Part shown: positions 1 to 64,000 of the stretch, piece after piece
Layout: each line of letters begins with the position of its first letter
Numbering within the stretch: position 1 is the stretch's first letter
Source: Pseudomonadota bacterium
GTDB lineage: Bacteria; Desulfobacterota; Desulfobacteria; Desulfobacterales; JAHIVH01
Direction of reading: 5' to 3'
NCBI GenBank assembly: GCA_018816735.1
Contig: JAHIVH010000081.1
Coordinates: 1-64,000 of the forward strand
DNA length: 64,000 nt
Position numbers and translations under genes: made by a program
The notes under the pieces: generated by a model
Database searches by the model: none
Told to the model about the DNA's origin: nothing
Seen by the model: only the letters and a program-made list of their open reading frames with translations

Positions 1-225
1 ATTCAGAAGCGGGGCCTTGAACCCTGTGAACATGCCGGTATCGATAATAGACGGGCACACACAGGTCACTTTGACGCCTTTTGACCCGAATTTTTTCATT
101 TCCATCCTGAGGGCATCGGAAAAGCCGACCACAGCAAACTTGGTGGCACAATAATCGGCCATTCTTTTCCCGATACCAGATCCCGCCCCTGTAATCACAA
201 CCGTTTTGCCGGTCAAAGATTTCAT
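1..225 (-). pseudogene. Internally deleted short-chain dehydrogenase (SDR), runs off the left edge
   Basis: Translating the minus strand from the ATG at 225 gives an SDR start, with the cofactor glycine motif TGAGSGIG at residues 12-19. It is followed almost at once (residues 25-29) by the active-site motif YCATK and the usual downstream ALRMEM and CPSIIDTGM segments. In an intact SDR about 130-140 residues separate these motifs, holding the rest of the Rossmann fold, the NNAG motif and the catalytic serine. Here they are three to five residues apart and the frame stays open. A strong ribosome site (GGGAGGA) precedes the ATG, so the shortened gene may still be translated, but the product cannot fold as a normal SDR. 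The 3' end lies outside the window. I call it a deletion derivative; an assembly collapse is also possible. Confidence 0.72.
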
Positions 226-451
226 GATCTTCCTCCCTTAAATGATTGGTATTGATTTCCCGCCGACAGTGGACACAGAAAAAATGCGCATTCACGGGGC
301 AGCAGCTGATTAATTGTCGGCTAATTTAAAAAAGGCAAAAAATAATGTAAGAAGAATTCATATCAGTTTCTGTTTTTCAAAACAATCATTAAATGATAAT
401 GTAATTTTTCATAGATTTTTAACAGGATGCGTTGAAGGAGATAAAATCACC

Positions 452-1264
452 TTGGAAAACAGAAGTTACCAGAAATCATTTATACTCGATATGGACGGTG
501 TGGTATACACCGGTTCAAGATTAATTCCCGGGGCCAAAGAATTTGTGGACCGGCTGAAACAGGGGAATTTCAAATTCCTGTTTCTGACGAACAATTCGTA
601 TTATACCCCATTGGAATTGAGGGATCGCCTTTTGAACATCGGAATAGATGTTACGGAAGACTATTTTTATACCTCAGCCATGGCAACAGTGAGCTTTCTT
701 AAAGTCCAAAGGCCAAATGGCTGCTCAGCCTATGTAATTGGCGGCAAAGGCGTTTTCGATGAGCTTGAAAAAGCAGGTATTGAAACAACCAACAAAAATC
801 CGGATTATGTTATTATTGCCGAAACCGAGGAATATGATTATGCCAAGATCATTGAAGCGACCTTGCTGATTCAGGAAGGCGCCAAATTCATTGCCACCAA
901 TCCGGACCTGACCGGACCCAGCCGAAGAGGACCGGTGCCTGCATGCGGCGCTTTGGTGGCGCCCATAGAGAAGGTTACCGGTGTTGCCCCGTATTTTCTG
1001 GGAAAACCCAACCCGGCCATGATGTTTTTGGCGCGAAAAAAACTGGGGGTGCATTCGGCCAACTGCTTCATGATCGGAGACCGGATGGATACGGATATTG
1101 TGGGCGGCCTGGAATCCGGAATGACCACCTGTCTGGTCCTGTCCGGCGTAACGACCAGGGAAATCATGAACCGGTTTCCCTATCAACCCGATTATGTGTT
1201 CAACAATCTGGGAGAAATCGATCCGGATGCGATTCTATCAAGACGGAACAGGGTGGAAAGCTGA
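452..1264 (+). CDS. HAD-superfamily IIA (NagD-like) sugar-phosphatase
   Basis: This is a cytoplasmic haloacid-dehalogenase-type phosphatase of the NagD/pyridoxal-phosphatase subclass. Motif I is ILDMDGVVYTG, with the nucleophile and acid-base aspartates at about residues 13 and 15. Motif II is FLTNNS, the lysine motif is GKPNP and the metal motif is GDRMDTDIVGG near the C-terminus. I start at the TTG at 452 because GAAGGAG lies 11 bases upstream and the product (270 residues) then has family length. The open frame extends upstream to a TTG at 314, but that part looks non-coding. The substrate cannot be told from sequence. The gene stands alone, with no close operon partner; 226-451 upstream shows no gene. 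Confidence 0.85.
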   Translation: MENRSYQKSFILDMDGVVYTGSRLIPGAKEFVDRLKQGNFKFLFLTNNSYYTPLELRDRLLNIGIDVTEDYFYTSAMATVSFLKVQRPNGCSAYVIGGKGVFDELEKAGIETTNKNPDYVIIAETEEYDYAKIIEATLLIQEGAKFIATNPDLTGPSRRGPVPACGALVAPIEKVTGVAPYFLGKPNPAMMFLARKKLGVHSANCFMIGDRMDTDIVGGLESGMTTCLVLSGVTTREIMNRFPYQPDYVFNNLGEIDPDAILSRRNRVES

Positions 1265-1416
1265 CTCATTTTGTGAATTGATTTTTGTTGATAAACCTGT
1301 TAAAGAATACAGGTTCTCTTTATTGTCTATTTATAATCGAAAAATTAGAGTTATCAAGATCAAAACACTTGCCATAAAGTTTTTTGCTGCATTTTTCATT
1401 TGAAAGGACTTGCTTG

Positions 1417-3096
1417 ATGAATCTGCTCAAAATGATTTCTCCTCGAAAAATTTCTCAAAAGATCATGCTGTGTATCGCATTGCTTTTCATTTCATTTTGC
1501 ACCACAACCGTTATTTCACAAATCTCAAAGATCAGAATTCAAAAAGAATATAATGCTATCGCCAAATGTTTTACATTGTCGTTAGCGGAGGGGCAACTAT
1601 TTACATCCAATCTTTCCATGCAAATGAAATTATACCAGGATTCTGCTGTTGCCGGAGAAGCATCAATGGTGAAAGACGCAGACAGTAAAATGCAGGCTGC
1701 GGTTAATGCATTAAAAGCGATGGAAGAAATCAGCTATAACAGCAAGGCGACATTGGATTATCTCCAACAGTTAAAAGAAACAATCATTCAATACACCCAG
1801 GAAGCCAGGACTGTTTATTCGGCTCTTGCAAATGAAGATGACAGTGAGGATATCGTTTCCCAATCGATCGATTTGGCGCAACGGAAGACAGGGATCATGA
1901 ATGATGCATCAACCCTGTTGGGAATGATCGCTCAGGATTTGAACCTGAGTAGTAAACAAATGGAATTGTCTGCCCAAAAGCAGTCTAAGGTGGAACTGAC
2001 CATCGTTGTTTTGACAATGATCGTTATGCTGATTGCGATTATTATCCTTGTGAGGAGATCCGTCACACAACCCATTCAGGTCATCGTTGACAGCGTAAAA
2101 GACATCGCAGAAGGAGAGGGGGATCTCACAAAGAAGATCAATATTGAAACGCAGGATGAAATGGCTGATTTGGCAAGAGGATTTAACACATTTATTGAAA
2201 AACTCCATACGATCGTTTCAGATGTTTTTAATAATACGGAAAATCTCAATATGTCATCAGAGGAACTTTCACGTCTGTCCAATGCGATGACAATGGCATC
2301 GAAAAAAGCGCTTGAAAAATCCGGCAATGTTTCCACGGCGGTTCGCGACATGAGTTCAAATCTGGAGTTGATTTCAGGCACCATGGAAACGGCAACCGAA
2401 AATTTGAACCAGATCTCATCGGCATCTGAAGAAATGACATCCACCATTCATCAGATAGCAAAAAATTCTTTAAATGCCCGCGACATCTCAGAGAGCGGTG
2501 TAAAAGGCTCCGGCATCATATCGGATAAAATAAACCGCCTGAGCGCAGAGGCTCAGGAAATCGGGAAAGTGACAGAAGTGATTACCGAGATATCCGACCA
2601 AACCAACCTGCTTGCCCTGAATGCAACGATTGAAGCTGCAAGGGCAGGTGAATACGGCAAAGGTTTTGCCGTTGTTGCAAATGAAATAAAAGAACTGGCC
2701 CGTCAGACTTCGGCGGCAACCACACGGATAAAAAACCAGATCGAAAGCATTCAACAGACCATCGAGAGTACGGTATCTGAAAATGAAAATATTTCCAGTA
2801 CGATCCATAAAGTGAACGGTATTGTCGTTGAGATCGCAAATTCTATGGAAATACAGGCTGAAACCACGCAGGAAATTTCCAAAAGAGTAGTCAGTACGTC
2901 CAGTCAGATTTCACAAACCAGTGAGAATGTTTCTAAAAGTTCAGATGTGGCCAAGGACATATCCAAGGATATTTCTGATGTAAACACCAAGATGACGGAA
3001 ATGAATGAAAACAGCTCACATCTGGATTCCAGCGCTGTGCAGTTGGCTGATCTGGCCAGTCAGCTCATGAAAATCGTCGAACAGTTTAAAATATAA
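1417..3096 (+). CDS. Methyl-accepting chemotaxis protein
   Basis: A transmembrane chemoreceptor of 559 residues. TM1 is about residues 16-34, a periplasmic sensor of about 155 residues follows, TM2 is about 192-213, then HAMP, then a long signalling coiled coil. The hairpin tip (residues about 391-435) carries the family signature [19 protein letters not shown] and [18 protein letters not shown]. Start: GAAAGGA precedes TTG-ATG at 1414-1417; I use the ATG. The small helical ligand domain gives no ligand. It sits 118 bases before a porin-like gene and a periplasmic binding-protein-like gene on the same strand, which suggests shared sensing or uptake. No che kinase genes are nearby. Confidence 0.93.
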
Positions 3097-3214
3097 GGTT
3101 TATAGGCGATGTTGCCGCTTACAGATACACCATGGGCATGGATTGTTACCATAGAAATGTTCGGATTCTCTATGCAATTGATTGAGCAGTGACCCCCCCA
3201 AACAAGGAGGAAAA

Positions 3215-4483
3215 ATGAGGACAAAATGGATTGGTATTTTAACAATGGTAGTATCGGTTGTCGTGATCACAAATCCGGGGTTTTGTTTTACCCAGGATGA
3301 CATTGCCATGCACGGCTTTGTCAGTCAGGGATATATGAAATCCTTTGACAACAACTATTTCGGCAATACCAAAGAGGGCAGCTTCGAGTTCAATGAAATC
3401 GGCGTAAATTTTGCGGTACCGGTGACAGATGAGCTCCTGTTTGGTATCCAGTTCTTTTCCAGGGATATGGGCGAGTTCAGCAATAATGAGTTGATCGTTG
3501 ATTGGGCGTCGCTTAGTTATACATATACCGACTGGATGGGATTTCGCGCAGGCAAGTTAAAGCTCCCCTTTGGCTTATACAACCGAAAACGGGACGCTGA
3601 TATGCTGAGAACATCCATTATACTGCCGCAAAGCTTTTATCAGGAGGGGCTGAGGGAATTTACCGTCGCCATTTATGGCGGCAGTCTCTATGGCATGGCG
3701 GAGGTGGGCCCGTTGGGTTATCTCGATTACGAATTTTTCTTTGGTACGTTGCCACTGTCGGAGAATACGCTTTACATTATCGAATTGATAGAGAAATTTA
3801 AAATTTTAAACCAGGGGTTTGAATCTCTTTTCCAGGATATGGGTTCGTTTGAAATGGTGCTTCGCCATTTTGAAGGGGGAATGCTGGTCTGGAATACGCC
3901 AATCAGCGGTTTGAGAATCGGTTTGATCGATATGATCGGAAAAGGAAGCGCCACCAGCACGATAACAATTCCAGACCAGACAGGAAAACAACCGGATACT
4001 GTCATTGACATTGACATGGATATTAAACTCAAGGAAATAAGCACATTATCTGTGGAGTATGATATTGGCAGGTTTATTTTTGCAGCAGAACACATGCGCG
4101 TTCATATCGGAATCGATAGCGGCCTGGAAATTCCGGGAATAGACAAGTCTGCAATCGAAGATGTTTTAATGATAGGCTATTACGGGTCCATATCCTGTGA
4201 TGTCAATAAATATCTTTCACTGGGGGTTTCATATGGCGAGTTTTATCCGGATGCCAACGATCAGGATGGTTCTGTGTTTGAAGATAAAGGTTATCCGGAT
4301 TATTTCGCGTGGCAGAAGGAGACCACCGTCAGCGCAAAACTCAATATTTCAGATTCCTGGTGCGTCAAGTTAGAAACCCATTTCATTAACGGACTTGGGC
4401 AGGTCAGTTTAGCCACCAATCCCAAGGACAGCGCTGAAGAGAACTGGATTATGTATGCCATTAAAACAAGCTTGAATTTCTAG
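3215..4483 (+). CDS. Outer-membrane porin-like beta-barrel protein
   Basis: Predicted 422-residue outer-membrane protein. The N-terminus is a Sec signal peptide (about 25 residues, ending near GFCF). The rest alternates polar and hydrophobic residues with many aromatics, as in a beta barrel, and ends in the aromatic residue F (SLNF), the usual C-terminal barrel signal. The stretch FRAGKLKLPFGLYNRKRDADMLR resembles the porin region of DcaP/OprO-like phosphate- or anion-selective porins. The start has a textbook AAGGAGG seven to eight bases upstream. It lies between a chemoreceptor and a periplasmic PBP-like gene, probably co-transcribed with the latter (32-base gap). Substrate is unknown. Confidence 0.75.
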   Translation: MRTKWIGILTMVVSVVVITNPGFCFTQDDIAMHGFVSQGYMKSFDNNYFGNTKEGSFEFNEIGVNFAVPVTDELLFGIQFFSRDMGEFSNNELIVDWASLSYTYTDWMGFRAGKLKLPFGLYNRKRDADMLRTSIILPQSFYQEGLREFTVAIYGGSLYGMAEVGPLGYLDYEFFFGTLPLSENTLYIIELIEKFKILNQGFESLFQDMGSFEMVLRHFEGGMLVWNTPISGLRIGLIDMIGKGSATSTITIPDQTGKQPDTVIDIDMDIKLKEISTLSVEYDIGRFIFAAEHMRVHIGIDSGLEIPGIDKSAIEDVLMIGYYGSISCDVNKYLSLGVSYGEFYPDANDQDGSVFEDKGYPDYFAWQKETTVSAKLNISDSWCVKLETHFINGLGQVSLATNPKDSAEENWIMYAIKTSLNF

Positions 4484-4515
4484 ATCATCCTGCACAGATA
4501 AACTGGAGGAGAAAA

Positions 4516-4938
4516 ATGAAAATAATGAAACGGGTTGTTTCCTATATAACTGTGGTTTTGTGCTTATATGGCACGTCATTTGGCGATGTGCTTCTGATTG
4601 CAAACAAGTCTGTCAAGCAAACGTCCTTCACAAAAGGGGATGTGAATTTGATTTTTTTGGGAAAAAAGAAAAAATGGGATGATGGCCAGATGATCAAGAC
4701 AGCGGTACTGAAGGAAGGGGCTACCCATGAAGCATTCCTAAATGAATTTGTAGACAAAACACCAGCCAAGTTTTCTTCTTTTTGGAAACTGGTTATCGTC
4801 TCAGGGACCGGCTATCCCCCAAAGTCTCTTGGAACCGAGGCAGATATGATCGATTATGTGAGCAGGGAGGAAGGCGCGATTGGGTATATCTCCTCTTCTA
4901 CACCCCATGATAATGTGAATGTAATGGAAATCAAATGA
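4516..4938 (+). CDS. Small periplasmic phosphate-binding-protein-like protein
   Basis: A 140-residue protein with a signal peptide (residues 1 to about 22). It resembles the single-domain PstS-like (PBP_like) proteins. Recognisable points are the N-terminal VLLIANKS strand, the IFLGKKKKWDDG segment typical of this family, and the C-terminal GAIGYISS, which matches the phosphate-site loop of PstS homologues. It is about half the size of true PstS, so it is one lobe or a minimal binding protein and no permease is nearby. GGAGGAG precedes the ATG. Its partners are the porin and perhaps the chemoreceptor upstream, so a ligand-presenting role is more likely than ABC import (inference). Confidence 0.72.
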   Translation: MKIMKRVVSYITVVLCLYGTSFGDVLLIANKSVKQTSFTKGDVNLIFLGKKKKWDDGQMIKTAVLKEGATHEAFLNEFVDKTPAKFSSFWKLVIVSGTGYPPKSLGTEADMIDYVSREEGAIGYISSSTPHDNVNVMEIK

Positions 4939-4975
4939 TCCAATAAAATCAATCGATACATGTTTTTAAAGACGG

Positions 4976-6778
4976 TTATGGATTTTTGTAGGACTCAAGT
5001 TCCTGCCACCTTGCATAGAGGTGCTCCACTTTTTCCTGGGCATCTTTCAGTTTTTCGCAGCACAGTTTCATGCGGACAGGATCATTGATGATGGATGGGT
5101 TCTGAACATCTTCTTCAAGCAGGGAAACATTTTCCTCTGCCTTGAGGATGGTTTCTTCGATGCGATCAAGCTCATACTGATGTTTAAAGGAGAATTTTTT
5201 TTCTGCTGATGTGGGCGCTTTTTTTGCGGGCTGGGGTTTTGCTTCTTTTTTTTCCGGTTTCCGGGTGCCGCATGCCTCCAGCCACTGGAAATAATCGGCA
5301 AAAATGCCGGCGTTACCTTTGCCGTCAAACCCGATGATCATGTCTGTCAACCGATCCAGAAAAAACCGGTCATGGCTGACGATAACGACCGCACCGGGGA
5401 ATTCAGAAAGGCTCTCTTCAAGAACTTCAATGGAAGGAATGTCAAGATCGTTTGTGGGTTCGTCAAGAAGGAGGATATCTGCCGGCTGACGCATCAGATG
5501 GGCGATCAGGATTCTGGCCTGCTCGCCTCCGGAGAGTCTTCCCACAGGCAGATCAAGTTGATCCGGGCTGAACAGAAACCGTTTGGCCCAGGTAACCACA
5601 TGGACACTTCTATCTCTGTAAACCACAGCATCACCAGCGGGAGACAGGGCTGTCCGAAGCTTTGCTTCCTGGTCGAGCTTTTGCCGGTTCTGGTCAAAGG
5701 TCACCATTCTCAAGGTGTCTGCAGTTTCGATCGCGCCTTCATCCGGTTTTATGCTTTGGGCCAGAATGCGGATCAATGTGCTTTTTCCGGAGCCGTTTCG
5801 TCCAAGGAGGCCGATTCTCGTGCCTGGCTTCAGTTTGAAGGAGAGATTTTTAAACAAAGACGCCCCTCCCATGCTTATACCGATATTGGTGGCCACAAGA
5901 AGATTTTTGGTCTTTCGATTCGTGGAATCAAAATTAAATTCAACGGTTTTGTTCTGCTGATTTCTGTGATGAATGTCTTTCAATTCTTCGCCGAGCATTG
6001 CCGCCTTTTCAATCCGGAACTTTGCCTTGGTTGTCCTTGCTTTGGGTCCGTGCGCCAGCCAGTTCCGTTCCTGCCGGACCACATTGGCCAGTGCGCTTTC
6101 TTTGTCTTTCTGGGTTTTCAGGAATTCGCTTCGTTTCCTTACAAATTCGGAATAGTTGCCGTTCACCTTCAGACAGCCCTCAGGATATAAACGCCCAAGT
6201 TCGACAATTTTGTTGGTGATGTTTTCAAGAAAATACCGGTCATGACTTACGAGAACAAAGGAAAACGATGCGTTCTTCAGTATGGTTTCAAGCCAGAGTA
6301 TGCCTTCAATATCGAGATGGTTCGTGGGTTCATCCAGAAAGAGAATGTCAGGCTGCCTGATCAGGGAACAACATATGGCAAGCCGTTTCCGCCATCCCCC
6401 TGAAAGAGAATTTGTTTTCTGGTCCGGGTTGGTGAATTCACCCAAACCGATTGTCTTCTGCACGGCCGTATATTTCTGGTGCTCTTCAAGTACCATGTCG
6501 GACATGGCCGAAAACAAAGCATCTTCCACGCTATTTTCATCATCAAATTTGTCTATCTGGGGAAGGTAGACCACCCGTGTATGCTTTTTCATGGACCGGA
6601 CACCCTTATCCGGTTCTACCTCACCTGCAAATATTTTTAAAAGTGTGGATTTGCCTGAGCCGTTCGCCCCGATCAGCCCTACCTTTTCGCCTTCGGAAAA
6701 TCCCAGGGTCAGGTTCGTGAAAAGGGGGAGATCCTGATACGATTTTTCCAGTGATTGATAGCTGATTAGATAGGACAT
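4976..6778 (-). CDS. uup: ABC-F family ATPase, Uup-like
   Basis: Soluble duplicated ABC ATPase of about 600 residues with no membrane segments. Walker A motifs are GANGSGKST (about residue 37) and GRNGSGKST (about 330). Each half has a signature (SLSGGWRKR; RLSGGEQAR) and a Walker B followed by LDEPTNHLD or LDEPTNDLD. The arm linker lies between halves, and the C-terminus (from about 510) is a Lys/Ala-rich linker plus a coiled coil, which is diagnostic of Uup rather than EttA. Uup proteins act on ribosomes and affect transposon precise excision. It is the last gene of the heme operon. I start at ATG 6778, 14 bases after ahbD; a TTG at 6796 overlaps the ahbD stop. Neither has a clear ribosome site, so translation may be coupled. 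Confidence 0.88.
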   Translation of the reverse strand: MSYLISYQSLEKSYQDLPLFTNLTLGFSEGEKVGLIGANGSGKSTLLKIFAGEVEPDKGVRSMKKHTRVVYLPQIDKFDDENSVEDALFSAMSDMVLEEHQKYTAVQKTIGLGEFTNPDQKTNSLSGGWRKRLAICCSLIRQPDILFLDEPTNHLDIEGILWLETILKNASFSFVLVSHDRYFLENITNKIVELGRLYPEGCLKVNGNYSEFVRKRSEFLKTQKDKESALANVVRQERNWLAHGPKARTTKAKFRIEKAAMLGEELKDIHHRNQQNKTVEFNFDSTNRKTKNLLVATNIGISMGGASLFKNLSFKLKPGTRIGLLGRNGSGKSTLIRILAQSIKPDEGAIETADTLRMVTFDQNRQKLDQEAKLRTALSPAGDAVVYRDRSVHVVTWAKRFLFSPDQLDLPVGRLSGGEQARILIAHLMRQPADILLLDEPTNDLDIPSIEVLEESLSEFPGAVVIVSHDRFFLDRLTDMIIGFDGKGNAGIFADYFQWLEACGTRKPEKKEAKPQPAKKAPTSAEKKFSFKHQYELDRIEETILKAEENVSLLEEDVQNPSIINDPVRMKLCCEKLKDAQEKVEHLYARWQELESYKNP

Positions 6779-6792
6779 ATTTTTCAAGTGAT

Positions 6793-7905
6793 TCAAATCA
6801 TCGGCTGATATGAACAGAGAGGTTCCTCGGATAAATAGTTGCCGGTGGCTTCATAAGCTCTTGCACGGCACCCGCCGCAGACCTTGATATATTCGCATCC
6901 ACCACATTTTCCCTCGTAAAGTTTGTAATCCCGAAGATTTTTGAACGTTTCAGAGGCTTGCCAGATATCGGCAAAAGAGGTTTTTGTCACATCTCCGCAA
7001 GGGGTGTGGAGAAAACCGCAGGGCTGGACAATCCCCACATGGGAGATAAAACAGAACCCAATACCGCCAAGGCACCCTCGGGTAACCGCATCGAGTCCAT
7101 GGGTTTCAAAGGATATTTTCTCCCCGTCCTCTTTGGCGCGTTGACGCAAGATCCGGTAGTAATGGGGCGCGCAGGTTGCTTTAAGCTGGAGAGGGGTTTT
7201 CTTTCTCTGATCATAAAACCAGTTCAGCGTATCTTCATATTCCATGGCATCGATGGCCTGATCGATAATATACTTGCCCCGTCCAGTGGGGACCAGAAGA
7301 AAAATATGATGGGCCACTGCACCGAGTTTCTCAGCAAGGGAAAGGATTTCGGGTATTTCGGAAAGATTGGCCTTGGTGATGGTGGTATTGATCTGAAATT
7401 CAATGCCCGCTTCTTTTGCGTGGGCAATGCCTTGAAGCGCACCGTCAAATGCACCTTTTACGCCTCTGAATCTGTCATGGCGTTCTTTTGTCGCCCCATC
7501 GATGCTGATGCTGATTCGTTTGATGCCTGATTCAGCCATTTTCCCGGCAGAGTCTTTTGTGATGAGCGTGCCATTGGGAGCCATGACCATCCGCAAGCCT
7601 TTTCCCGTGCCGTAGGATGCGATTTCAAAAATATCCTTTCTTAAAAGCGGTTCTCCACCGGTCAGGATGACGATCGGTTTTCCCACTTGTGCAATCTGGT
7701 CGAGAAGGATTAATGACGCTTTTGTGTCAAGTTCGCCTTCGTAAGGCTCAAGCTGTGCTGCTGCCCGGCAATGAACACAGGACAGGTTGCAGCTTCGTGT
7801 GGTTTCCCATGCAACGAGTCTTAAGTTCGCCTCTCCGGGTTTTTTTGCGGCATGAGGATGCGCGTCATGTTGCTCATAGGGATGCGGGTGATGATGAGGT
7901 GCCAT
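6793..7905 (-). CDS. ahbD: Radical SAM heme synthase AhbD
   Basis: Last enzyme of the siroheme-dependent heme pathway: it oxidatively decarboxylates the two propionates of iron-coproporphyrin III to the vinyl groups of protoheme. The radical SAM cluster motif CNLSCVHC has cysteines at 39, 43 and 46, followed by the SAM-binding GGEPL. A C-terminal SPASM-type cysteine set (CGGC, CGGCRA, CSYQP, about 335-365) binds auxiliary iron-sulfur clusters. The N-terminus is unusually His-rich (HHHPHPYEQHDAHPH), perhaps a metal or heme ligand tail. The gene begins 3 bases after hemB. Assignment rests on the SPASM pattern and the ahbC-hemB neighbourhood. Confidence 0.9.
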   Translation of the reverse strand: MAPHHHPHPYEQHDAHPHAAKKPGEANLRLVAWETTRSCNLSCVHCRAAAQLEPYEGELDTKASLILLDQIAQVGKPIVILTGGEPLLRKDIFEIASYGTGKGLRMVMAPNGTLITKDSAGKMAESGIKRISISIDGATKERHDRFRGVKGAFDGALQGIAHAKEAGIEFQINTTITKANLSEIPEILSLAEKLGAVAHHIFLLVPTGRGKYIIDQAIDAMEYEDTLNWFYDQRKKTPLQLKATCAPHYYRILRQRAKEDGEKISFETHGLDAVTRGCLGGIGFCFISHVGIVQPCGFLHTPCGDVTKTSFADIWQASETFKNLRDYKLYEGKCGGCEYIKVCGGCRARAYEATGNYLSEEPLCSYQPMI

Positions 7906-7908
7906 AAT

Positions 7909-8883
7909 TTATCCGTTTAATACTTTTGCAGCTTCAATGGCGAAATACGTCAGAATCATATCCGCGCCAGCCCGTTTGATTGAGGTCAACGTTTCCATCA
8001 TCACTTTTGTACCGTCGATCCATCCCATTTTATCTGCAGCCTTGATCATGGCGTACTCGCCACTCACGTTATAGGCGGCAATCGGGAGGTCTATTTCCTG
8101 GCGGACGCTTGAGATGATATCGAGATAGGACAGTGCTGGCTTTACCATGATGATGTCCGCTCCTTCCTCAACATCCATGGTCGCCTCCCGGATGGCTTCC
8201 CGTGAGTTGGCCGGGTCCATCTGGTAGGTTCTTCTGTCTCCGAATTTGGGAGCGGAATCGGCAGCTGACCGAAACGGCCCATAATAGGCGGAACAGTATT
8301 TGACGGCATAGGACATGATCGGTATATCCTCGAATCCCTTTTCATCCAGTTCTTCACGGATTTCCGCTACCCGGCCGTCCATCATATCCGAAGGGGCGAC
8401 CATGTCAGCACCTGCTTCAGCATGGGATACAGCAGTTCTTGCAAGCAGATCAAGCGATGCGTCGTTATCGATTTTTTTCTTGTCAGGAATACCGCAGTGG
8501 CCGTGATCGGTATATTGGCACAGACATACATCCGTGATAACCGTGATATCGGGAACTTTATTCTTTACTTCCTTCACAGCCCGCTGAACAATGCCGTTTT
8601 TGGCATATGCACTTGTGCCAAGCGCATCTTTTTTGTCTGGAATGCCAAAAATCATAACTGCAGGGATATTTAAATCACGGGCTTCTTTTACCGTTTTGAC
8701 AATATGGTCAATGGATAAGTGAAACTGACCCGGCATGGATTCGATCGGGTTTTTAATGTCCTTTCCATTGATGGCAAAAAGGGGCAGGATAAAATCATCC
8801 GTTGTTAACCGGGTTTCCTGCATCATTCTTCGAAGCGTTTCAGAGGCCCTCATGCGTCTTGCGCGATAATCCGGGAAAAACAT
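7909..8883 (-). CDS. hemB: Delta-aminolevulinic acid dehydratase (porphobilinogen synthase)
   Basis: Condenses two 5-aminolevulinates to porphobilinogen, an early tetrapyrrole step. The product is 324 residues, normal for the family. The zinc-binding cysteines are visible in [14 protein letters not shown] (C120, C122, C130), marking the zinc-dependent type. The two active-site lysines fall in [15 protein letters not shown] and [10 protein letters not shown]. It lies between ahbC (4-base gap) and ahbD (3-base gap), so early and late heme steps are co-expressed. The intermediate genes (hemC, uroporphyrinogen synthase and methylase, ahbAB) are not in the window. Confidence 0.97.
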
Positions 8884-8887
8884 GAGA

Positions 8888-10075
8888 TCATTCCTTTATT
8901 GAGATTTCTTCGTCCGTTAAATAGCAGGCTGGATCAGGTGCCCACACATCGCCTGTCATGGCTTCAGCGCGAACTCTGAAATTACCGCCGCAGATGGAAA
9001 GCCAGGAACAGGTTTTGCACCTGCCCGTAACATATTTTTTCTTTTCTTTCAATTGAAGAAGAAATTTATCTTCAGGATCGGTCCAGATTTTAGAAAAGGG
9101 CCGTTTCCTGACATTACCGAAGCTTTTGTGCCGCCAGAACTGATCGGCGTAAACCTCACCATCCCAACTGATGCATCCAATGCCAAGGCCAGTGCTGTTT
9201 CCTTCGTTCATATTCAGAAGTTCAAGGACTTCCTTCGCTCTTTCGGGGTTTTCCTGTTTCATTCGAAGATAAAGATAGGGCCCGTCTGCGTGATTGTCTA
9301 CAGTCAGCACTTCCTTGGGCTTTCCCCGGTCATGAAGGTCTCTGGTTCGGTCCATAATGAGATCCACCAGTTTACGGCTTTCGTCATGATTTAAATCTTC
9401 ATCAATCAGATCCGACCCTCTGCCCGTGTAAACCAGATGATAAAAGCATACCCGGGGGATATCCATCTCTTCCAGAAGATCAAACACCTGGGGAACATCA
9501 CATGCATTTTTTTTGTTGATGGTAAACCTTAAACCCACTTTGATACCAGCGGCCTGACAGTTCCTGATGCCATCCATGGTTTTTTCAAATGCGCCTTTAA
9601 CCCCTCTGAACTGATCATGAATCTCTTTCATGCCGTCCAGGCTGATACCCACGTAAGACAGGCCGATCTCTTTCAGGATTTTTGCTTTTTCAGCAGTGAT
9701 GAGTGTCCCGTTTGTGGAAATGACCGCGCGCATCCCTTTTTTGACCGCGTGTTCGGCAAGCTCGGGCAAATCTTTTCTCATCGTGGGTTCTCCACCTGAG
9801 AACAGAATCACAGGAGAACCGAATTCGGAAAGATCATCAATAATCGCCTTGCCTTCTTCGGTGGTCAATTCGTTTTCAAAAGCCATATCCTTTGCATGGG
9901 CATAACAATGAATGCATTTAAGATTGCACCGTCTTGTAATATTCCATACCACAACCGGTTTTTTGTCAGCCGAAAACTGCAGCAGATGGGATGGCAGTTT
10001 GCCGGAATGTCTTTCATAGCGAAGTGCGTCGGACGGTTCAACCGTACCACAATAGAGTTTTGATATTCCAATCAT
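8888..10075 (-). CDS. ahbC: Radical SAM AhbC (12,18-didecarboxysiroheme deacetylase)
   Basis: Converts 12,18-didecarboxysiroheme to iron-coproporphyrin III by removing two acetate side chains, the step before AhbD. The 395-residue product has the radical SAM motif CNLKCIHC (cysteines 50, 54, 57), SGGEP, and a C-terminal cysteine set ([12 protein letters not shown], then C in PACYL) for an auxiliary cluster. The N-terminus [16 protein letters not shown] is typical of AhbC from sulfate reducers as I recall them. The start ATG overlaps the upstream clpX-like stop codon (ATGA), indicating translational coupling. Confidence 0.92.
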
Positions 10076-11859
10076 TGTATTTTTTCGACCAGATCCTTAT
10101 TGTTGAGTGTTTCCGGTTGACTGAATTCTCTTTGAAACAGGCTGGTGAAAAACATGTCCGGGTCAGATAGCGCTTCTTTTGACAAAAAGAAACGGTTCTT
10201 TCCGATTTTTTCACGAATGAACTTCAACCCGTCACTGAAATCTTCTGTGAGCCGGTTTTCAATATCTTCATTTGAAACCGGTGTGTTGATCAACAACGCC
10301 ATCACGTAATCAATGGCGTCTTCTTCCAGGATAAGGTTAACGTCATGTTTCTTAAAAAAAGAGAGTTCAATTTTTTTAATATCGTCATAATAGTCACGGA
10401 CCCGGTCTATGGCGTTCCCTATATTTGTCACATGCTTGCAATAGTAAGAAGCTACATGATCGATCCGGCATTGAGACAGCGTCAGTTTGTATTTGATCGA
10501 AAGCGCTTTCCAGTTGGCTTCGATATATTTTTTAATATAATGTTTTTCATCCTCGGCAATCGACAGATGCATGTCATCCCATTTTTTCCGGTTTGATTCA
10601 TCAAGAAGGTCAGAAAGCGAATCCTCAGAATTTTTAATGACCATTTCTGTCACAGGGAAGTTTTTGATGTCTGTAGACGGGAGCTTGCATTCAAAAGGAA
10701 GAAGTGCCTTTTCAATCGCGCTGACCAACCCTCTGGCGCCTGTATTTTCCTTAAAGGCAAACTTTGCAAGATGGTACAGGGCCATGTTGTCAAATTTGAT
10801 ATTGATGCCGTAGGATGCGAAATCGAGCTTTTTGCCTAAAATTAATGGATTGTTGGGGCTTTTCAAAATTTCATAAAGATCGTCTTCATTCAGTTCTTCG
10901 AAAATGGATCTCACCGGAAGCCGTCCAACAAACTCGGATTCAAAACCAAAGGTGATCAGATCCTCAGTGGTCATTTGGAACAGAATTTCAGATGGATTTT
11001 TATACTTGTCGTTTTTTGCGCCAAAACCAATGGTCTGATCGGATGTTCTCTTGGCGATGATTTCATTTAAACCGTTGAAAGCACCACTGACAATAAATAG
11101 AATATTGGCGGTGTTGACAACCCGTTTCTCGCGCTTACCGGTCTTGTGATACCGCTCCATCTCCTGCATCATGGATACGGGATCATGGGGAACCTTCATT
11201 TCCACATCGGTTTCTTCCATGGGTTTTAGAAGCGCCCTCTGAACACCGGTTCGGGACACATCCGCGCCGATCAGGTTTCGTGAAGATGCGATTTTATCAA
11301 TCTCATCGATGTAAATGATGCCATATTGGGCCAGACTGATATCATCATCTGCTTCTCGAACCAGGTCTCGAACCAAATCTTCCACATCACCGCCCACATA
11401 TCCTGTCTCTGAAAATTTGGTGGCGTCTCCTTTGACAAACGGCACGCCAATTCTTTTGGCGATCAGCTTGACCATATAGGTTTTGCCCACACCTGTGGGG
11501 CCCACGAGAAGGATATTGCTTTTGATATTTCCGGCAGCTTCAAATTTGTCCTGCCCGATACGCTCACTGTATTTGATTCTATTGAAATGGGTGCATATTT
11601 TGGTTGCAAGGACGGATTTGGCTTTATCCTGTTTGACAATGTACTGGTCAAGGTAGGCGACCAGTTCTTCCGGCTTCATGTCAAAGTTTATCTGTTTTTT
11701 TTTGTCTTCAGCTTTTGTTTCTTTGCCCGGTGTGATTTTATCCGGTTGAAGTTTGGGTGCAATAACTTTTATTGTTCCGCCGAATTTTTTATTCAAAAAT
11801 TCACCAATTTCTTTTTCGATCTCTTTGGGGTCCGGTATTTTTTCATTTGTCTCTTTCAT
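10072..11859 (-). CDS. ClpX-like AAA+ unfoldase without zinc finger, C-terminally extended
   Basis: A 595-residue ClpX-family AAA+ protein. Visible: Walker A GPTGVGKT (120-127), pore loop GYVG (153-156), Walker B IIYIDEID (181-188), an IGF tripeptide (277-279) at the place where ClpX docks ClpP, and sensor-2 GARG (374-377). It lacks the N-terminal four-cysteine zinc domain; instead the first 60 residues are charged and lysine-rich. About 180 extra residues follow the normal ClpX end and include a second small-domain-like segment. The first gene of the heme operon, it overlaps ahbC by 4 bases. No ribosome site precedes the ATG, which lies only 9 bases after the -10 box. The role is unknown; heme-enzyme quality control is a guess. 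Confidence 0.85.
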   Translation of the reverse strand: MKETNEKIPDPKEIEKEIGEFLNKKFGGTIKVIAPKLQPDKITPGKETKAEDKKKQINFDMKPEELVAYLDQYIVKQDKAKSVLATKICTHFNRIKYSERIGQDKFEAAGNIKSNILLVGPTGVGKTYMVKLIAKRIGVPFVKGDATKFSETGYVGGDVEDLVRDLVREADDDISLAQYGIIYIDEIDKIASSRNLIGADVSRTGVQRALLKPMEETDVEMKVPHDPVSMMQEMERYHKTGKREKRVVNTANILFIVSGAFNGLNEIIAKRTSDQTIGFGAKNDKYKNPSEILFQMTTEDLITFGFESEFVGRLPVRSIFEELNEDDLYEILKSPNNPLILGKKLDFASYGINIKFDNMALYHLAKFAFKENTGARGLVSAIEKALLPFECKLPSTDIKNFPVTEMVIKNSEDSLSDLLDESNRKKWDDMHLSIAEDEKHYIKKYIEANWKALSIKYKLTLSQCRIDHVASYYCKHVTNIGNAIDRVRDYYDDIKKIELSFFKKHDVNLILEEDAIDYVMALLINTPVSNEDIENRLTEDFSDGLKFIREKIGKNRFFLSKEALSDPDMFFTSLFQREFSQPETLNNKDLVEKIQ

Positions 11860-11863
11860 AGTA

Positions 11864-11897
11864 CAGTGATTATAATCACTGAGTTTTAAAATTGCAA
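11864..11897 (-). promoter_or_regulatory. Promoter and palindromic operator of the clpX-like/heme operon
   Basis: On the minus strand TTGCAA (11897-11892), 17 bases, then TATAAT (11874-11869) form a good sigma-70-type promoter. The -10 box sits inside a perfect 18-base palindrome, CAGTGATTATAATCACTG (11864-11881). Its GTGA-N6-TCAC core matches the half-site form of CRP/FNR-superfamily regulators such as HcpR, but this could also be another dimeric repressor. Overlap with the -10 box predicts repression. Predicted transcription begins about 3 bases before the ATG at 11859. Confidence 0.6.
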
Positions 11898-11929
11898 GCC
11901 AGGCGATTCATAATATTTTGATTTCAAAA

Positions 11930-11958
11930 TTGACACCTACCCGTTTTTTCTATAGTAT
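11930..11958 (+). promoter_or_regulatory. Sigma-70-type promoter of the hybrid histidine kinase
   Basis: TTGACA (11930-11935), a 17-base spacer and TAGTAT (11953-11958) on the plus strand lie 31 bases before the kinase ATG. They are arranged back to back with the heme-operon promoter, leaving 130 bases between the two genes. Confidence 0.6.
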
Positions 11959-11989
11959 TGAAGTCTTTAGATAAATAATGAGGACAACC

Positions 11990-14401
11990 ATGCCTGACAT
12001 AAAGAAAACAAGTATTCTTGCTGTTGATGACAGAATCGAAAATCTTTTTATTCTTGAGACGCTTTTACGAGATTCAGAATTGAATATCATAAAGGCAACA
12101 TCCGGAAATGAAGCACTTTCCCAACTTGACAAACACGATTTTGCCCTGGTTCTTTTAGATGTCCAGATGCCCCAGATGGATGGTTTTGAAACTGCTGAAA
12201 AAATAAGGGCAAGCAAAAAATACAAGAATCTACCGATTATTTTTGTCACAGCGGTCAGCACCAATAACGGCTTCATATTCAAAGGATATGAAAAAGGGGC
12301 TGTGGATTATCTGATCAAACCCTTTGAAGTATCCATATTAAGGCGAAAAGTAAGCATATTTGTCGAGCTTCACAAACAGAGAGTCTCGCTTGAGAATACA
12401 ACCATTGAGCTCAATCGCTCCCTTGAAATTTTGAACGAGGAGATCTCCGAAAGAAAAAAAATTGAAAAAGCCTTAAAGGAAAGTGAGGAGCGTCACCGGA
12501 TATTATTTGAAACCATGCTTATGGGCGTTATTTATCAGAATTCGGAAGGGGAAGTGATTGCGGCCAATTCATCATCGGCCAATATTTTAGGCGTACCGTT
12601 TGGGGAAATAAAGGAATATTTTCCGCTTAAATCCGAATGGGGACCCATTCATGAAAACGGCTTGTCTTTTCCGGTAAAAGACCATCCGTATAGTATCGCC
12701 ATCGGGCAAGGCAAAAGAATCGATAATAAAATAATGGGATTTAAAAGCCCTAATCGTGACAGCGTGACCTGGATTCGTGTCAGTTCCATACCGCTTTTCC
12801 ACTCGGATGATTCACGACCGTCCCAGATATATACGCTTCTTGAGGATATCACAGAAAGAAAAAAGGCTGAAGAATCTATCCGGTCTTCAGAGAAAAAGTA
12901 CAGGAGCCTTTTTGACACGAGCCGGGACGGCATTTTTTTCATTGGACTGGATGACAGGGTTGAAGACGCCAACCCGGCGTTTTTGAATCTCGTGGGATAT
13001 TCCCTTGATGAGATAAAAACCATGACGTTTCAGCAGCTCACGCCATCAAAGTGGACTCTAATGGAGATTGACATAGACAAGAATCAGATCATGAAGAGAG
13101 GGTATTCTTCAGAATATGAAAAGGAATATATCCATAAAAGCGGAAAGCTCATTCCGGCGCTTGTCAGGAAATGGCTGATTCGGGATGAAAAAGGATGTCC
13201 TGTAAGAAGATTATCCCTGGTTCGTGACATCAGTGATAAAAAGAAGCTGGAAGGTGAGTTAAGGCAGGCTCACAAGATGGAAGCTGTCGGAACCCTGGCT
13301 GGCGGCATTGCTCACGATTTTAACAATATTTTAGCTGCGATCATGGGATATATCGAATTGATACAGCTGGAACTGGCAGATGAAAATCCGGTTCAACATA
13401 GTCTGGATCAGGTTCTCCGGGCAACGCATCGCGCCAAAGACATGGTTAACCACATTCTCACTTTCAGCAGGCAATCCACTCAGGAGAAGAAGCCCATTAT
13501 TCTTCAGCTAATCGTAAATGAAGCATTGAAGCTGATCCGGGCAACTATTCCCACAACAATAGCCATAAAAAGTGATATCAGAGAGATAGACGGTTCTGTT
13601 GAAGCAGATCCCACACAAATTCATCAGGTCATTATGAACCTTTGCACCAATGCATCCCATGCCCTGGCCCAAAAAAAAGGCGGCGTGATTGATATATCTC
13701 TTTCTCAAGTGAATCTCACCCGAAAAGATGTAAAAACATTAACAAATTTAGAGCCCGGCCTGTATGCAAGGCTGTCCGTCAAAGATAATGGCGTTGGTAT
13801 GGCAACAGATATTTTGGGCCGTATTTTCGATCCGTATTTTACGACAAAGGAAATCGGCACGGCATCCGGTATGGGGCTTTCTGTGGTTCATGGTATCGTG
13901 ACAAGCCATAATGGCGCGATAACGGTAGAGAGTATCAAAAGTGTCGGCACCACATTTCACGTTTACCTGCCCCTTTCTCCATATATAGTTGACCGCGTGC
14001 ACAAGGAAATTTTGCCGATTGAGCAAGGCGCTGAGCGTATTCTTTTTGTGGATGATGAAAAGAATCTGGCAGCATTGGGAGATAAAATGCTTCACCGCAT
14101 GGGATATCACGTCACTGCATTGACCAGCAGTGTTGACGCGTTTGATATCTTCTCAAAAGCACCTGATGAATTTGATCTTTTGATTACCGACATGACAATG
14201 CCTGACCTGACAGGTATCGATCTGATTGAAAAAATTCATGCCATCCGACCTGAACTTCCTGTTATTCTGTGCTCCGGTTATGACAAGAGGATTGCGGAAA
14301 AAAAACTGGTTTCAGCTGGGATCCGGCATTTTGTCCTGAAGCCGCTTCAGATCAGGGAACTTGGAAAAACCATTCGTGATGCCCTGGAAATAAAGAAATG
14401 A
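11990..14401 (+). CDS. Hybrid sensor histidine kinase (REC-PAS-PAS-HisKA-HATPase-REC)
   Basis: Cytoplasmic 803-residue signalling protein without membrane segments. Domain order: receiver (phospho-Asp about 57 in LLDVQMP), coiled coil, PAS (about 160-290), PAS with PAC (about 300-415), HisKA with the phospho-His 442 in GGIAHDFNNI, HATPase_c (N box NLCTNASHA, G1 DNGVGM, G2 GMGLSV), and a C-terminal receiver (Asp about 734 in LLITDMTMPD). A receiver at both ends allows both input control and phosphorelay output; no DNA-binding domain is present. GAGGA lies about seven bases before the ATG at 11990, preferred over the ATG at 11978. The following metallo-beta-lactamase gene may be co-transcribed. 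Confidence 0.92.
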   Translation: MPDIKKTSILAVDDRIENLFILETLLRDSELNIIKATSGNEALSQLDKHDFALVLLDVQMPQMDGFETAEKIRASKKYKNLPIIFVTAVSTNNGFIFKGYEKGAVDYLIKPFEVSILRRKVSIFVELHKQRVSLENTTIELNRSLEILNEEISERKKIEKALKESEERHRILFETMLMGVIYQNSEGEVIAANSSSANILGVPFGEIKEYFPLKSEWGPIHENGLSFPVKDHPYSIAIGQGKRIDNKIMGFKSPNRDSVTWIRVSSIPLFHSDDSRPSQIYTLLEDITERKKAEESIRSSEKKYRSLFDTSRDGIFFIGLDDRVEDANPAFLNLVGYSLDEIKTMTFQQLTPSKWTLMEIDIDKNQIMKRGYSSEYEKEYIHKSGKLIPALVRKWLIRDEKGCPVRRLSLVRDISDKKKLEGELRQAHKMEAVGTLAGGIAHDFNNILAAIMGYIELIQLELADENPVQHSLDQVLRATHRAKDMVNHILTFSRQSTQEKKPIILQLIVNEALKLIRATIPTTIAIKSDIREIDGSVEADPTQIHQVIMNLCTNASHALAQKKGGVIDISLSQVNLTRKDVKTLTNLEPGLYARLSVKDNGVGMATDILGRIFDPYFTTKEIGTASGMGLSVVHGIVTSHNGAITVESIKSVGTTFHVYLPLSPYIVDRVHKEILPIEQGAERILFVDDEKNLAALGDKMLHRMGYHVTALTSSVDAFDIFSKAPDEFDLLITDMTMPDLTGIDLIEKIHAIRPELPVILCSGYDKRIAEKKLVSAGIRHFVLKPLQIRELGKTIRDALEIKK

Positions 14402-14458
14402 GTATTGCCAGGTCACTTTTCGATCCATTCACTTACTGCGCTAAAGGACAAGATATAC

Positions 14459-15280
14459 ATGATGGTGAATAACGAGGCGTCGCTGAAAGAGTGCACGGAT
14501 ACGGAGCATGGCATATCCGTCTGCATGCTCGCAAGCGGCAGCAAAGGAAATGCAATTTATATTTCAAACGGTTCCACAACCATCTTGATCGATGCCGGGC
14601 TTTCAGGTGTTGAACTCCAACGGCGAATGGCATCACGGAATATTTCTCCCGGGGATATCGACGCAATTATCGTCACCCATGAACATGCAGACCATATTGC
14701 AGGTGTCGGTGTCCTTTCGAGGCGGTTCGATCTTCCGGTTTATATCAGTGCCAAAACCATGGCCGCAGCCAGTACCAGGCTGGGAAAACTCAAAACAGTC
14801 GTAAACTTTGACTGTGGGTCATCCTTTGATATCAAAACGCTTAAATGCCATCCCTTTTCAATTTCCCATGATGCACAGGAACCTTCGGGATTTACAATTC
14901 AGCATAACGGTTTTAAACTGGGTATTGCTACGGATCTGGGCATTGCCACAGGTGTCGTAAAGACACATCTGGCAAAATGTAACCTGATCGTACTCGAAGC
15001 CAACCATGACCCGGAAATGCTCATTAAGGGATCATATCCCTGGCCCCTGAAACAGCGGATAAAGGGCCGAACCGGCCATTTGTCCAATGAAGATACCCGA
15101 AACCTGGTTTCGGAAATCAGACATGATGGTCTTTCGGAGATTATCCTGGCACATCTGAGTGAGGAAAACAACACACCTGAAAAAGCGGTTTCAATGGTGG
15201 GGCAGGCGCTTAATAACACAAGAACGCGTCTTTCCCTGGCCACACAGGATGAATGCGGCAAGATCGTTCGTCTGGAATAG
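14459..15280 (+). CDS. MBL-fold metallohydrolase, YycJ/WalJ-like
   Basis: A 273-residue cytoplasmic metallo-beta-lactamase-fold protein. It has the YycJ opening SGSKGNAIYIS, the metal motif THEHADHI, an aspartate/histidine set downstream (SHDAQEP, ATDLG) and the TGHLSNEDT segment with a metal-binding histidine. WalJ/YycJ proteins are 5'-exonuclease-like enzymes linked to DNA replication or repair, and to WalKR in Firmicutes. Here a histidine kinase lies just upstream, but not a WalK. The start at ATG 14459 is chosen for the AAAGGA ribosome site and for family length; the frame stays open to a TTG at 14405, four bases after the kinase stop. Confidence 0.85.
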   Translation: MMVNNEASLKECTDTEHGISVCMLASGSKGNAIYISNGSTTILIDAGLSGVELQRRMASRNISPGDIDAIIVTHEHADHIAGVGVLSRRFDLPVYISAKTMAAASTRLGKLKTVVNFDCGSSFDIKTLKCHPFSISHDAQEPSGFTIQHNGFKLGIATDLGIATGVVKTHLAKCNLIVLEANHDPEMLIKGSYPWPLKQRIKGRTGHLSNEDTRNLVSEIRHDGLSEIILAHLSEENNTPEKAVSMVGQALNNTRTRLSLATQDECGKIVRLE

Positions 15281-15293
15281 TCCTGCGCTGAGA

Positions 15294-16727
15294 TTAGCCC
15301 TTGATGACGGCAATCGGCCTGAGTCGCGCCACTTTTTTGGAAATGCCCGCACCGTGGACCACATCCACGACATTTGTGATATCCTTGTACGCATCCGGCA
15401 TTTCTTCTGAAAGTGTGGATTTCCCTTTCCATCTGATCGAAATACCTTTTTTTTCAAGCTCCAGATGAATCGTTCTGCCCCGGGCTGCTTTTTTAGCCGC
15501 ACTTCTGCTCAAGCGCCTTCCCGCACCATGACAGGTTGAGCCGAATGTCTCCTGCATGGCGGTTTCTGTGCCTGAAAGAACGTATGAAGCGGTTCCCATA
15601 TCACCGGGGATAAGTATGGGCTGGCCTGTCTCTCTATATCTTTCCGGAAGATCATTGTGGCCGGGGGGAAACGCCCGTGTAGCGCCTTTTCTGTGAACGC
15701 AAACTGTCATTTTTTTTCCGTTTACCGTGTGGGTTTCCTTTTTTGCGATATTGTGGCAGATATCATAGACAAGGTTCATGGAAAGGGCATTGGGGCTTAT
15801 TCCCAACACACGCATGAAAACTTCCCTTGCCCTGTGGAGCAGTATCTGGCGGTTGGCCCATGCATAATTGGCTGCGCACGCCATGGCATTAAAATATCTT
15901 TGACCGGCTCCAGACTGAATCTGTGCACATGAAAGTTGTTTGTCCGGAAGCTTGAACCCTTTCTCTCTGGCATACCGGGTCATAAAGAAAAGAAAGTCAT
16001 CACATACCTGATAACCGAGTCCTCTTGAGCCGGAATGAAGCATCAGTGTAACCTGGTTTTCAAACAAGCCGAACACATGGGCGATATGAGGGTCAAAAAT
16101 TTCATCCACCACCCCAATTTCAACAAAATGGTTGCCAGACCCAAGAGTGCCCAGTTGTTTTAATCCCCGTTCCATGGCGGTGTCACTGACTTCTTTTGGA
16201 TCTGCGTTTTTCATGCACCCGCCATCTTCCGTATTGACAATGTCTGAATCTTCACCAAATCCTTGTCTAACTGCCCAGGCACTTCCTTGCTGAAGCACTT
16301 TTTTTTCTTCCTGTTTTGTCAGTTTGACAGAACCTGTGGACCCGACACCAGAGGGGATATTTTGAAACAGTGCATCGGCGAGCGCTTTAAGATGTGGCCG
16401 GACTTCTTTTTCGATCAGGCTGGATGCGGCCAGACGGACGCCGCAATTGATGTCATAGCCGACGCCGCCAGGTGAAATAATGCCTTCCTGCCAGTCAAAA
16501 GCCGCAACGCCACCAATGGGAAAACCATATCCCCAGTGAATATCCGGCATGGCAAAGGATGCAGTGAGAATCCCGGGAAGTGTCGCCACGTTGACCACCT
16601 GCTTTATCGCTTCCTCGATTGAAATGTCCTGAATCATTCTTTGGTTTGTAAAAATTTTTCCCGGAACGTTCATATTGCCTGTTTTGGGAATTTCCCATCG
16701 GAATGGGTCAATTTCTATCAAATTCAT
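15294..16727 (-). CDS. rtcB: RNA-splicing ligase RtcB
   Basis: GTP- and Mn-dependent ligase that joins RNA 2',3'-cyclic phosphate or 3'-phosphate ends to 5'-OH ends in tRNA splicing or RNA repair. The 477-residue product is full length. Visible are MPDIHWGYGFPIGG, the metal site GVGYDINCGVR, HSGSRGLG, the guanylylated-histidine motif VHRKGATRAFPPGH and the C-terminal CHGAGRR. AGGTGA precedes the ATG. It lies 20 bases downstream of archease, its activating partner, on the same strand and under the same probable promoter. No rtcA or rtcR is nearby. Confidence 0.97.
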   Translation of the reverse strand: MNLIEIDPFRWEIPKTGNMNVPGKIFTNQRMIQDISIEEAIKQVVNVATLPGILTASFAMPDIHWGYGFPIGGVAAFDWQEGIISPGGVGYDINCGVRLAASSLIEKEVRPHLKALADALFQNIPSGVGSTGSVKLTKQEEKKVLQQGSAWAVRQGFGEDSDIVNTEDGGCMKNADPKEVSDTAMERGLKQLGTLGSGNHFVEIGVVDEIFDPHIAHVFGLFENQVTLMLHSGSRGLGYQVCDDFLFFMTRYAREKGFKLPDKQLSCAQIQSGAGQRYFNAMACAANYAWANRQILLHRAREVFMRVLGISPNALSMNLVYDICHNIAKKETHTVNGKKMTVCVHRKGATRAFPPGHNDLPERYRETGQPILIPGDMGTASYVLSGTETAMQETFGSTCHGAGRRLSRSAAKKAARGRTIHLELEKKGISIRWKGKSTLSEEMPDAYKDITNVVDVVHGAGISKKVARLRPIAVIKG

Positions 16728-16747
16728 GAGTCACCTGTTTGATTTTT

Positions 16748-17161
16748 TTAAACATCAAAGATGACCTGGGCAAACCACCTGTCATCTTTTTTCTCAACCG
16801 TCAATCCATGGTAGGTAACTGCCTTGATTTCATTTTGAATGCTGTGCAAGGCTGCATCAAAAGGCGTGATGGTCAAATCTGCAGAAAGCGAATTACCTGA
16901 AATGGAATGAATTCTTGTCTTGAGGACTATGAGATTTTTAACATTGAATAACGACAGTAATGTTCTCAGCCAAGTCATGAGAAGATCTTCAGGCGTATCA
17001 CCGCTCAGGGTTATCTGAACTGTTTCCGTTTTGTCCTGGACACTGCCCTCAATCATTAACGAAAACATGGCTTCTGCCGCATTCTCAAAAAGACGTTCCT
17101 GGTTTTGACCAAAAATATGGACACCAACGTCAGCTGTATGGTCGATCAGTCTGTATCTCAA
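16748..17161 (-). CDS. Archease (RtcB activator)
   Basis: A 137-residue archease. It has the family start YRLIDHTADVGVHIFG, the FENAAEAMFSLM helix and acidic calcium-binding positions at the C-terminus (DDRWFAQVIFDV). Archease speeds RtcB guanylylation and turnover. The start codon is TTG at 17161, with AGGA about 10 bases upstream. The pair archease-rtcB forms a two-gene operon. Confidence 0.93.
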   Translation of the reverse strand: MRYRLIDHTADVGVHIFGQNQERLFENAAEAMFSLMIEGSVQDKTETVQITLSGDTPEDLLMTWLRTLLSLFNVKNLIVLKTRIHSISGNSLSADLTITPFDAALHSIQNEIKAVTYHGLTVEKKDDRWFAQVIFDV

Positions 17162-17479
17162 ATCGGTATGATCCTGAGTGATTTTTTATCAGAACAGCAA
17201 CACGGGATGAATGAAGGCCATTATATCCGGAATAACCCAATTTGCAATTTCTAAATAATCGCGCCCCCTTTTTATCTCGAATGTTTCAGGTTAACCTGGA
17301 ATTGCTGCTTGAAAAAATAAGGGTTATTTTTTCTTGCGATTTGTATAAAGGATATTCATCCTTAAAAAAAACTTGCGTGGCGGAACTTAAATCGGTTAAT
17401 ATTGCAAAAATTTATTCATTTTTTTAAATGCTATCCACCAACGAACCTGTATTTCAAATGATTTTAAAGAGCATCTGCC
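17162..17479 (+). other. Intergenic region between archease and the DUF202-like gene
   Basis: About 318 bases between divergent genes. It holds the archease promoter described separately. A 61-residue frame (17242-17427) has no ribosome site or recognisable product, so I regard it as non-coding. The right half is AT-rich and must carry the promoter of the gene at 17480, which I could not place with confidence. Confidence 0.5.
17220..17247 (-). promoter_or_regulatory. Probable sigma-70 promoter of archease-rtcB
   Basis: Read on the minus strand, TTGCAA (17247-17242), a 16-base spacer and a perfect TATAAT (17225-17220) lie about 60 bases upstream of the archease TTG. No sigma-54 element was found here, unlike the rtcBA operon of E. 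coli. Confidence 0.5.
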
Positions 17480-17818
17480 TTGGAAAAAAAAACCGAGCAA
17501 TTTGAGGTTAACTCAATCATTATCAATGAGGTCCAATTAATTCTTGCCGAAAAGCGTACGTCATTGTCCGTCTTGAGGACAGGTATCGCAGTTTTGGCAC
17601 TACCGCTGTCGGTGCTAAGCGTTCTTATCGCCACATCAAAATACTACGATGTTTTTCATGTGATGCATCTTCTGCTTCCTTTAACGGCCCTGAACTTATT
17701 GCTTCTTGTTCTGGGCATTTACCTTATTGTCCGATCAATGAAGCGTATGCTTCATTATGACCACCTGATTCGTGAGATAAAACAGAAGTACAGTGTTTTA
17801 GCCGAACTTATGGACTGA
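17480..17818 (+). CDS. Small DUF202-like inner-membrane protein
   Basis: A 112-residue protein with two hydrophobic segments, about residues 33-50 and 60-86. The LAEKRTSLSVLRTGIAVLALPLS stretch before and through the first membrane helix is close to the DUF202 pattern (an RT-x-LAxxRT-like motif entering a helix). A charged C-terminal tail follows. The start is TTG at 17480, with only a weak AAAGAG upstream, so the start is uncertain. Function is unknown. It lies upstream of glnD on the same strand, but the long gap with its own sigma-54 promoter argues against co-transcription. Confidence 0.65.
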   Translation: MEKKTEQFEVNSIIINEVQLILAEKRTSLSVLRTGIAVLALPLSVLSVLIATSKYYDVFHVMHLLLPLTALNLLLLVLGIYLIVRSMKRMLHYDHLIREIKQKYSVLAELMD

Positions 17819-17989
17819 TTTTCATTTCTGAATTTTTGTTTTTGAACAAACCGTTCTGGCATGCAAATAACAAATTTGAAAAAAAATTATTCTGAAAACT
17901 ACAAAAACGTAACTTAAGAATAGAATATTGGAGATAATTTAATTTATAATATACTGTTATAATATATAATTATTTAAAATTTGCAAATA

Positions 17990-18005
17990 TGGCATATGAC
18001 TTGCT
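17990..18005 (+). promoter_or_regulatory. Sigma-54 (RpoN) promoter for glnD-glnB-amtB-glnA
   Basis: TGGCAT-ATGAC-TTGCT matches the consensus TGGCAC-N5-TTGCW with exact -24/-12 spacing; the only departure in the fixed positions is T for C. It lies about 80 bases before the glnD ATG, predicting initiation near 18016. Its place before a nitrogen-assimilation operon fits the known role of sigma-54 with an NtrC-type activator. No activator gene is in the window, and enhancer sites were not identified in the AT-rich upstream stretch. Confidence 0.72.
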
Positions 18006-18085
18006 ATTCATCTGGGTAACATCCGAACGAAAGTGTTTCGTTTTGGTTTTGTGTGTAACAGGCTTATCAGCAAAGAGAGGCCAGT

Positions 18086-20737
18086 ATGCCAGGTGTTGAA
18101 CAAATAGATATAATTGCCGGGGCAGATCGAAATGTTAAAGAATCTATCTCCCAAAACCTTCTGATAAAAAGAGAGCACCTGATTTCATCTTTTCTTGACA
18201 AGAGGGAACAGGCATTCACAGATAAATTATCCCTCCTTATTGATGACTATTTTCGTGAAAGCTATGAGAACAGTCAGGTCGGACTGGCCTTAGGGATGAT
18301 AAAAAACCCTTACGCCATTGTGGCTTTAGGCGGCTATGGCAGGCGTGAGCAGTGCATTGGGTCTGATATCGACATTTTGTTTTTGTTTAAAGACAGTGTT
18401 CCCCGTGAGGCAGAAGCCCTGATCCAGGAGATTGTCTACCCGTTATGGGATGCGGGGTTTGACGTCGGCCATTCCACGCGAAGCGTCAAGGAATGTATCC
18501 GGATGGCCGGAGATGACATTGAAACACTGATGGCTATTCTTGACGGGAGATTTATATGCGGTATGTCCAATCTTTTTGTCCAGGTAATGGAACATCTCAG
18601 ACGCAAGGTGATTCGATCCCGCTCTGGAAAAATTATTTCGCTTATCGTTGAGGATATTAATGGCAGGCATGACCGGTTTGGGGATGCGTCTTATCTTCTT
18701 GAACCCAACTTAAAAGAAGGCAAGGGCGGCCTGAGGGATTATCATACCATGTTGTGGATTGCGCGCGTCAAATCCGATCTCAGACAGCCCCGGGACCTGG
18801 AATATCTGGGTTATGTATCAGAGAAAGAATTTGAAGCACTGGAAGATTCGGTCTCATATTTACATGCGGTGAGAAACAGACTCCACCATCTTGCCGGTAG
18901 AAAATGCGATCAGCTATACATGGAGTACCAGAAGGAAATAGCTGATGTCATAACGATTGTGAAAAAAGACGGTAAGCAGCCTGTGGAGTTGTTTCTGGGA
19001 GAACTTCATGGACATATGGCCTGTATTAAACAGCAGCACCAGGTATTTTTGTCAGAGATGGGGTTTTTGAAACTCCAGAAAAAAGGGAGAGGTATTTTAG
19101 GCAAACGTTCCGGAGTCTCAGGGATTATTGTGACCAAAAGAAATATGCTGGATTTTGTTTCTCTTGAGGCTGTGTTAAAGAATCCGGAACTGATGATTCG
19201 CATCTTTGAGGAAAGTCTGAGATTGTCCATCCCCATCAGTGCACCGGCAAAACGTGTTATTAAAGAGCTGGATTATCTAATTTCCGGTCAATTTCGAAAT
19301 GATCCTTCGATTGTCAATATATTTGAAAAAATTTTACTGACGGTTTCAAGTGACTACAACGTATTAAATGAGATGATGAATACCGGATTTCTGACGCAAT
19401 TTATTCCTGAATTAAAAGGGATTCAGAATCTCATTCAATACAATTCATATCATATTTATCCTGTTGACAAACATTCGTTAAAAACGGTTGAAACCGCAAA
19501 AAAACTGGGAATGAAGGCTAATGGTCATGCGCTTTTCCATGAATTGTATCATGAACTGGAAGACAGACGGATACTTCTCTGGGCCTGTCTCCTTCATGAT
19601 ATTGGTAAAAGCCTTCCTTCCAAAAATCATGCAGAAAGCGGCATGATACAGGCTCGAAACATTCTTGAACGATTTGCTTATCCAAAAGCGTTTGTGGCTA
19701 CAGTATCATTTCTTGTAGGCGAACACCTGTATCTCATTAAAACCGCCACCAGAAGAGATATCCAGGATGAGGAAACCGTTATTTCCGTTGCAAGGAGAAT
19801 CAGCAATATAGACCAGCTAAAGATGTTATATATGCTTACCGTCGCAGACGCAATGGCAACAGGTGAAAAAGCATGGAATGACTGGACAGCCTCATTGGTC
19901 AGAGATCTGTTTTTAAAGGTATTGAAGATCCTCAAGACAGGCGAGCTGGCCACACCGGAAGCAACGGAGATCATTGCAAGGAAAAAAAATGAATTACTGT
20001 CCCTGAGAGGGATCAATGCATCGGGCCCGGAATTTTCTGACTCATTTGAAGTGATGACACCACGCTATCTTCTGTATGTGGAGGCAAAAGATATCAACGC
20101 GCATATTGGTTTATACAGCAAGCTGGGTGATAAACCCTTTGTGCTTGACGTTGAAAAAGACGAATCGTCCAATACACGAATCGTTACCATTTGCGCGAAA
20201 AACAGGAATGGGCTTTTTTCCATGATCGCAGGCGGATTTACCTTGAACAGTCTGGATATCCTGGATGCTCAGGTATTCACCTGGAGAAATGGTATTGCCA
20301 TTGATGTGTTTCACGTCACACCGCCCAAAGATAAGATCTTTGAAGATGAAAACTGGCAGAAAACAGAAAACCGTCTTCTTGATATTTTATCAGATAAAAT
20401 CAATCTGGCAGAAAAACTCAAAGATAGGATTTTAAAAGGAAAAGAAGAAAAGCGGCATACGAGCAAAAGACCCCTTCGCGTGAATGTGGATAATGACAGT
20501 TCCAGTTTCTATACGATTATAGAAGTGTTTGCCTATGATTATCCTGGGTTGTTGTTCAGTGTCACCCATGAGCTGTTTAAACATGGTATTGATATTCATA
20601 TGGCGAAAATCGCTACCAAAATAGACCAGGTCGTCGATATTTTTTATGTAAGGAATTTTTCCGGAGATAAAATCGAATCCCGGGAAGAAACAGACCGGAT
20701 TAAGAGTGATATTCTGAATATCCTGGAGACAAAATAG
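18086..20737 (+). CDS. glnD: PII uridylyltransferase / uridylyl-removing enzyme GlnD
   Basis: Bifunctional nitrogen sensor that uridylylates PII when glutamine is low and removes the group when glutamine is high. It has 883 residues, normal length. The nucleotidyltransferase motif is GGYGRREQ (82-89) with SDIDILFLF (93-101), then a GlnD-specific helical part, an HD domain (LHDIGKSLPSKNHAESG, about 503-519) for the removing activity, and two C-terminal ACT domains (about 705-785 and 812-882) for glutamine sensing. GAGAGG precedes the ATG. It is the first gene after the sigma-54 promoter and is followed by its substrate gene glnB. Confidence 0.96.
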   Translation: MPGVEQIDIIAGADRNVKESISQNLLIKREHLISSFLDKREQAFTDKLSLLIDDYFRESYENSQVGLALGMIKNPYAIVALGGYGRREQCIGSDIDILFLFKDSVPREAEALIQEIVYPLWDAGFDVGHSTRSVKECIRMAGDDIETLMAILDGRFICGMSNLFVQVMEHLRRKVIRSRSGKIISLIVEDINGRHDRFGDASYLLEPNLKEGKGGLRDYHTMLWIARVKSDLRQPRDLEYLGYVSEKEFEALEDSVSYLHAVRNRLHHLAGRKCDQLYMEYQKEIADVITIVKKDGKQPVELFLGELHGHMACIKQQHQVFLSEMGFLKLQKKGRGILGKRSGVSGIIVTKRNMLDFVSLEAVLKNPELMIRIFEESLRLSIPISAPAKRVIKELDYLISGQFRNDPSIVNIFEKILLTVSSDYNVLNEMMNTGFLTQFIPELKGIQNLIQYNSYHIYPVDKHSLKTVETAKKLGMKANGHALFHELYHELEDRRILLWACLLHDIGKSLPSKNHAESGMIQARNILERFAYPKAFVATVSFLVGEHLYLIKTATRRDIQDEETVISVARRISNIDQLKMLYMLTVADAMATGEKAWNDWTASLVRDLFLKVLKILKTGELATPEATEIIARKKNELLSLRGINASGPEFSDSFEVMTPRYLLYVEAKDINAHIGLYSKLGDKPFVLDVEKDESSNTRIVTICAKNRNGLFSMIAGGFTLNSLDILDAQVFTWRNGIAIDVFHVTPPKDKIFEDENWQKTENRLLDILSDKINLAEKLKDRILKGKEEKRHTSKRPLRVNVDNDSSSFYTIIEVFAYDYPGLLFSVTHELFKHGIDIHMAKIATKIDQVVDIFYVRNFSGDKIESREETDRIKSDILNILETK

Positions 20738-20801
20738 AGTAATAAAGGCTAAGGACCGGATATCAGGATAGCTGTAAAAAAAAACTAAAACAGGAGGATA
20801 A

Positions 20802-21143
<342 letters not shown>

Positions 21144-21214
21144 TTCGGGGAATCAAAAAATGATCACACATCTGTTATTGACGCGTTTTAATATCACATG
21201 GAGGGAATTTTTAA

Positions 21215-22552
21215 ATGAGAGGGAAGACGTATGGACTTATTACCGGTCTGACTGTTCTGATGTCATGTGGGCAGGCATTTTCAGCAGATGGCGGTGGTGC
21301 GATAGATACAGGAACCACATGCTGGATGCTCACATCTACAGCGCTTGTCCTATTAATGGTACCAGGGCTCGCCATGTTTTATGGCGGACTTGTAAGAACA
21401 AAAAATGTACTTGGCACCATGATGCATAGTTTTGTGGCTATGGCACTCATAGGCGTTTTATGGACCGTATTTGGATATGCGCTTACATTTGGGAAGAGCA
21501 CGCTGGGTGGTTTTATAGGATGGAACAGCGATTATTTTTTTCTGAAAGGTATTGATGATAGTATCGTAAATGGTGTTCCTGAGTATGTATTGGCCATGTT
21601 TCAGGGAAAATTTGCCATTATCACGCCGGCGCTGATAAGCGGCGCGCTTGCTGAAAGAGTATATTTCAAAGGGTATACCCTTTTTATCGCTTTATGGTTT
21701 TTTCTGATTTACTGCCCGTTATGCCACTGGATATGGGCATCGGACGGATGGCTTTTTAATTCAGGCGCAGCCGGTGTAATTGATCTTGCAGGCGGTCTTG
21801 TTATTCATGTGTCCGCAGGCGTAAGTGCTTTGGTCATAGCCATTCTACTGGGTAAAAGAAAAGGATATCCCAAAACACCCATGCTGCCCAGTAATATGGT
21901 TATGACAATGATGGGGGCGGGGCTCCTATGGGTGGGCTGGTTTGGTTTTAATGCGGGTTCAACCGTTCATAGTGGCCTTGATACGGCCCGCGCGTTGACC
22001 ATGACCCAGGTGTCTGCCGCAAGTGGTGCACTGACATGGATGATTATAGAAGCGATCATATACAAGAAGGCGACCTCTCTGGGGTTTGTTTCAGGTATTC
22101 TTGCCGGTCTTGTTGTCATAACACCTGCTGCAGGGGTCGTAACACCACCGGGAGCGCTTTTTTTAGGGACAGCATCTTCAATTGTATGCTACATGGCTCT
22201 CCATGCCAAAGGGAAATTGGGCTATGACGATAGCCTTGATTGTTTTGGCATTCACGGAGTAGGTTCCGGTCTGGGCGTTCTTCTCTTGAGTTTTTTTATC
22301 CGGAAAAGCTGGATGACAGCTGCTGCTTCTGCAAACGGAGGCTCGTGGAATTCATTTGACCAGCTTATGATTCAATTGAAAGGTATGGGGGCGACCATCT
22401 TGCTTGCCGTATTGGGTACATGTCTGATTTATTATATTGTTGAAAAATCGGTTGGTTTCAGAATCAATGAGCAGAAAGAAATAGAAGGATTGGACCAGTC
22501 TCTTCATGGAGAGCATGGCTATGGGTTGGTCCATTCGGATTTTGTAAAATAA
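21215..22552 (+). CDS. amtB: Ammonium transporter AmtB
   Basis: Inner-membrane ammonium channel of 445 residues. It has a cleavable signal (to about AFSA), then eleven expected membrane helices. Family landmarks are VPGLAMFYGGLVRTKN, FGYALTFG, the LAGGLVIHVSAGVSAL histidine region, MGAGLLWVGWFGFNAGS and the second pore histidine in CFGIHGVGSGLG. GGAGGG precedes the ATG. It pairs with the PII gene 71 bases upstream, which gates it in the classic glnK-amtB arrangement. Confidence 0.96.
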   Translation: MRGKTYGLITGLTVLMSCGQAFSADGGGAIDTGTTCWMLTSTALVLLMVPGLAMFYGGLVRTKNVLGTMMHSFVAMALIGVLWTVFGYALTFGKSTLGGFIGWNSDYFFLKGIDDSIVNGVPEYVLAMFQGKFAIITPALISGALAERVYFKGYTLFIALWFFLIYCPLCHWIWASDGWLFNSGAAGVIDLAGGLVIHVSAGVSALVIAILLGKRKGYPKTPMLPSNMVMTMMGAGLLWVGWFGFNAGSTVHSGLDTARALTMTQVSAASGALTWMIIEAIIYKKATSLGFVSGILAGLVVITPAAGVVTPPGALFLGTASSIVCYMALHAKGKLGYDDSLDCFGIHGVGSGLGVLLLSFFIRKSWMTAAASANGGSWNSFDQLMIQLKGMGATILLAVLGTCLIYYIVEKSVGFRINEQKEIEGLDQSLHGEHGYGLVHSDFVK

Positions 22553-22565
22553 AAAAAAGGGTGGG

Positions 22566-22590
22566 CTTCGAATCATATAAGATTTCGAAG
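22566..22590 (+). promoter_or_regulatory. Inverted repeat between amtB and glnA
   Basis: CTTCGAA-TC, a short ATATAA loop and GATTTCGAAG can form a hairpin with one bulged base. No run of T follows, so it is not a standard terminator; it could be a processing or stabilising element that sets glnA apart from the upstream message, or an operator. Confidence 0.35.
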
Positions 22591-22670
22591 TCAGATGAAT
22601 CACACGTTTATTGAAAGGATGAAGAATCATCAGTTCCTTGAAGGAATGAAAACAACAAAGGAGAATTAAA

Positions 22671-24083
22671 ATGACACCAAAGGAAGTTATCGAATTCGCA
22701 AAAAAGAATGGCGCAAAAGCAATGGACATCCGTTTTATGGACTTTCCGGGAATTTGGCAGCATTTTACGGTACCGATGAGTGAGCTTGATGAATCAAGCT
22801 TTGAAGACGGGTATGGGTTTGACGGATCAAGTATCAGAGGCTGGCAGCCCATAGACGCAAGCGATATGCTTGTCATTCCTGATCCTGGTACGGCTGCGAT
22901 GGACCCTTTTTACAAGGAGCCGACTCTGGTATTAATCGGAAATATTGCCGATCCTATTACCCGTGCGCCATATACCCGAGATCCCCGAAATATCGCTAAA
23001 AAAGCGGAAAACTACCTGAAAACAACCGGTATCGGTGATACGGCCTTTATCGGCCCTGAGGCAGAATTTTTTATTTTTGACGATGTTCGATACGATTCTC
23101 AGAAAAATGTATCTTTTTATGAAGTAGATTCTGTTGAGGGAACCTGGAATACCGCCAGGGAAGAATCACCAAACCTGGGTTATAAACCCAGACTTAAAGA
23201 AGGGTATTTTCCGGTTCCGCCAACAGATAAATTTCAGGATTTGCGAACAGAAATGCTTCTCACTCTCCAACAAATAGGGATTGATGTTGAATGCCAGCAC
23301 CACGAAGTGGCCACTGCAGGTCAGGCGGAAATTGACATGCGGTTCAAACCTCTTCTCCAGATGGGAGATCAGCTTGTCTGGTTCAAATATATACTCAAAA
23401 ACGTCGCTTATCGTCATGGACATACCGTCACTTTCATGCCCAAACCGATTTTTGGGGATAATGGGTCTGGCATGCATACCCATATCAGCATCTGGAAAGA
23501 GAACCAGCCCCTTTTTGCCGGTGACAAATACGCAGGTGTTTCCCAGGACGCGTTATATGCCATCGGTGGTATTTTAAAACACTGCAGAGCGCTCTGCGCC
23601 TTTACCAATCCAACTACCAATTCTTACAAAAGACTTGTTCCAGGCTTTGAAGCACCTGTGAATCTGGCTTATTCAAGCCGCAACCGGAGTGCCTCCATTC
23701 GCATCCCCATGTATTCATCATCACCTAAAGCAAAACGGATCGAATTCAGGACACCTGATCCGTCATGCAATGGTTATATTGCATTTTCAGCCATACTTAT
23801 GGCCGTTCTTGACGGTATCCAGAATAAAATGGATCCGGGCGATCCGCTGGATAAGAACATTTATGATCTGCCACCGGAAGAACTGGCTGAAATCCCTTCC
23901 GCCCCCGGCTCTCTTGAAGAATCTCTTACAGCGTTAAAAGAAGACCATGAATTCCTTTTAAAAGGCGATGTGTTTACCAAGGATGTTATTGAAACCTGGG
24001 TCAGCTACAAGACAAAAAATGAAGTGAATCCCGTGAAACTGAGACCGCATCCGCACGAATTTTTCTTGTACTATGACATCTAA
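22671..24083 (+). CDS. glnA: Type I glutamine synthetase
   Basis: ATP-dependent amidation of glutamate, 470 residues, the normal size of the dodecameric GSI. Visible: the DGSSIRGW segment, the metal-ligand stretch [25 protein letters not shown], the ATP/glutamate region [27 protein letters not shown], and [11 protein letters not shown], whose tyrosine corresponds to the adenylylation site (Y397 in enterics), marking the I-beta regulated type. AAAGGAG precedes the ATG. It is the last gene of the nitrogen operon before a strong terminator. Confidence 0.97.
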
Positions 24084-24111
24084 ACCTTAAACGTTTAACG
24101 TTTTTCTGATA

Positions 24112-24145
24112 ACCATCCCGGATCATCTGTTTGATCCGGGATGGT
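24112..24145 (+). terminator. Terminator-like hairpin after glnA
   Basis: A perfect 14-base stem (ACCATCCCGGATCA at 24112-24125, its complement at 24132-24145) with a 6-base loop lies 29 bases after the glnA stop. The T-tract is short (CCTTCG), so termination may be partly Rho-dependent, or it may serve both strands between glnA and the reversed chemoreceptor remnant. Confidence 0.7.
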
Positions 24146-24171
24146 CCTTCGTATGTCCAGACAGGGTGAGA

Positions 24172-24300
24172 TCATACGTTGAATTTTGAAACCATTTTCT
24201 TCAATTGAGCAGACAGCTCGGACATGTCTCTCCCATATGTTCGAATTTTTTGACTATCTTCCGATATTTCTTCATTGGCCAAAAGCCAGCGGTTATTCTT
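24172..24300 (-). pseudogene. 3' remnant of a methyl-accepting chemotaxis protein
   Basis: On the minus strand a frame ending at TGA 24174-24172 reads LANEEISEDSQKIRTYGRD, then MSELSAQLKKMVSKFNV. This closely follows the C-terminus of chemoreceptor signalling domains: compare [12 protein letters not shown] at the end of the receptor at 1417-3096. Nothing recognisable of the tip, HAMP or sensor domain lies upstream in this frame, which runs into the promoter region of the next gene. I read it as the surviving tail of a deleted receptor gene. The full 324-base gap 24084-24407 holds only this and the glnA hairpin. Confidence 0.6.
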
Positions 24301-24407
24301 TTTCTTGACATAACAACCCAATGGATGTAATGCACAGCGTTAGAATATTCATTTTAATACTGAGTATCTATCCTGGCAATTTTCAGTTGACCCAAGGAGT
24401 AACAGGC

Positions 24408-25262
24408 ATGAACGCTAAAAAATTCATGAAAATCGGCGAGCTTGTCAAAGCCACCGGCGTTCCCAAAACAACAATCCGTTTCTATGTTGATGGGGGACTG
24501 CTGCCTCCACCGGTCAAAACCGGAAGAACCATGGCCTATTATGATGATCGCCATATCCATTTGCTGTCGGCAATCCGGAAATTCCAAAAGTCCGAGAACC
24601 TTTCACTGGCACAGTTGAAACAGAGGGTGTCAGCGTTGAAACGCTGCGAATCAGACGGATTTGAAGAGAATGAAGATATTTTTACTGAAACGCAAAAAAA
24701 GAAAAAAGAAGACATACTCAGTGCCGCCATCCGTGTCTTTTCAGAAAAAGGGTACTACCGCACCACAGTGAATGATGTTACCGACGAAGCAAACATTTCA
24801 ACAGGAACGTTCTATTTTTATTTCAAAGATAAACGCGAACTCTACAATGATGTCGTCGATAGCCTGATTCAGTATATCAGCAAAGAGAGAGAAAAACTCC
24901 TTCAGGGCGAGACCGATATCCTGACGCGGTTGACCCGTCGAGGACGCGCCATTTACGATCATTTTGAGAAATATAAAGAGATCATTTTTCTCGTTCGTGC
25001 GGAAATGGGCGGAGAGGATCAATGGGCAAAAACAAAGGTTTCCGGGCTCTACCGGTCGTTGAGTGAATCTGCGGCCGCGGATATTCAAAAAGCGATCGAT
25101 CAGGGATTGATCAGACCGGTGGATACAAAACTGGTGGCCTATTCATTTATCGGTCTTATTGAAATTATGGCCTTATTCATGAATCTTGAGCCCGGATATG
25201 ATATCGACGGGATTTTAAATTTTCTGACCGATTTCACCCTTAAGGGACTTGAGCCCCGCTAA
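24408..25262 (+). CDS. MerR-TetR double-HTH transcriptional regulator
   Basis: A 284-residue regulator with two different DNA-binding domains. Residues about 7-75 are a MerR-type winged helix (MKIGELVKATGVPKTTIRFYV, then the wing and YYDDRHIHLL). After an acidic linker, residues about 105-155 are a TetR HTH (AIRVFSEKGYYRTTVNDVT, ISTGTFYFYFKDKRELY), followed by a TetR-like all-helical ligand domain. AAGGAGT lies before the ATG at 24408; an upstream in-frame ATG at 24321 lacks a ribosome site. It precedes the aconitase X operon by about 40 bases and probably controls it; the inducer is likely the operon's substrate or its CoA ester (inference). Confidence 0.85.
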   Translation: MNAKKFMKIGELVKATGVPKTTIRFYVDGGLLPPPVKTGRTMAYYDDRHIHLLSAIRKFQKSENLSLAQLKQRVSALKRCESDGFEENEDIFTETQKKKKEDILSAAIRVFSEKGYYRTTVNDVTDEANISTGTFYFYFKDKRELYNDVVDSLIQYISKEREKLLQGETDILTRLTRRGRAIYDHFEKYKEIIFLVRAEMGGEDQWAKTKVSGLYRSLSESAAADIQKAIDQGLIRPVDTKLVAYSFIGLIEIMALFMNLEPGYDIDGILNFLTDFTLKGLEPR

Positions 25263-25301
25263 TTCAGGCGGGAAGTATTAAAGAAGGAGACATGCCAGAC
25301 A

Positions 25302-26459
25302 ATGAAATTAAATGAAAAACAGGAAAACATGCTTAACGGCAAATCCGGTGAAGTCATGTCATTGGCCATGAAAACGCTTGTCAATTATGGTGATGCCTTC
25401 CAGGCTAAACGTCTGGTCGAAATCACGAGCGCCCATGTGGCGGGCTCTTTTGGAATTTTTGCTGTCAAATCCTACTACAATATTATCAATCGAATCGTAA
25501 CGGACGGGCTGAAAGTCAAGGTGCCGACGACCGTTAATCCACGACCGGGAAATCGTCTTCACATGGTTAATCAGGTCGTGATGAACAAGCAGCAATTCCT
25601 GGAAAACAGTTTTAAAAAAATGGGCATCATACCCAATTATTCATGTGCATGCTACGATGGGGTCAATGTCCCGTCTAAAGGAGAACCCGTTGCCTGGGCA
25701 GAATCAAGTGCCGTGCAATATGCAAATTCGGTCCTGGGCGCCAAAACGAACAGAAACTCGGTGATGATCGATATCTGTTCAGCCGTGACCGGTTATGTAC
25801 CTGAATTCGGGTATATGCTTGATGAAAATCGAAGGGGACAAATTCTCGTTAAGCTTAAAATCGATAAAATGGATGCAAGTGCCTTGGGGTTTATCATTGG
25901 CCAGAGAGTAGTGGATAAGGTGCCTGTGATAGAACACTACCCGTTCACACGTGTGGCGTTGAAAAATATGGGAGGCGCCATGGCGGCATCTGGCGCGGTT
26001 GCGCTTTTTCATGTGGAAGGACTTACCCCGGAAGCACCTGACATGAAATCAATTTTTGACAGAGAACCTGAAAAAATTTTGACCATCACGCAAAAAGACA
26101 TTGATGATTTACGGACAAAAGATCTTTCAAAGACCACTTCGGTTGTTTTCGGCTGCCCCCATATGACACTTGAAGAAGCTAATGATCTTGCCGGATATTT
26201 CAATGGCGCAAGCGTAAAACGCCCAACGTGTTTCTGCATGACACCGGCGGCTAAAACCGAATTTGAAAAAAGTGACAGAGGGCAAAAAGTGACAGCCGCA
26301 GGCGTAAAACTCTATGATCACTGTCCGGTTGCGGCATTCACCGTTCGCCGGGGAAACCGGCATATGCTCACATCATCAGCAAAATGCTTTTACTATCTGG
26401 CTGGAACCGATTACGGAACAAAAGAGGACTGCCTCAGGGCATGCGGGGTGAAATCATGA
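25302..26459 (+). CDS. Aconitase X catalytic (large) subunit, DUF521
   Basis: A 385-residue iron-sulfur hydro-lyase of the aconitase X family. Family marks: QENMLNGKSGEVMSLAMKTLVNYGDAF, LVEITSAHVAGSF, SCACYDG, the AESSAVQYANSVLGAKTNRN region, FGCPHMTLEEANDLAG, and PTCFCMTPAAK, with cysteines that bind the cluster. Characterised relatives dehydrate cis-3-hydroxy-L-proline in bacteria or mevalonate-5-phosphate in archaea; I cannot choose a substrate here. An AAGGAG site precedes it (near 25285), and the stop overlaps the next gene start (ATGA). Genetic context: regulator upstream, small subunit and a beta-hydroxyacid dehydrogenase-like fusion downstream. Confidence 0.88.
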   Translation: MKLNEKQENMLNGKSGEVMSLAMKTLVNYGDAFQAKRLVEITSAHVAGSFGIFAVKSYYNIINRIVTDGLKVKVPTTVNPRPGNRLHMVNQVVMNKQQFLENSFKKMGIIPNYSCACYDGVNVPSKGEPVAWAESSAVQYANSVLGAKTNRNSVMIDICSAVTGYVPEFGYMLDENRRGQILVKLKIDKMDASALGFIIGQRVVDKVPVIEHYPFTRVALKNMGGAMAASGAVALFHVEGLTPEAPDMKSIFDREPEKILTITQKDIDDLRTKDLSKTTSVVFGCPHMTLEEANDLAGYFNGASVKRPTCFCMTPAAKTEFEKSDRGQKVTAAGVKLYDHCPVAAFTVRRGNRHMLTSSAKCFYYLAGTDYGTKEDCLRACGVKS

Positions 26460-26902
26460 AAATGTTTACAGGCAAACCGATTATCAAAGGTTTAGGCAGT
26501 GGTACGGCACTGGTTACAAAAATGCCGATTAATTTTACGGCAGCCTTTACCAAAATCCCGAGCTTTCTGCCATACATGAACTCGGTGATCATGGACCGCC
26601 ATCATGAGCTTTTTTACAAACGGATTAAGAACCGTGTGCTTGTTTTCCCCGCCTGTATCGGTTCCACAGGCACAGGATTGCTTCTCCTGCAGATTATCAC
26701 AACCGGTGGGGCACCTTCTGCCATCATTGTGCAGGAGGCGGATTCTCTCCTTGTTTCAGGTATTGTTTTAAGTGACGTGTGGTTTAACAAAAGTTTTCCT
26801 GTGATTGAATATGGACCGGAAGATATTTATGAAAAGATAAAGACTGGAGACAGGGTTGATGTTGACGGTCAAACCGGAGAGATCCGCGTCACACAAGGTT
26901 GA
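26456..26902 (+). CDS. Aconitase X swivel (small) subunit, DUF126
   Basis: A 148-residue swivel-domain partner of the preceding gene. It shows the DUF126 pattern KGLGSGTALVTKMPINF, IMDRHHELF, VLVFPACIGSTGTG (the serine of this loop is the catalytic residue in aconitase X) and GAPSAIIVQEADSLLVSGIVL. The ATG at 26456 overlaps the large-subunit stop by four bases, so the subunits are made in equal amounts. The gene is separate rather than fused as in many bacterial homologues. Confidence 0.88.
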   Translation: MKMFTGKPIIKGLGSGTALVTKMPINFTAAFTKIPSFLPYMNSVIMDRHHELFYKRIKNRVLVFPACIGSTGTGLLLLQIITTGGAPSAIIVQEADSLLVSGIVLSDVWFNKSFPVIEYGPEDIYEKIKTGDRVDVDGQTGEIRVTQG

Positions 26903-26930
26903 TTTTAAAAACAAAAAAAGAGAGGATCAT

Positions 26931-28196
26931 ATGCATTTTCAGCTGTTACTTTATATCTTGTCAAAACTGTTCATTCGGGCAAACAAAAAAAACAACTCGT
27001 TCCGGAAGATGGTCGGTGAAAAAAATATTGTTTTTCAACTTCTGACCAAAGACAAAAAAACAGCAAGGCACTTTGAGTTCCGGAACGGCCGGATATCATC
27101 CAGACCTGTGGTTAACGAAAACGCTTCTTTATCCATTATTTTCAATGATTCGAATTATGCGGTTTCCGTGCTTCTATCAAAAGACAAGGATGCCTTTACC
27201 CAGGGTATTTTAAGCAGCAAAATCGTGATAGAAGGGGATCTGTCTTTAGCCATCTGGTTTCAGAATCTGGCACAACAGTTGAAATCTGCCGAAAAACCGG
27301 TTCCTTCGCATTTGCGTACAATCGGTTTTGTGGGTGTGGGATTGATCGGTGCACCAATGGCCAGATCACTTGTCCGAAATGGATTTACCGTCAAGGCCCA
27401 TGACAGGAATAGCGAAGCGCTTGACAAAATTTCGGAGTATGGGGCAATCGCCTGTGATTCCCTGGAACTATTTCACGATGTGGATGTCGTGATCATCATG
27501 GTAAATACCATGGAACAGGTTGAAGATGTGGTGATGACGTTAATGAACATCCTCCCTGAACATTCGAAAACGCCATTGGTCATCATGAGTACCGTATCTC
27601 CGGATCGAATCATAGCGCTTCGGAAGACACTGGATGATTTGGGAAGAACGGAGACTGGTATTCTTGATGCACCGGTAAGCGGTGCGCCACTTCTTGCAGA
27701 AGCAGGAAAGCTCTCTCTTATGGCAGGAGGGGAGAAGGCCTTGTTTAACCGGATAAAACCCGTGCTGTTATCCATGGGGGATAAGGAAAAGATTTTTTAT
27801 ATGGGCGATCTTGGACGAGGTGCTGCCATGAAACTCGTCAATAACGTCATCGGCATATCTGTCGGTGTGAATGTGATCGAGGCGTTAAGTCTGGGACAGA
27901 AAAAAGGTCTCAAACCCGATGAAATGGCCCGGGTAATCAACGCCAGTTCCGGAAAAACATTCTTTACCGAACAATGGCCCCTTACAAAAAAGATGTTTGA
28001 TATGGTACTAAGAGATACGACCTATAGCGCAAAAAGCGCTCTTTTCACCACTGGGCTGAAAGATTTGGAAACCGCAAAAGCCTGGGGGCAGGCGGATCAT
28101 ATCGAAATTCCCTGTGTGGAAAATGCCATTGGCCAAATTAAAAACATGACCGAAGATCAATTTGTAGAAACGCTTGAAAATATGATCCAAGCGTGA
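26931..28196 (+). CDS. SCP2-like / 3-hydroxyisobutyrate dehydrogenase-type fusion protein
   Basis: A 421-residue fusion. Residues about 125-421 are an NAD(P)-dependent beta-hydroxyacid dehydrogenase: Rossmann motif GFVGVGLIGAPMA, substrate motif DAPVSGAPLLAEAGKL, and the catalytic lysine in GAAMKLVNNVIG. Residues about 15-115 resemble an SCP2 sterol-carrier fold (FRNGRISSRPVVNENASLSI, FTQGILSSKIVIEGDLSLAIWF), which binds lipids or acyl-CoA. AGAGGA precedes ATG 26931, 28 bases after the swivel gene. Together with aconitase X it may act on a hydroxylated acid or CoA ester bound by the SCP2 part (inference). Confidence 0.8.
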   Translation: MHFQLLLYILSKLFIRANKKNNSFRKMVGEKNIVFQLLTKDKKTARHFEFRNGRISSRPVVNENASLSIIFNDSNYAVSVLLSKDKDAFTQGILSSKIVIEGDLSLAIWFQNLAQQLKSAEKPVPSHLRTIGFVGVGLIGAPMARSLVRNGFTVKAHDRNSEALDKISEYGAIACDSLELFHDVDVVIIMVNTMEQVEDVVMTLMNILPEHSKTPLVIMSTVSPDRIIALRKTLDDLGRTETGILDAPVSGAPLLAEAGKLSLMAGGEKALFNRIKPVLLSMGDKEKIFYMGDLGRGAAMKLVNNVIGISVGVNVIEALSLGQKKGLKPDEMARVINASSGKTFFTEQWPLTKKMFDMVLRDTTYSAKSALFTTGLKDLETAKAWGQADHIEIPCVENAIGQIKNMTEDQFVETLENMIQA

Positions 28197-28217
28197 AAAC
28201 GGATCAACCATTACCTG

Positions 28218-30725
28218 TCAGTTCAAAATCTTTTCAAAATGGATCAGATGGTCCGAATAGGCGTCCTTCAGCCGCTTATCGCTTGAAAGTATGATAATCT
28301 GCCTGGTTTTGGATTCCTGGGCAATGATTTCCATGGTATTTTTCAGCCGAGCATCGTCATAATTCATAAACGCATTATCAATGATCAACGGGATGTTGAT
28401 ATCGGCCAGGGTTTTGTATAAAGACAATTTATAGGAAAAAAGCATCTGGTCATAGGTTGATTTGCTCAGGTTGGTTTCCGGATTTTCCAGCCTGCCATTG
28501 ATGGGTAGCCGGATGGTCAGGTTGTCCTCTATGGAAACCGGTACTTTCCGGTCAACAATTTTATTGAATGTCTTCGTAAACTCATCTTTGAACTGCTTGC
28601 CGTAATTTCCGATGTAGCTGTTCAGCTGTTTTTTGGAGAGATCCTTGATCGTGGACAGCCGTTTGGGGGTTGCCTTAAGTGTTTCAAGTTTTCTTAACTG
28701 GGCATCTCTTTTTTCATGAAGCAATATAATATGCGCTGAATCGATTTTGATTTGGTCAAGCTTTTCTGAAACAGAAGACAGATCCTCGGAAAGATCCATA
28801 AGATCCCGTTTTGCATTTTTGACGTTGCGGTTGAATATATTCAATTTTTCAGGAATATATTTCAGCTCAATTTTATTCTTGAGATGGTTTATTTCATTTG
28901 AGAGTTCCGAACACTTGAGTTTGGTATCCTGATACAAGCTTAATGTCTCTTCAAAGCTGTTGACTTCGGCCATGTTCATACCGAGTTTAATAAGTGTTTC
29001 AGAGAGCTCTATCTGCACTTTTTTGATTTCGTTATCATAGTTGAACATATTGGCTTCATGGTTTTTCAACTGTTCATCCATGGAAATCATGCTGGCCAGA
29101 AGCTCCTGCGCTTCACTGTAGGATTTCTCGATAAATTCAATCGAAGAGTCGATTGAAATTTGATAATCGTTGTTAATATGGAACTCTTTCAAGGTGTTTT
29201 CAAGTTCTTCTTCTATCTGGCGGATGTGTGACAGGTCAGAAGACTTGTCTTTTGCCTTGGATGCCTGATTGACATATTCGATATATGATTTTCTGAGTTC
29301 TGTTGTTGTGCTGATACCATATTTATTAAGTGTCTGCCATATTTCGGGTGTATTGTACCAGGCATTTTTGGCGCTGTATTCCTCCATGTCCAGCATCATC
29401 TGGATAGCCTTGTTTCTTTCCTTGCCGGAAGTGATCCACAAAATAACAGAAAATATGGCACAGAGAAAAGAGATGCCTGCGACCATGTAAAGTGCGTTAT
29501 TGGGGATCGAATATACAATTCTGGCAACCAGGGTTGCCGCAGTTACGAGAAGAAAGATAAAGGCAAATATTTTTGATGTCACAAACCTTGGATTGATGCT
29601 GTTTAATTTTGACTGGACCGTTTCAATTTCCTTGCCCAGTTTTTCCTTTATTTTTTGCGTATTCTTGTCTGCCGAATCAACATCTTCAAGAACGTTGGGA
29701 TTTTTGGAATAGAATTCCCACAAGGGGTTGCTGGGTACCGGTTCCGTGTATTCTTCCCTGATTTTTCCTTTCTGGTTCAGCATTTTTTTAAGAAAGGCAA
29801 TATTTTTAATTTTCAGGTAGACCTTTTCAAGTTCTTCGGCAGAGTTTATTTTCAATATCGAAAATGTTTCATTCAGGCGGGTGTTGAGTTTTCCTTTTTT
29901 TCCCTTCAGGTCTTTTGAAATAGTTGAGGTATTCTCCGACAGCCCTTTCAGTTCCTTGACCTTATTGTCAAGGTGAATGACGCGTGAAAGCCCTTCTTTG
30001 GACTTTGTTTCAACCCATTTCAAATCTTCATATTTGGATTGATACCCAACCAGTTCGTTATCCATGTCGGATATTTTCTGCTTGATATCATAAATGTAAC
30101 CTGCAGTTTCCTTTTCATAGATCTTCTCATGTTCGGAAAGCTCTGCTTCTTTTTTATGAATTTTTTCGTTCAGTTCTTTTTTCCGTTTGAAGATTCGGTT
30201 ATAGTCAGAAATTTTTGTCTTGTTTTTATCGATTTCTTTTTCAAGGGCGGATAACTCTTCGGATGTTACAGATATCTGGGCAGGGATTTCCGAGATCAGA
30301 TTGTCAATCCTGTCAATAGTCAGGGATAATACCCGTCCGGTGTCTGTTTCTTCCATTTTTCGTTTGAGGGTTGCCACGACCGTCCCATCAACACCGTCAT
30401 TGATATCAAATTTTTCATTTTCAAAAAGGTAGCCAATGGATTCCAGAAGTTTTCGTTTAAAGGGAGGGGTGTAGTTTCTGTTGAAAAAATCAATTTCAAG
30501 CGCTTCTGTATCATAAATGATCTTACCGCCAAATTCGGAATATTCCCAGGGTTCATAACGGGTGAGTTCTTCCCCAGGTTCTGAAAGTGCATTCATGATA
30601 AAGCACGCAAGAGAGGTTTTGCCTGCTTCGTTTGGCCCATGAATGATATTGAGATCATTTTTCAGATTGAGTTCATGAATTTTTAGTTTTCCAAAGCCAT
30701 GAATGGCAATTTGTTTTATCCACAT
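28218..30725 (-). CDS. Membrane-anchored YhaN/SbcC-like coiled-coil ATPase
   Basis: An 835-residue SMC/Rad50-type ATPase. The N-terminus has the YhaN-like start IKQIAIHGFGKL and Walker A GPNEAGKT (30-37). Long coiled coils occupy about 150-320 and 440-700. In the middle are two hydrophobic helices (about 386-405 and 410-432) that should fix the hinge in the membrane. The C-terminal nucleotide half has LSKSTYDQMLFSYKLSLYK (signature region) and the Walker B/D-loop-like PLIIDNAFMNYDDARL. In Bacillus yhaN goes with the nuclease gene yhaO; here no SbcD/Mre11-type nuclease is present and the partner is the unknown gene at 30716, which overlaps by 10 bases. Likely DNA- or envelope-associated; function unproven. 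Confidence 0.75.
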   Translation of the reverse strand: MWIKQIAIHGFGKLKIHELNLKNDLNIIHGPNEAGKTSLACFIMNALSEPGEELTRYEPWEYSEFGGKIIYDTEALEIDFFNRNYTPPFKRKLLESIGYLFENEKFDINDGVDGTVVATLKRKMEETDTGRVLSLTIDRIDNLISEIPAQISVTSEELSALEKEIDKNKTKISDYNRIFKRKKELNEKIHKKEAELSEHEKIYEKETAGYIYDIKQKISDMDNELVGYQSKYEDLKWVETKSKEGLSRVIHLDNKVKELKGLSENTSTISKDLKGKKGKLNTRLNETFSILKINSAEELEKVYLKIKNIAFLKKMLNQKGKIREEYTEPVPSNPLWEFYSKNPNVLEDVDSADKNTQKIKEKLGKEIETVQSKLNSINPRFVTSKIFAFIFLLVTAATLVARIVYSIPNNALYMVAGISFLCAIFSVILWITSGKERNKAIQMMLDMEEYSAKNAWYNTPEIWQTLNKYGISTTTELRKSYIEYVNQASKAKDKSSDLSHIRQIEEELENTLKEFHINNDYQISIDSSIEFIEKSYSEAQELLASMISMDEQLKNHEANMFNYDNEIKKVQIELSETLIKLGMNMAEVNSFEETLSLYQDTKLKCSELSNEINHLKNKIELKYIPEKLNIFNRNVKNAKRDLMDLSEDLSSVSEKLDQIKIDSAHIILLHEKRDAQLRKLETLKATPKRLSTIKDLSKKQLNSYIGNYGKQFKDEFTKTFNKIVDRKVPVSIEDNLTIRLPINGRLENPETNLSKSTYDQMLFSYKLSLYKTLADINIPLIIDNAFMNYDDARLKNTMEIIAQESKTRQIIILSSDKRLKDAYSDHLIHFEKILN

Positions 30726-31279
30726 ATCGCGTCACCTCTCAAAACTTTGATCAGTAAGATTTTGGAAAGCGTATCCAGTTTGTTGATTCTGTCGTATAAT
30801 TGTTTTTCGAGAAGATTTTCGGGATCACAATCGACCACATCTGCGATTACAGTAAATTTTTCATTCAGCTGATGAAAGACATCACGGGTAACAGGATAGT
30901 TGATCTTTAATATGGTTTCGCCGGAAGTATCTGGAATACCATCCGGATCATCCACAGAAACGAGACTGAGAGACGAGACCGAAAGCGGAACTTCCTTTTT
31001 GTCAGCACGAATTTTGGGTTTGTTGTTAATGGGTGACGAGTTAACCGGGCTTTTTCCTTCAACGATTTCAAAACTTTTAAAGAATGTGGATAACAGATTG
31101 TCGGTTTCATGAAGAAGCGCAAGGTCACCATAGACTTCATAAAAGATGATATGGGTGTCCGGGTAAAGTTTGGAGACTTCCCCCAGCACGGATATGTTTG
31201 CGTCATGGATCTGTTTGTAAATTTCGGAAAAGCCGGTTTGGATATGATACAATTGCAAATTACCGACAATCACTTCCAT
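30716..31279 (-). CDS. Unknown protein coupled to the YhaN-like ATPase
   Basis: I do not recognise this 187-residue protein. It has no signal peptide and no membrane helix. The first 75 residues and the last 75 look like two compact alpha/beta or helical parts joined by a serine-, proline- and lysine-rich linker (about 78-112). AAAGGAG sits nine bases before the ATG. Its 3' end overlaps the start of the ATPase gene by 10 bases, so the two are translated together. It replaces the nuclease normally encoded before SbcC/YhaN-type ATPases but shows no Mre11 phosphoesterase motifs (no DxH or GNHD). Confidence 0.65.
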   Translation of the reverse strand: MEVIVGNLQLYHIQTGFSEIYKQIHDANISVLGEVSKLYPDTHIIFYEVYGDLALLHETDNLLSTFFKSFEIVEGKSPVNSSPINNKPKIRADKKEVPLSVSSLSLVSVDDPDGIPDTSGETILKINYPVTRDVFHQLNEKFTVIADVVDCDPENLLEKQLYDRINKLDTLSKILLIKVLRGDAICG

Positions 31280-31397
31280 GAATCACTGCTCCTTTCGGCT
31301 AAAACGTTGTCAGGAACCGTCCCCGCCAGTAAAAACATGATAAAAAATAATCAGGATTATGAAATACCATTAAAGCAAATTGATCGTTGTTCAAGCT

Positions 31398-31434
31398 ACA
31401 TAATCACAACTTTTCAAATGTGTCAATTTTGACA
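31398..31434 (-). promoter_or_regulatory. Promoter with overlapping inverted repeat for the YhaN-like operon
   Basis: On the minus strand TTGACA (31426-31421), 17 bases and TTATGT (31403-31398) form a promoter about 110 bases before the 30716-31279 gene. The -35 box is one arm of an inverted repeat, TGTCAATTTTGACA (31421-31434), which could be an operator. Confidence 0.5.
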
Positions 31435-31497
31435 TGCAATATGCGTAAAGAAAATAGCAGAAAATTTAAATTCTTATCTTGAAGATTGAAAAAAAAA

Positions 31498-31515
31498 TGC
31501 CGCCATATGGCGGTT
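31498..31515 (-). terminator. Rho-independent terminator of the mutS-amidase operon
   Basis: CCGCC-ATAT-GGCGG (31500-31513) forms a compact hairpin. Read on the minus strand it lies just after the amidase stop and is followed by a run of nine T, a standard intrinsic terminator. Confidence 0.8.
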
Positions 31516-31523
31516 GCAATCTG

Positions 31524-33335
31524 TCAGCTTCTCGATTTTAGTGTATCCGGATTGTACAATGCTGTCGGATTGGTTGTTTTGATATATTGTTTAATGCCGT
31601 TGATGATAGCGTCACATAATGACTCCTGATATTTGACATCTGTCAATCGTTTGCATTCTCTGGGATTGCTTATAAATGATGTCTCAATAAGAATAGCAGG
31701 CATCTGGGCGCCCAGCAATACGTAAAACGGCGCCTGTTTGACCCCTTTGTTGTTGATCTTGCTGTAATCTTGTTTCATTTTCGATGTCATGGTCTGCTGA
31801 ACAAACCCGGCCAGTCTGCTTGATTCATTAATTTTGGAGTTCTGCATCAATGAATCGAGAATCGACTGGAGGTCGCTGATATTTTTTGTGGATGTGGCAT
31901 TTTCCCTTGCGGCTACGGATATGGCAGCTTCGTCTGTGGCGAGATTCAGGAAATAGGTTTCGATACCATAAGCGTTAGCATTTCTGTGAGCGTTTGTGTG
32001 TATGGAAATAAAAAGATCCGCATTTTGGGTATTGGCAATGGCTGTCCGTTCTTCAAGGGTAATATACCGGTCATCGGTCCGGGTCATGATGACCTCGCAG
32101 TTCAAGGTTTCCCTGATTTTTTTTGCCAGTTTGAGTCCCAGCGCAAGTGTGATATGTTTTTCATGAACCCCTTTGAGGTAACCTCTTGCGCCATAGTCCT
32201 TTCCGCCATGCCCCGGATCAATGACAATGGTTTTTACTCCCAATGCAAGCTGCTGGGCAAGGGAGCCTGCAGGCAGATGGGGCGGCGGGGGTTGATTTCC
32301 CACAGGCGGTGGTGTGGCATTGTTTCTTTTGCCATTTATGGATTTTTTACCCCATACATCAATGACGATTCTGAATGGGTTTCTTAATGTAAAGACTTTA
32401 TAGTTGTCATATGATTTGATATCAATGACGACTCTTGCGGATTCAGGTGTATACTGACCAGCCCTTACATTTTTCAACAGGTTGTCATTAATCGGTATCT
32501 GACGGTTCAGCGATGGATCGATCCGGCTGTTTGCAAAATCGATGAATAATCGCTGGGGTTTATTGATGGACGGGTCCTTCCTAAGCATATGATGGGAATA
32601 GTTGGGCTCTCCATCGGTATCAACCACAACGCGGGTATAGCTGGGATTGGACCAGTATCTCAACGCCGTCACCACAGATTGTTTGCCCGCGGCCGATGGA
32701 ACATTATCAACCGAATCACCCATGTCATTCTCTGCATCGTTTGCGTTCTGATCCGAAATGATCGCCTCAATATCATCCGGTGCTGCTGATTGTGACGGTA
32801 GCGGAGCAAGGGGAATTTTGATTATCTTGGGTTTGATGGTTTTGGGCTTTTTTGAGCCAGATGACGCGACGGTTTCAGTGCGTGTTCTTCCGTTTAATTT
32901 TTTTGCAGCCTCAAGATGGTATCTGCTTTTGGGATAATCTTTGACTATTTTTTCAAGCAGATCAATGGATTTTTCTTCATCGCTCTTCAGCCACGATATG
33001 CTGTACAGGTCAAGATACAGGGTCCCTGCTTTGTAAAGGCCGGCTGGCGCCCAAGGTCCATTTGGATCGCTTTTATAGACATCGTGAAATTTTTCGATGC
33101 ACTTTAGCCAGTTTTCCCTGTATTTTTGTTTGGCTTTGCTGTTCATCAGCCGGGCAAGATGTTTTTCAGCCGCAAAATATTTTTCTTCGGAAGATGTTCC
33201 GGCATGAGATGAAGGTATGTATAAAAGAGGCATCAAAAAAAGAGTTGAGACTAAAACCAACCTTGTCATGATGTTGAATATGTTCCGGTTTAAGGTTCGC
33301 CTGGCAGGGCAGATGGCTGTATTGTTTTGAATCAT
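31524..33335 (-). CDS. N-acetylmuramoyl-L-alanine amidase with TPR-like and AMIN domains
   Basis: A 603-residue periplasmic cell-wall amidase (AmiC class). A signal peptide ends near SSHAG (about 46). Residues about 50-150 are a TPR-like helical repeat (YSKDPNG-like and FPKS-like turns), about 225-330 an AMIN domain that targets septal peptidoglycan, then a proline-rich linker (PPPVGNQPPPPHLP), and from about 368 the zinc amidase domain with IDPGHGGKDYGARG, SIHTNAHRN and ILIETSFISNPRE. It cleaves the amide bond between MurNAc and the stem peptide for daughter-cell separation. The TPR extension is unusual for AmiC. The start overlaps the mutS stop by four bases. Confidence 0.92.
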   Translation of the reverse strand: MIQNNTAICPARRTLNRNIFNIMTRLVLVSTLFLMPLLYIPSSHAGTSSEEKYFAAEKHLARLMNSKAKQKYRENWLKCIEKFHDVYKSDPNGPWAPAGLYKAGTLYLDLYSISWLKSDEEKSIDLLEKIVKDYPKSRYHLEAAKKLNGRTRTETVASSGSKKPKTIKPKIIKIPLAPLPSQSAAPDDIEAIISDQNANDAENDMGDSVDNVPSAAGKQSVVTALRYWSNPSYTRVVVDTDGEPNYSHHMLRKDPSINKPQRLFIDFANSRIDPSLNRQIPINDNLLKNVRAGQYTPESARVVIDIKSYDNYKVFTLRNPFRIVIDVWGKKSINGKRNNATPPPVGNQPPPPHLPAGSLAQQLALGVKTIVIDPGHGGKDYGARGYLKGVHEKHITLALGLKLAKKIRETLNCEVIMTRTDDRYITLEERTAIANTQNADLFISIHTNAHRNANAYGIETYFLNLATDEAAISVAARENATSTKNISDLQSILDSLMQNSKINESSRLAGFVQQTMTSKMKQDYSKINNKGVKQAPFYVLLGAQMPAILIETSFISNPRECKRLTDVKYQESLCDAIINGIKQYIKTTNPTALYNPDTLKSRS

Positions 33336-35983
33336 GAATTGGCGTTGTCGATCTTTTTTAATTTGTCTTTCAGTTTGCTTAAAATATTCAGTGCCTCCAA
33401 AGGCGTTGTCATTGAAATATCAAGTTTATGAAGTTTGTCTATAATTATTTCTTCCGGTTTCCGGAAAAGACTCATCTGCACAAAAGGTTGATGGTCTTCC
33501 TCTTTGATGCCGGACGAAGACTTTTTTTTGATTTCCGGCTTAAAGGAAATCCGGTTATGATCATTTTCAATCTTTGCGAGAATTTTTTTTGACCTTGCAA
33601 TAATGGAGTGAGGGATTCCCGCAAGTCGTGCCACTTGAATGCCGTAGCTTCTATTTGTACCACCATCCACCAGTTTTCGTAAGAAAATAATGGTGTCATT
33701 CCATTCTTTTACGGCAATATTGTGGTTTTTGACCCTGGGTTTGGTCTCGGAGAGTTCTGTGAGTTCATGATAATGGGTCGCAAACAGGGTTTTAACCCCT
33801 TTGCCGTTCAGGTCGTGCAGAAATTCAGCTACAGCCCAGGCAATGGATAAACCGTCAAACGTGCTTGTACCGCGACCGATTTCATCCATAATGACAAGGC
33901 TCTTGTCGGTTGCATGGTTCATGATGTTTGCGGTTTCTTCCATTTCAACCATAAATGTGCTTTGGCCGGAAGACAGGTTGTCCAGTGCGCCCACACGCGT
34001 AAAAATCCTGTCCACAAGAGATATGGATGCACTCGCTGCAGGCACGAATGAACCCATGTGCGCCAGGATTGTAATAATGGCAACCTGACGGAGAACCGTT
34101 GATTTCCCTGCCATGTTGGGACCGGTAATGACCAGCACCTGATGGTTTTCATTGTCCATATCAATGGAATTGGGAACAAATCGTTCACCTGTAATCAGTT
34201 TTTCCACCACAGGATGCCTGCCGTCTTCAATCCGGATTCTGCCGTCTTCGTTGATTTCAGGTTGGCAGTAGTCAAACAGGCTTGAAATTTCAGCAAGGGT
34301 GGACAGACAATCTATCTGGGCGATAAAATTGGCGCATTGAAGGATGAGGCTGTTTTTTTCACAAATGGTTTGGCGGATGCCGTTAAAAATGTCGTATTCC
34401 AGTTTCCCTCTCTGCTCCTGGGCATTCAAGACCTTGAATTCCAGTTTTTTCAGCTCATCTGTAATGAACCGCTCGGTATTCACAAGGGTCTGTTTTCTGA
34501 TATAACTGTCCGGAACATTCGATCCCTGCGATTTGGGGACTTCAAGAAAGTATCCGAAAACCTTGTTGTATTTTACCCTGAGGGAATTTATCCCTGATTT
34601 TTCTTTTTCCCTGGCCCCCAGTTCTGCGATATAGCTTTTCCCGTCCCTGCTGATCAGGATGAGCTCATCCAGTTCGCTATTGAAACCCTGTTTGATAATA
34701 CCGCCTTCATTGATGGTCATCGGGGCGTCTTCCCTGATGGCCCGGTCTATCAATATGGCGAGCTCGGATAATTCGTTTATGGTAAAATCCGGCACAAAAA
34801 GATCGGAAGACAGTTCACCCAAAAAAGACCAGATATCCGGTAACGCAAGGAGTGAATGCTTAAAGGCCACAAGATCCCTAGCATTGCACCGTCCCATTGA
34901 AATTTTACTGCCCAACCGTTCAAGGTCGTAAACAGATTTTAAACAGGTACGGATGTCCTGCCTGACCAAGGGTTTGTCAAACGCCTCTTTGATCGCATGC
35001 TGCCGTTTGAGGATAAGCTCCCGGTTGCACAGAGGGTATCTGACCCAGGATTTAAGAAGCCTGCCGCCCATGGATGTCACGGTTTGATCCAGTACGCCAA
35101 AAAGCGTGCCTTTTTTCTGACCGGTCTGGATATTTTTGATCAGTTCGAGATTCCTCAAGCTCAAGTCATCTAAAATGAGGTAATTCCCCAGGTAATAGGT
35201 TTCAAGAGACACCAGATGACTGATGGACTGAAGCTGGGCGTCCTGAACATAAGACAGAAGGGCTCCGGCAGCGGCAACCCCTGCAGTTTGATATTCACAG
35301 CCGTACCCTTCAAGTGACCGGGTATTTAACTGAGACAAAAGCGTTTCTTTTGCCCGTTTAAAATCGAATTCTTTTTTTGCAATATAGCTTACAGATTTTT
35401 CTTTGAATTTTTTAAGAAGCTTTATGTAATAACTGTCACTTTCCGCATCTTCAGGCAGAATGATCTCACTGGGGTCGATTCGTGTGGCTTCATCAAGAAT
35501 GGCATAGATGTCCTCCGACTCAGTCAGTCTGAAAGTGCCGGTGGAAATATCCAGAAAGGCAAGTCCTGCCCGGTCATGCAGAAGAATCAGGGCAAGGATG
35601 AAGTTATTGGATTTTTCATCAAGAAGCGCTTCATCCAGAATCATGCCAGGTGTCACCACCCGAACCACTTCCCGTTTGACAAGTCCTTTGGCTGTGGCCG
35701 GATCTTCAACCTGTTCACACACAGCCACTTTTTTTCCTCTGGCGACCAGTTTTGCGATATAACCGTCTGCGGCACGCACGGGCACACCGCACATGGGAAT
35801 GGCGTCATCGTTATTTTTGTTTCTCGACGTCAGGGTGATTTCCAGTAATCTTGAGGCGACGTTGGCGTCGTCCAGGAACATTTCATAGAAATCTCCCATG
35901 CGATAAAACAAAATGGCGTCAGGATAATTTTCCTTGATCGCCATGTATTGTGCCATCATGGGCGTTTGCTTAGGTTGCGTCAT
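33332..35983 (-). CDS. mutS: DNA mismatch repair protein MutS
   Basis: Mismatch-recognition ATPase of 883 residues, normal length. The N-terminal mismatch-binding segment contains DAILFYRMGDFYEMF, the Phe-x-Glu motif that inserts at mismatches. The ATPase part has Walker A GPNMAGKSTVLRQ (about 625), DEIGRGTSTFDGLS and ATHYHEL. The four-base overlap (ATGA) with the amidase downstream indicates co-translation. mutL is not in the window. Confidence 0.97.
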   Translation of the reverse strand: MTQPKQTPMMAQYMAIKENYPDAILFYRMGDFYEMFLDDANVASRLLEITLTSRNKNNDDAIPMCGVPVRAADGYIAKLVARGKKVAVCEQVEDPATAKGLVKREVVRVVTPGMILDEALLDEKSNNFILALILLHDRAGLAFLDISTGTFRLTESEDIYAILDEATRIDPSEIILPEDAESDSYYIKLLKKFKEKSVSYIAKKEFDFKRAKETLLSQLNTRSLEGYGCEYQTAGVAAAGALLSYVQDAQLQSISHLVSLETYYLGNYLILDDLSLRNLELIKNIQTGQKKGTLFGVLDQTVTSMGGRLLKSWVRYPLCNRELILKRQHAIKEAFDKPLVRQDIRTCLKSVYDLERLGSKISMGRCNARDLVAFKHSLLALPDIWSFLGELSSDLFVPDFTINELSELAILIDRAIREDAPMTINEGGIIKQGFNSELDELILISRDGKSYIAELGAREKEKSGINSLRVKYNKVFGYFLEVPKSQGSNVPDSYIRKQTLVNTERFITDELKKLEFKVLNAQEQRGKLEYDIFNGIRQTICEKNSLILQCANFIAQIDCLSTLAEISSLFDYCQPEINEDGRIRIEDGRHPVVEKLITGERFVPNSIDMDNENHQVLVITGPNMAGKSTVLRQVAIITILAHMGSFVPAASASISLVDRIFTRVGALDNLSSGQSTFMVEMEETANIMNHATDKSLVIMDEIGRGTSTFDGLSIAWAVAEFLHDLNGKGVKTLFATHYHELTELSETKPRVKNHNIAVKEWNDTIIFLRKLVDGGTNRSYGIQVARLAGIPHSIIARSKKILAKIENDHNRISFKPEIKKKSSSGIKEEDHQPFVQMSLFRKPEEIIIDKLHKLDISMTTPLEALNILSKLKDKLKKIDNANS

Positions 35984-36022
35984 CGGGAAACATATGTTTT
36001 TATATCAATGACAAAATAAAAA

Positions 36023-36427
36023 TCAGGCTTCGGTTTTCTCTCCGGACGTTTCTTCAGGAATAGCCTTATTTGAGGCCATTTCCGCCTTTTTTAAACTGTC
36101 GTTCAGGTTATCGATTTCTGTTTGTTTTTCGTTGATGGACTTATTGAGTGTTTTAACAGTACTTCGGGATCTGAATAACATTTTCAGCAGGGAAATATAG
36201 GCAAGGATCAACCCGGCTAAAAAACAACCCAAAAAATAAAGGCCGTTTTCAATTTCAGGGAATGCATAGTGGTTGAAAAAATCCATGAAACTTAAATTGA
36301 AATAATTTACGAAATGTAAATCGAGGATCAGTGCATGTTTGGTTACCAGATAGGGAAGATTCTGATAGATGACAAGTGCGAAAAAGATCACGAAGATCAG
36401 GAAGATACCTATTTTAATTTTTTTCAT
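36023..36427 (-). CDS. LapA-like (DUF1049) membrane protein
   Basis: A 134-residue protein with two membrane helices (about 6-24 and 65-85) and a C-terminal cytoplasmic coiled coil (about 92-118) followed by an acidic tail. This is the layout of LapA/YciS proteins, which in E. coli join LapB in controlling LpxC proteolysis and lipopolysaccharide synthesis. The loop between the helices is longer than in E. coli LapA. No lapB lies next to it. It is separated from mutS by 39 bases and may lead that transcript. Confidence 0.65.
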   Translation of the reverse strand: MKKIKIGIFLIFVIFFALVIYQNLPYLVTKHALILDLHFVNYFNLSFMDFFNHYAFPEIENGLYFLGCFLAGLILAYISLLKMLFRSRSTVKTLNKSINEKQTEIDNLNDSLKKAEMASNKAIPEETSGEKTEA

Positions 36428-36653
36428 ATCGTTTCTCCGTCAACAGGTTAATTGGAATCCGAAAACAGTTTCTGATGATACATCAGGGTATTTTTAAATG
36501 CCATAATCTTTTTCCATGTTCTTCAAAATCAACGAAAAGGTTGCTTGCGCCGATAATGCGAGGATGAAATAACTATGGGCAAAATAGTCGTATCTTTAAT
36601 GCCGGACCCTGTTTTTCCTACTCTTTTCCATAATAAAATTCAACCTTTTTTTC

Positions 36654-37379
36654 CTATAGTCGGGCCACCTCAAGATCACCCCAAAAGCCTGTGGCACAGT
36701 TTTTTATGATGCAGATCCCTTTCACCCCTTCGATAGTCTGACCGAAAGAAAGGGCGTGTCTGATATCTTTTTCCGAAGAAACCCTGTTTCCAACGGAGGT
36801 GGCGGCAGCATCAGCAAGTGCGCCGCTTGAAGCGACGATGCAAACCGCGTCCGATTTTCCGAAACTCAATGAATGCCCGATGGTTCCTGAAGAGGTGCAA
36901 ATTGAAAAGGGCTCGCCCGGATGATTTATTTTTAATCCTATTTTCATGCTTAAGGGGGATGCGCCTGCAAAAATACCTATGGTGACCGGATGATCGACCT
37001 TAAGAAAGATATCACCGCCATTTTCAACAATGACCTGATCGGAAAAGGAGAGCAGGTCACGGCATACATGTTCTGCCACAGCACCGGCAACAGCTGCCAT
37101 GGGACCGACATTTGCTTTTTCGCCGGCCGAGAACATCTCCCTGATGATGCGGGGCAAAGGCGCTTTGATCCGGATAGGTGAAAGGGACGTTAAAATGTCC
37201 GGATAGCGCTCAATACAGGTTTCAATTTCGTTTCTGTGGGTGATGATGCTGGCCGTTGTTTCTTTTTCGAGTATCCTCCCGGCCTGGATGTGGAGGTCGG
37301 TTTCTTTTACAGCGACTCTGAAGGAAGAGAGAGACGGCGAGCAGACATGGTGCCTGTATATCCTTTCCTGATACATCAT
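36654..37379 (-). CDS. UPF0280 (ApbE-fold) family protein
   Basis: A 241-residue protein of the UPF0280 family, which shares the ApbE flavin-transferase-like fold. Family marks: FRVAVKETDLHI near the N-terminus, GPMAAVAGAVAEHV, VENGGDIFL and SGTIGHSLSFGKSDAVCIVA, ending with a DAAATSVGNRV segment. The reaction is not known; a role in flavin, thiamine or methanogen-like cofactor metabolism has been proposed for relatives. It starts just after the dGTPase-like stop and is probably co-transcribed with it. The first or second ATG could be the start. Confidence 0.85.
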   Translation of the reverse strand: MMYQERIYRHHVCSPSLSSFRVAVKETDLHIQAGRILEKETTASIITHRNEIETCIERYPDILTSLSPIRIKAPLPRIIREMFSAGEKANVGPMAAVAGAVAEHVCRDLLSFSDQVIVENGGDIFLKVDHPVTIGIFAGASPLSMKIGLKINHPGEPFSICTSSGTIGHSLSFGKSDAVCIVASSGALADAAATSVGNRVSSEKDIRHALSFGQTIEGVKGICIIKNCATGFWGDLEVARL

Positions 37380-37382
37380 TTG

Positions 37383-38549
37383 TCAGGCAATCATACTCTC
37401 GGTCAATACGTTCCTCGGGCATAACCGCAAGAAATATTTGTCTGTCATGCCTGATATAAAGTCCCGTACGATTTCTTCATGTTGATGGGTGTTCATATAG
37501 GTGGCAGACATGTCTTTCAGGAAATGAACAAAAATGTCAGAGGACCGGTTTTCTGACTCGATATCATTCAAATAGGTTTCAAACATGACCTTAAACAGAT
37601 CCCTTATCGTGCTGTTGAATTTTTTAAGCTGTGTGTTCATATATATCCGTTCCATATTAAAATCCCGGATGGTTTTGAATGCAGCAGAAGTCTTGTCTGA
37701 AAAACCGATATGGTTTTCCCCGTGGCTGGTTTTCAAAAGATCCGTGACCAGATGATATACAATGGTGCCATTGGTATCCCCAAGCGTTGTTTTACATGAA
37801 TCCGGAAGTTCCTTTCTTTTTATCAGATCAAGACGGATGGCATCTTCAATATCCCTGCCCACATAGGCAATGGTATCTGCCATGCGCACGACACAGCCTT
37901 CAAGGGTCATGGGGGTCAGATATTTGATTTTTCCCTGTTTCAGGTTTTTGATATCAGTGGTCATGCTCTGGAATGTTTTTCCGGTAACCGGCTTGAGATA
38001 CTGATCGTGGATTTCTCCGTTGTGGCAGAGAATGCCATCCAAAGTCTGGAGCGACAGATTCCAGCCAGTCCCTTTTTTTTCAACATGCTCCAGGAAATGC
38101 ACACTCTGGGCGTTATGGTGGAACTGTTCATTCAGATAAGTCATGCACAGGTCAGACAAAAAACGTTCTCCGTCATGACCAAACGGTGCGTGGCCAATGT
38201 CATGTCCCAGTGAAATGGCCTCAATCAGGTCTTCATTCAGTTTTAAAAAACGGCCGATGGTGCGTGCTATTTTGGAAACAAGCTGTACATGCAGCACCCT
38301 GTGAGTAATATGGTCATTTTTAACAAGAGAAAACACCTGGGTTTTGTCTATATAACGGGTGTATGCCAGAGAATTTAATATTCTGTCCGCATCCACACTG
38401 AAAGTCTGCCGGTAACCGGTCTCTATCATGGTTTCTGTTTTTCGTCTGACGCCTTTGCGGCTTGGGGTGGCAAAGGGAGATAACCGGGTGTCTTCACTAT
38501 CATCCAGCTGTTTTCGAATATCTGTCAGTAATTGATCAGATCTTTCCAT
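37383..38549 (-). CDS. dGTP triphosphohydrolase-like HD protein
   Basis: A 388-residue HD-domain protein of the dGTPase family, which hydrolyses dNTPs to nucleoside and triphosphate. The metal motif is ITHRVLH (H83), then GHDIGHAPFGHDGE (H116, D117), and VRMADTIAYVGRDIEDA carries the last aspartate. The leading sequence RIKGVRRKTE-like and FSVDADRILNSLAYTRYIDKTQVF is typical of the family. It overlaps the ATP-grasp gene upstream by 14 bases. In metal-reducing bacteria these enzymes are often dNTP-activated or anti-phage; which applies here is unknown. Confidence 0.87.
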   Translation of the reverse strand: MERSDQLLTDIRKQLDDSEDTRLSPFATPSRKGVRRKTETMIETGYRQTFSVDADRILNSLAYTRYIDKTQVFSLVKNDHITHRVLHVQLVSKIARTIGRFLKLNEDLIEAISLGHDIGHAPFGHDGERFLSDLCMTYLNEQFHHNAQSVHFLEHVEKKGTGWNLSLQTLDGILCHNGEIHDQYLKPVTGKTFQSMTTDIKNLKQGKIKYLTPMTLEGCVVRMADTIAYVGRDIEDAIRLDLIKRKELPDSCKTTLGDTNGTIVYHLVTDLLKTSHGENHIGFSDKTSAAFKTIRDFNMERIYMNTQLKKFNSTIRDLFKVMFETYLNDIESENRSSDIFVHFLKDMSATYMNTHQHEEIVRDFISGMTDKYFLRLCPRNVLTESMIA

Positions 38550-39327
38550 TTTCGATCAGTTGCTCCATGAGTCTGAAATAATCAATTCCTTTCTTTTTCA
38601 GACCCTGTTTACCATATTTCATATTTGCTTCAATAATATAATATTTTTTTTCAAACGGGATGATATCGATACCACAGTCGTTCCATCTGAATTTTCGGGC
38701 TGCAAAACGGGCCAGTTCTATGGCTTCACCGGGAACCGGCTCATCTGTTATCGCGCCACCGCAGGATATGTTGCTTCTGAAATCATTTGAGGCGGCAACA
38801 CGATAGTAGGCTGTAATGACTTCACCCCCAATGCAGATCACACGGATGTCCTGATCGGCTTTCAGATAATCCTGAATATACGATACATGGGTAAGGGCAT
38901 TATAGGTGTCGAGTTCATTGTCATTTTTGATCAGAAACACACCTTTTCCCCGCGCGGAACCTCTGGGTATTTTGGCGATAAACGGAAATTGAAAATGCGC
39001 TTTGATGCTTTTTTTCTGACGACACCCATAAAAAAATCGGGTCCGGGGATGGGGCAGGCCACTGGTTTGAAAAAGTGCGGTCTGTTTTATTTTGTCCTGG
39101 GCATAAACATATGTCTGGTAACTGGGGAAAATCAATTTTTTTCCTGTTTCAAACAAGCCCGCATAAAAAGAAGACGGATAGTAAATTTGCTCTGAATCCT
39201 GAATCATGGCAATTGTTTCTTTGCCATAATCGGAGAAATTGGGCTTCACACCCAGTGTGATTACATTCCGGCATGCGTTAAGCCTTGATTCAAGCGCGAT
39301 GACTTTTCGTTTAAACTTCAATACCAT
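38536..39327 (-). CDS. RimK-like ATP-grasp ligase
   Basis: A 263-residue ATP-grasp protein. Visible are FPFIAKIPRGSARGKGVFLI (the ATP-binding lysine and small loop), YIQDYLKADQDIRVICIGGEVI (the acid and arginine of the RimK type), and the metal-binding C-terminal CGIDIIPFEKKYYIIEANMKYGKQGL. RimK enzymes add glutamate or another amino acid to a protein or small molecule; the substrate here is unknown. It is the first gene of the ATP-grasp / dGTPase-like / UPF0280 operon. Confidence 0.8.
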   Translation of the reverse strand: MVLKFKRKVIALESRLNACRNVITLGVKPNFSDYGKETIAMIQDSEQIYYPSSFYAGLFETGKKLIFPSYQTYVYAQDKIKQTALFQTSGLPHPRTRFFYGCRQKKSIKAHFQFPFIAKIPRGSARGKGVFLIKNDNELDTYNALTHVSYIQDYLKADQDIRVICIGGEVITAYYRVAASNDFRSNISCGGAITDEPVPGEAIELARFAARKFRWNDCGIDIIPFEKKYYIIEANMKYGKQGLKKKGIDYFRLMEQLIENGKI

Positions 39328-39417
39328 TACCTGAAAAACGGATTAGACTTTTCCAATTCTTTTGTTAACTGCCAGATTGGACATACACCAATTCCGGTTT
39401 TGCCGCCATAAAATAAA

Positions 39418-39449
39418 ACACCTCCGGAAACCTGATGTCCCGGAGGTGT
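39418..39449 (-). terminator. Terminator after mrp
   Basis: A 10-base stem (ACACCTCCGG at 39418-39427 and CCGGAGGTGT at 39440-39449) with a 12-base loop. Read on the minus strand it is followed by TTTATTTTAT, a good intrinsic terminator for the gene at 39486-40340. Confidence 0.8.
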
Positions 39450-39485
39450 CATCGTTTTTGACGGATCACTATAGGATTAAACGGT

Positions 39486-40340
39486 CTAAATCACCTTGAT
39501 AATATTGTCCACGATCTGATCCAGTGCCTTTGTAAATTCACTTTTTTCTGTTTCACCGGCAATGGGTTTCCCATCATCACAGGCTTCAACCACATGCGGT
39601 TCAAAGGGAAGGGTGCCCAGGAAAGGAATATCCATTTCTTCGGCGGTTCTTATTCCGCCACCGCTTTTAAACAGGCTGATTTTTGTGTGGCATCCCGGAC
39701 AGGTAAACGGACCCATGTTTTCAACCAGTCCAAGCGGATCGATATGGACTGTTTTGCAGAAATTGATCGATTTTCTGACATCTGCCAAAGCCACTTCCTG
39801 TGGCGTCGTCACAATGATGGCTCTGGCATCCTTGATTGCCTGAACCACAGTCAGCGGCTCATCACCGGTTCCTGGCGGGGAATCAATAACCAGAAAATCA
39901 AGATTGCCCCATTTGACATTTCCGATAAACTGATGAATCAATCCGGCCTTGACCGGTCCTCGCCAGATTACGGCCTGGTTTTTTTCCTGCATGAGAGACT
40001 GCATGGAGACAACCTTCAGGTTTTCCATAAAAGAAATAGGAATCAGGCGCTTGTCCTGCGTGATATCCAGCAACCCTTTCAACCCCATGATCTGTGCAAT
40101 GCTCGGCCCATGAACATCCACGTCCATCAGCCCGACCTGATATCCTTTCTGGGCCAGAAGAACGGAAATATTGGCAGCAATGCTGCTTTTCCCAACACCG
40201 CCTTTACCGCTCATCACAAGAATCTTGTGCTTGATTTTTGCGAGTGATTCCTGTACCAGCCGTTGTTGTGTATCCTGACCATGCGATGTGCCACATGATT
40301 TTTTGTCGCCTTTTGCTTTTTCAATACTGTCATGTATCAT
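39486..40340 (-). CDS. mrp: Mrp/NBP35 family iron-sulfur carrier ATPase
   Basis: A 284-residue P-loop ATPase that carries or transfers [4Fe-4S] clusters. It has the deviant Walker A SGKGGVGKSS (44-53), DVDVHGPS, IDSPPGTGDEPL, and the cluster-binding CPGC (about 214-217) within GPFTCPGCHTKI. The N-terminus lacks the DUF59 domain of longer Mrp proteins but has a single cysteine (C16) as in NBP35-like forms. A single-gene unit with its own terminator. It fits an organism rich in iron-sulfur enzymes. Confidence 0.92.
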   Translation of the reverse strand: MIHDSIEKAKGDKKSCGTSHGQDTQQRLVQESLAKIKHKILVMSGKGGVGKSSIAANISVLLAQKGYQVGLMDVDVHGPSIAQIMGLKGLLDITQDKRLIPISFMENLKVVSMQSLMQEKNQAVIWRGPVKAGLIHQFIGNVKWGNLDFLVIDSPPGTGDEPLTVVQAIKDARAIIVTTPQEVALADVRKSINFCKTVHIDPLGLVENMGPFTCPGCHTKISLFKSGGGIRTAEEMDIPFLGTLPFEPHVVEACDDGKPIAGETEKSEFTKALDQIVDNIIKVI

Positions 40341-40661
40341 AACCTAATCATTCTCCTGAACGTTTTCACCCATCCTTAAGTAAAAGCCCTGGATGAGTCG
40401 TTTTATGTTCTAAATCACCAAACCATACCTTTTGAACCATTTTATCTGCTTTGACAATAAAAAAATCCATTTGCCTGGACATATCCCTATCTATATTTTT
40501 GTTTTACAAAACGAAGAAAGTGATATAGGACTTCGGATTGTACAGACCAACTATATTTGTTTCTTTGGGATTTTATGTAAAAGAACTAACATCTGAATAT
40601 ATACTTCTATATAAATCGCTGCTAAATAAATCGCGAAACACAAACGCTTTTAGGGGGCGTT
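40341..40661 (+). other. Intergenic region between mrp and the repeat lipoprotein
   Basis: About 320 AT-rich bases between divergent genes; both promoters must lie here. A TTGACA at 40452-40457 has no convincing -10 at the right distance. Two short direct copies of TAAATCGC (near 40612 and 40626) lie just before the plus-strand ribosome site AGGGGGCG. Nothing else is recognisable. Confidence 0.4.
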
Positions 40662-43600
40662 ATGATAATTAGACGGATGATTATTGTATTTCTTTTGGTG
40701 CTGAATTTCATATCCTGCGGTTCTGACGATATATCCAATGTAAACGATGGATATGAACCTGACGAAGGTTCCTATTCATTCACCGTAAACTGGCCTGAGG
40801 ATGTTTCGCAATCCGGAGAAAGGGTCGTCGCAGGAATAGCCATAGACTGTGAAGGTTCAGGCATCATAACTGTAAAAGCCGTTATGTATGATGAAAACAA
40901 CATGCTCCTGTCAGGTGGCGAATGGCCCTGTTCCCTCCATAGCGGCCAGATAACAGGCATCCCTGTGGGAACGAACAGGCGGTGTGTCATAACGGCGCTC
41001 AACGCATCGGAGACAGTCGTATATCAGGGAGAAGATACCGGAATAACAATAACAAAAGGGAATGTCGCGTATAGCAGTGATATCATCATGGAACTGGTGG
41101 ACAATCGTTCACCGGCAGCAACCATAACCGGTCCCATGAATAACAGCATTTTCGCGCCGGGCGATACTGTATTGTTCACTGGGAACGGCTCGGACAGCGA
41201 AGACGGAATCCTAAACGGAGACAGCCTGATATGGACATCAAACCTTGATGGGAAAATAGGAACAGGTGAAACTGTCTCAAGTTCGATGCTTTCAGAGGGC
41301 GCACACTTTATCATACTGCTCGTGACAGACAGTGATGGCGCTACAAACACTGACACGATAAAGATCATCATCGGTTCCCCCCCGGTTGTAGAGATCATCA
41401 GCCCGACGGATGGCAGCATGTATACTCAGGGGGATATGATATCTTTCAGCGGAACAGCCCTGGACAACGAAGATGGATCATTGGGCGGAGACAGTCTTGC
41501 TTGGACATCGAGCAGTAATGGTAAGATAGGAACAGGTGAATCTGTCTCACGTTCATCTCTTTCACCTGGGACGCATCAGATAACCTTCACGGCAACAGAT
41601 AGTGACGGTGTAACCGGCAGTGATACCATTCAGATAACAATTGCTTCAAAAACGCCACCAATGGCTGAAATAACCGACCCGCCGAATAACAGTACCTTTA
41701 TCGAAGGAGAAACCATAGCTTTTGCCGGAACAGGAACGGACATCGAAGATGATACTTTTGACGACACCCAATTGGTATGGACATCGAATCGTAACGGCAG
41801 GTTAGGAACGGGCGCGTCCCTTTCAACATCAGATCTTTCCACTGGCACGCATTTAGTAACATTCAGGGTCACGGATAGTGACGGTGAAAATAACAGTGAT
41901 ACCATTGTGATCGTCATAAAGGAAAATACACTGCCGGTTGCACATATATCCGGCCCGGCTGATTACAGCACATATCTTGCAGGAACACCTGTATCCTTCA
42001 ACGGAACAGGCACTGATGGGGAAGACGGCGTTTTGACCGGGGCCAGCCTGGTATGGACATCAAACTTGGACGGCTGGCTCGGTACAGGGGTTGTCATGTC
42101 ATCATCGGTTCTTTCGTCTGGCACACACGCGATAACGCTGACAGTGACCGATAGTGTTGATGCAAGTGACATGGACAGAATTCATATTGTTGTAGAAGCA
42201 GATTTGCCACCAGCCAATAATCCGCCAGTTGCTGAAATAACAGGCCCACAGAACCATAGCATTTATATTGAAAAAGAAACAGTCTCATTCAGCGGCAGCG
42301 GGACAGATGCAGAAGACGGCACATTGACTGGAACAAAGCTTGTGTGGTCATCAAACCGTGACGGTGAGATAGGCACAGGCAATTCCCTGGCAACATCGGA
42401 ACTTTCCATTGGCACACATGAGATTACACTATCGGTAACCGATGGTCGAGGCGCAAACGACAGTGCCCGTATCGAGGTGATAATTGAAGCCAACATGCCG
42501 CCAGTAGCTGCGATCACCAGTCCGCCAGATGGCAGCGAATATACTGAAGGGGCCATGGTCACATTGAACGGGACCGGAACAGATGAGGAAGATGGCGTAT
42601 TGATTGAAGACAGCCTTGTCTGGACATCCAATCGTGATGGTGACCTGGGAACAGATATGGCCCTTTCAACATCAGCGCTTTCCATTGGATTACACAGCAT
42701 CACATTGACTGTAACCGACAGTCACGGTGCAAGCCACAGTGATACCATCAATATATCCATAAACGAAAACACACCACCGGTTGCAGATATCACCAGCCCG
42801 GCCAACAACCGCACCTATATTCAAGGAGATCAAGTAACATTTAGCGGGACTGGAACAGACAGCGAAGACGGCACATTAAGTGGAGACAGTCTTGTGTGGG
42901 TATCGAGCATAAATGGCAGAATCGGAACGGGAATAGCAGTGTTGACTTCAACGCTTTCATTGGGGAAACATAAGATCACGTTGACGGCAACCGACAGTCA
43001 TGGCGCAACCAGCACAGATAACATTAATATAACGATAGCTGCCAATACATCGCCGGTTGCCACGATCACCAGCCCGGCAAACGGCAGCAAATATAAGCAG
43101 GGTACTACAGTATCGTTCAGCGGCACCGGGACTGATACCGAAGATGGCACGTTGAGCGGAACAAGCCTTGCATGGGTGTCAAGCCTTGATGGCAGCCTGG
43201 GAACAGGCACATCCGTGTCAAGCTCAACACTTTCCGTGGGTTCCCATACCATCACCCTTACGGCAACGGATCATCATGGTGCAAGTGACTTTAAAACTGT
43301 TCAAATAGAAATATATGTCAATACACCGCCGGTGGCTGATATCAGCAGCCCGCCAGATGGTAGTAAGTATACGCAAGGAACCGCGGTATCTTTCAACGGA
43401 ACAGGGACAGATACACAAGACATGACATTGAGCGGCAGTAGCCTGTCGTGGAACTCAAGCCGTGATGGTAATTTGGGAACAGGCATTTCGGTATCGAGCT
43501 CTTCGCTTACCCTTGGTACCCATGTCATCACCCTCACGGCCACGGACAAAGATGGCGCAACAGGCAGCGATACGATTCAGGTCATTATTGAGGCGCCCAA

Positions 43601-43880
43601 TTCGCCGCCAGTAGCTGCAATCATCAGCCCGGCAAACGGCAGTACGTATGCGCAAGGAGAAACAGTATCTTTCAATGGCACCGGGACAGATGGGGAAGAC
43701 GGCACATTGAGCGGCAGTAGTCTCGAATGGACATCAAACCTTGATGGCAGGCTGGGAACAGGCACATCCGTATCAATCTCAACGCTTTCCGTTGGACCTC
43801 ATACAATAATCCTCTCGGTAACGGACAGTGATGGTGCAACAGACATCGATACAATCGAAATCACAATAAGCACCCTATGA
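40662..43880 (+). CDS. Lipoprotein with ten tandem Ig/PKD-like repeats
   Basis: A 1072-residue secreted lipoprotein. The N-terminus MIIRRMIIVFLLVLNFISCG has a lipobox with Cys19; the next residue is Gly, predicting outer-membrane sorting. Residues about 35-147 are a beta-rich domain I do not recognise. From about 151 to the end are ten repeats of about 92 residues, each starting PPVAxITSPxxGSxY, then VSFxGTGTDxEDGTL, WTSNxDGxLGTG and ending GTHxITLTxTDSxGA. This is the PKD/bacterial Ig pattern, with Asp/Asn-rich turns that could bind calcium. Such proteins are adhesins or extended surface stalks. No C-terminal sorting signal is seen. It precedes the DUF1566/ABC/vWA genes on the same strand. 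Confidence 0.85.
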   Translation: MIIRRMIIVFLLVLNFISCGSDDISNVNDGYEPDEGSYSFTVNWPEDVSQSGERVVAGIAIDCEGSGIITVKAVMYDENNMLLSGGEWPCSLHSGQITGIPVGTNRRCVITALNASETVVYQGEDTGITITKGNVAYSSDIIMELVDNRSPAATITGPMNNSIFAPGDTVLFTGNGSDSEDGILNGDSLIWTSNLDGKIGTGETVSSSMLSEGAHFIILLVTDSDGATNTDTIKIIIGSPPVVEIISPTDGSMYTQGDMISFSGTALDNEDGSLGGDSLAWTSSSNGKIGTGESVSRSSLSPGTHQITFTATDSDGVTGSDTIQITIASKTPPMAEITDPPNNSTFIEGETIAFAGTGTDIEDDTFDDTQLVWTSNRNGRLGTGASLSTSDLSTGTHLVTFRVTDSDGENNSDTIVIVIKENTLPVAHISGPADYSTYLAGTPVSFNGTGTDGEDGVLTGASLVWTSNLDGWLGTGVVMSSSVLSSGTHAITLTVTDSVDASDMDRIHIVVEADLPPANNPPVAEITGPQNHSIYIEKETVSFSGSGTDAEDGTLTGTKLVWSSNRDGEIGTGNSLATSELSIGTHEITLSVTDGRGANDSARIEVIIEANMPPVAAITSPPDGSEYTEGAMVTLNGTGTDEEDGVLIEDSLVWTSNRDGDLGTDMALSTSALSIGLHSITLTVTDSHGASHSDTINISINENTPPVADITSPANNRTYIQGDQVTFSGTGTDSEDGTLSGDSLVWVSSINGRIGTGIAVLTSTLSLGKHKITLTATDSHGATSTDNINITIAANTSPVATITSPANGSKYKQGTTVSFSGTGTDTEDGTLSGTSLAWVSSLDGSLGTGTSVSSSTLSVGSHTITLTATDHHGASDFKTVQIEIYVNTPPVADISSPPDGSKYTQGTAVSFNGTGTDTQDMTLSGSSLSWNSSRDGNLGTGISVSSSSLTLGTHVITLTATDKDGATGSDTIQVIIEAPNSPPVAAIISPANGSTYAQGETVSFNGTGTDGEDGTLSGSSLEWTSNLDGRLGTGTSVSISTLSVGPHTIILSVTDSDGATDIDTIEITISTL
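41112..43870 (+). repeat. Ten in-frame coding repeats of about 276 bases
   Basis: The repeats of the lipoprotein gene. Copies 7-10 (about 42770 to the end) are most alike in both protein and DNA, sharing stretches such as ATCACCAGCCCGGC and GGAACAGGCAC. Copies 1-4 have diverged more. This gradient suggests recent duplication or conversion near the 3' end. Mirror-image frames on the minus strand in this region are a by-product of the repeat. Confidence 0.85.
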
Positions 43881-43886
43881 TATTGA

Positions 43887-43961
43887 AACGATAAAAAAAT
43901 AGAATTCGAAACGCAACAATTGGTAAAGCAGGCAGTTTTACTCCTTAACGATAAAAAAATA
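43887..43961 (+). repeat. Pair of 15-base direct repeats
   Basis: AACGATAAAAAAATA occurs at 43887-43901 and again at 43947-43961, exactly 60 bases apart, in the gap between the repeat lipoprotein and the DUF1566 gene. It may be a duplication scar or a pair of binding sites. Confidence 0.5.
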
Positions 43962-43974
43962 AACGGATCGTATA

Positions 43975-44670
43975 GTGGTAAATAAATCAAAAAAATATGG
44001 TCAAAACGAAGACGAACGTTCTTTTGCCCGTGCCCAAAAATTAAGGAATTTGAAGTTTGCAGCCTGGGGGGTTATTTTAGGCATTTTTCTTGGGGTATTG
44101 TATATATTTTTTGCTGTTTTTTTTATGGATAATGGGCAGGTGCTTAAGGTGTCAAAGGATGGTGCTGATCCGGTCAATCGAATTACTGTTAATAAAATTC
44201 CACCACATACAGCAGTGCAAAATATTCCGGAACCATCAGATAAACCGAAAATCGTCCGGCATGACGATTATTTCATTCTTTACACCAACGGTGTTGTTAT
44301 TGATACTAAAAATAATCTTATGTGGGCAGATTCGGATAATGGAGAAGACATTAACTGGAAGAATGCAAAAAAATATTGTGATAATTATCAGGGAGGCGGA
44401 CATACAAACTGGCGTATGCCAACTGTTAATGAACTTTCTACCCTTTATAAAAATGACAAGGAAGGTGTTAAACCCAAATGCTGCCCGTCATGTCCTGCCA
44501 TGCGTTTGTCAGACTGCATTCAATTGAGTTGTTGCAGTGTGTGGTCAGTAGATACGCAAGGAACCAAGGCATTTGATTTTGACTTTTGTTTTAATTCAAA
44601 AGCGATTGGTGATAGAAGTGAATCGGAAGATCTGCGCGTGCTCCCTGTCAGGAGCTATCAGACGAATTGA
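43975..44670 (+). CDS. Single-pass membrane protein with DUF1566 domain
   Basis: A 231-residue protein. A charged cytoplasmic N-terminus (about 1-28) precedes one membrane helix (about 29-52); the rest should be periplasmic. Residues about 105-231 form a DUF1566 (Lcl C-terminal) domain: VVIDTKNNLMWAD, WKNAKKYCDNYQGGGHTNWRMPTVNELSTLY, and a closing DLRVLPVRS. This C-type-lectin-related fold resembles the FGE-sulfatase-like domains used as periplasmic sensors. A cysteine cluster (CCPSCP, DC, SCC) sits in the middle and is unusual for the family. The start is GTG with no clear ribosome site, so it may be mis-set. The ABC transporter gene follows 66 bases later. Confidence 0.75.
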   Translation: MVNKSKKYGQNEDERSFARAQKLRNLKFAAWGVILGIFLGVLYIFFAVFFMDNGQVLKVSKDGADPVNRITVNKIPPHTAVQNIPEPSDKPKIVRHDDYFILYTNGVVIDTKNNLMWADSDNGEDINWKNAKKYCDNYQGGGHTNWRMPTVNELSTLYKNDKEGVKPKCCPSCPAMRLSDCIQLSCCSVWSVDTQGTKAFDFDFCFNSKAIGDRSESEDLRVLPVRSYQTN

Positions 44671-44736
44671 ATTGTTTTGTATCCAGGGATGTTTTGTTTA
44701 ACGAATGAGTTAACACGACCAAACGGCGGAGTGATG

Positions 44737-46872
44737 ATGTTCTGTAAAAGCAAAATTGTTTTAAAAGACATTTACAAAACATATAAACATAAAAGAGTAC
44801 TGGATATTGATGAAATAACGATTCCGCTGGAAGGCATCGTGGTTATCGTGGGTTGGTCAGGATCGGGTAAAAGCACACTGTTGAATATTCTGAGCTTGAT
44901 TGATCATCCCGATGTCGGCATTAAAGGGATGACGCCTAAAATCGAGTTCCACTTGCCACGATATCAATACAATGTTTCTTATCGAGGCAGTTCCACACAC
45001 CCTTATATTGAAAGAGTCGATTCATCGGGTAACATAGAGATTTTGGATGAAAGAAGATTCAGAAGGCATGTGTTTGGTTTTATTTTTCAGGAGCATTATC
45101 TTCATCCCAACCTTAATCTGGATTACAATATAAAGACGCCTTTATTTACAAGGCAAAGAACGATTGTTTCCGAGGAAAAATTCATAAACGCCTGCAATGT
45201 TCTTGATATCAGCGAACACTTAAAACGGTTCTCAAGTAAAGTGTCCGGCGGGCAGGCGCAGCGGGCATCCATTATGAGAGGGTTGTTAAAGAATTCTCCG
45301 TTGCTTTTTGGAGATGAAATTACCAGTAATATTGATCAAATCTATTCTGAACGTATTTTAAAAGAAATTTCTTATGCAATAAAAGATGACAACAATAACC
45401 TGACGGCATTTCTATGGGTTTCCCATGATATTCATCTGGTCAAGGATTATGCAGATTATATTGTTACCATCAAGTCCGGAAAACTGGACGCCACGGATCA
45501 TAAATTCGAATCCTTTGATGCGATCATGATGTATTTGAAATCTGAAGATAAGGATGCAGAAAAATCGTTTTCCCCTGACACTGCTATTTTCCGGTTTGAT
45601 GACAGGCGTGCCAATTGGAAAGAACTTTTTAAATATTACTTTTTATACGCATATAATGATCTTTTTAAAAATGTCCTGTTGCCAACCGTTGATTTTATAG
45701 TGGTTGTCCTTTCTTTATCATTTGTCATTCTATTTTTGTTCTCCATTATTAAAATTAGCTATGCGTCACATAAATATCTGGAACTGAAGCTTTCCGACCC
45801 CAGAATTAACTTCCTTGAAATCAGGGCAAACGAAAAAATCGGGGAACTCAACCTGAGTCACGTGAAACAGCTGGAAAAAGCGCTTGGTGACTCCATCCGG
45901 TTCATTACGCCTGTGTATTATTCAACAGTATTTATTAAAGACATGAACAGGAAGATGTTCAGCAGCAACAGCAACGCGATCACGTTCAGACGCGCTGATC
46001 CGATTATCGAGGAAATTACAAAGGCGGCTTCCTTATCTTTCATAACGGACAAAAATAATTTTCAGGGCATCATTTTAAAAAGAGATCGTGCCGTATCATT
46101 TGGATATCAAAAAGACACAGATTATGTGACGATCAGCTTTAACAATTTTAATATCCGGAAAGGGGATCAAAAAATCCCTGTCTACTTGACGGATTCCGAG
46201 CTTCCCTTTAATAAAACCATGATGATCAGGGAAGAATTCTATATTGAAAATTATAAAAAATCGATTGACGAGGAAATACCCCCCATCGCTTTTATAAAGA
46301 TATATCCAAAGTCCATTTATGATACGATAAAAATTAAACAAATATCAGACCAGATGGGATGTTACGAACTCATTGATGCATTCAAGGTCGATAATAAAAT
46401 TACTGTTTTGGACGAGATTAAAAATCAGAGCAAAATTTTTGTCTGGCTTTCAATTGCGGCAGTGACCCTTATGGCGGCCTTTTTTGTGGGCATCACGATT
46501 TACAGAAGCATTTATAAAAAACGAATGGAAATAGGCGTGTTCCTGGCATATGGCATGCGGAAACGGTCTTTTCAAATATTCTACCTATGCGAATCCATCA
46601 TTATTTTTTTTGCGACACTGGTTTTGACGCTGTTTGTTTATCGGTACATCATTGAAAACCTTATCAATGAAATGATCATTAAGGGAAATATGTTAAAAGT
46701 TGTCGGTGCCATGCAATCTGATGGCGTCATCAGTTATGACCGGCTGCAAGTGCCGTTCTCCTGGTTATTTTATATTTACGGTTCAACATATTTGGTTTTA
46801 ACCTTGCTTTTTATTTTTTTTATATTTCAGTTTACGTCCCGGAAGCCCATAACGCTAATGCGGGATGCATAG
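44737..46872 (+). CDS. Fused ABC ATPase-permease of the MacB/LolCDE class
   Basis: One 711-residue chain with an N-terminal ABC ATPase and a C-terminal permease. ATPase: Walker A GWSGSGKST (about 39-47), Q-loop FIFQEHYLHPNLN, signature VSGGQAQRAS, Walker B LLFGDEITSNID, H-loop VSHD. An extra segment of about 30 residues lies between Walker A and the Q-loop, and the usual DEPTxNLD is DEITSNID. Permease: TM about 315-338, a periplasmic domain of about 210 residues, then three helices near 582-606, 622-645 and 683-705, the mechanotransmission (type VII) layout. Such proteins use ATP to move periplasmic partners or lipoproteins, not cytoplasmic solutes. GGCGGAG precedes adjacent ATGs at 44734 and 44737. 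Confidence 0.85.
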   Translation: MFCKSKIVLKDIYKTYKHKRVLDIDEITIPLEGIVVIVGWSGSGKSTLLNILSLIDHPDVGIKGMTPKIEFHLPRYQYNVSYRGSSTHPYIERVDSSGNIEILDERRFRRHVFGFIFQEHYLHPNLNLDYNIKTPLFTRQRTIVSEEKFINACNVLDISEHLKRFSSKVSGGQAQRASIMRGLLKNSPLLFGDEITSNIDQIYSERILKEISYAIKDDNNNLTAFLWVSHDIHLVKDYADYIVTIKSGKLDATDHKFESFDAIMMYLKSEDKDAEKSFSPDTAIFRFDDRRANWKELFKYYFLYAYNDLFKNVLLPTVDFIVVVLSLSFVILFLFSIIKISYASHKYLELKLSDPRINFLEIRANEKIGELNLSHVKQLEKALGDSIRFITPVYYSTVFIKDMNRKMFSSNSNAITFRRADPIIEEITKAASLSFITDKNNFQGIILKRDRAVSFGYQKDTDYVTISFNNFNIRKGDQKIPVYLTDSELPFNKTMMIREEFYIENYKKSIDEEIPPIAFIKIYPKSIYDTIKIKQISDQMGCYELIDAFKVDNKITVLDEIKNQSKIFVWLSIAAVTLMAAFFVGITIYRSIYKKRMEIGVFLAYGMRKRSFQIFYLCESIIIFFATLVLTLFVYRYIIENLINEMIIKGNMLKVVGAMQSDGVISYDRLQVPFSWLFYIYGSTYLVLTLLFIFFIFQFTSRKPITLMRDA

Positions 46873-46905
46873 ACTTTTATTTCAACATGAAAGGAGTCTT
46901 ATACA

Positions 46906-49107
46906 ATGAAAGGGGTTGCCATTTCCATCGGCATTTTGTTGTATCTGATGGTTACAAATGTTTTTGCCGGGGATTTCCTGACAATCACGTCTTCGGATAT
47001 AACATTATATGAATCGCCTGCTACCGGTTCATCAAAAATAAACCCGGTAGACAACTTATTTGGGAAATCATTTGAGAAGCTGGAAAAAAGCGGTGAATTT
47101 TACAAAATACGATATTCTGATTCCCAAAATGCATTTATCTCTGCACATGAATCATTTTTGGAGAATACGTCCCCATCGAATTATATTTTAGCAAAACGTC
47201 TGCCCGGATCCAAACTCTTCCAAAAGGCACTCATTGTTAACAGACCGGACGCGAGCGGATTGATCGTATCCGATATCAGCTATTTCTCAAGCCCTTCCCT
47301 GAAGGCGCCTTATTTAGGGAAAATTACCATTTTTGAAATCAGATACATTTATGGAACAGCTGAAAATTCAATTCTGGTCGGCCGGACAGACAGAATGGAA
47401 AAAGGAAATTCCGACGCTGTGCTGGTCGGGTGGATAGATAAAAAACACATCATTGAATGGAATAATCTTGTGGGGGTTGAATTTGACAAAACGAATTATG
47501 ACAAACGGTTGAAATGTGAAGCCGGAAAGATTTTTGCTGAGCCGACAGATCTGGCCATCAAAGGCATGGCCCCTGTATTTAATGAAAGCAAATCGTCAAA
47601 CGAGCTTCCCTACTATGCCAATCGGTTTCCGGTTCTCGATCAATTAAACGATCCCGTACCTTGCTATAAAATTGCTTATATCGGGAGTGCGTTTGGAACG
47701 GGTGGTAAACAAGCGGACATGGGGGAGGTTGATGCGGCCCGCAATCAGATCATGCAAATTTTAAACATGAATGCCATCCAGATTGCAATTCTGATTGATG
47801 CGACAAGTGGAATGAGAGAGCATATTGAAAATGTCAAAAAGGCAGTTCAGGAATTTTTAAGCGAATTATCAGCAGAAGGGCAGCTAAAAGCCGAAATTGC
47901 AGTTTGCGTCTATAGAGATTATCCGGATGGTGATAAAATTTTCAGGGCAAAAAGCGATTTCAGTTCGGATATCGTCGAACTACAGAACAGAATCTCCACC
48001 ATACGCGTGTATAGCAATAGAAATGACAATGGGGCCGGGGCTTTTCCGGAAGCGATGTTTCATGGTATTGACCAGACGATCGAGCAGCTTTCATGGAATA
48101 AATCAATAAAAGGAGAAAAGTATATACTGCTGATTGGCGATCACGGTAATCATAATCAATATGACCAGTACCCTGAGGACAGGGTGTACAGCGCCCCTTT
48201 GATTGGTCAAAAACTGAAGGAAAATATGATCTCACTTTTCGCGCTTCAGGTGAATATTTCTGAAAACAAGAGAATTTACAATGAAATGTTTGAAAGGCAG
48301 GTCCTTGATATCAAGCAGAATAATCAGGGATTAGGCAGTTTGAAAAAAATATACGGCCGGTCGGATGAAGAAATTTTATCAGGCCTCAAGGATATACTCA
48401 TTGATTTTTCGGTGATAAAAACGGCACTGGCGGGTGTGAGGGACAGTACGTCCATATTGGGCAAGATTTACACCGGTGTTTTTACTCAAAAACTGCTTGA
48501 ACGGTATCATATCAAAACGGACGTGTTTAATGCAGTTCAGATTTGTGACATCGGGTATGTCCCTTTTAAAAATGCCTGCGATCATAATCAATTTTTTGAG
48601 AAGGTGTTAATCACCCGGAAACAGCTTGAATCGTTAAAAGTGCAAATGCAGGAGATGTCGGACGCGGCCATGTATTACTACCCTGAATCAGAAGATAAAT
48701 TCAGGCAGATTGTATTTATGGTTGTCAAAGCTTTAACCGGAGATGAACTCGCGCCAAATGAGGAGATCGCGGCGTTTATAGAAAAGAAAACGGGCATTCC
48801 GGTCAATACCGAACTTTTGCGTCTTACAATAGATCAGCTGCTTGATAATGTCCGTGATAAAAGATTTCGAAAAGTTCTAAGGAAATATCTGGAAGAACGG
48901 ATCATGTATATCGACAGTGTTATCAAGGAGAAGGTGCTTAAAGACAAAGTCTGGGATAAAAGTGCTGAACGGTTTTTATATAATATATCGGATAATGATA
49001 TTCATTATTTTTTTTCTCTGGAGCAACCCATTCCTGAACGCGGAAAAGTGGGCGTATTACTTTCCAGAAAAAATTACGCCTGGATGCCTCTGGAGTATTT
49101 GCCATAA
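46906..49107 (+). CDS. Periplasmic von Willebrand factor A protein, PpkA-C-terminus-like
   Basis: A 733-residue exported protein. The signal peptide ends near VFAG (22). Residues about 28-85 and 120-180 look like SH3b-like beta domains. A vWA domain spans about 292-450: the metal-site motif is DATSGM (298-303, DxTxG instead of DxSxS), followed by VYRDYPDGD (D338) and LLIGDHGNH. After it, about 535-690, comes a segment with VLITRKQLESLK and a helical bundle. From memory, a DTTxSM-type vWA, a YRD turn and an LLTxxQLxxL segment also mark the periplasmic C-terminus of the T6SS kinase PpkA; the kinase half is absent here. AAAGGAG precedes the ATG; 33 bases separate it from the ABC gene. Confidence 0.75.
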   Translation: MKGVAISIGILLYLMVTNVFAGDFLTITSSDITLYESPATGSSKINPVDNLFGKSFEKLEKSGEFYKIRYSDSQNAFISAHESFLENTSPSNYILAKRLPGSKLFQKALIVNRPDASGLIVSDISYFSSPSLKAPYLGKITIFEIRYIYGTAENSILVGRTDRMEKGNSDAVLVGWIDKKHIIEWNNLVGVEFDKTNYDKRLKCEAGKIFAEPTDLAIKGMAPVFNESKSSNELPYYANRFPVLDQLNDPVPCYKIAYIGSAFGTGGKQADMGEVDAARNQIMQILNMNAIQIAILIDATSGMREHIENVKKAVQEFLSELSAEGQLKAEIAVCVYRDYPDGDKIFRAKSDFSSDIVELQNRISTIRVYSNRNDNGAGAFPEAMFHGIDQTIEQLSWNKSIKGEKYILLIGDHGNHNQYDQYPEDRVYSAPLIGQKLKENMISLFALQVNISENKRIYNEMFERQVLDIKQNNQGLGSLKKIYGRSDEEILSGLKDILIDFSVIKTALAGVRDSTSILGKIYTGVFTQKLLERYHIKTDVFNAVQICDIGYVPFKNACDHNQFFEKVLITRKQLESLKVQMQEMSDAAMYYYPESEDKFRQIVFMVVKALTGDELAPNEEIAAFIEKKTGIPVNTELLRLTIDQLLDNVRDKRFRKVLRKYLEERIMYIDSVIKEKVLKDKVWDKSAERFLYNISDNDIHYFFSLEQPIPERGKVGVLLSRKNYAWMPLEYLP

Positions 49108-49184
49108 AAAATGATATGAATAGCCGCAGGATTACAGCAGGTTTATTTTAGAAAATATGACCCGGAATAAAAGGATTCTTTAAA

Positions 49185-49769
49185 ATGCGGATCGCCTACA
49201 AAAGATCATTTGCCATGACAGTCATTGCAATTGCATCGATTTTTCTACTGGTTTCATGTGCGCCAAAAGTCAATCGTATTAATCGGCCTTCCATGATCGT
49301 GAAGACCATGGTGCTTTCAAAAGGCATACATGAAGCGAACCGTCAGGTTCAGATACATGGCAGCGACGATTCTTTTAGCATGAATGATGAAGAAATATGT
49401 GCATCCATGCAAATATCAAATTTTATCGGTGAGCATAAATTCAGGTGGGAATGGATCAGACCGGATAACCAATTATACTATTCAACGGGCAACCATCAAT
49501 TAAAAGCAGAAAAAAACAAATACATGAAAAGTGTAACCGCATTTCACAAACTCGGCATAAAAGGCAAGGAAGCTGAAAAATTCCCCGGAAACTGGAAAAT
49601 AAATCTCTATATGGATGATGAACCGGTTGCATCAAAAATGTTTGCCTTGAAAAAAGGGAAAGCCGTGAAGGACGTAATCGTACCGCCGGAACCCGTTGAT
49701 AACGCGATAGACAGGCCTAAACCGGAACATACCAAAACCAAACTTTTGAAACCAACGCCAAACCGGTAA
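49185..49769 (+). CDS. Small outer-membrane lipoprotein of unknown function
   Basis: A 194-residue lipoprotein. The signal ends in the lipobox LVSC (Cys25), with Ala next, so outer-membrane sorting is expected. The mature part is a single beta-rich domain (FRWEWIRPDNQLYYSTGNH, WKINLYMDDEPVASKMF) followed by a proline- and lysine-rich tail (about 170-194). The WxWxxP...G.W.v.i..dg pattern resembles domains in periplasmic partners of signalling systems, but I cannot name the family. It follows the vWA gene by 77 bases and would occupy the TagQ-like place in the module. Confidence 0.68.
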   Translation: MRIAYKRSFAMTVIAIASIFLLVSCAPKVNRINRPSMIVKTMVLSKGIHEANRQVQIHGSDDSFSMNDEEICASMQISNFIGEHKFRWEWIRPDNQLYYSTGNHQLKAEKNKYMKSVTAFHKLGIKGKEAEKFPGNWKINLYMDDEPVASKMFALKKGKAVKDVIVPPEPVDNAIDRPKPEHTKTKLLKPTPNR

Positions 49770-49850
49770 CAAAAATGGAAATGCAGCAATCTTTTTTTTA
49801 ATGGAAGGAAACGTTAAAAAAGGATTACAAATAAAAGAAAGAAAACGATT

Positions 49851-50186
49851 ATGACACACTATAAAAAAATTCTGTCTTATTGGGTTATTTTTTTCACCGT
49901 CAATATGTATGTTACGAATGTCACCGTTTTTAATATTCCTTTGTTTGATAACACTGCCATGGCCACCGAGAAATCTCCGGAGTTCATTTTATCAGAAGAA
50001 CTCGATTATCCAGCAGATGATATGGATAAAAAAGACACCCGGCACTGGTTTTCAAGAAACAAATGGTGGGTGGCCTTTGGCGTTGCCATCATTGCAGGCA
50101 CAGCGGCCGCAATCGCTGCCAACAATGGCGGCAATAATGATGGATCAGGCGGAGAGGACACAGGGGATTATAATGTCACCTGGTAG
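49851..50186 (+). CDS. Small membrane protein with Gly/Asn-rich tail
   Basis: A 111-residue protein not recognised as a known family. It has a hydrophobic N-terminus that could be a signal peptide (about 8-30, cleavage perhaps after AMA), an acidic middle, then WWVAFGVAIIAGTAAAIAA (about 73-92) and a tail NNGGNNDGSGGEDTGDYNVTW. A short glycine-zipper-like helix followed by a Gly/Asn tail is common in small exported proteins of Proteobacteria. It is the last plus-strand gene of the envelope module and ends 52 bases before the alanine dehydrogenase stop. Confidence 0.6.
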   Translation: MTHYKKILSYWVIFFTVNMYVTNVTVFNIPLFDNTAMATEKSPEFILSEELDYPADDMDKKDTRHWFSRNKWWVAFGVAIIAGTAAAIAANNGGNNDGSGGEDTGDYNVTW

Positions 50187-50238
50187 AAGAAACCGGGCTT
50201 TCGAAACAATTGATGAGAAAAGGATAAGAATACCGTCT

Positions 50239-51393
50239 TCATGTCCTGTCTGGTAACTTGATGATTTGATTGTCACCATCATTTATCATGTCCAATGCTG
50301 GCGTATATTCCATTCCAAAGGCTTCGGCCACGCCATTGTAAGTGATTTTTCCCCTGATGATATTGGCACCGTTTCGGATTTCGGGGTTTTCTTTAATGGC
50401 CTGTTGCCAACCCTTGTCTGCAATTTCAAGGGCATAGGGCAGGGTGGCATTGGTCAGTGCCATGGTTGATGTCCTGGCAAGTGCGCCTGGCATATTGGTT
50501 ACACAATAGTGGACAATACCATCCACGGTAAAAACGGGTTTGGAATGGGATGTTGGCTTTGAGGTTTCAAAGCAGCCGCCCTGATCAATGGCCACATCGA
50601 CCATGACCGCTCCTTTTTTCATCAGTGATAGCATGTCTTGGGTTACCAGCTTTGGGGCTTTGGTACCGGGAATGAGAACCGCACCAATGATAACATCCGC
50701 CTTGGCAACAAGTTCGCGGATGGTGGGTGTGGAGGACATCATGAGGAAGCAATTTGGGGGCATGATATCGCTTAAATACCGCAATCTGTCCAGATTCGAA
50801 TCCACAAGGTAAACTTTTGCACCAAGACCGCAGGCCATTTTTGCAGCATTTACGCCAACGATGCCACCACCGATAATGAGTACGGTTCCTGGCTCCACAC
50901 CCGGCACGCCACCCAAAAGAACACCATGGCCCCCATGGGACATCTCAAGATATTTTGCACCTTCCTGTATGGCCATTCTTCCAGCGACCTCACTCATGGG
51001 TGTAAGAAGTGGCAGCGCGCCATTTGCTTTTTGGATCGTTTCATACGCTATGCAGATGGAACCACTTTTTATCAGTGTTTTCGTCAGTTTTTCAGAAGCG
51101 GCAAGATGAAGGTAAGTAAATATAATCTGGTCCTTTTTTATCAGTTTATATTCAGATGGCAACGGCTCCTTGACATGCATGATCATATCTGCTGCTTCGT
51201 ATATTTCTTCTTGTGTATCTATAATTATCCCGCCTGCTTTTTTATAAAGGGAATTCCCAAACCCGCTTCCTATCCCTGCATCCTTTTCAACCAGAATGGT
51301 ATGATCATTTTGTTTTAATACTTCTACGCCAGCCGGTGTCATGGAAACTCTGTTTTCTTCCGCTTTTATTTCCTTCATTATACCGATTATCAT
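50239..51393 (-). CDS. ald: Alanine dehydrogenase
   Basis: NAD-dependent interconversion of L-alanine with pyruvate and ammonia. It has 384 residues from the ATG at 51393, which has AGGAGG upstream. Family marks: MKEIKAEENRVSMTPAGV (substrate arginine), VKEPLPSE, the catalytic-histidine region YLHLAA, MSEVAGRMA, the NAD motif GGGIVGVNAAKMACGLG, and VDVAIDQGGCFE with the catalytic aspartate. It lies 67 bases downstream of the asparaginase gene, same strand, consistent with amino-acid use for carbon and ammonium. Confidence 0.96.
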   Translation of the reverse strand: MIIGIMKEIKAEENRVSMTPAGVEVLKQNDHTILVEKDAGIGSGFGNSLYKKAGGIIIDTQEEIYEAADMIMHVKEPLPSEYKLIKKDQIIFTYLHLAASEKLTKTLIKSGSICIAYETIQKANGALPLLTPMSEVAGRMAIQEGAKYLEMSHGGHGVLLGGVPGVEPGTVLIIGGGIVGVNAAKMACGLGAKVYLVDSNLDRLRYLSDIMPPNCFLMMSSTPTIRELVAKADVIIGAVLIPGTKAPKLVTQDMLSLMKKGAVMVDVAIDQGGCFETSKPTSHSKPVFTVDGIVHYCVTNMPGALARTSTMALTNATLPYALEIADKGWQQAIKENPEIRNGANIIRGKITYNGVAEAFGMEYTPALDMINDGDNQIIKLPDRT

Positions 51394-51460
51394 TCTGCCT
51401 CCTGTAGCACTTTTTGTTTTGCGCATTTATATTTTTTGCAGGACAAAGGCGAGACTTTTC

Positions 51461-51952
51461 TCATGCTTTGACAATTTCTTCAAATTTGCCGGTAACAAGA
51501 TTTTTAATTACTTCAAATGGAGAATATATGCGACCGTTCATTGCGATATAAACTCCTGGAGAAAGGGTTTGTACTGCGCCAATTGCACAGCCTATATTAA
51601 AAACAGCGTCACTGGTTTTAAATTTGGCAGGTTCCATGGCACCGGTAAGAACAATGGTCTTGCCTTTGATGCCACTTAAAAACATGCCTGTTTCTGTCAT
51701 TGTATCCGTACCATGGGTAATAATGATTTTTTTATGTTTGTCTTCATTGATTTTCTTTCGCAGATTGACCCGATCTTCTTCCGTAATATCGAGACTGTCT
51801 TTTCTGAAAAGGGATTCAATTGAATATTCAAGGTTTACATTAATTTCTGAAAGCAAGTTGGCAATATATGGGGGACCGACTTCATATTCGCTCTTTTTGT
51901 CAAAGTAGATTTTATCAATCGTCCCTCCGGTCGTTAAGATTTTGATTTTCAT
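51461..51952 (-). CDS. Single-domain asparaginase-like protein
   Basis: A 163-residue protein that matches only the N-terminal domain of type I/II L-asparaginases. The two catalytic threonine sites are present: TTGGTIDK (residues 7-14) and HGTDTMTETG (about 80-89). The C-terminal domain of the usual 320-350-residue enzyme is missing, but the stop is natural and many proteobacteria encode such 160-170-residue forms, so it is probably not a truncation. Activity is unproven. It is followed by alanine dehydrogenase. Confidence 0.85.
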   Translation of the reverse strand: MKIKILTTGGTIDKIYFDKKSEYEVGPPYIANLLSEINVNLEYSIESLFRKDSLDITEEDRVNLRKKINEDKHKKIIITHGTDTMTETGMFLSGIKGKTIVLTGAMEPAKFKTSDAVFNIGCAIGAVQTLSPGVYIAMNGRIYSPFEVIKNLVTGKFEEIVKA

Positions 51953-52172
51953 GGTGCCTCGAATGACAGAAACGTTGAATTATTATTTTAATGATGCTAT
52001 GGTTTTTAATAATAGTCGACTGTGTACTGTTTTCATAATTCGATCTGTTAATCGATAATGAAATGTTTCAGGAAAATAATCAACTGTTTTCAGGGTTCAT
52101 CATCACTTTAGCCCTTTATATTCAGCAATGATATAGGGGGATAACCGCTTTAATACAAGACTGGAGGGTCCT

Positions 52173-53417
52173 ATGGAAAAGGAACAAAAATATTCCAATC
52201 GATTTATTCAGATCAACTCAGGCATTATCGGCCCATGCAACCCAAAACCCAAAACGGTTGTTTACAAAAACATCGGTGATTATCCCCAAATTTCAAAAGC
52301 CTACCTCGATACAGCCAAATGTTACAGCAATCCGATAGTTATCGGGCCTCCCATATGTGATGAACTGATTTCTCTGGTTCAACATATGTTTACCGAAGAA
52401 GAGGCCAGTGTTGTAAGGCATCTAAGAGCATATCCCCTCGGTAAAACTGCAGAAAAAATTGCAAAATTGGAAAACCGGCCTGTTAATGAAATCCGGGAGA
52501 TTCTTGACCGGTTGGCAACTGAAAAACGATTGATCGTCAGGCATGGTTGGGAAAACAGAAAAATTTATGACATTCTGCCTATTGTACCCGGAACATTTGA
52601 AATGGCTTTGATGCGGCCAAGCCTGGATACTTTGACAGACTGGCACAAAACATTTGCCGTGCTTTTCGAAGAACTCTGGGGAACAGGATATCTCATGGAT
52701 TTTATAAAATTTCCTATCCCCGCAGTCCGTTATCTTCCTGTTATGAAAAGCATCAGTGCCCTGCCAGTTGCCTGGCCGTCGGACAAACTCGAAGAAGTGC
52801 TTGACCGTTATAATGTTTTTGCCGTTGGCATGTGCCAGTGCCGGATGACCGAAAAAATTGTGGAACGGGAATGTGGGCGACCCCTTGAAAATTGCACTGC
52901 GTTTGGAATGGCTGCTTTTCCTTTAATAAATGCTGGCATGATGAGGCGGGTGGAGAAGAAAGAAATCATTGATATCAAGGCTAAAGCCGAAGCGAGCGGC
53001 CTTGTAAGCTGGATGTTCAATGAGGAATCCGGAAAAGGGCCTGCGGGTTCCTGTTCATGTTGCGGGTGCTGTTGCCACATGATGCGAACGGTCAGTGAAT
53101 TCAATATGCCGGGCATGATCGCCCCGCCGCATTTTATTCCGGAATTTGACAGCGCTGCGTGCGATTATTGTGGAAAATGTGCTAAATCCTGTCCCATGGG
53201 TGCAATTACAGTGGATGTAAAGGGGAAGACCACAGGTCACTCAATCGACCGATGCGTTGGATGCGGGTTGTGCGCAATAGCCTGCAATAAAAAACATGCT
53301 GTCCGGATGACGGCTGTGCCTGAATACAAAAAACCACCTTCAGGATGGGTATCTTTGATTGCAGGACTTGCGCCAAATGTGGCACGGGCTTTCTGGACTG
53401 CGTGGCGAAAAAGATAG
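52173..53417 (+). CDS. Iron-sulfur protein with winged-helix-like part and two [4Fe-4S] motifs
   Basis: A 414-residue cytoplasmic protein. The N-terminal third includes a winged-helix-like segment (about 70-125: EEEASVVRHLRAYPLGKTAEKIAKL, EIREILDRLATEKRLI). The middle has scattered cysteines (MCQCRM, CGRPLENC). Then CSCCGCCC, and two ferredoxin motifs CDYCGKCAKSCP and CVGCGLCAIACN at about 328-372. Such proteins recur in sulfate reducers and syntrophs, often near electron-transfer genes; their function is not established. GGAGGG lies near the ATG. It stands alone: 220 bases separate it from the divergent asparaginase gene. Confidence 0.8.
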   Translation: MEKEQKYSNRFIQINSGIIGPCNPKPKTVVYKNIGDYPQISKAYLDTAKCYSNPIVIGPPICDELISLVQHMFTEEEASVVRHLRAYPLGKTAEKIAKLENRPVNEIREILDRLATEKRLIVRHGWENRKIYDILPIVPGTFEMALMRPSLDTLTDWHKTFAVLFEELWGTGYLMDFIKFPIPAVRYLPVMKSISALPVAWPSDKLEEVLDRYNVFAVGMCQCRMTEKIVERECGRPLENCTAFGMAAFPLINAGMMRRVEKKEIIDIKAKAEASGLVSWMFNEESGKGPAGSCSCCGCCCHMMRTVSEFNMPGMIAPPHFIPEFDSAACDYCGKCAKSCPMGAITVDVKGKTTGHSIDRCVGCGLCAIACNKKHAVRMTAVPEYKKPPSGWVSLIAGLAPNVARAFWTAWRKR

Positions 53418-53510
53418 CGGCTGGGAGGTCGCGGAGTTTGGCGGTTGATAGGCTGGGTCAACGTGTAATTGGGTATTGACTCAACTTTCCATCCACTCAT
53501 TTTCTCGACG

Positions 53511-55463
53511 TCAGGTTTTAAATATGGCAATCAGTTCATTCAATTTTTTTGCCAGTTTGGATTGATCCTCGGCACTTTGTTTCACTTTAAAGCTGCTTTC
53601 AAGCATGATGTCCGCAGATGCATTGACAGCTGATATGTCGTTTGCAATATCGTCTGCGGCTGTTGAACTTTGCAGCAGATGGTCACTTATTTCCGAAACA
53701 CCCTTGGATGCCTGGGATGCATTTTCAGCAATCTCCCTGGTTTTTAATAGTTGCTCATCTACGGCTTTTGATATCATTTCGACAATATGGCTGACATCGT
53801 TTATGACTGTTGAGGTGGTTTGAATTTCTGTCACTGCCGTTGATGTGTAAGATTGAATATCCTCAATCTTCTTTTTGATATTAAGGGTTGCTTGTGCCGT
53901 CTGCCTGGCCAGTTCTTTGATTTCATTGGCAACCACGGCAAACCCTTTTCCGGATTCACCTGCCCGGGACGCCTCAATCGTGGCGTTTAGCGCAAGGAGA
54001 TTGGTCTGACCTGAAATGTTTGAAATAACCTCCGTAACCTCATTGATTTCCGATGCGTATTCTCCCAGTTCTTCAACCATTTTGGATGTTTTGAAGGTCT
54101 GATCCACGGCATTATTTGAAATTGTATTGGCATTTACCGTTTTCTGAGCAATCTCGTAAAATATATCCGTAATCTGGCGCGTGGCTTCTGACACCATATT
54201 GACATTTTGTGCGGTCTGTTCCATGGCGGATGCGATTGTATGAACGGTCCTGCTCATCGTTTCTGCAGCCTTGCTGACGCTGTTTGTTTTTTCGGAGACC
54301 GCTTCAACGCTTTCAGCCATAGTGCTTGACAGGTGGGACATATTTTCGGATGACTGATTCAGCGTTTTTGCATTGTTTGACAGATTAAGAAAAATTCCTT
54401 GCAGTTTTTCAATAAACTGGTTCACACTGCCTGCCAGATCGCCGACTTCATCCTTGGACGAGATGCGAAGTCTTGTGGACAGATCGCCATCTGTCAGTGT
54501 CATGATGCCCTTGATCACAGAGGATATGGGTTTGATGATTGACGCCGCAGACAAAAAGCTTGCAAGGATGCCCAGAATCACGGCACAGGCAATCATGCCG
54601 ATTATTTTTGTCCGGGTTGTAATTATTTTTTTTTCAACATCCTGCCGGGCCTGTTCCATCTCGTCCCAGCCTTCTGTAGTGATATTCCGGGCAAGGTTGA
54701 TTATTTGAGGTGCAATCGGGAACAGATCTTCTTTAATGTCTTCTTCCATTTTTAATGATACAGCTACAAGCCCTTCAAAGGTATCCAGATATTCTTCCAC
54801 GTCATATTTTATTTTTTCGATATCCTGCCTGTCTCCTGGCGCTAAACTGTCAAGAATGTTTTCAAGTACTTCAGACGTTGCTTCCGAATATTGATGATCA
54901 AGCGTTGCCAGAAAACGTTCCACAAGGATACGCACTTTAAGAAAGTGTTTTAATATGTCACCCAGATCCGCACTGGCGGTTTCTTCAGATTTGTTTTGTA
55001 TATGTGTATCAAGGCTGGCCGTTACCCGGTCACCTATATCATAAAGTGTTTTTCGGGTAGCGCTTCTTGCGGTGTGGCGTATGACGACATTTCTGAATTG
55101 TGCAATATATTTAACGCTTAAAATATTCATTGCTCTTATTGTCTCAAGCGTTTTCAGGTTTGCTGTACGTTTTTCCGCTGTCTTGAAAAGGGATAGGACA
55201 CTTACGATTTCGGTTTCAGCTGCTTCAAGCTCATTTTCCTTTAGGGTGTTCAGGTATTTTTCGCACGAAAGCCGCATGGCGGAAATTCCTGATTTGATAT
55301 CGTCTGCAAGTTTGACATTTTCAGCAACATCTTTTGAAAGATAATTAACTTTTTTACCCAATTCACCGGTTTCATAAATGGAAATACCACCTACAATCAA
55401 AAGGAGAATGAGAATGAGTGCATATCCTGTAATGGATTTCGTTTTCAGACTGTTCTTAATCAA
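53511..55463 (-). CDS. Methyl-accepting chemotaxis protein with large periplasmic sensor
   Basis: A 650-residue receptor. TM1 about 13-31, a helical periplasmic sensor of about 255 residues (32-286), TM2 about 287-310, HAMP, then the signalling domain whose tip reads [36 protein letters not shown]. It ends in ELIAIFKT, without a CheR-tether pentapeptide. The start is TTG at 55463 after AAAGGA; the leader GAAAGGA(C/T)TTGC matches that of the receptor at 1417. The sensor is a helical-bundle type with unknown ligand. It lies 18 bases downstream of the adenylate cyclase gene on the same strand, so both are probably co-expressed. Confidence 0.93.
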   Translation of the reverse strand: MIKNSLKTKSITGYALILILLLIVGGISIYETGELGKKVNYLSKDVAENVKLADDIKSGISAMRLSCEKYLNTLKENELEAAETEIVSVLSLFKTAEKRTANLKTLETIRAMNILSVKYIAQFRNVVIRHTARSATRKTLYDIGDRVTASLDTHIQNKSEETASADLGDILKHFLKVRILVERFLATLDHQYSEATSEVLENILDSLAPGDRQDIEKIKYDVEEYLDTFEGLVAVSLKMEEDIKEDLFPIAPQIINLARNITTEGWDEMEQARQDVEKKIITTRTKIIGMIACAVILGILASFLSAASIIKPISSVIKGIMTLTDGDLSTRLRISSKDEVGDLAGSVNQFIEKLQGIFLNLSNNAKTLNQSSENMSHLSSTMAESVEAVSEKTNSVSKAAETMSRTVHTIASAMEQTAQNVNMVSEATRQITDIFYEIAQKTVNANTISNNAVDQTFKTSKMVEELGEYASEINEVTEVISNISGQTNLLALNATIEASRAGESGKGFAVVANEIKELARQTAQATLNIKKKIEDIQSYTSTAVTEIQTTSTVINDVSHIVEMISKAVDEQLLKTREIAENASQASKGVSEISDHLLQSSTAADDIANDISAVNASADIMLESSFKVKQSAEDQSKLAKKLNELIAIFKT

Positions 55464-55481
55464 TGCAAATCCTTTCAGAAA

Positions 55482-57521
55482 TTATTTTGATTCAAGGCGC
55501 CAATACGGTTGATCTGTATCATTCAGCAGGGGTGTTTTATGGCTCATGAATTTGGAATAATGAAAACATGCGGGCCCGAAACCCGGATAGTTTTCAAGAA
55601 TTTTATTAAGCTTAACTTTTGCCTGCTCAAACTCATGTCGATCCAGCAAGTTGAGGTATTCGTAAAGGGCATTGTATGCATCAACAAATAATTTATGAGA
55701 AATCGTGTATAGATTGATGGGCTCTTTTTTGCCTTTTACAGCCACTCTTGCCATGGGAAAAACCGTATCCGGAATTTCTTCTGTCAGTGCGTTAATACAT
55801 TCTCCGGAAATACTTATCCGTACATCAAAATATTGGGATACACCTTTAACCCGGGATGCGGTGTTGACATTATCACCTATGGCGGTGTAATCAATAAATA
55901 ATTCTGAGCCGATATTGCCGACAACTGCTTCTCCGGTGTGAAGGCCAATTCTCATATGGAGTTCGGTCATCCCCTGTTTCTTTCTTTTACGATTGGCATC
56001 ATCGAGCAGGCGGAGCATTTCCATAGCGGCTTTAAGGGCCAGATCAGCATGATTTTCCTGATGTTCCGGAGCGCCCCAGAACGCCATAATACCATCTCCC
56101 AGATATTTATCTAAAGTTCCCTGATGGTCAAATATGGCTTTTGTCATGACTTTCAGATGTTCCTTAAGCATGGGAATGATCGATTCCGGCGGTAGTGTTT
56201 CCAAAAGTGTCGTGAAACCGGCGATATCTGCAAACAGGAGGGTAATGGTTGCCCTGTCTCCGGCCATGGCAAGCTGGGCCGGATTTTCCATGACATGCCT
56301 GGCCACACGCTCCGGAATATAGTGGAAAAGCTGGGCGCGTGTCAGAAGATGCCTGTCCCTTTCTTGCAGATACCGTTTCCCGAGGATGAAAACATAAAAG
56401 GTGATGCTAAAAAAGAGAAAAGGCATAAAAGGCGTGATCAGGTGATAGTAAAAAAGTGCCATGTTGATAGTGACCAAAACAATCAAAAAGCCGATCAGGG
56501 CAAGAAAACTCTTAAGAGGCGCATGGATGTTGATCATGGTCAGGCTGAACAAAAAGACCCAGCCTATGAACATAAATGGAAAAATCACTGGTGAAATCAA
56601 ATATTTAATTTTTCCAGCTGTGAGTGAGGCATAGGCACTGGCCCGGATTTCAACGCCGGGCATCATTTCATGGCCCCAGGGAATGGAAAACATATCCGAT
56701 TGCCGGTCCGGGGTGATGGATGCACTGCTGGTTTTACCGATGAAGACGACCTTGTCTTTTAATAGCTCTTTTTTAATGGCAAATAATTCAGGCTGAAAGA
56801 TTTCAAACCATGAAACCGAGGGTATGCTTCCAGAAGGCCCGAAATAATTAATAAAACCGGGTTCTGGCGGCTCTTCATCCGGGTGCGTTATGGCAAAAAG
56901 CGCCTGCTCCACCGTTGGAATGGGCTCATGATAGGACGATTTTAAGGGGAAATCGTTGAATATGCCGAAACAAAACCAGGATAGCGCCTCTCTGAATCCG
57001 GAAGGAAGGGTTCGGCTGTTGTGCATGTTTCTGATGCAATGATCAATATCCACAGGGACTGAAACGTTGCCTGCAAACGCACCGTGATCCATAAAGCAGG
57101 ATAGCGGCGGAATGATTTTCGTATCACTGAATTCGCCTGCAAGAACCGTGGGAATTTTTATAATACTTTCTTCAAGAGAAAAGTCATCTTCTTCACCAAA
57201 CCCTGACGGGATATCAAAAATAATATCGAGAAAAACTGCTTTTGCACCGGCTTCTGACAGATGATTCAATACTTTTGCATGAAATGATCTTGGATAGGGC
57301 CAGTGAAGACCGTTCATTTCTTCTGAAACAAGGTCAAACGTATTGTCATCAATGGAAACGATCATGATATCTGAAGGCGGCGGCGAATAGGAGAGATAAA
57401 GCGTATTTGTGTCGTAAATGACCCGTTCTGCCTGAAGCCCGATGCTGCTTGCAGAAAGAAGAATGGCAATCCCTGAAATAATAATAATGGTAAATGTGAT
57501 TTTTAAAATGTGTCTGTTCAT
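55482..57521 (-). CDS. CHASE2-domain class III adenylate/guanylate cyclase
   Basis: A 679-residue membrane cyclase. One N-terminal helix, an extracytoplasmic CHASE2 sensor (about 30-310; marks VIYDTNTLYLSYSPPPSDIMIVSIDD, FLDIIFD, KDKVVFIGKTSS), three closely spaced helices (about 315-390), then the catalytic domain (about 425-610): LLFADIAGFT with the metal aspartate, KYLGDGIMAFWGAPE, and RIGLHTGEAVVGNIGS. It should make cAMP (less likely cGMP) in response to an envelope signal. It precedes a chemoreceptor gene by 18 bases. Confidence 0.93.
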   Translation of the reverse strand: MNRHILKITFTIIIISGIAILLSASSIGLQAERVIYDTNTLYLSYSPPPSDIMIVSIDDNTFDLVSEEMNGLHWPYPRSFHAKVLNHLSEAGAKAVFLDIIFDIPSGFGEEDDFSLEESIIKIPTVLAGEFSDTKIIPPLSCFMDHGAFAGNVSVPVDIDHCIRNMHNSRTLPSGFREALSWFCFGIFNDFPLKSSYHEPIPTVEQALFAITHPDEEPPEPGFINYFGPSGSIPSVSWFEIFQPELFAIKKELLKDKVVFIGKTSSASITPDRQSDMFSIPWGHEMMPGVEIRASAYASLTAGKIKYLISPVIFPFMFIGWVFLFSLTMINIHAPLKSFLALIGFLIVLVTINMALFYYHLITPFMPFLFFSITFYVFILGKRYLQERDRHLLTRAQLFHYIPERVARHVMENPAQLAMAGDRATITLLFADIAGFTTLLETLPPESIIPMLKEHLKVMTKAIFDHQGTLDKYLGDGIMAFWGAPEHQENHADLALKAAMEMLRLLDDANRKRKKQGMTELHMRIGLHTGEAVVGNIGSELFIDYTAIGDNVNTASRVKGVSQYFDVRISISGECINALTEEIPDTVFPMARVAVKGKKEPINLYTISHKLFVDAYNALYEYLNLLDRHEFEQAKVKLNKILENYPGFGPACFHYSKFMSHKTPLLNDTDQPYWRLESK

Positions 57522-57524
57522 GGG

Positions 57525-57677
57525 TTAAAAGTACAAATATCCGTTCACGCTGAACCCTTCGATTGTATCCTCAGTGTCTTCGTATATAACCGTGATGATA
57601 AGCGTCCGTGTTTTTATGCCCATTTTTTGTCCTGATTTGATGAAAGACGAATTCGTGATGCTGTCCGTTATCTGACG
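57525..57677 (-). pseudogene. Short C-terminal coding remnant upstream of the cyclase
   Basis: A minus-strand frame open from 57677 to the TAA at 57525 encodes SSFIKSGQKMGIKTRTLIIT, then VIYEDTEDTIEGFSVNGYLYF. It ends 4 bases before the cyclase start. The alternating hydrophobic pattern and final Phe look like the last strands of an exported beta protein. A stop codon (57678-57680) cuts it upstream and no ribosome site is seen before the only ATG (57623), so I read it as the tail of a lost gene, though a 32-residue gene is possible. The family is not recognised. Confidence 0.35.
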
Positions 57678-57782
57678 CTACAGGAAACGATATTTTACAT
57701 TTAATGTCAATGGGTTTGTTGGTTGCAGGGTTGAACCGCTGAATGGTTCAATGGATCGAGCCCTTTCAGCCTGTATAATCAT

Positions 57783-58412
57783 TCAACCCATCTCCTGTTC
57801 AACCCTTTTGTATCCGATATCAAATGCCTTCAAATTCACGTCTGCTTTTTCAGATGAAAACTGTTCGTTAATGATTGTCTGGAAATCTTTGCGTTGAAGC
57901 GGAAGCGTCCCTGTTCCTGCCAGAGCACCTGCCATAATGATGTTTGCAAAAATGGGATTTCCCAGTTTCATGGCCTCGAAGGTCGCATCCATGAACCATG
58001 CATGAGCAGATAATTCACAGGTCCATTTTTGAAGTTCGTCGATGGATGGGTAGGAAACATTGCCGGCAATAACCCCTGCCGGATGAAGCGGGCGGGTGTT
58101 TACTATTGCGCGGACACCAGGATTCCCGTAATCCACCAGCACGCGTATGGCTTCAACCGGTTCCAGTGCAACAATCATATGGGCACGTCCCTTTGGAATT
58201 TGTGGCGAAAAATTTCCGTGTGTTGAGATCCTCATATGACTCATGACAGCGCCGCCCCGTTGGGAGGCGCCAAATGTTTCTCCGATGGTGATGGAAAATC
58301 CTTTGCGTGAAAGCATGTTGCCCACAAGTCTTGATCCGAGAACATTTCCCTGACCGCCAACACCGGTGATAATGAGATTAAACGGATCATGCTGGAGTGA
58401 TAGTGTGTTCAT
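57783..58412 (-). CDS. iorB: Indolepyruvate:ferredoxin oxidoreductase beta subunit
   Basis: A 209-residue beta (gamma-domain) subunit. The start ATG at 58412 lies 6 bases after the iorA stop, whose last codons contain the GGAGG ribosome site. Family marks: NLIITGVGGQGNVLGSRLV, TIGETFGASQRGGAVMSHMR and the hydrophobic VALEPVEAIRVLVDYG. With IorA it oxidatively decarboxylates aryl-pyruvates to aryl-acetyl-CoA, reducing ferredoxin, in fermentation of aromatic amino acids. Confidence 0.93.
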   Translation of the reverse strand: MNTLSLQHDPFNLIITGVGGQGNVLGSRLVGNMLSRKGFSITIGETFGASQRGGAVMSHMRISTHGNFSPQIPKGRAHMIVALEPVEAIRVLVDYGNPGVRAIVNTRPLHPAGVIAGNVSYPSIDELQKWTCELSAHAWFMDATFEAMKLGNPIFANIIMAGALAGTGTLPLQRKDFQTIINEQFSSEKADVNLKAFDIGYKRVEQEMG

Positions 58413-58420
58413 GATGATTT

Positions 58421-60355
58421 TCAAACCTCCTTTTTTAATATGGCGCCTTTGGGACAGACAGACGCGCATACGCCGCAACCGGCGCAGGTGACAGGGTTGA
58501 TTTTCGATTTCCCCGCATCCTTGTCCCAGATCAGGCCGGGACAGCAGAAAATCCGGGTGCATATTCGACCGCAGCCGCAGGATTCACCCTGACATAGAGA
58601 TTCATCAATGGTCATGTCATATTTTTGTTTTTGTTTTTTTTCAGGACTCAAGGCGCAGGCCTGTTTGAGCACAAGTACGTTTACCCCTTTGTTTTCATCC
58701 ATCATGTTGAGAAGGGTTTCTTTAGTGCTTTCAAGATCGAAAGGGTCACAAATCGTTACATGTGCGCCCATAGCCCTGCATACGGACGGGATGTCAATGC
58801 CAATGGCATCACTTCCTTCCGCACTGGTTTTCAATCCGGGGTGGGGTTGAAAACCGGTCATTGCCGTACCGCTGTTATCCAGAATCACCATGACAATATT
58901 GGACTGATGATGTACGGCATTTGCAAGGGCAGGCATGGCTGCGTGAAAAAACGTGCTGTCACCGCAGACGGATAATACAGGCTGATCCATACCAAATCTT
59001 TTAAGTTGTCCGAATCCGCTTGCGATGCCTGTTCCCGACCCCATGGCATGAAGGGTTTTTATACTTTGAAATCCGCAAGGGAGAACAGCCATGGAATAAC
59101 AGCCAATGTCTCCACAGACAAATCCATGCCTGTTATCCAGTTTCAATGCTTCATGAATGGAAAAGAAGGAGGCCCGGTGGGGGCAACCCGGACAAAAAGT
59201 CGGCTCTCTGCCCGGCGTTTTCATAAAGGAAAGTTCCTGGGCTTTTTTTTTATAATCTTCCGGGGCACCCTGATAAGTCATCCCCATAAGATCGGCAAGT
59301 GCCTTCAGAGTGATGTCGGCATTCATTTCTCCTACCATGGGTATGGTTTTGTCTCTTTTGCCATAGAACGTTTTAATGCCAATATCTTTTACCATTTCAG
59401 CACAAAGTATTTTTACTTCATCTTCAAGGAAGGGAAGGACTTCTTCGATAAATATAATCCGGTCTGTCAGGGAAAGGTGGCGTTTCATGAATTGGGGGGG
59501 CAGGGGAAAGGTGGTCCCCATTTTTAAGATACCTACCCGCTTTTCAAGGTTTAAAAGGCTTACCGCTTCCCTGCAGTAAAGGCTGCAGATAGAGCTTGTG
59601 ATGATAAGCAATTCCGGCTTGTCAGGTCCATTGTATATATTAAAGGGTGATGACTCAAATATGTCAACCGTTTGAGCGAGTTTTTGCTGCTGGAGGGTGT
59701 GTTTATATTCCACAGGCGCACTCATTACCGCACCCTCCATAGGATCGATAATGAATCCTTCATGGCGGAATTCGACTTTTCCGGTAAATTCAGGTATCTC
59801 ACCCATGACAATATCCCCACTGGCATGGGACAGTCGTGTGACCGTTCTTAATATAACCACATTTTTTATTTTTTCAGAAAGCTCAAAGGCCCATTTGGTC
59901 ATGTCTTTTGCTTCCTGAAAGTCTCCCGGCTCAAGCAAGGGAACTTCCATCAGTTTTGCATAAGGCCGTGTTTCCCCTTCATTGATGCTTGATAAAGCGC
60001 CGGGATCATCTGCAGAAACGATAACCATGCCTCCCCGTGTACCTGATCCTGACAGATGGAGCAGAAAATCTGCTGCCACGTTCAATCCGGGCTGTTTTAA
60101 AACGCACATGGACCGGATGTTTGCAAATGATGCGGACGCGGCGACTTCCATGGCCACTTTTTCATTCACCGACCATTCAACATAAAGGTTGTGCTTTGAA
60201 GCCTGTTTGGCGAGTGTTTCAATAATTTCAGATGAAGGCGTGCCCGGGTATCCGGCCGCCACTCTTAAGCCGGCTTCCAGCGCCCCTCTTGCAATGGCTT
60301 CATTACCCATCATCAGATGCCGGATGGGGGGTGCGTCATTTTTTATGTCAGACAT
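58421..60355 (-). CDS. iorA: Indolepyruvate:ferredoxin oxidoreductase alpha subunit
   Basis: A 644-residue TPP enzyme subunit. The N-terminal pyrimidine-binding part has MGNEAIARGALEAGLRVAAGYPGTPSSEI. The TPP/Mg site is CGDSTFFHAAMPALANA with LDNSGTAMTGFQPHPG. The C-terminus carries clusters: CQGESCGCGRIC, CC and CAGCGVCASVCPKG (about 625-638), for two [4Fe-4S]. An internal CPGCPHR lies near 394. It sits between the FrhB-like gene (14-base gap) and iorB. Confidence 0.96.
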   Translation of the reverse strand: MSDIKNDAPPIRHLMMGNEAIARGALEAGLRVAAGYPGTPSSEIIETLAKQASKHNLYVEWSVNEKVAMEVAASASFANIRSMCVLKQPGLNVAADFLLHLSGSGTRGGMVIVSADDPGALSSINEGETRPYAKLMEVPLLEPGDFQEAKDMTKWAFELSEKIKNVVILRTVTRLSHASGDIVMGEIPEFTGKVEFRHEGFIIDPMEGAVMSAPVEYKHTLQQQKLAQTVDIFESSPFNIYNGPDKPELLIITSSICSLYCREAVSLLNLEKRVGILKMGTTFPLPPQFMKRHLSLTDRIIFIEEVLPFLEDEVKILCAEMVKDIGIKTFYGKRDKTIPMVGEMNADITLKALADLMGMTYQGAPEDYKKKAQELSFMKTPGREPTFCPGCPHRASFFSIHEALKLDNRHGFVCGDIGCYSMAVLPCGFQSIKTLHAMGSGTGIASGFGQLKRFGMDQPVLSVCGDSTFFHAAMPALANAVHHQSNIVMVILDNSGTAMTGFQPHPGLKTSAEGSDAIGIDIPSVCRAMGAHVTICDPFDLESTKETLLNMMDENKGVNVLVLKQACALSPEKKQKQKYDMTIDESLCQGESCGCGRICTRIFCCPGLIWDKDAGKSKINPVTCAGCGVCASVCPKGAILKKEV

Positions 60356-60369
60356 GGTTCCTCCAGGTC

Positions 60370-61485
60370 TTATTTGGTGATGGTTTTTATCAGGGATTCC
60401 GGCATTCTCAACACAGCCGGTTTGCTATTATCCAGGGTATTCATCAGGCCTTCGGTGCCGGCTTTCAAAATAGCCTTCTTTTTTTTCATTCCTGCACCGG
60501 ATAGGAGATGGTCAAGGCTTTTTTCAGGCAAGTCGGAAAGGGTCAGATATCCTTTTTTACAGGCATCTTCAACAAGTTGCTCTCCTTTTTCCGTTCTGAT
60601 GATAAGCGTGTTCCATTCCGGGTTGTCTTCAAATGTCCCCACAGAAATATCTGAAAATTCAGCGGTCATATCCGGGCAGACGCTGCATCCTTCAAGGATA
60701 AGAGGTCGAATGTCTTCAAGAGGAATGTTTATAATTTCCCTGTCTTTTTCGATGACGGCAATACCTGCAGGCGGGGGAGGAATATCCATTCGCTTGATGT
60801 CCCTGATCTCCATTTTTGAGGAAATAAAAGTCATAAACTTTCTGGTATCAAGCGCCCAGGTGCAGAACAGCCCTATGGACAGGGAAACAGGATCCTTGAA
60901 ACCGTCCTGATTCATGGGATTCATTCGTGTAAGCGCTGCTGCAATCATCTGACAGGGGGTTCCCACAAGACCGATATTACTTAATTTATTCTGCATGGCC
61001 TTATTCAATTCGCCCAGTGTGGGTGCTGCCAGATATTTGGATGTGGCGCAATGAAGGGTATCTTCCGTAGTATTTACCAGTCTTGGTTCGGGCAAAATGC
61101 CGTTTTTGTCTGTCAGAATGGCATGATCTATAACCCCGTTATTGAGAGCACAGGAAATCAGGGAAGACACCGTTCCGCCATTTTGAAACAGGACGCGTGC
61201 CATTGTTTCCCCTGCACGTGAGACATGGATCGATTTGAAGTGCCCCAGCGGATGACCGTCATAGGGTTTCTGATGAAAAAACAGGGACAGTTCATCCAGA
61301 TCAACTTCAGCTTTTGGACAATGGGCAAAACATTTTCCCTGTCCAAGCGTACAGTTAAAGATCATGGCTATTTTGCCCTTGTATGATTTGAAATACGGGC
61401 AGAGTTCTGTGCAGGCACCGCAATTGATACAAAGATCTCTATCCTGAATATCGGTTTTAAGTGATCCCGGGCTTGAAGTTTTCAT
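60370..61485 (-). CDS. FrhB-like flavin/iron-sulfur protein linked to IorAB
   Basis: A 371-residue protein of the coenzyme F420 hydrogenase/dehydrogenase beta-subunit family. The N-terminal ferredoxin part has CINCGACTELCP and later C, CFAHCPKAE cysteines. The middle holds the FrhB core (NNGVIDHAILTD, ATSKYLAAPTLGELNKAM, IGLVGTPCQMIAAA, and CSVCPDMTAEFSDISVGTF). FrhB relatives bind FAD and pass electrons between a soluble carrier and iron-sulfur partners; in organisms without F420 they serve ferredoxin or other redox partners. It is the first gene of the ior operon, so it probably couples ferredoxin reduced by IorAB to another acceptor (inference). Confidence 0.85.
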   Translation of the reverse strand: MKTSSPGSLKTDIQDRDLCINCGACTELCPYFKSYKGKIAMIFNCTLGQGKCFAHCPKAEVDLDELSLFFHQKPYDGHPLGHFKSIHVSRAGETMARVLFQNGGTVSSLISCALNNGVIDHAILTDKNGILPEPRLVNTTEDTLHCATSKYLAAPTLGELNKAMQNKLSNIGLVGTPCQMIAAALTRMNPMNQDGFKDPVSLSIGLFCTWALDTRKFMTFISSKMEIRDIKRMDIPPPPAGIAVIEKDREIINIPLEDIRPLILEGCSVCPDMTAEFSDISVGTFEDNPEWNTLIIRTEKGEQLVEDACKKGYLTLSDLPEKSLDHLLSGAGMKKKKAILKAGTEGLMNTLDNSKPAVLRMPESLIKTITK

Positions 61486-61503
61486 GCGTGAGTTTCCTTA
61501 TCT

Positions 61504-61518
61504 GAATGTATTACATTC
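61504..61518 (-). promoter_or_regulatory. Candidate IclR operator before the ior operon
   Basis: GAATGTA-T-TACATTC is an inverted repeat with 7-base arms and a one-base centre, 18 bases before the FrhB-like ATG and downstream of the iclR-type gene. Its length and odd centre fit IclR-family operators. A TTGACA on the minus strand near 61582 is a possible -35 element, but its -10 is weak. Confidence 0.45.
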
Positions 61519-61601
61519 AAAATTCGATAATACTGAACACGATATGACAATTTGAAACATACGATACCATGGAAATATATGTCAAGCAAAAAGTCCTGGG
61601 G

Positions 61602-62366
61602 CTATACGGCTGACGGAATATAGCCGAAGTTTCTTGAAATTTCGGTGGCAGTCAGTTTCATGTCATGTATCATTTCAGATAGGTTTTTGGCTTTTAGAAG
61701 GGTTTCATTACCGGATATGGACAAGGAGGCAAACGGAAGGCCGGTGTGATCAAAGATGGCGGCAGCGACACAGGATATTCCTAAAAAACGTTCTTCCCGG
61801 TCTTCTGCATATCCTTTGGCTTTAATGGTCTGCAGCTCTTTTAGGAGAAGCTTGGTGTCTGTCAGGGTATGCTTCGTATGCGCAGCGTACTCAACTTTTT
61901 TCAGATATCGGCTCAGGTGTTTTTCCGGAAGGTGGGCAAGAATTATTTTTCCCAAAGCCGTGCAGTAGGCGGGAACCCTGATTCCTGATGGTTGTGAATA
62001 GGGGTTTTGCAGATCTGAAGACACATTCAGGGTGATCAAAATGGTATCCAGGTCCCAGACAGCCACACGGATGGTCTGACCGGTTTTTTGAGCAAGACGG
62101 GACGCATGTCCATAGCTGATCTGGTTGATTTTTAGGGTTTCCGAAACCCGGGTGCCGAATTCATATATGGTAAACCCGAGACTGTATTTTCGGGTTTCAG
62201 GATCCTGCTGCAGAAATCCTCTTTGGGCAAGCGTTTTTATCAGCCCATGAACAGTTGTTTTAGATAAATTCAGACTGTTGCTGATCTCAGTGATTCCTAG
62301 TCTTGGTTGGGAAACGGTAAAAAGTGAAAGAATGTCTATTGCACGGTTGACCGATTGAATTGCCAT
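61602..62366 (-). CDS. IclR-family transcriptional regulator
   Basis: A 254-residue regulator. The N-terminal winged helix has SVNRAIDILSLF, LGITEISNSLNLSKTTVHGLIKTL. The effector domain (about 75-250) carries VPAYCTALGKIILAHLPE and the conserved cysteine/serine pattern CVAAAIFDHTGLPFASLSISG. It lies upstream of the FrhB-iorA-iorB genes on the same strand, 116 bases away, and likely regulates them in response to an aromatic acid. It may be transcribed separately or with them. Confidence 0.92.
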   Translation of the reverse strand: MAIQSVNRAIDILSLFTVSQPRLGITEISNSLNLSKTTVHGLIKTLAQRGFLQQDPETRKYSLGFTIYEFGTRVSETLKINQISYGHASRLAQKTGQTIRVAVWDLDTILITLNVSSDLQNPYSQPSGIRVPAYCTALGKIILAHLPEKHLSRYLKKVEYAAHTKHTLTDTKLLLKELQTIKAKGYAEDREERFLGISCVAAAIFDHTGLPFASLSISGNETLLKAKNLSEMIHDMKLTATEISRNFGYIPSAV

Positions 62367-62501
62367 AAAATTATTAACTTTTATACTGTTTGTAAGCGGG
62401 TTATTTGTGAAAAAAGCCTTTCAAAGCTATTATGGGTGCAATCATGAGTCAAGGAAAAAGATTCATTTTGCCTTTGGCCTTAGCGCGATAAAAAAGGCCA
62501 T

Positions 62502-63992
62502 TTACCAGTCGATCGGATGATAGTCTTTAAGAAATTTTCCGGACCAGTGCGTTCCTGTTGCCATCCCGTCAAAAAAAGGGTCGCATACTCTAGCCGCCCC
62601 ATCGACAATATCAAGCGGCGGCTGAAAATCGTGCATTTCCTGCTTTTTTCTGGAAAGTTCCAGAGGATCTTCATCCGTCACCCAGCCTGTATCCACTGCG
62701 TTTATGAAGATGCCGTCTTTGGCAAGATCCTCGGCAGCCGTATGCGTAAGCATATTCAAAGCAGCCTTGGCCATATTGGTGTGCGGGTGGCGCGATGATT
62801 GTTTGAATCTGTGAAATTTCCCTTCCATAGCCGTCACATTCACAATATGCTTTTGACCGGTATTGTCACGTTTCATCAAAGAGATTAAATTGTTGCATAA
62901 AACAAAAGGCGCCACTGCATTGATGAGATGGGTTTCAAACATTTCAGGTGTCTGAATGTCGCCCAGGCGCAATCGCCAACTGTTTGTCTGTCGCAAGTCC
63001 ACCTGTTGCAGATCCATATCCAGCTCTCCTTTTGGAAAAATGGCGTCTGTATCAATCGAGGTATCAAAGCTATAAGGAATTTGAGACAGTTTTGAAGATT
63101 CCCGAAGTCCGATGCCCGGTTCCACGCCATGCCAAGCGACCGGCAGATCAGATGTGGCAGAAGACAAATTATCCCCGCACAGGGAAAATAACTGTTCCTT
63201 CAGGATTTCCTGATTGTCAAGGAGACGTTTAACATTCAAAGGGCGCGACTCAACAGGCATATTTTCATTTTTCATCAGATGGGCATAAAATCCGGCCGGA
63301 CGCCTCACTGTCTGGGCAGCGTTATTTATCAGTATGTCGAGTCGATCAAAATGGGATTTAATGTGGTTCGTAAATATCTCAACACTGGGTGTGTGTCTTA
63401 AGTCCAGACCAAAAATCTGCAGACGGTCTCCCCAAATATTAAAGTCATCTTCTGACGAATACCGGATGGCTGCATCTACAGGAAATCGCGTTGTGGCAAT
63501 CACGCGGGCGCCTGCACGCAGCATTTTGAGGGCGGCCTGATACCCGATCTTCAGACGGGAACCTGTGATCAGGGCGACTTTCCCGTTTAAAGATGCGGTC
63601 TGGAATCGTTTATGATAATTGACATCACCACATTTCTTGCACATGGCATCATAAAAAAAGTGCAATTGGGTATATTCTTCCTTGCAGACATAGCAGTTCC
63701 TGGGGGAATGAAGTCTGTTTTCTCCGGTCTTGACATTTGAATCCGGACTATTGAGTTGGGCCGGTACTTTAAACACCGGTGCTGTTCTGACACTTCGAAT
63801 GCCGGTTGCCGCCCTGGCATGCCTTTCCTTGTCGATGATGCGTTGGCGGATAGCTTTGTTTTTATCTTTTCTTCGTTTTTTGATTTCATGCCTATCCGGG
63901 CGGGAAAGCCTGCCAGCTGCTGTCAATAAAGATATCCGCTGGTCATCGGATAACATGGAAAGCGGCTCGCTGTTCTCAATCAGATGTTCCAA
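62502..63992 (-). CDS. SDR-fold protein with zinc-ribbon-like segment, possibly 5'-partial
   Basis: At least 496 residues. Residues about 1-95 are basic and charged; about 99-121 hold two CxxC pairs (CYVC and CKKC) spaced like a zinc ribbon. From about 135 an SDR fold begins: [20 protein letters not shown] (cofactor motif), [12 protein letters not shown], then an insertion of about 90 residues, and the late motifs [24 protein letters not shown] and [10 protein letters not shown]. The YxxxK motif is TNMAK and the catalytic serine position is not serine, so the standard triad is degraded although the lysine stays. The first start visible is TTG at 63992 and the frame is open to the window edge. 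Confidence 0.75.
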
Positions 63993-64000
63993 AACTTTAA

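What the first reader, a model, noticed from the sequence alone, without database searches (positions are those of the whole stretch)
43975..50186. Kinase-free envelope module resembling the T6SS threonine-phosphorylation sensor (leading candidate new system)
A DUF1566 membrane protein, a MacB/Lol-class ABC transporter, a periplasmic vWA protein, an outer-membrane lipoprotein and a small membrane protein are in one run. In Pseudomonas the T6SS sensor branch uses an FGE-like periplasmic protein (TagR), an ABC pair (TagST), a lipoprotein (TagQ) and a kinase with a periplasmic vWA (PpkA). Here the same kinds of parts occur with ATPase and permease fused, without kinase, phosphatase or secretion genes. 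It may be a free-standing mechanical sensing or surface-assembly device, perhaps for the adjacent repeat lipoprotein.
Basis: partly seen in the sequence, partly recalled or inferred. Interest (0 to 1): 0.8.

Follow-up and report, generated by a model that had tools for sequence, protein, structure and literature searches.

The report
Divergent kinase-free TagRST-type envelope sensor module
A bacterium of the order Desulfobacterales carries a stripped-down, rearranged relative of the cell-envelope damage sensor that triggers the type VI secretion gun in Pseudomonas, here without its kinase and away from any secretion genes, which suggests that the sensing device is more versatile than the weapon it is known for.

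Summary
In detail: five co-directional genes encode a TM-anchored Lcl_C (DUF1566) protein, a fused ABC-FtsX transporter, a secreted vWA protein, a lipoprotein and a small membrane protein. A 66%-identical fused ABC elsewhere sits behind two TagR-type FGE-sulfatase proteins; another relative's cluster holds a TagQ-like glycine-zipper lipoprotein. The fused ABC itself does not group with TagT, and Lcl_C is not detectably related to TagR by sequence. Related vWA-TagT-TagS-TagR cassettes without kinase are common in Desulfobacterota; 17 of 24 such genomes lack the T6SS sheath protein. T6SS-free tag/srf clusters were reported in 2013, so the kind is not new; this fused, Lcl_C-bearing variant (two, perhaps three genomes) is. 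The host genome also has a T6SS elsewhere, with its own kinase. Best reading: a kinase-free envelope-stress or mechanotransmission complex, probably with periplasmic output. Function is inferred, not shown.

The parts
43975..44670 (+). IM-anchored (TM 33-51) periplasmic Lcl_C (DUF1566, C-type-lectin-like) protein in the TagR/FGE position
   Evidence: PF07603 E 1.2e-16; TM; in G048 the same position is held by two TM-anchored FGE-sulfatase proteins
44734..46872 (+). Fused ABC ATPase-FtsX permease (MacB-like topology: NBD, 4 TMs, about 230-aa periplasmic loop); ORF opens at TTG 44677, likely start ATG 44734 or 44737
   Evidence: PF00005 E 8e-17, FtsX 6e-5; 45% to G006, 66% to the G048 fragment; Walker A GWSGSGKST, signature VSGGQ, Walker B LLFGDE, H-loop SHD read directly
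46906..49107 (+). Secreted vWA protein, PpkA-periplasmic-arm / TssR superfamily: N-terminal D1, vWA about 291-460, D3, C-terminus LP
   Evidence: TssR_M 27.1 bits, over cut-off; hhalign to the TPP-type vWA family E 4.8e-17, 485 columns; D1 and D3 alone E 3e-5 and 9e-5; motifs
49185..49769 (+). Lipoprotein (lipobox cysteine at residue 25) in the TagQ position; no sequence similarity to TagQ
49851..50186 (+). Small protein with possible N-terminal signal and Gly/Ala-rich TM (72-90)
   Evidence: no family match that passes a cut-off
40662..43880 (+). PKD-repeat lipoprotein upstream; membership of the module not supported
   Evidence: PF18911 E 7e-43; no match in the G006 cluster stretches

Best explanation
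A divergent, kinase-free member of the envelope-sensor superfamily whose best-known member is TagQRST-PpkA of the P. aeruginosa H1-T6SS. SHOWN by sequence: the secreted vWA protein is homologous along its length to the vWA arm of T6SS phosphorylation sensors; the ABC is of the MacB/LolCDE/FtsEX type with the NBD fused to the permease; related loci put TagR-type FGE proteins and a TagQ-type glycine-zipper lipoprotein next to the same parts. INFERRED: the Lcl_C protein (inner membrane), the vWA protein (periplasm), the ABC periplasmic loop and the lipoprotein (outer membrane) form one trans-envelope complex that detects damage or deformation of the envelope; ATP turnover in the ABC drives or resets the conformation of the vWA-Lcl_C assembly. 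With no kinase next to it, the output is most likely delivered in the periplasm by protein-protein contact, as FtsEX drives peptidoglycan enzymes, rather than by phosphorylating a cytoplasmic target.
For: vWA homology: E 4.8e-17, 485 columns, against about 120-180 columns for generic vWA proteins; shared motifs from GW...W in D1 to VLITKxQL in D3; 25/25 end in (L/M)P; D1 and D3 alone 3e-5 and 9e-5; shuffled controls 0.08-0.9. T6SS link: Tistrella pTM1 tssJKLM-tagF-PP2C-kinase-vWA-ABC-permease-SUMF1. TagR position: G048. TagQ-like lipoprotein pair in G006: glycine-zipper 36% over 216 aa, E 6e-30. Kinase-free and T6SS-free relatives. The TagQRST/PpkA pathway is needed for the response to mechanical and chemical outer-membrane damage (PMC11881912). 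Peptidoglycan enzymes (YkuD x2, M15, NlpC/P60, VanY-like, SpoIID) crowd the G006 cluster.
Against: The fused NBD falls outside the TagT clade, nearer LolD/MacB/FtsE/YbbA but on a long branch; permease similarity to TagS is marginal (E 3e-6 to one profile; weaker to single sequences). Window Lcl_C has no detectable similarity to TagR; the fold kinship is clan-level knowledge only. The window lipoprotein is not TagQ-like, and no relative of the G006 glycine-zipper lipoprotein was found in the genome. The third MIDAS residue is Gly instead of Ser in the window clade. The peptidoglycan-enzyme link is from one genome. The genome has a T6SS with a kinase that could take the signal in trans. No usable structure: AF2 models were poor.
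Confidence: 0.55

Rival explanations
1. It is the remote sensor of the host's own T6SS: the C44 kinase (kinase-TM-PEGA, no vWA) takes the signal in trans from the window module.
For: The genome has a T6SS on C44 and C125 with kinase and a TagF-like gene; G006, the other genome with the ABC and vWA together, also has T6SS; in Tistrella kinase and vWA are separate genes.
Against: The T6SS kinase has its own PEGA-type C-terminal part and sits by an FGE-PEGA gene, a possible local sensor; the G039 genome, with a vWA relative, has no TssC match, and neither do 17 of 24 genomes with the TPP-type vWA.
Confidence: 0.2
2. A MacB/LolCDE-class exporter or lipoprotein-localisation device that handles the adjacent lipoproteins, with vWA and Lcl_C as periplasmic adaptors.
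For: MacB-like fused topology; the NBD is as close to LolD and MacB as to TagT; lipoproteins are adjacent.
Against: No MacA/TolC-type partner in the run; the PKD lipoprotein is not matched in the G006 cluster; the vWA protein belongs to a sensor/T6SS family.
Confidence: 0.15
3. A TssR-like membrane-complex part for a contractile system (T6SSiii-type), not a sensor.
For: TssR_M hit over cut-off in the window protein; TssR_VWA hits in 11 of 25 family members; B. fragilis TssR has a three-domain layout with a central vWA and is needed for T6SSiii (PMC10781749).
Against: No TssN/O/P/Q recognised beside it; the host T6SS has TssJKLM-like genes; the nearest homologues sit with an ABC and FGE or Lcl_C proteins.
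Confidence: 0.08
4. Chance neighbourhood: unrelated envelope genes that happen to adjoin.
For: Only two genomes have the fused ABC and vWA together; the last two small genes have no family.
Against: ABC and vWA homologues recur together in G006, and vWA-ABC-permease-FGE recurs in about 25-30 other loci.
Confidence: 0.02

Closest known systems
TagQRST-PpkA threonine-phosphorylation sensor of the P. aeruginosa H1-T6SS
   Same: vWA arm (homologous, by way of the Tistrella T6SS cluster), FtsX-type ABC, a C-lectin-like protein in the FGE position, a lipoprotein
   Different: No kinase or phosphatase in the locus; ATPase and permease fused; Lcl_C instead of FGE; lipoprotein not glycine-zipper; vWA is a separate secreted protein; not linked to tss genes
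srfABC-linked, T6SS-free tag clusters of host-associated Deltaproteobacteria (PMC3608642) and of Klebsiella plasmids
   Same: Kinase-free vWA-TagT-TagS-TagR(-lipoprotein), no T6SS in most genomes
   Different: The window has no SrfA/B/C and only remote vWA similarity (about 16-20% identity)
Free-standing vWA-TagT-TagS(about 640 aa)-TagR-glycine-zipper cassettes in Desulfobacterota (L026, L027, L083, L086, L088, L097, L101)
   Same: Same kinds of parts, no kinase, no Srf; G006 shares their lipoprotein pair
   Different: Separate ATPase; FGE not Lcl_C; intact MIDAS serine
TssR of Bacteroidota T6SSiii
   Same: Layout with a central vWA; TssR_M and TssR_VWA profile matches
   Different: TssR is a lipoprotein working with TssNQOP in a secretion machine; no such partners here
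MacB / LolCDE / FtsEX type ABC transporters
   Same: Topology and ATPase family
   Different: NBD on a long branch; partnered with vWA and Lcl_C proteins

Membership tests
TagQRST-PpkA sensor (TPP) | vWA-bearing PpkA periplasmic arm | tested here: met
   Full-length profile homology to the vWA protein of the Tistrella T6SS TPP cluster and relatives; P. aeruginosa PpkA itself was not in reach, but its extracellular vWA sensor is documented (PMC3224232)
TagQRST-PpkA sensor (TPP) | Ser/Thr kinase (PpkA) and phosphatase (PppA) in the locus | tested here: not met
   No kinase match in the window; the nearest on the contig is 14 kb beyond the module, a 1722-aa ORF
TagQRST-PpkA sensor (TPP) | TagT-TagS ABC | tested here: inconclusive
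   Same ABC type, but the NBD is outside the TagT clade; permease E 3e-6 to the free-standing TagS profile
TagQRST-PpkA sensor (TPP) | TagR FGE-sulfatase domain protein | tested here: not met
   The window has Lcl_C, not FGE; FGE occupies the position in G048
TagQRST-PpkA sensor (TPP) | TagQ glycine-zipper lipoprotein | tested here: not met
   Window lipoprotein unrelated; a glycine-zipper lipoprotein is present in the G006 cluster
TagQRST-PpkA sensor (TPP) | Controls a T6SS | not testable with these tools
   A T6SS exists in the genome on other contigs; no linkage
TssR (T6SSiii) | TssR_M domain | tested here: met
   27.1 bits over the 25.7 cut-off
TssR (T6SSiii) | TssR N-terminal, VWA and C-terminal models over cut-off | tested here: not met
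   Not hit over cut-off in the window protein
TssR (T6SSiii) | Lipoprotein signal; TssNQOP neighbours | tested here: not met
   Signal peptide without lipobox; no such neighbours recognised
MacAB-TolC exporter | MacA-type adaptor and TolC in the locus | tested here: not met
   None in the run

The most novel reading that the evidence does not exclude
A self-contained, kinase-free envelope-damage sensor in which a fused ABC works on a PpkA/TssR-type vWA protein and a lectin-like protein to direct peptidoglycan or surface repair in the periplasm, implying that the T6SS retaliation sensor (and TssR of T6SSiii) was recruited from an older damage-response module.
Probability: 0.25. Interest if true: 0.8.

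Novelty: new variant of a known kind. Interest (0 to 1): 0.55.

Why it matters
How TagQRST senses damage and passes it to PpkA is unresolved. Kinase-free, T6SS-free relatives separate the sensing half from the weapon and make it testable alone. The data also suggest that TssR of Bacteroidota T6SS and the PpkA vWA arm belong to one superfamily, a link that the T6SSiii membrane-complex paper does not draw (PpkA is not mentioned in it).

Tried and rejected
PF06761 (IcmF) search for TssM: empty even in G006, whose T6SS contig holds a TssM-like ORF, so uninformative; replaced by a protein search. Viral-contig scan: no relatives. Named genome scan with the window-type profile: only the G006 record (MAG 'Desulfobacterales bacterium'); that tool seeds on short exact peptides, so absence elsewhere is weak evidence. 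PDB sequence searches with the vWA protein or family profile: no PpkA-arm or TssR match. Generic vWA proteins hit in the order and phylum searches (266-423 aa) align over the vWA fold only and were not counted as members. Lcl_C against TagR by profile: nothing. The kinase-Lcl_C fusion on C132 was considered as a partner and dropped: no TM segment was predicted.
Full report
What is there. The reported genes are present at the given coordinates. Gene 1 (43975-44670) is a TM-anchored protein with a periplasmic Lcl_C/DUF1566 domain. Gene 2 (44677-46872; probable start 44734 or 44737) fuses an ABC ATPase to a four-TM FtsX permease with a periplasmic loop of about 230 residues. Gene 3 (46906-49107) is a secreted vWA protein and hits Pfam TssR_M above its curated cut-off. 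Gene 4 is a lipobox lipoprotein and gene 5 a small one-TM protein. The window lies in a 6.5-Mb genome; a relative in the same order, G006, is a MAG titled Desulfobacterales.

Relatives of the vWA protein. One other genome of 194 from the order (G006) has two tandem copies (about 50% identity) with the fused ABC (45%) in the same cluster. More distant vWA hits in six genomes of the order (G171, G066, G071, G022, G060, G075) lie in one recurring operon: vWA, ABC ATPase, LolCE/FtsX permease, FGE-sulfatase protein, lipoprotein (two of the six loci are cut short by contig ends or masked bases). tblastn then tied that operon to annotated records: a Klebsiella plasmid with srfA-srfB-srfC upstream, Gluconobacter and Cereibacter plasmids with SrfB/SrfC, and a Tistrella mobilis plasmid where the order is tssJ-tssK-tssL-tssM-tagF-PP2C-kinase-vWA-ABC-permease-SUMF1, a genuine T6SS phosphorylation-control cluster with the vWA as a separate gene. 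P. aeruginosa PpkA could not be retrieved; its extracellular vWA sensor is documented (PMC3224232), and a 2013 single-cell-genome paper labels the equivalent genes in Deltaproteobacteria ppkA and tagQRST (PMC3608642).

Is the window vWA protein really in this family? Profile-profile comparison of the window clade with the TPP-type family gives E 4.8e-17 over 485 columns, from D1 through vWA into D3; generic vWA proteins from the same searches align over only about 120-180 columns. With the vWA domain cut out, D1 and D3 alone still match (E 2.7e-5 and 9.4e-5; column-shuffled controls 0.08-0.9). Shared motifs run from a GW...W pair in D1 to a VLITKxQL motif in D3, and all 25 proteins end in (L/M)P. 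TssR_VWA matches 11 of 25 members (best 2.6e-6) and TssR_M three, so TssR of Bacteroidota T6SSiii (three-domain layout with central vWA, PMC10781749) probably belongs to the same superfamily. In the window clade the third MIDAS residue is Gly, not Ser, so metal binding may be altered.

The other parts. A class-wide search of 389 genomes found the fused ABC only in the window genome, in G006 and as a 66%-identical fragment at a contig end in G048. In G048 the ABC stands directly behind two TM-anchored proteins with strong FGE-sulfatase domains, the TagR domain, in the place that Lcl_C holds in the window. The G006 cluster contains a glycine-zipper lipoprotein (36% over 216 aa to that of L027, E 6e-30) followed by a second lipoprotein like the one in free-standing cassettes; TagQ has been likened to the 17-kDa Rickettsia surface antigen (PMC3608642), whose Pfam family is a glycine zipper. 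Against this, the fused ATPase branches outside the TagT clade, the permease resembles TagS only weakly, window Lcl_C shows no sequence kinship with TagR, and the window lipoprotein has no TagQ likeness. The window module is therefore a superfamily member by its vWA protein and by the context of its relatives, not a TagQRST-PpkA system by definition.

Kinase and T6SS. There is no kinase in the window run. Of 395 phylum genomes, 60 hit at E 1e-10, but only 25, the window's own included, carry the full-length vWA protein; of the other 24, 17 have no TssC match, including single-contig genomes of 98-100% completeness. The cassettes read out are either Srf-linked or free-standing. So the sensor half often exists without T6SS, as noted for host-associated species in 2013. 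The window genome does have a T6SS split over C44 (TssA and TssC by profile; Hcp-, TssE-, TssF-, TssG-, ClpV- and VgrG-like ORFs by eye) and C125 (TssM by protein search; TssJ-, TssK-, TssL- and TagF-like ORFs by eye). Next to C44 tssA sits its own signalling set: FGE-PEGA, trypsin-like, kinase-PEGA. A remote link between that kinase and the window module cannot be excluded.

Mechanism. In P. aeruginosa, force and chemical damage to the outer membrane trigger H1-T6SS assembly, and deletion of tagQ or ppkA abolishes the response (PMC11881912). By homology I infer that the window module detects envelope disturbance through an outer-membrane lipoprotein, a periplasmic vWA protein and an inner-membrane Lcl_C protein, with the ABC transmitting or resetting conformation. 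With no kinase beside it, a periplasmic output is the simplest reading. The only contextual hint is the G006 cluster, where the module is surrounded by peptidoglycan enzymes: YkuD, M15, NlpC/P60, VanY-like and SpoIID domains. This step rests on one genome and is a proposal.

Verdict. The window form is a new, rare variant. Interest lies in a rearranged and minimal version of an unsolved sensor, and in the PpkA-arm/TssR connection.

Noticed in passing
L020, L021, L046 (G006): The window-type module lies in a cluster rich in peptidoglycan-active and YARHG/NlpC proteins: two L,D-transpeptidases, M15 peptidases, SpoIID, M14; two tandem vWA copies plus a short third hit to the vWA C-terminus.
   Followed up: partly
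L022:7774-14303 (G039): A TssR/PpkA-arm-like 884-aa vWA protein sits behind a ParA-like ATPase, a ClpB-D2-like AAA protein and a 402-aa protein, in a genome without a TssC match: possibly another T6SS-free envelope module.
   Followed up: partly
Alignment A5 (25 proteins): TssR of Bacteroidota T6SSiii and the vWA arm of T6SS phosphorylation sensors look like one superfamily by Pfam TssR_VWA/TssR_M matches.
   Followed up: partly
L111:850-2199 (G000 contig C132): A 449-aa Ser/Thr kinase with a C-terminal Lcl_C domain and no predicted TM in the same genome.
   Followed up: partly
L039 (G171) and L035 (G000 contig C102): A second, divergent TssC-like sheath protein; in G171 it lies in a locus with FHA proteins and a PP2C phosphatase.
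   Followed up: partly
L034:3178-9299 (G000 contig C44): T6SS-adjacent FGE-PEGA, trypsin-like, kinase-PEGA, TPR/CsgG genes: an unusual-looking T6SS signalling set.
   Followed up: partly
window 31524-33335: AMIN-Amidase_3 peptidoglycan amidase about 7 kb upstream of the PKD gene on the other strand.
   Followed up: no
window 53511-57521: CHASE2 adenylate/guanylate cyclase (55482-57521) next to a methyl-accepting-type protein (53511-55463).
   Followed up: no
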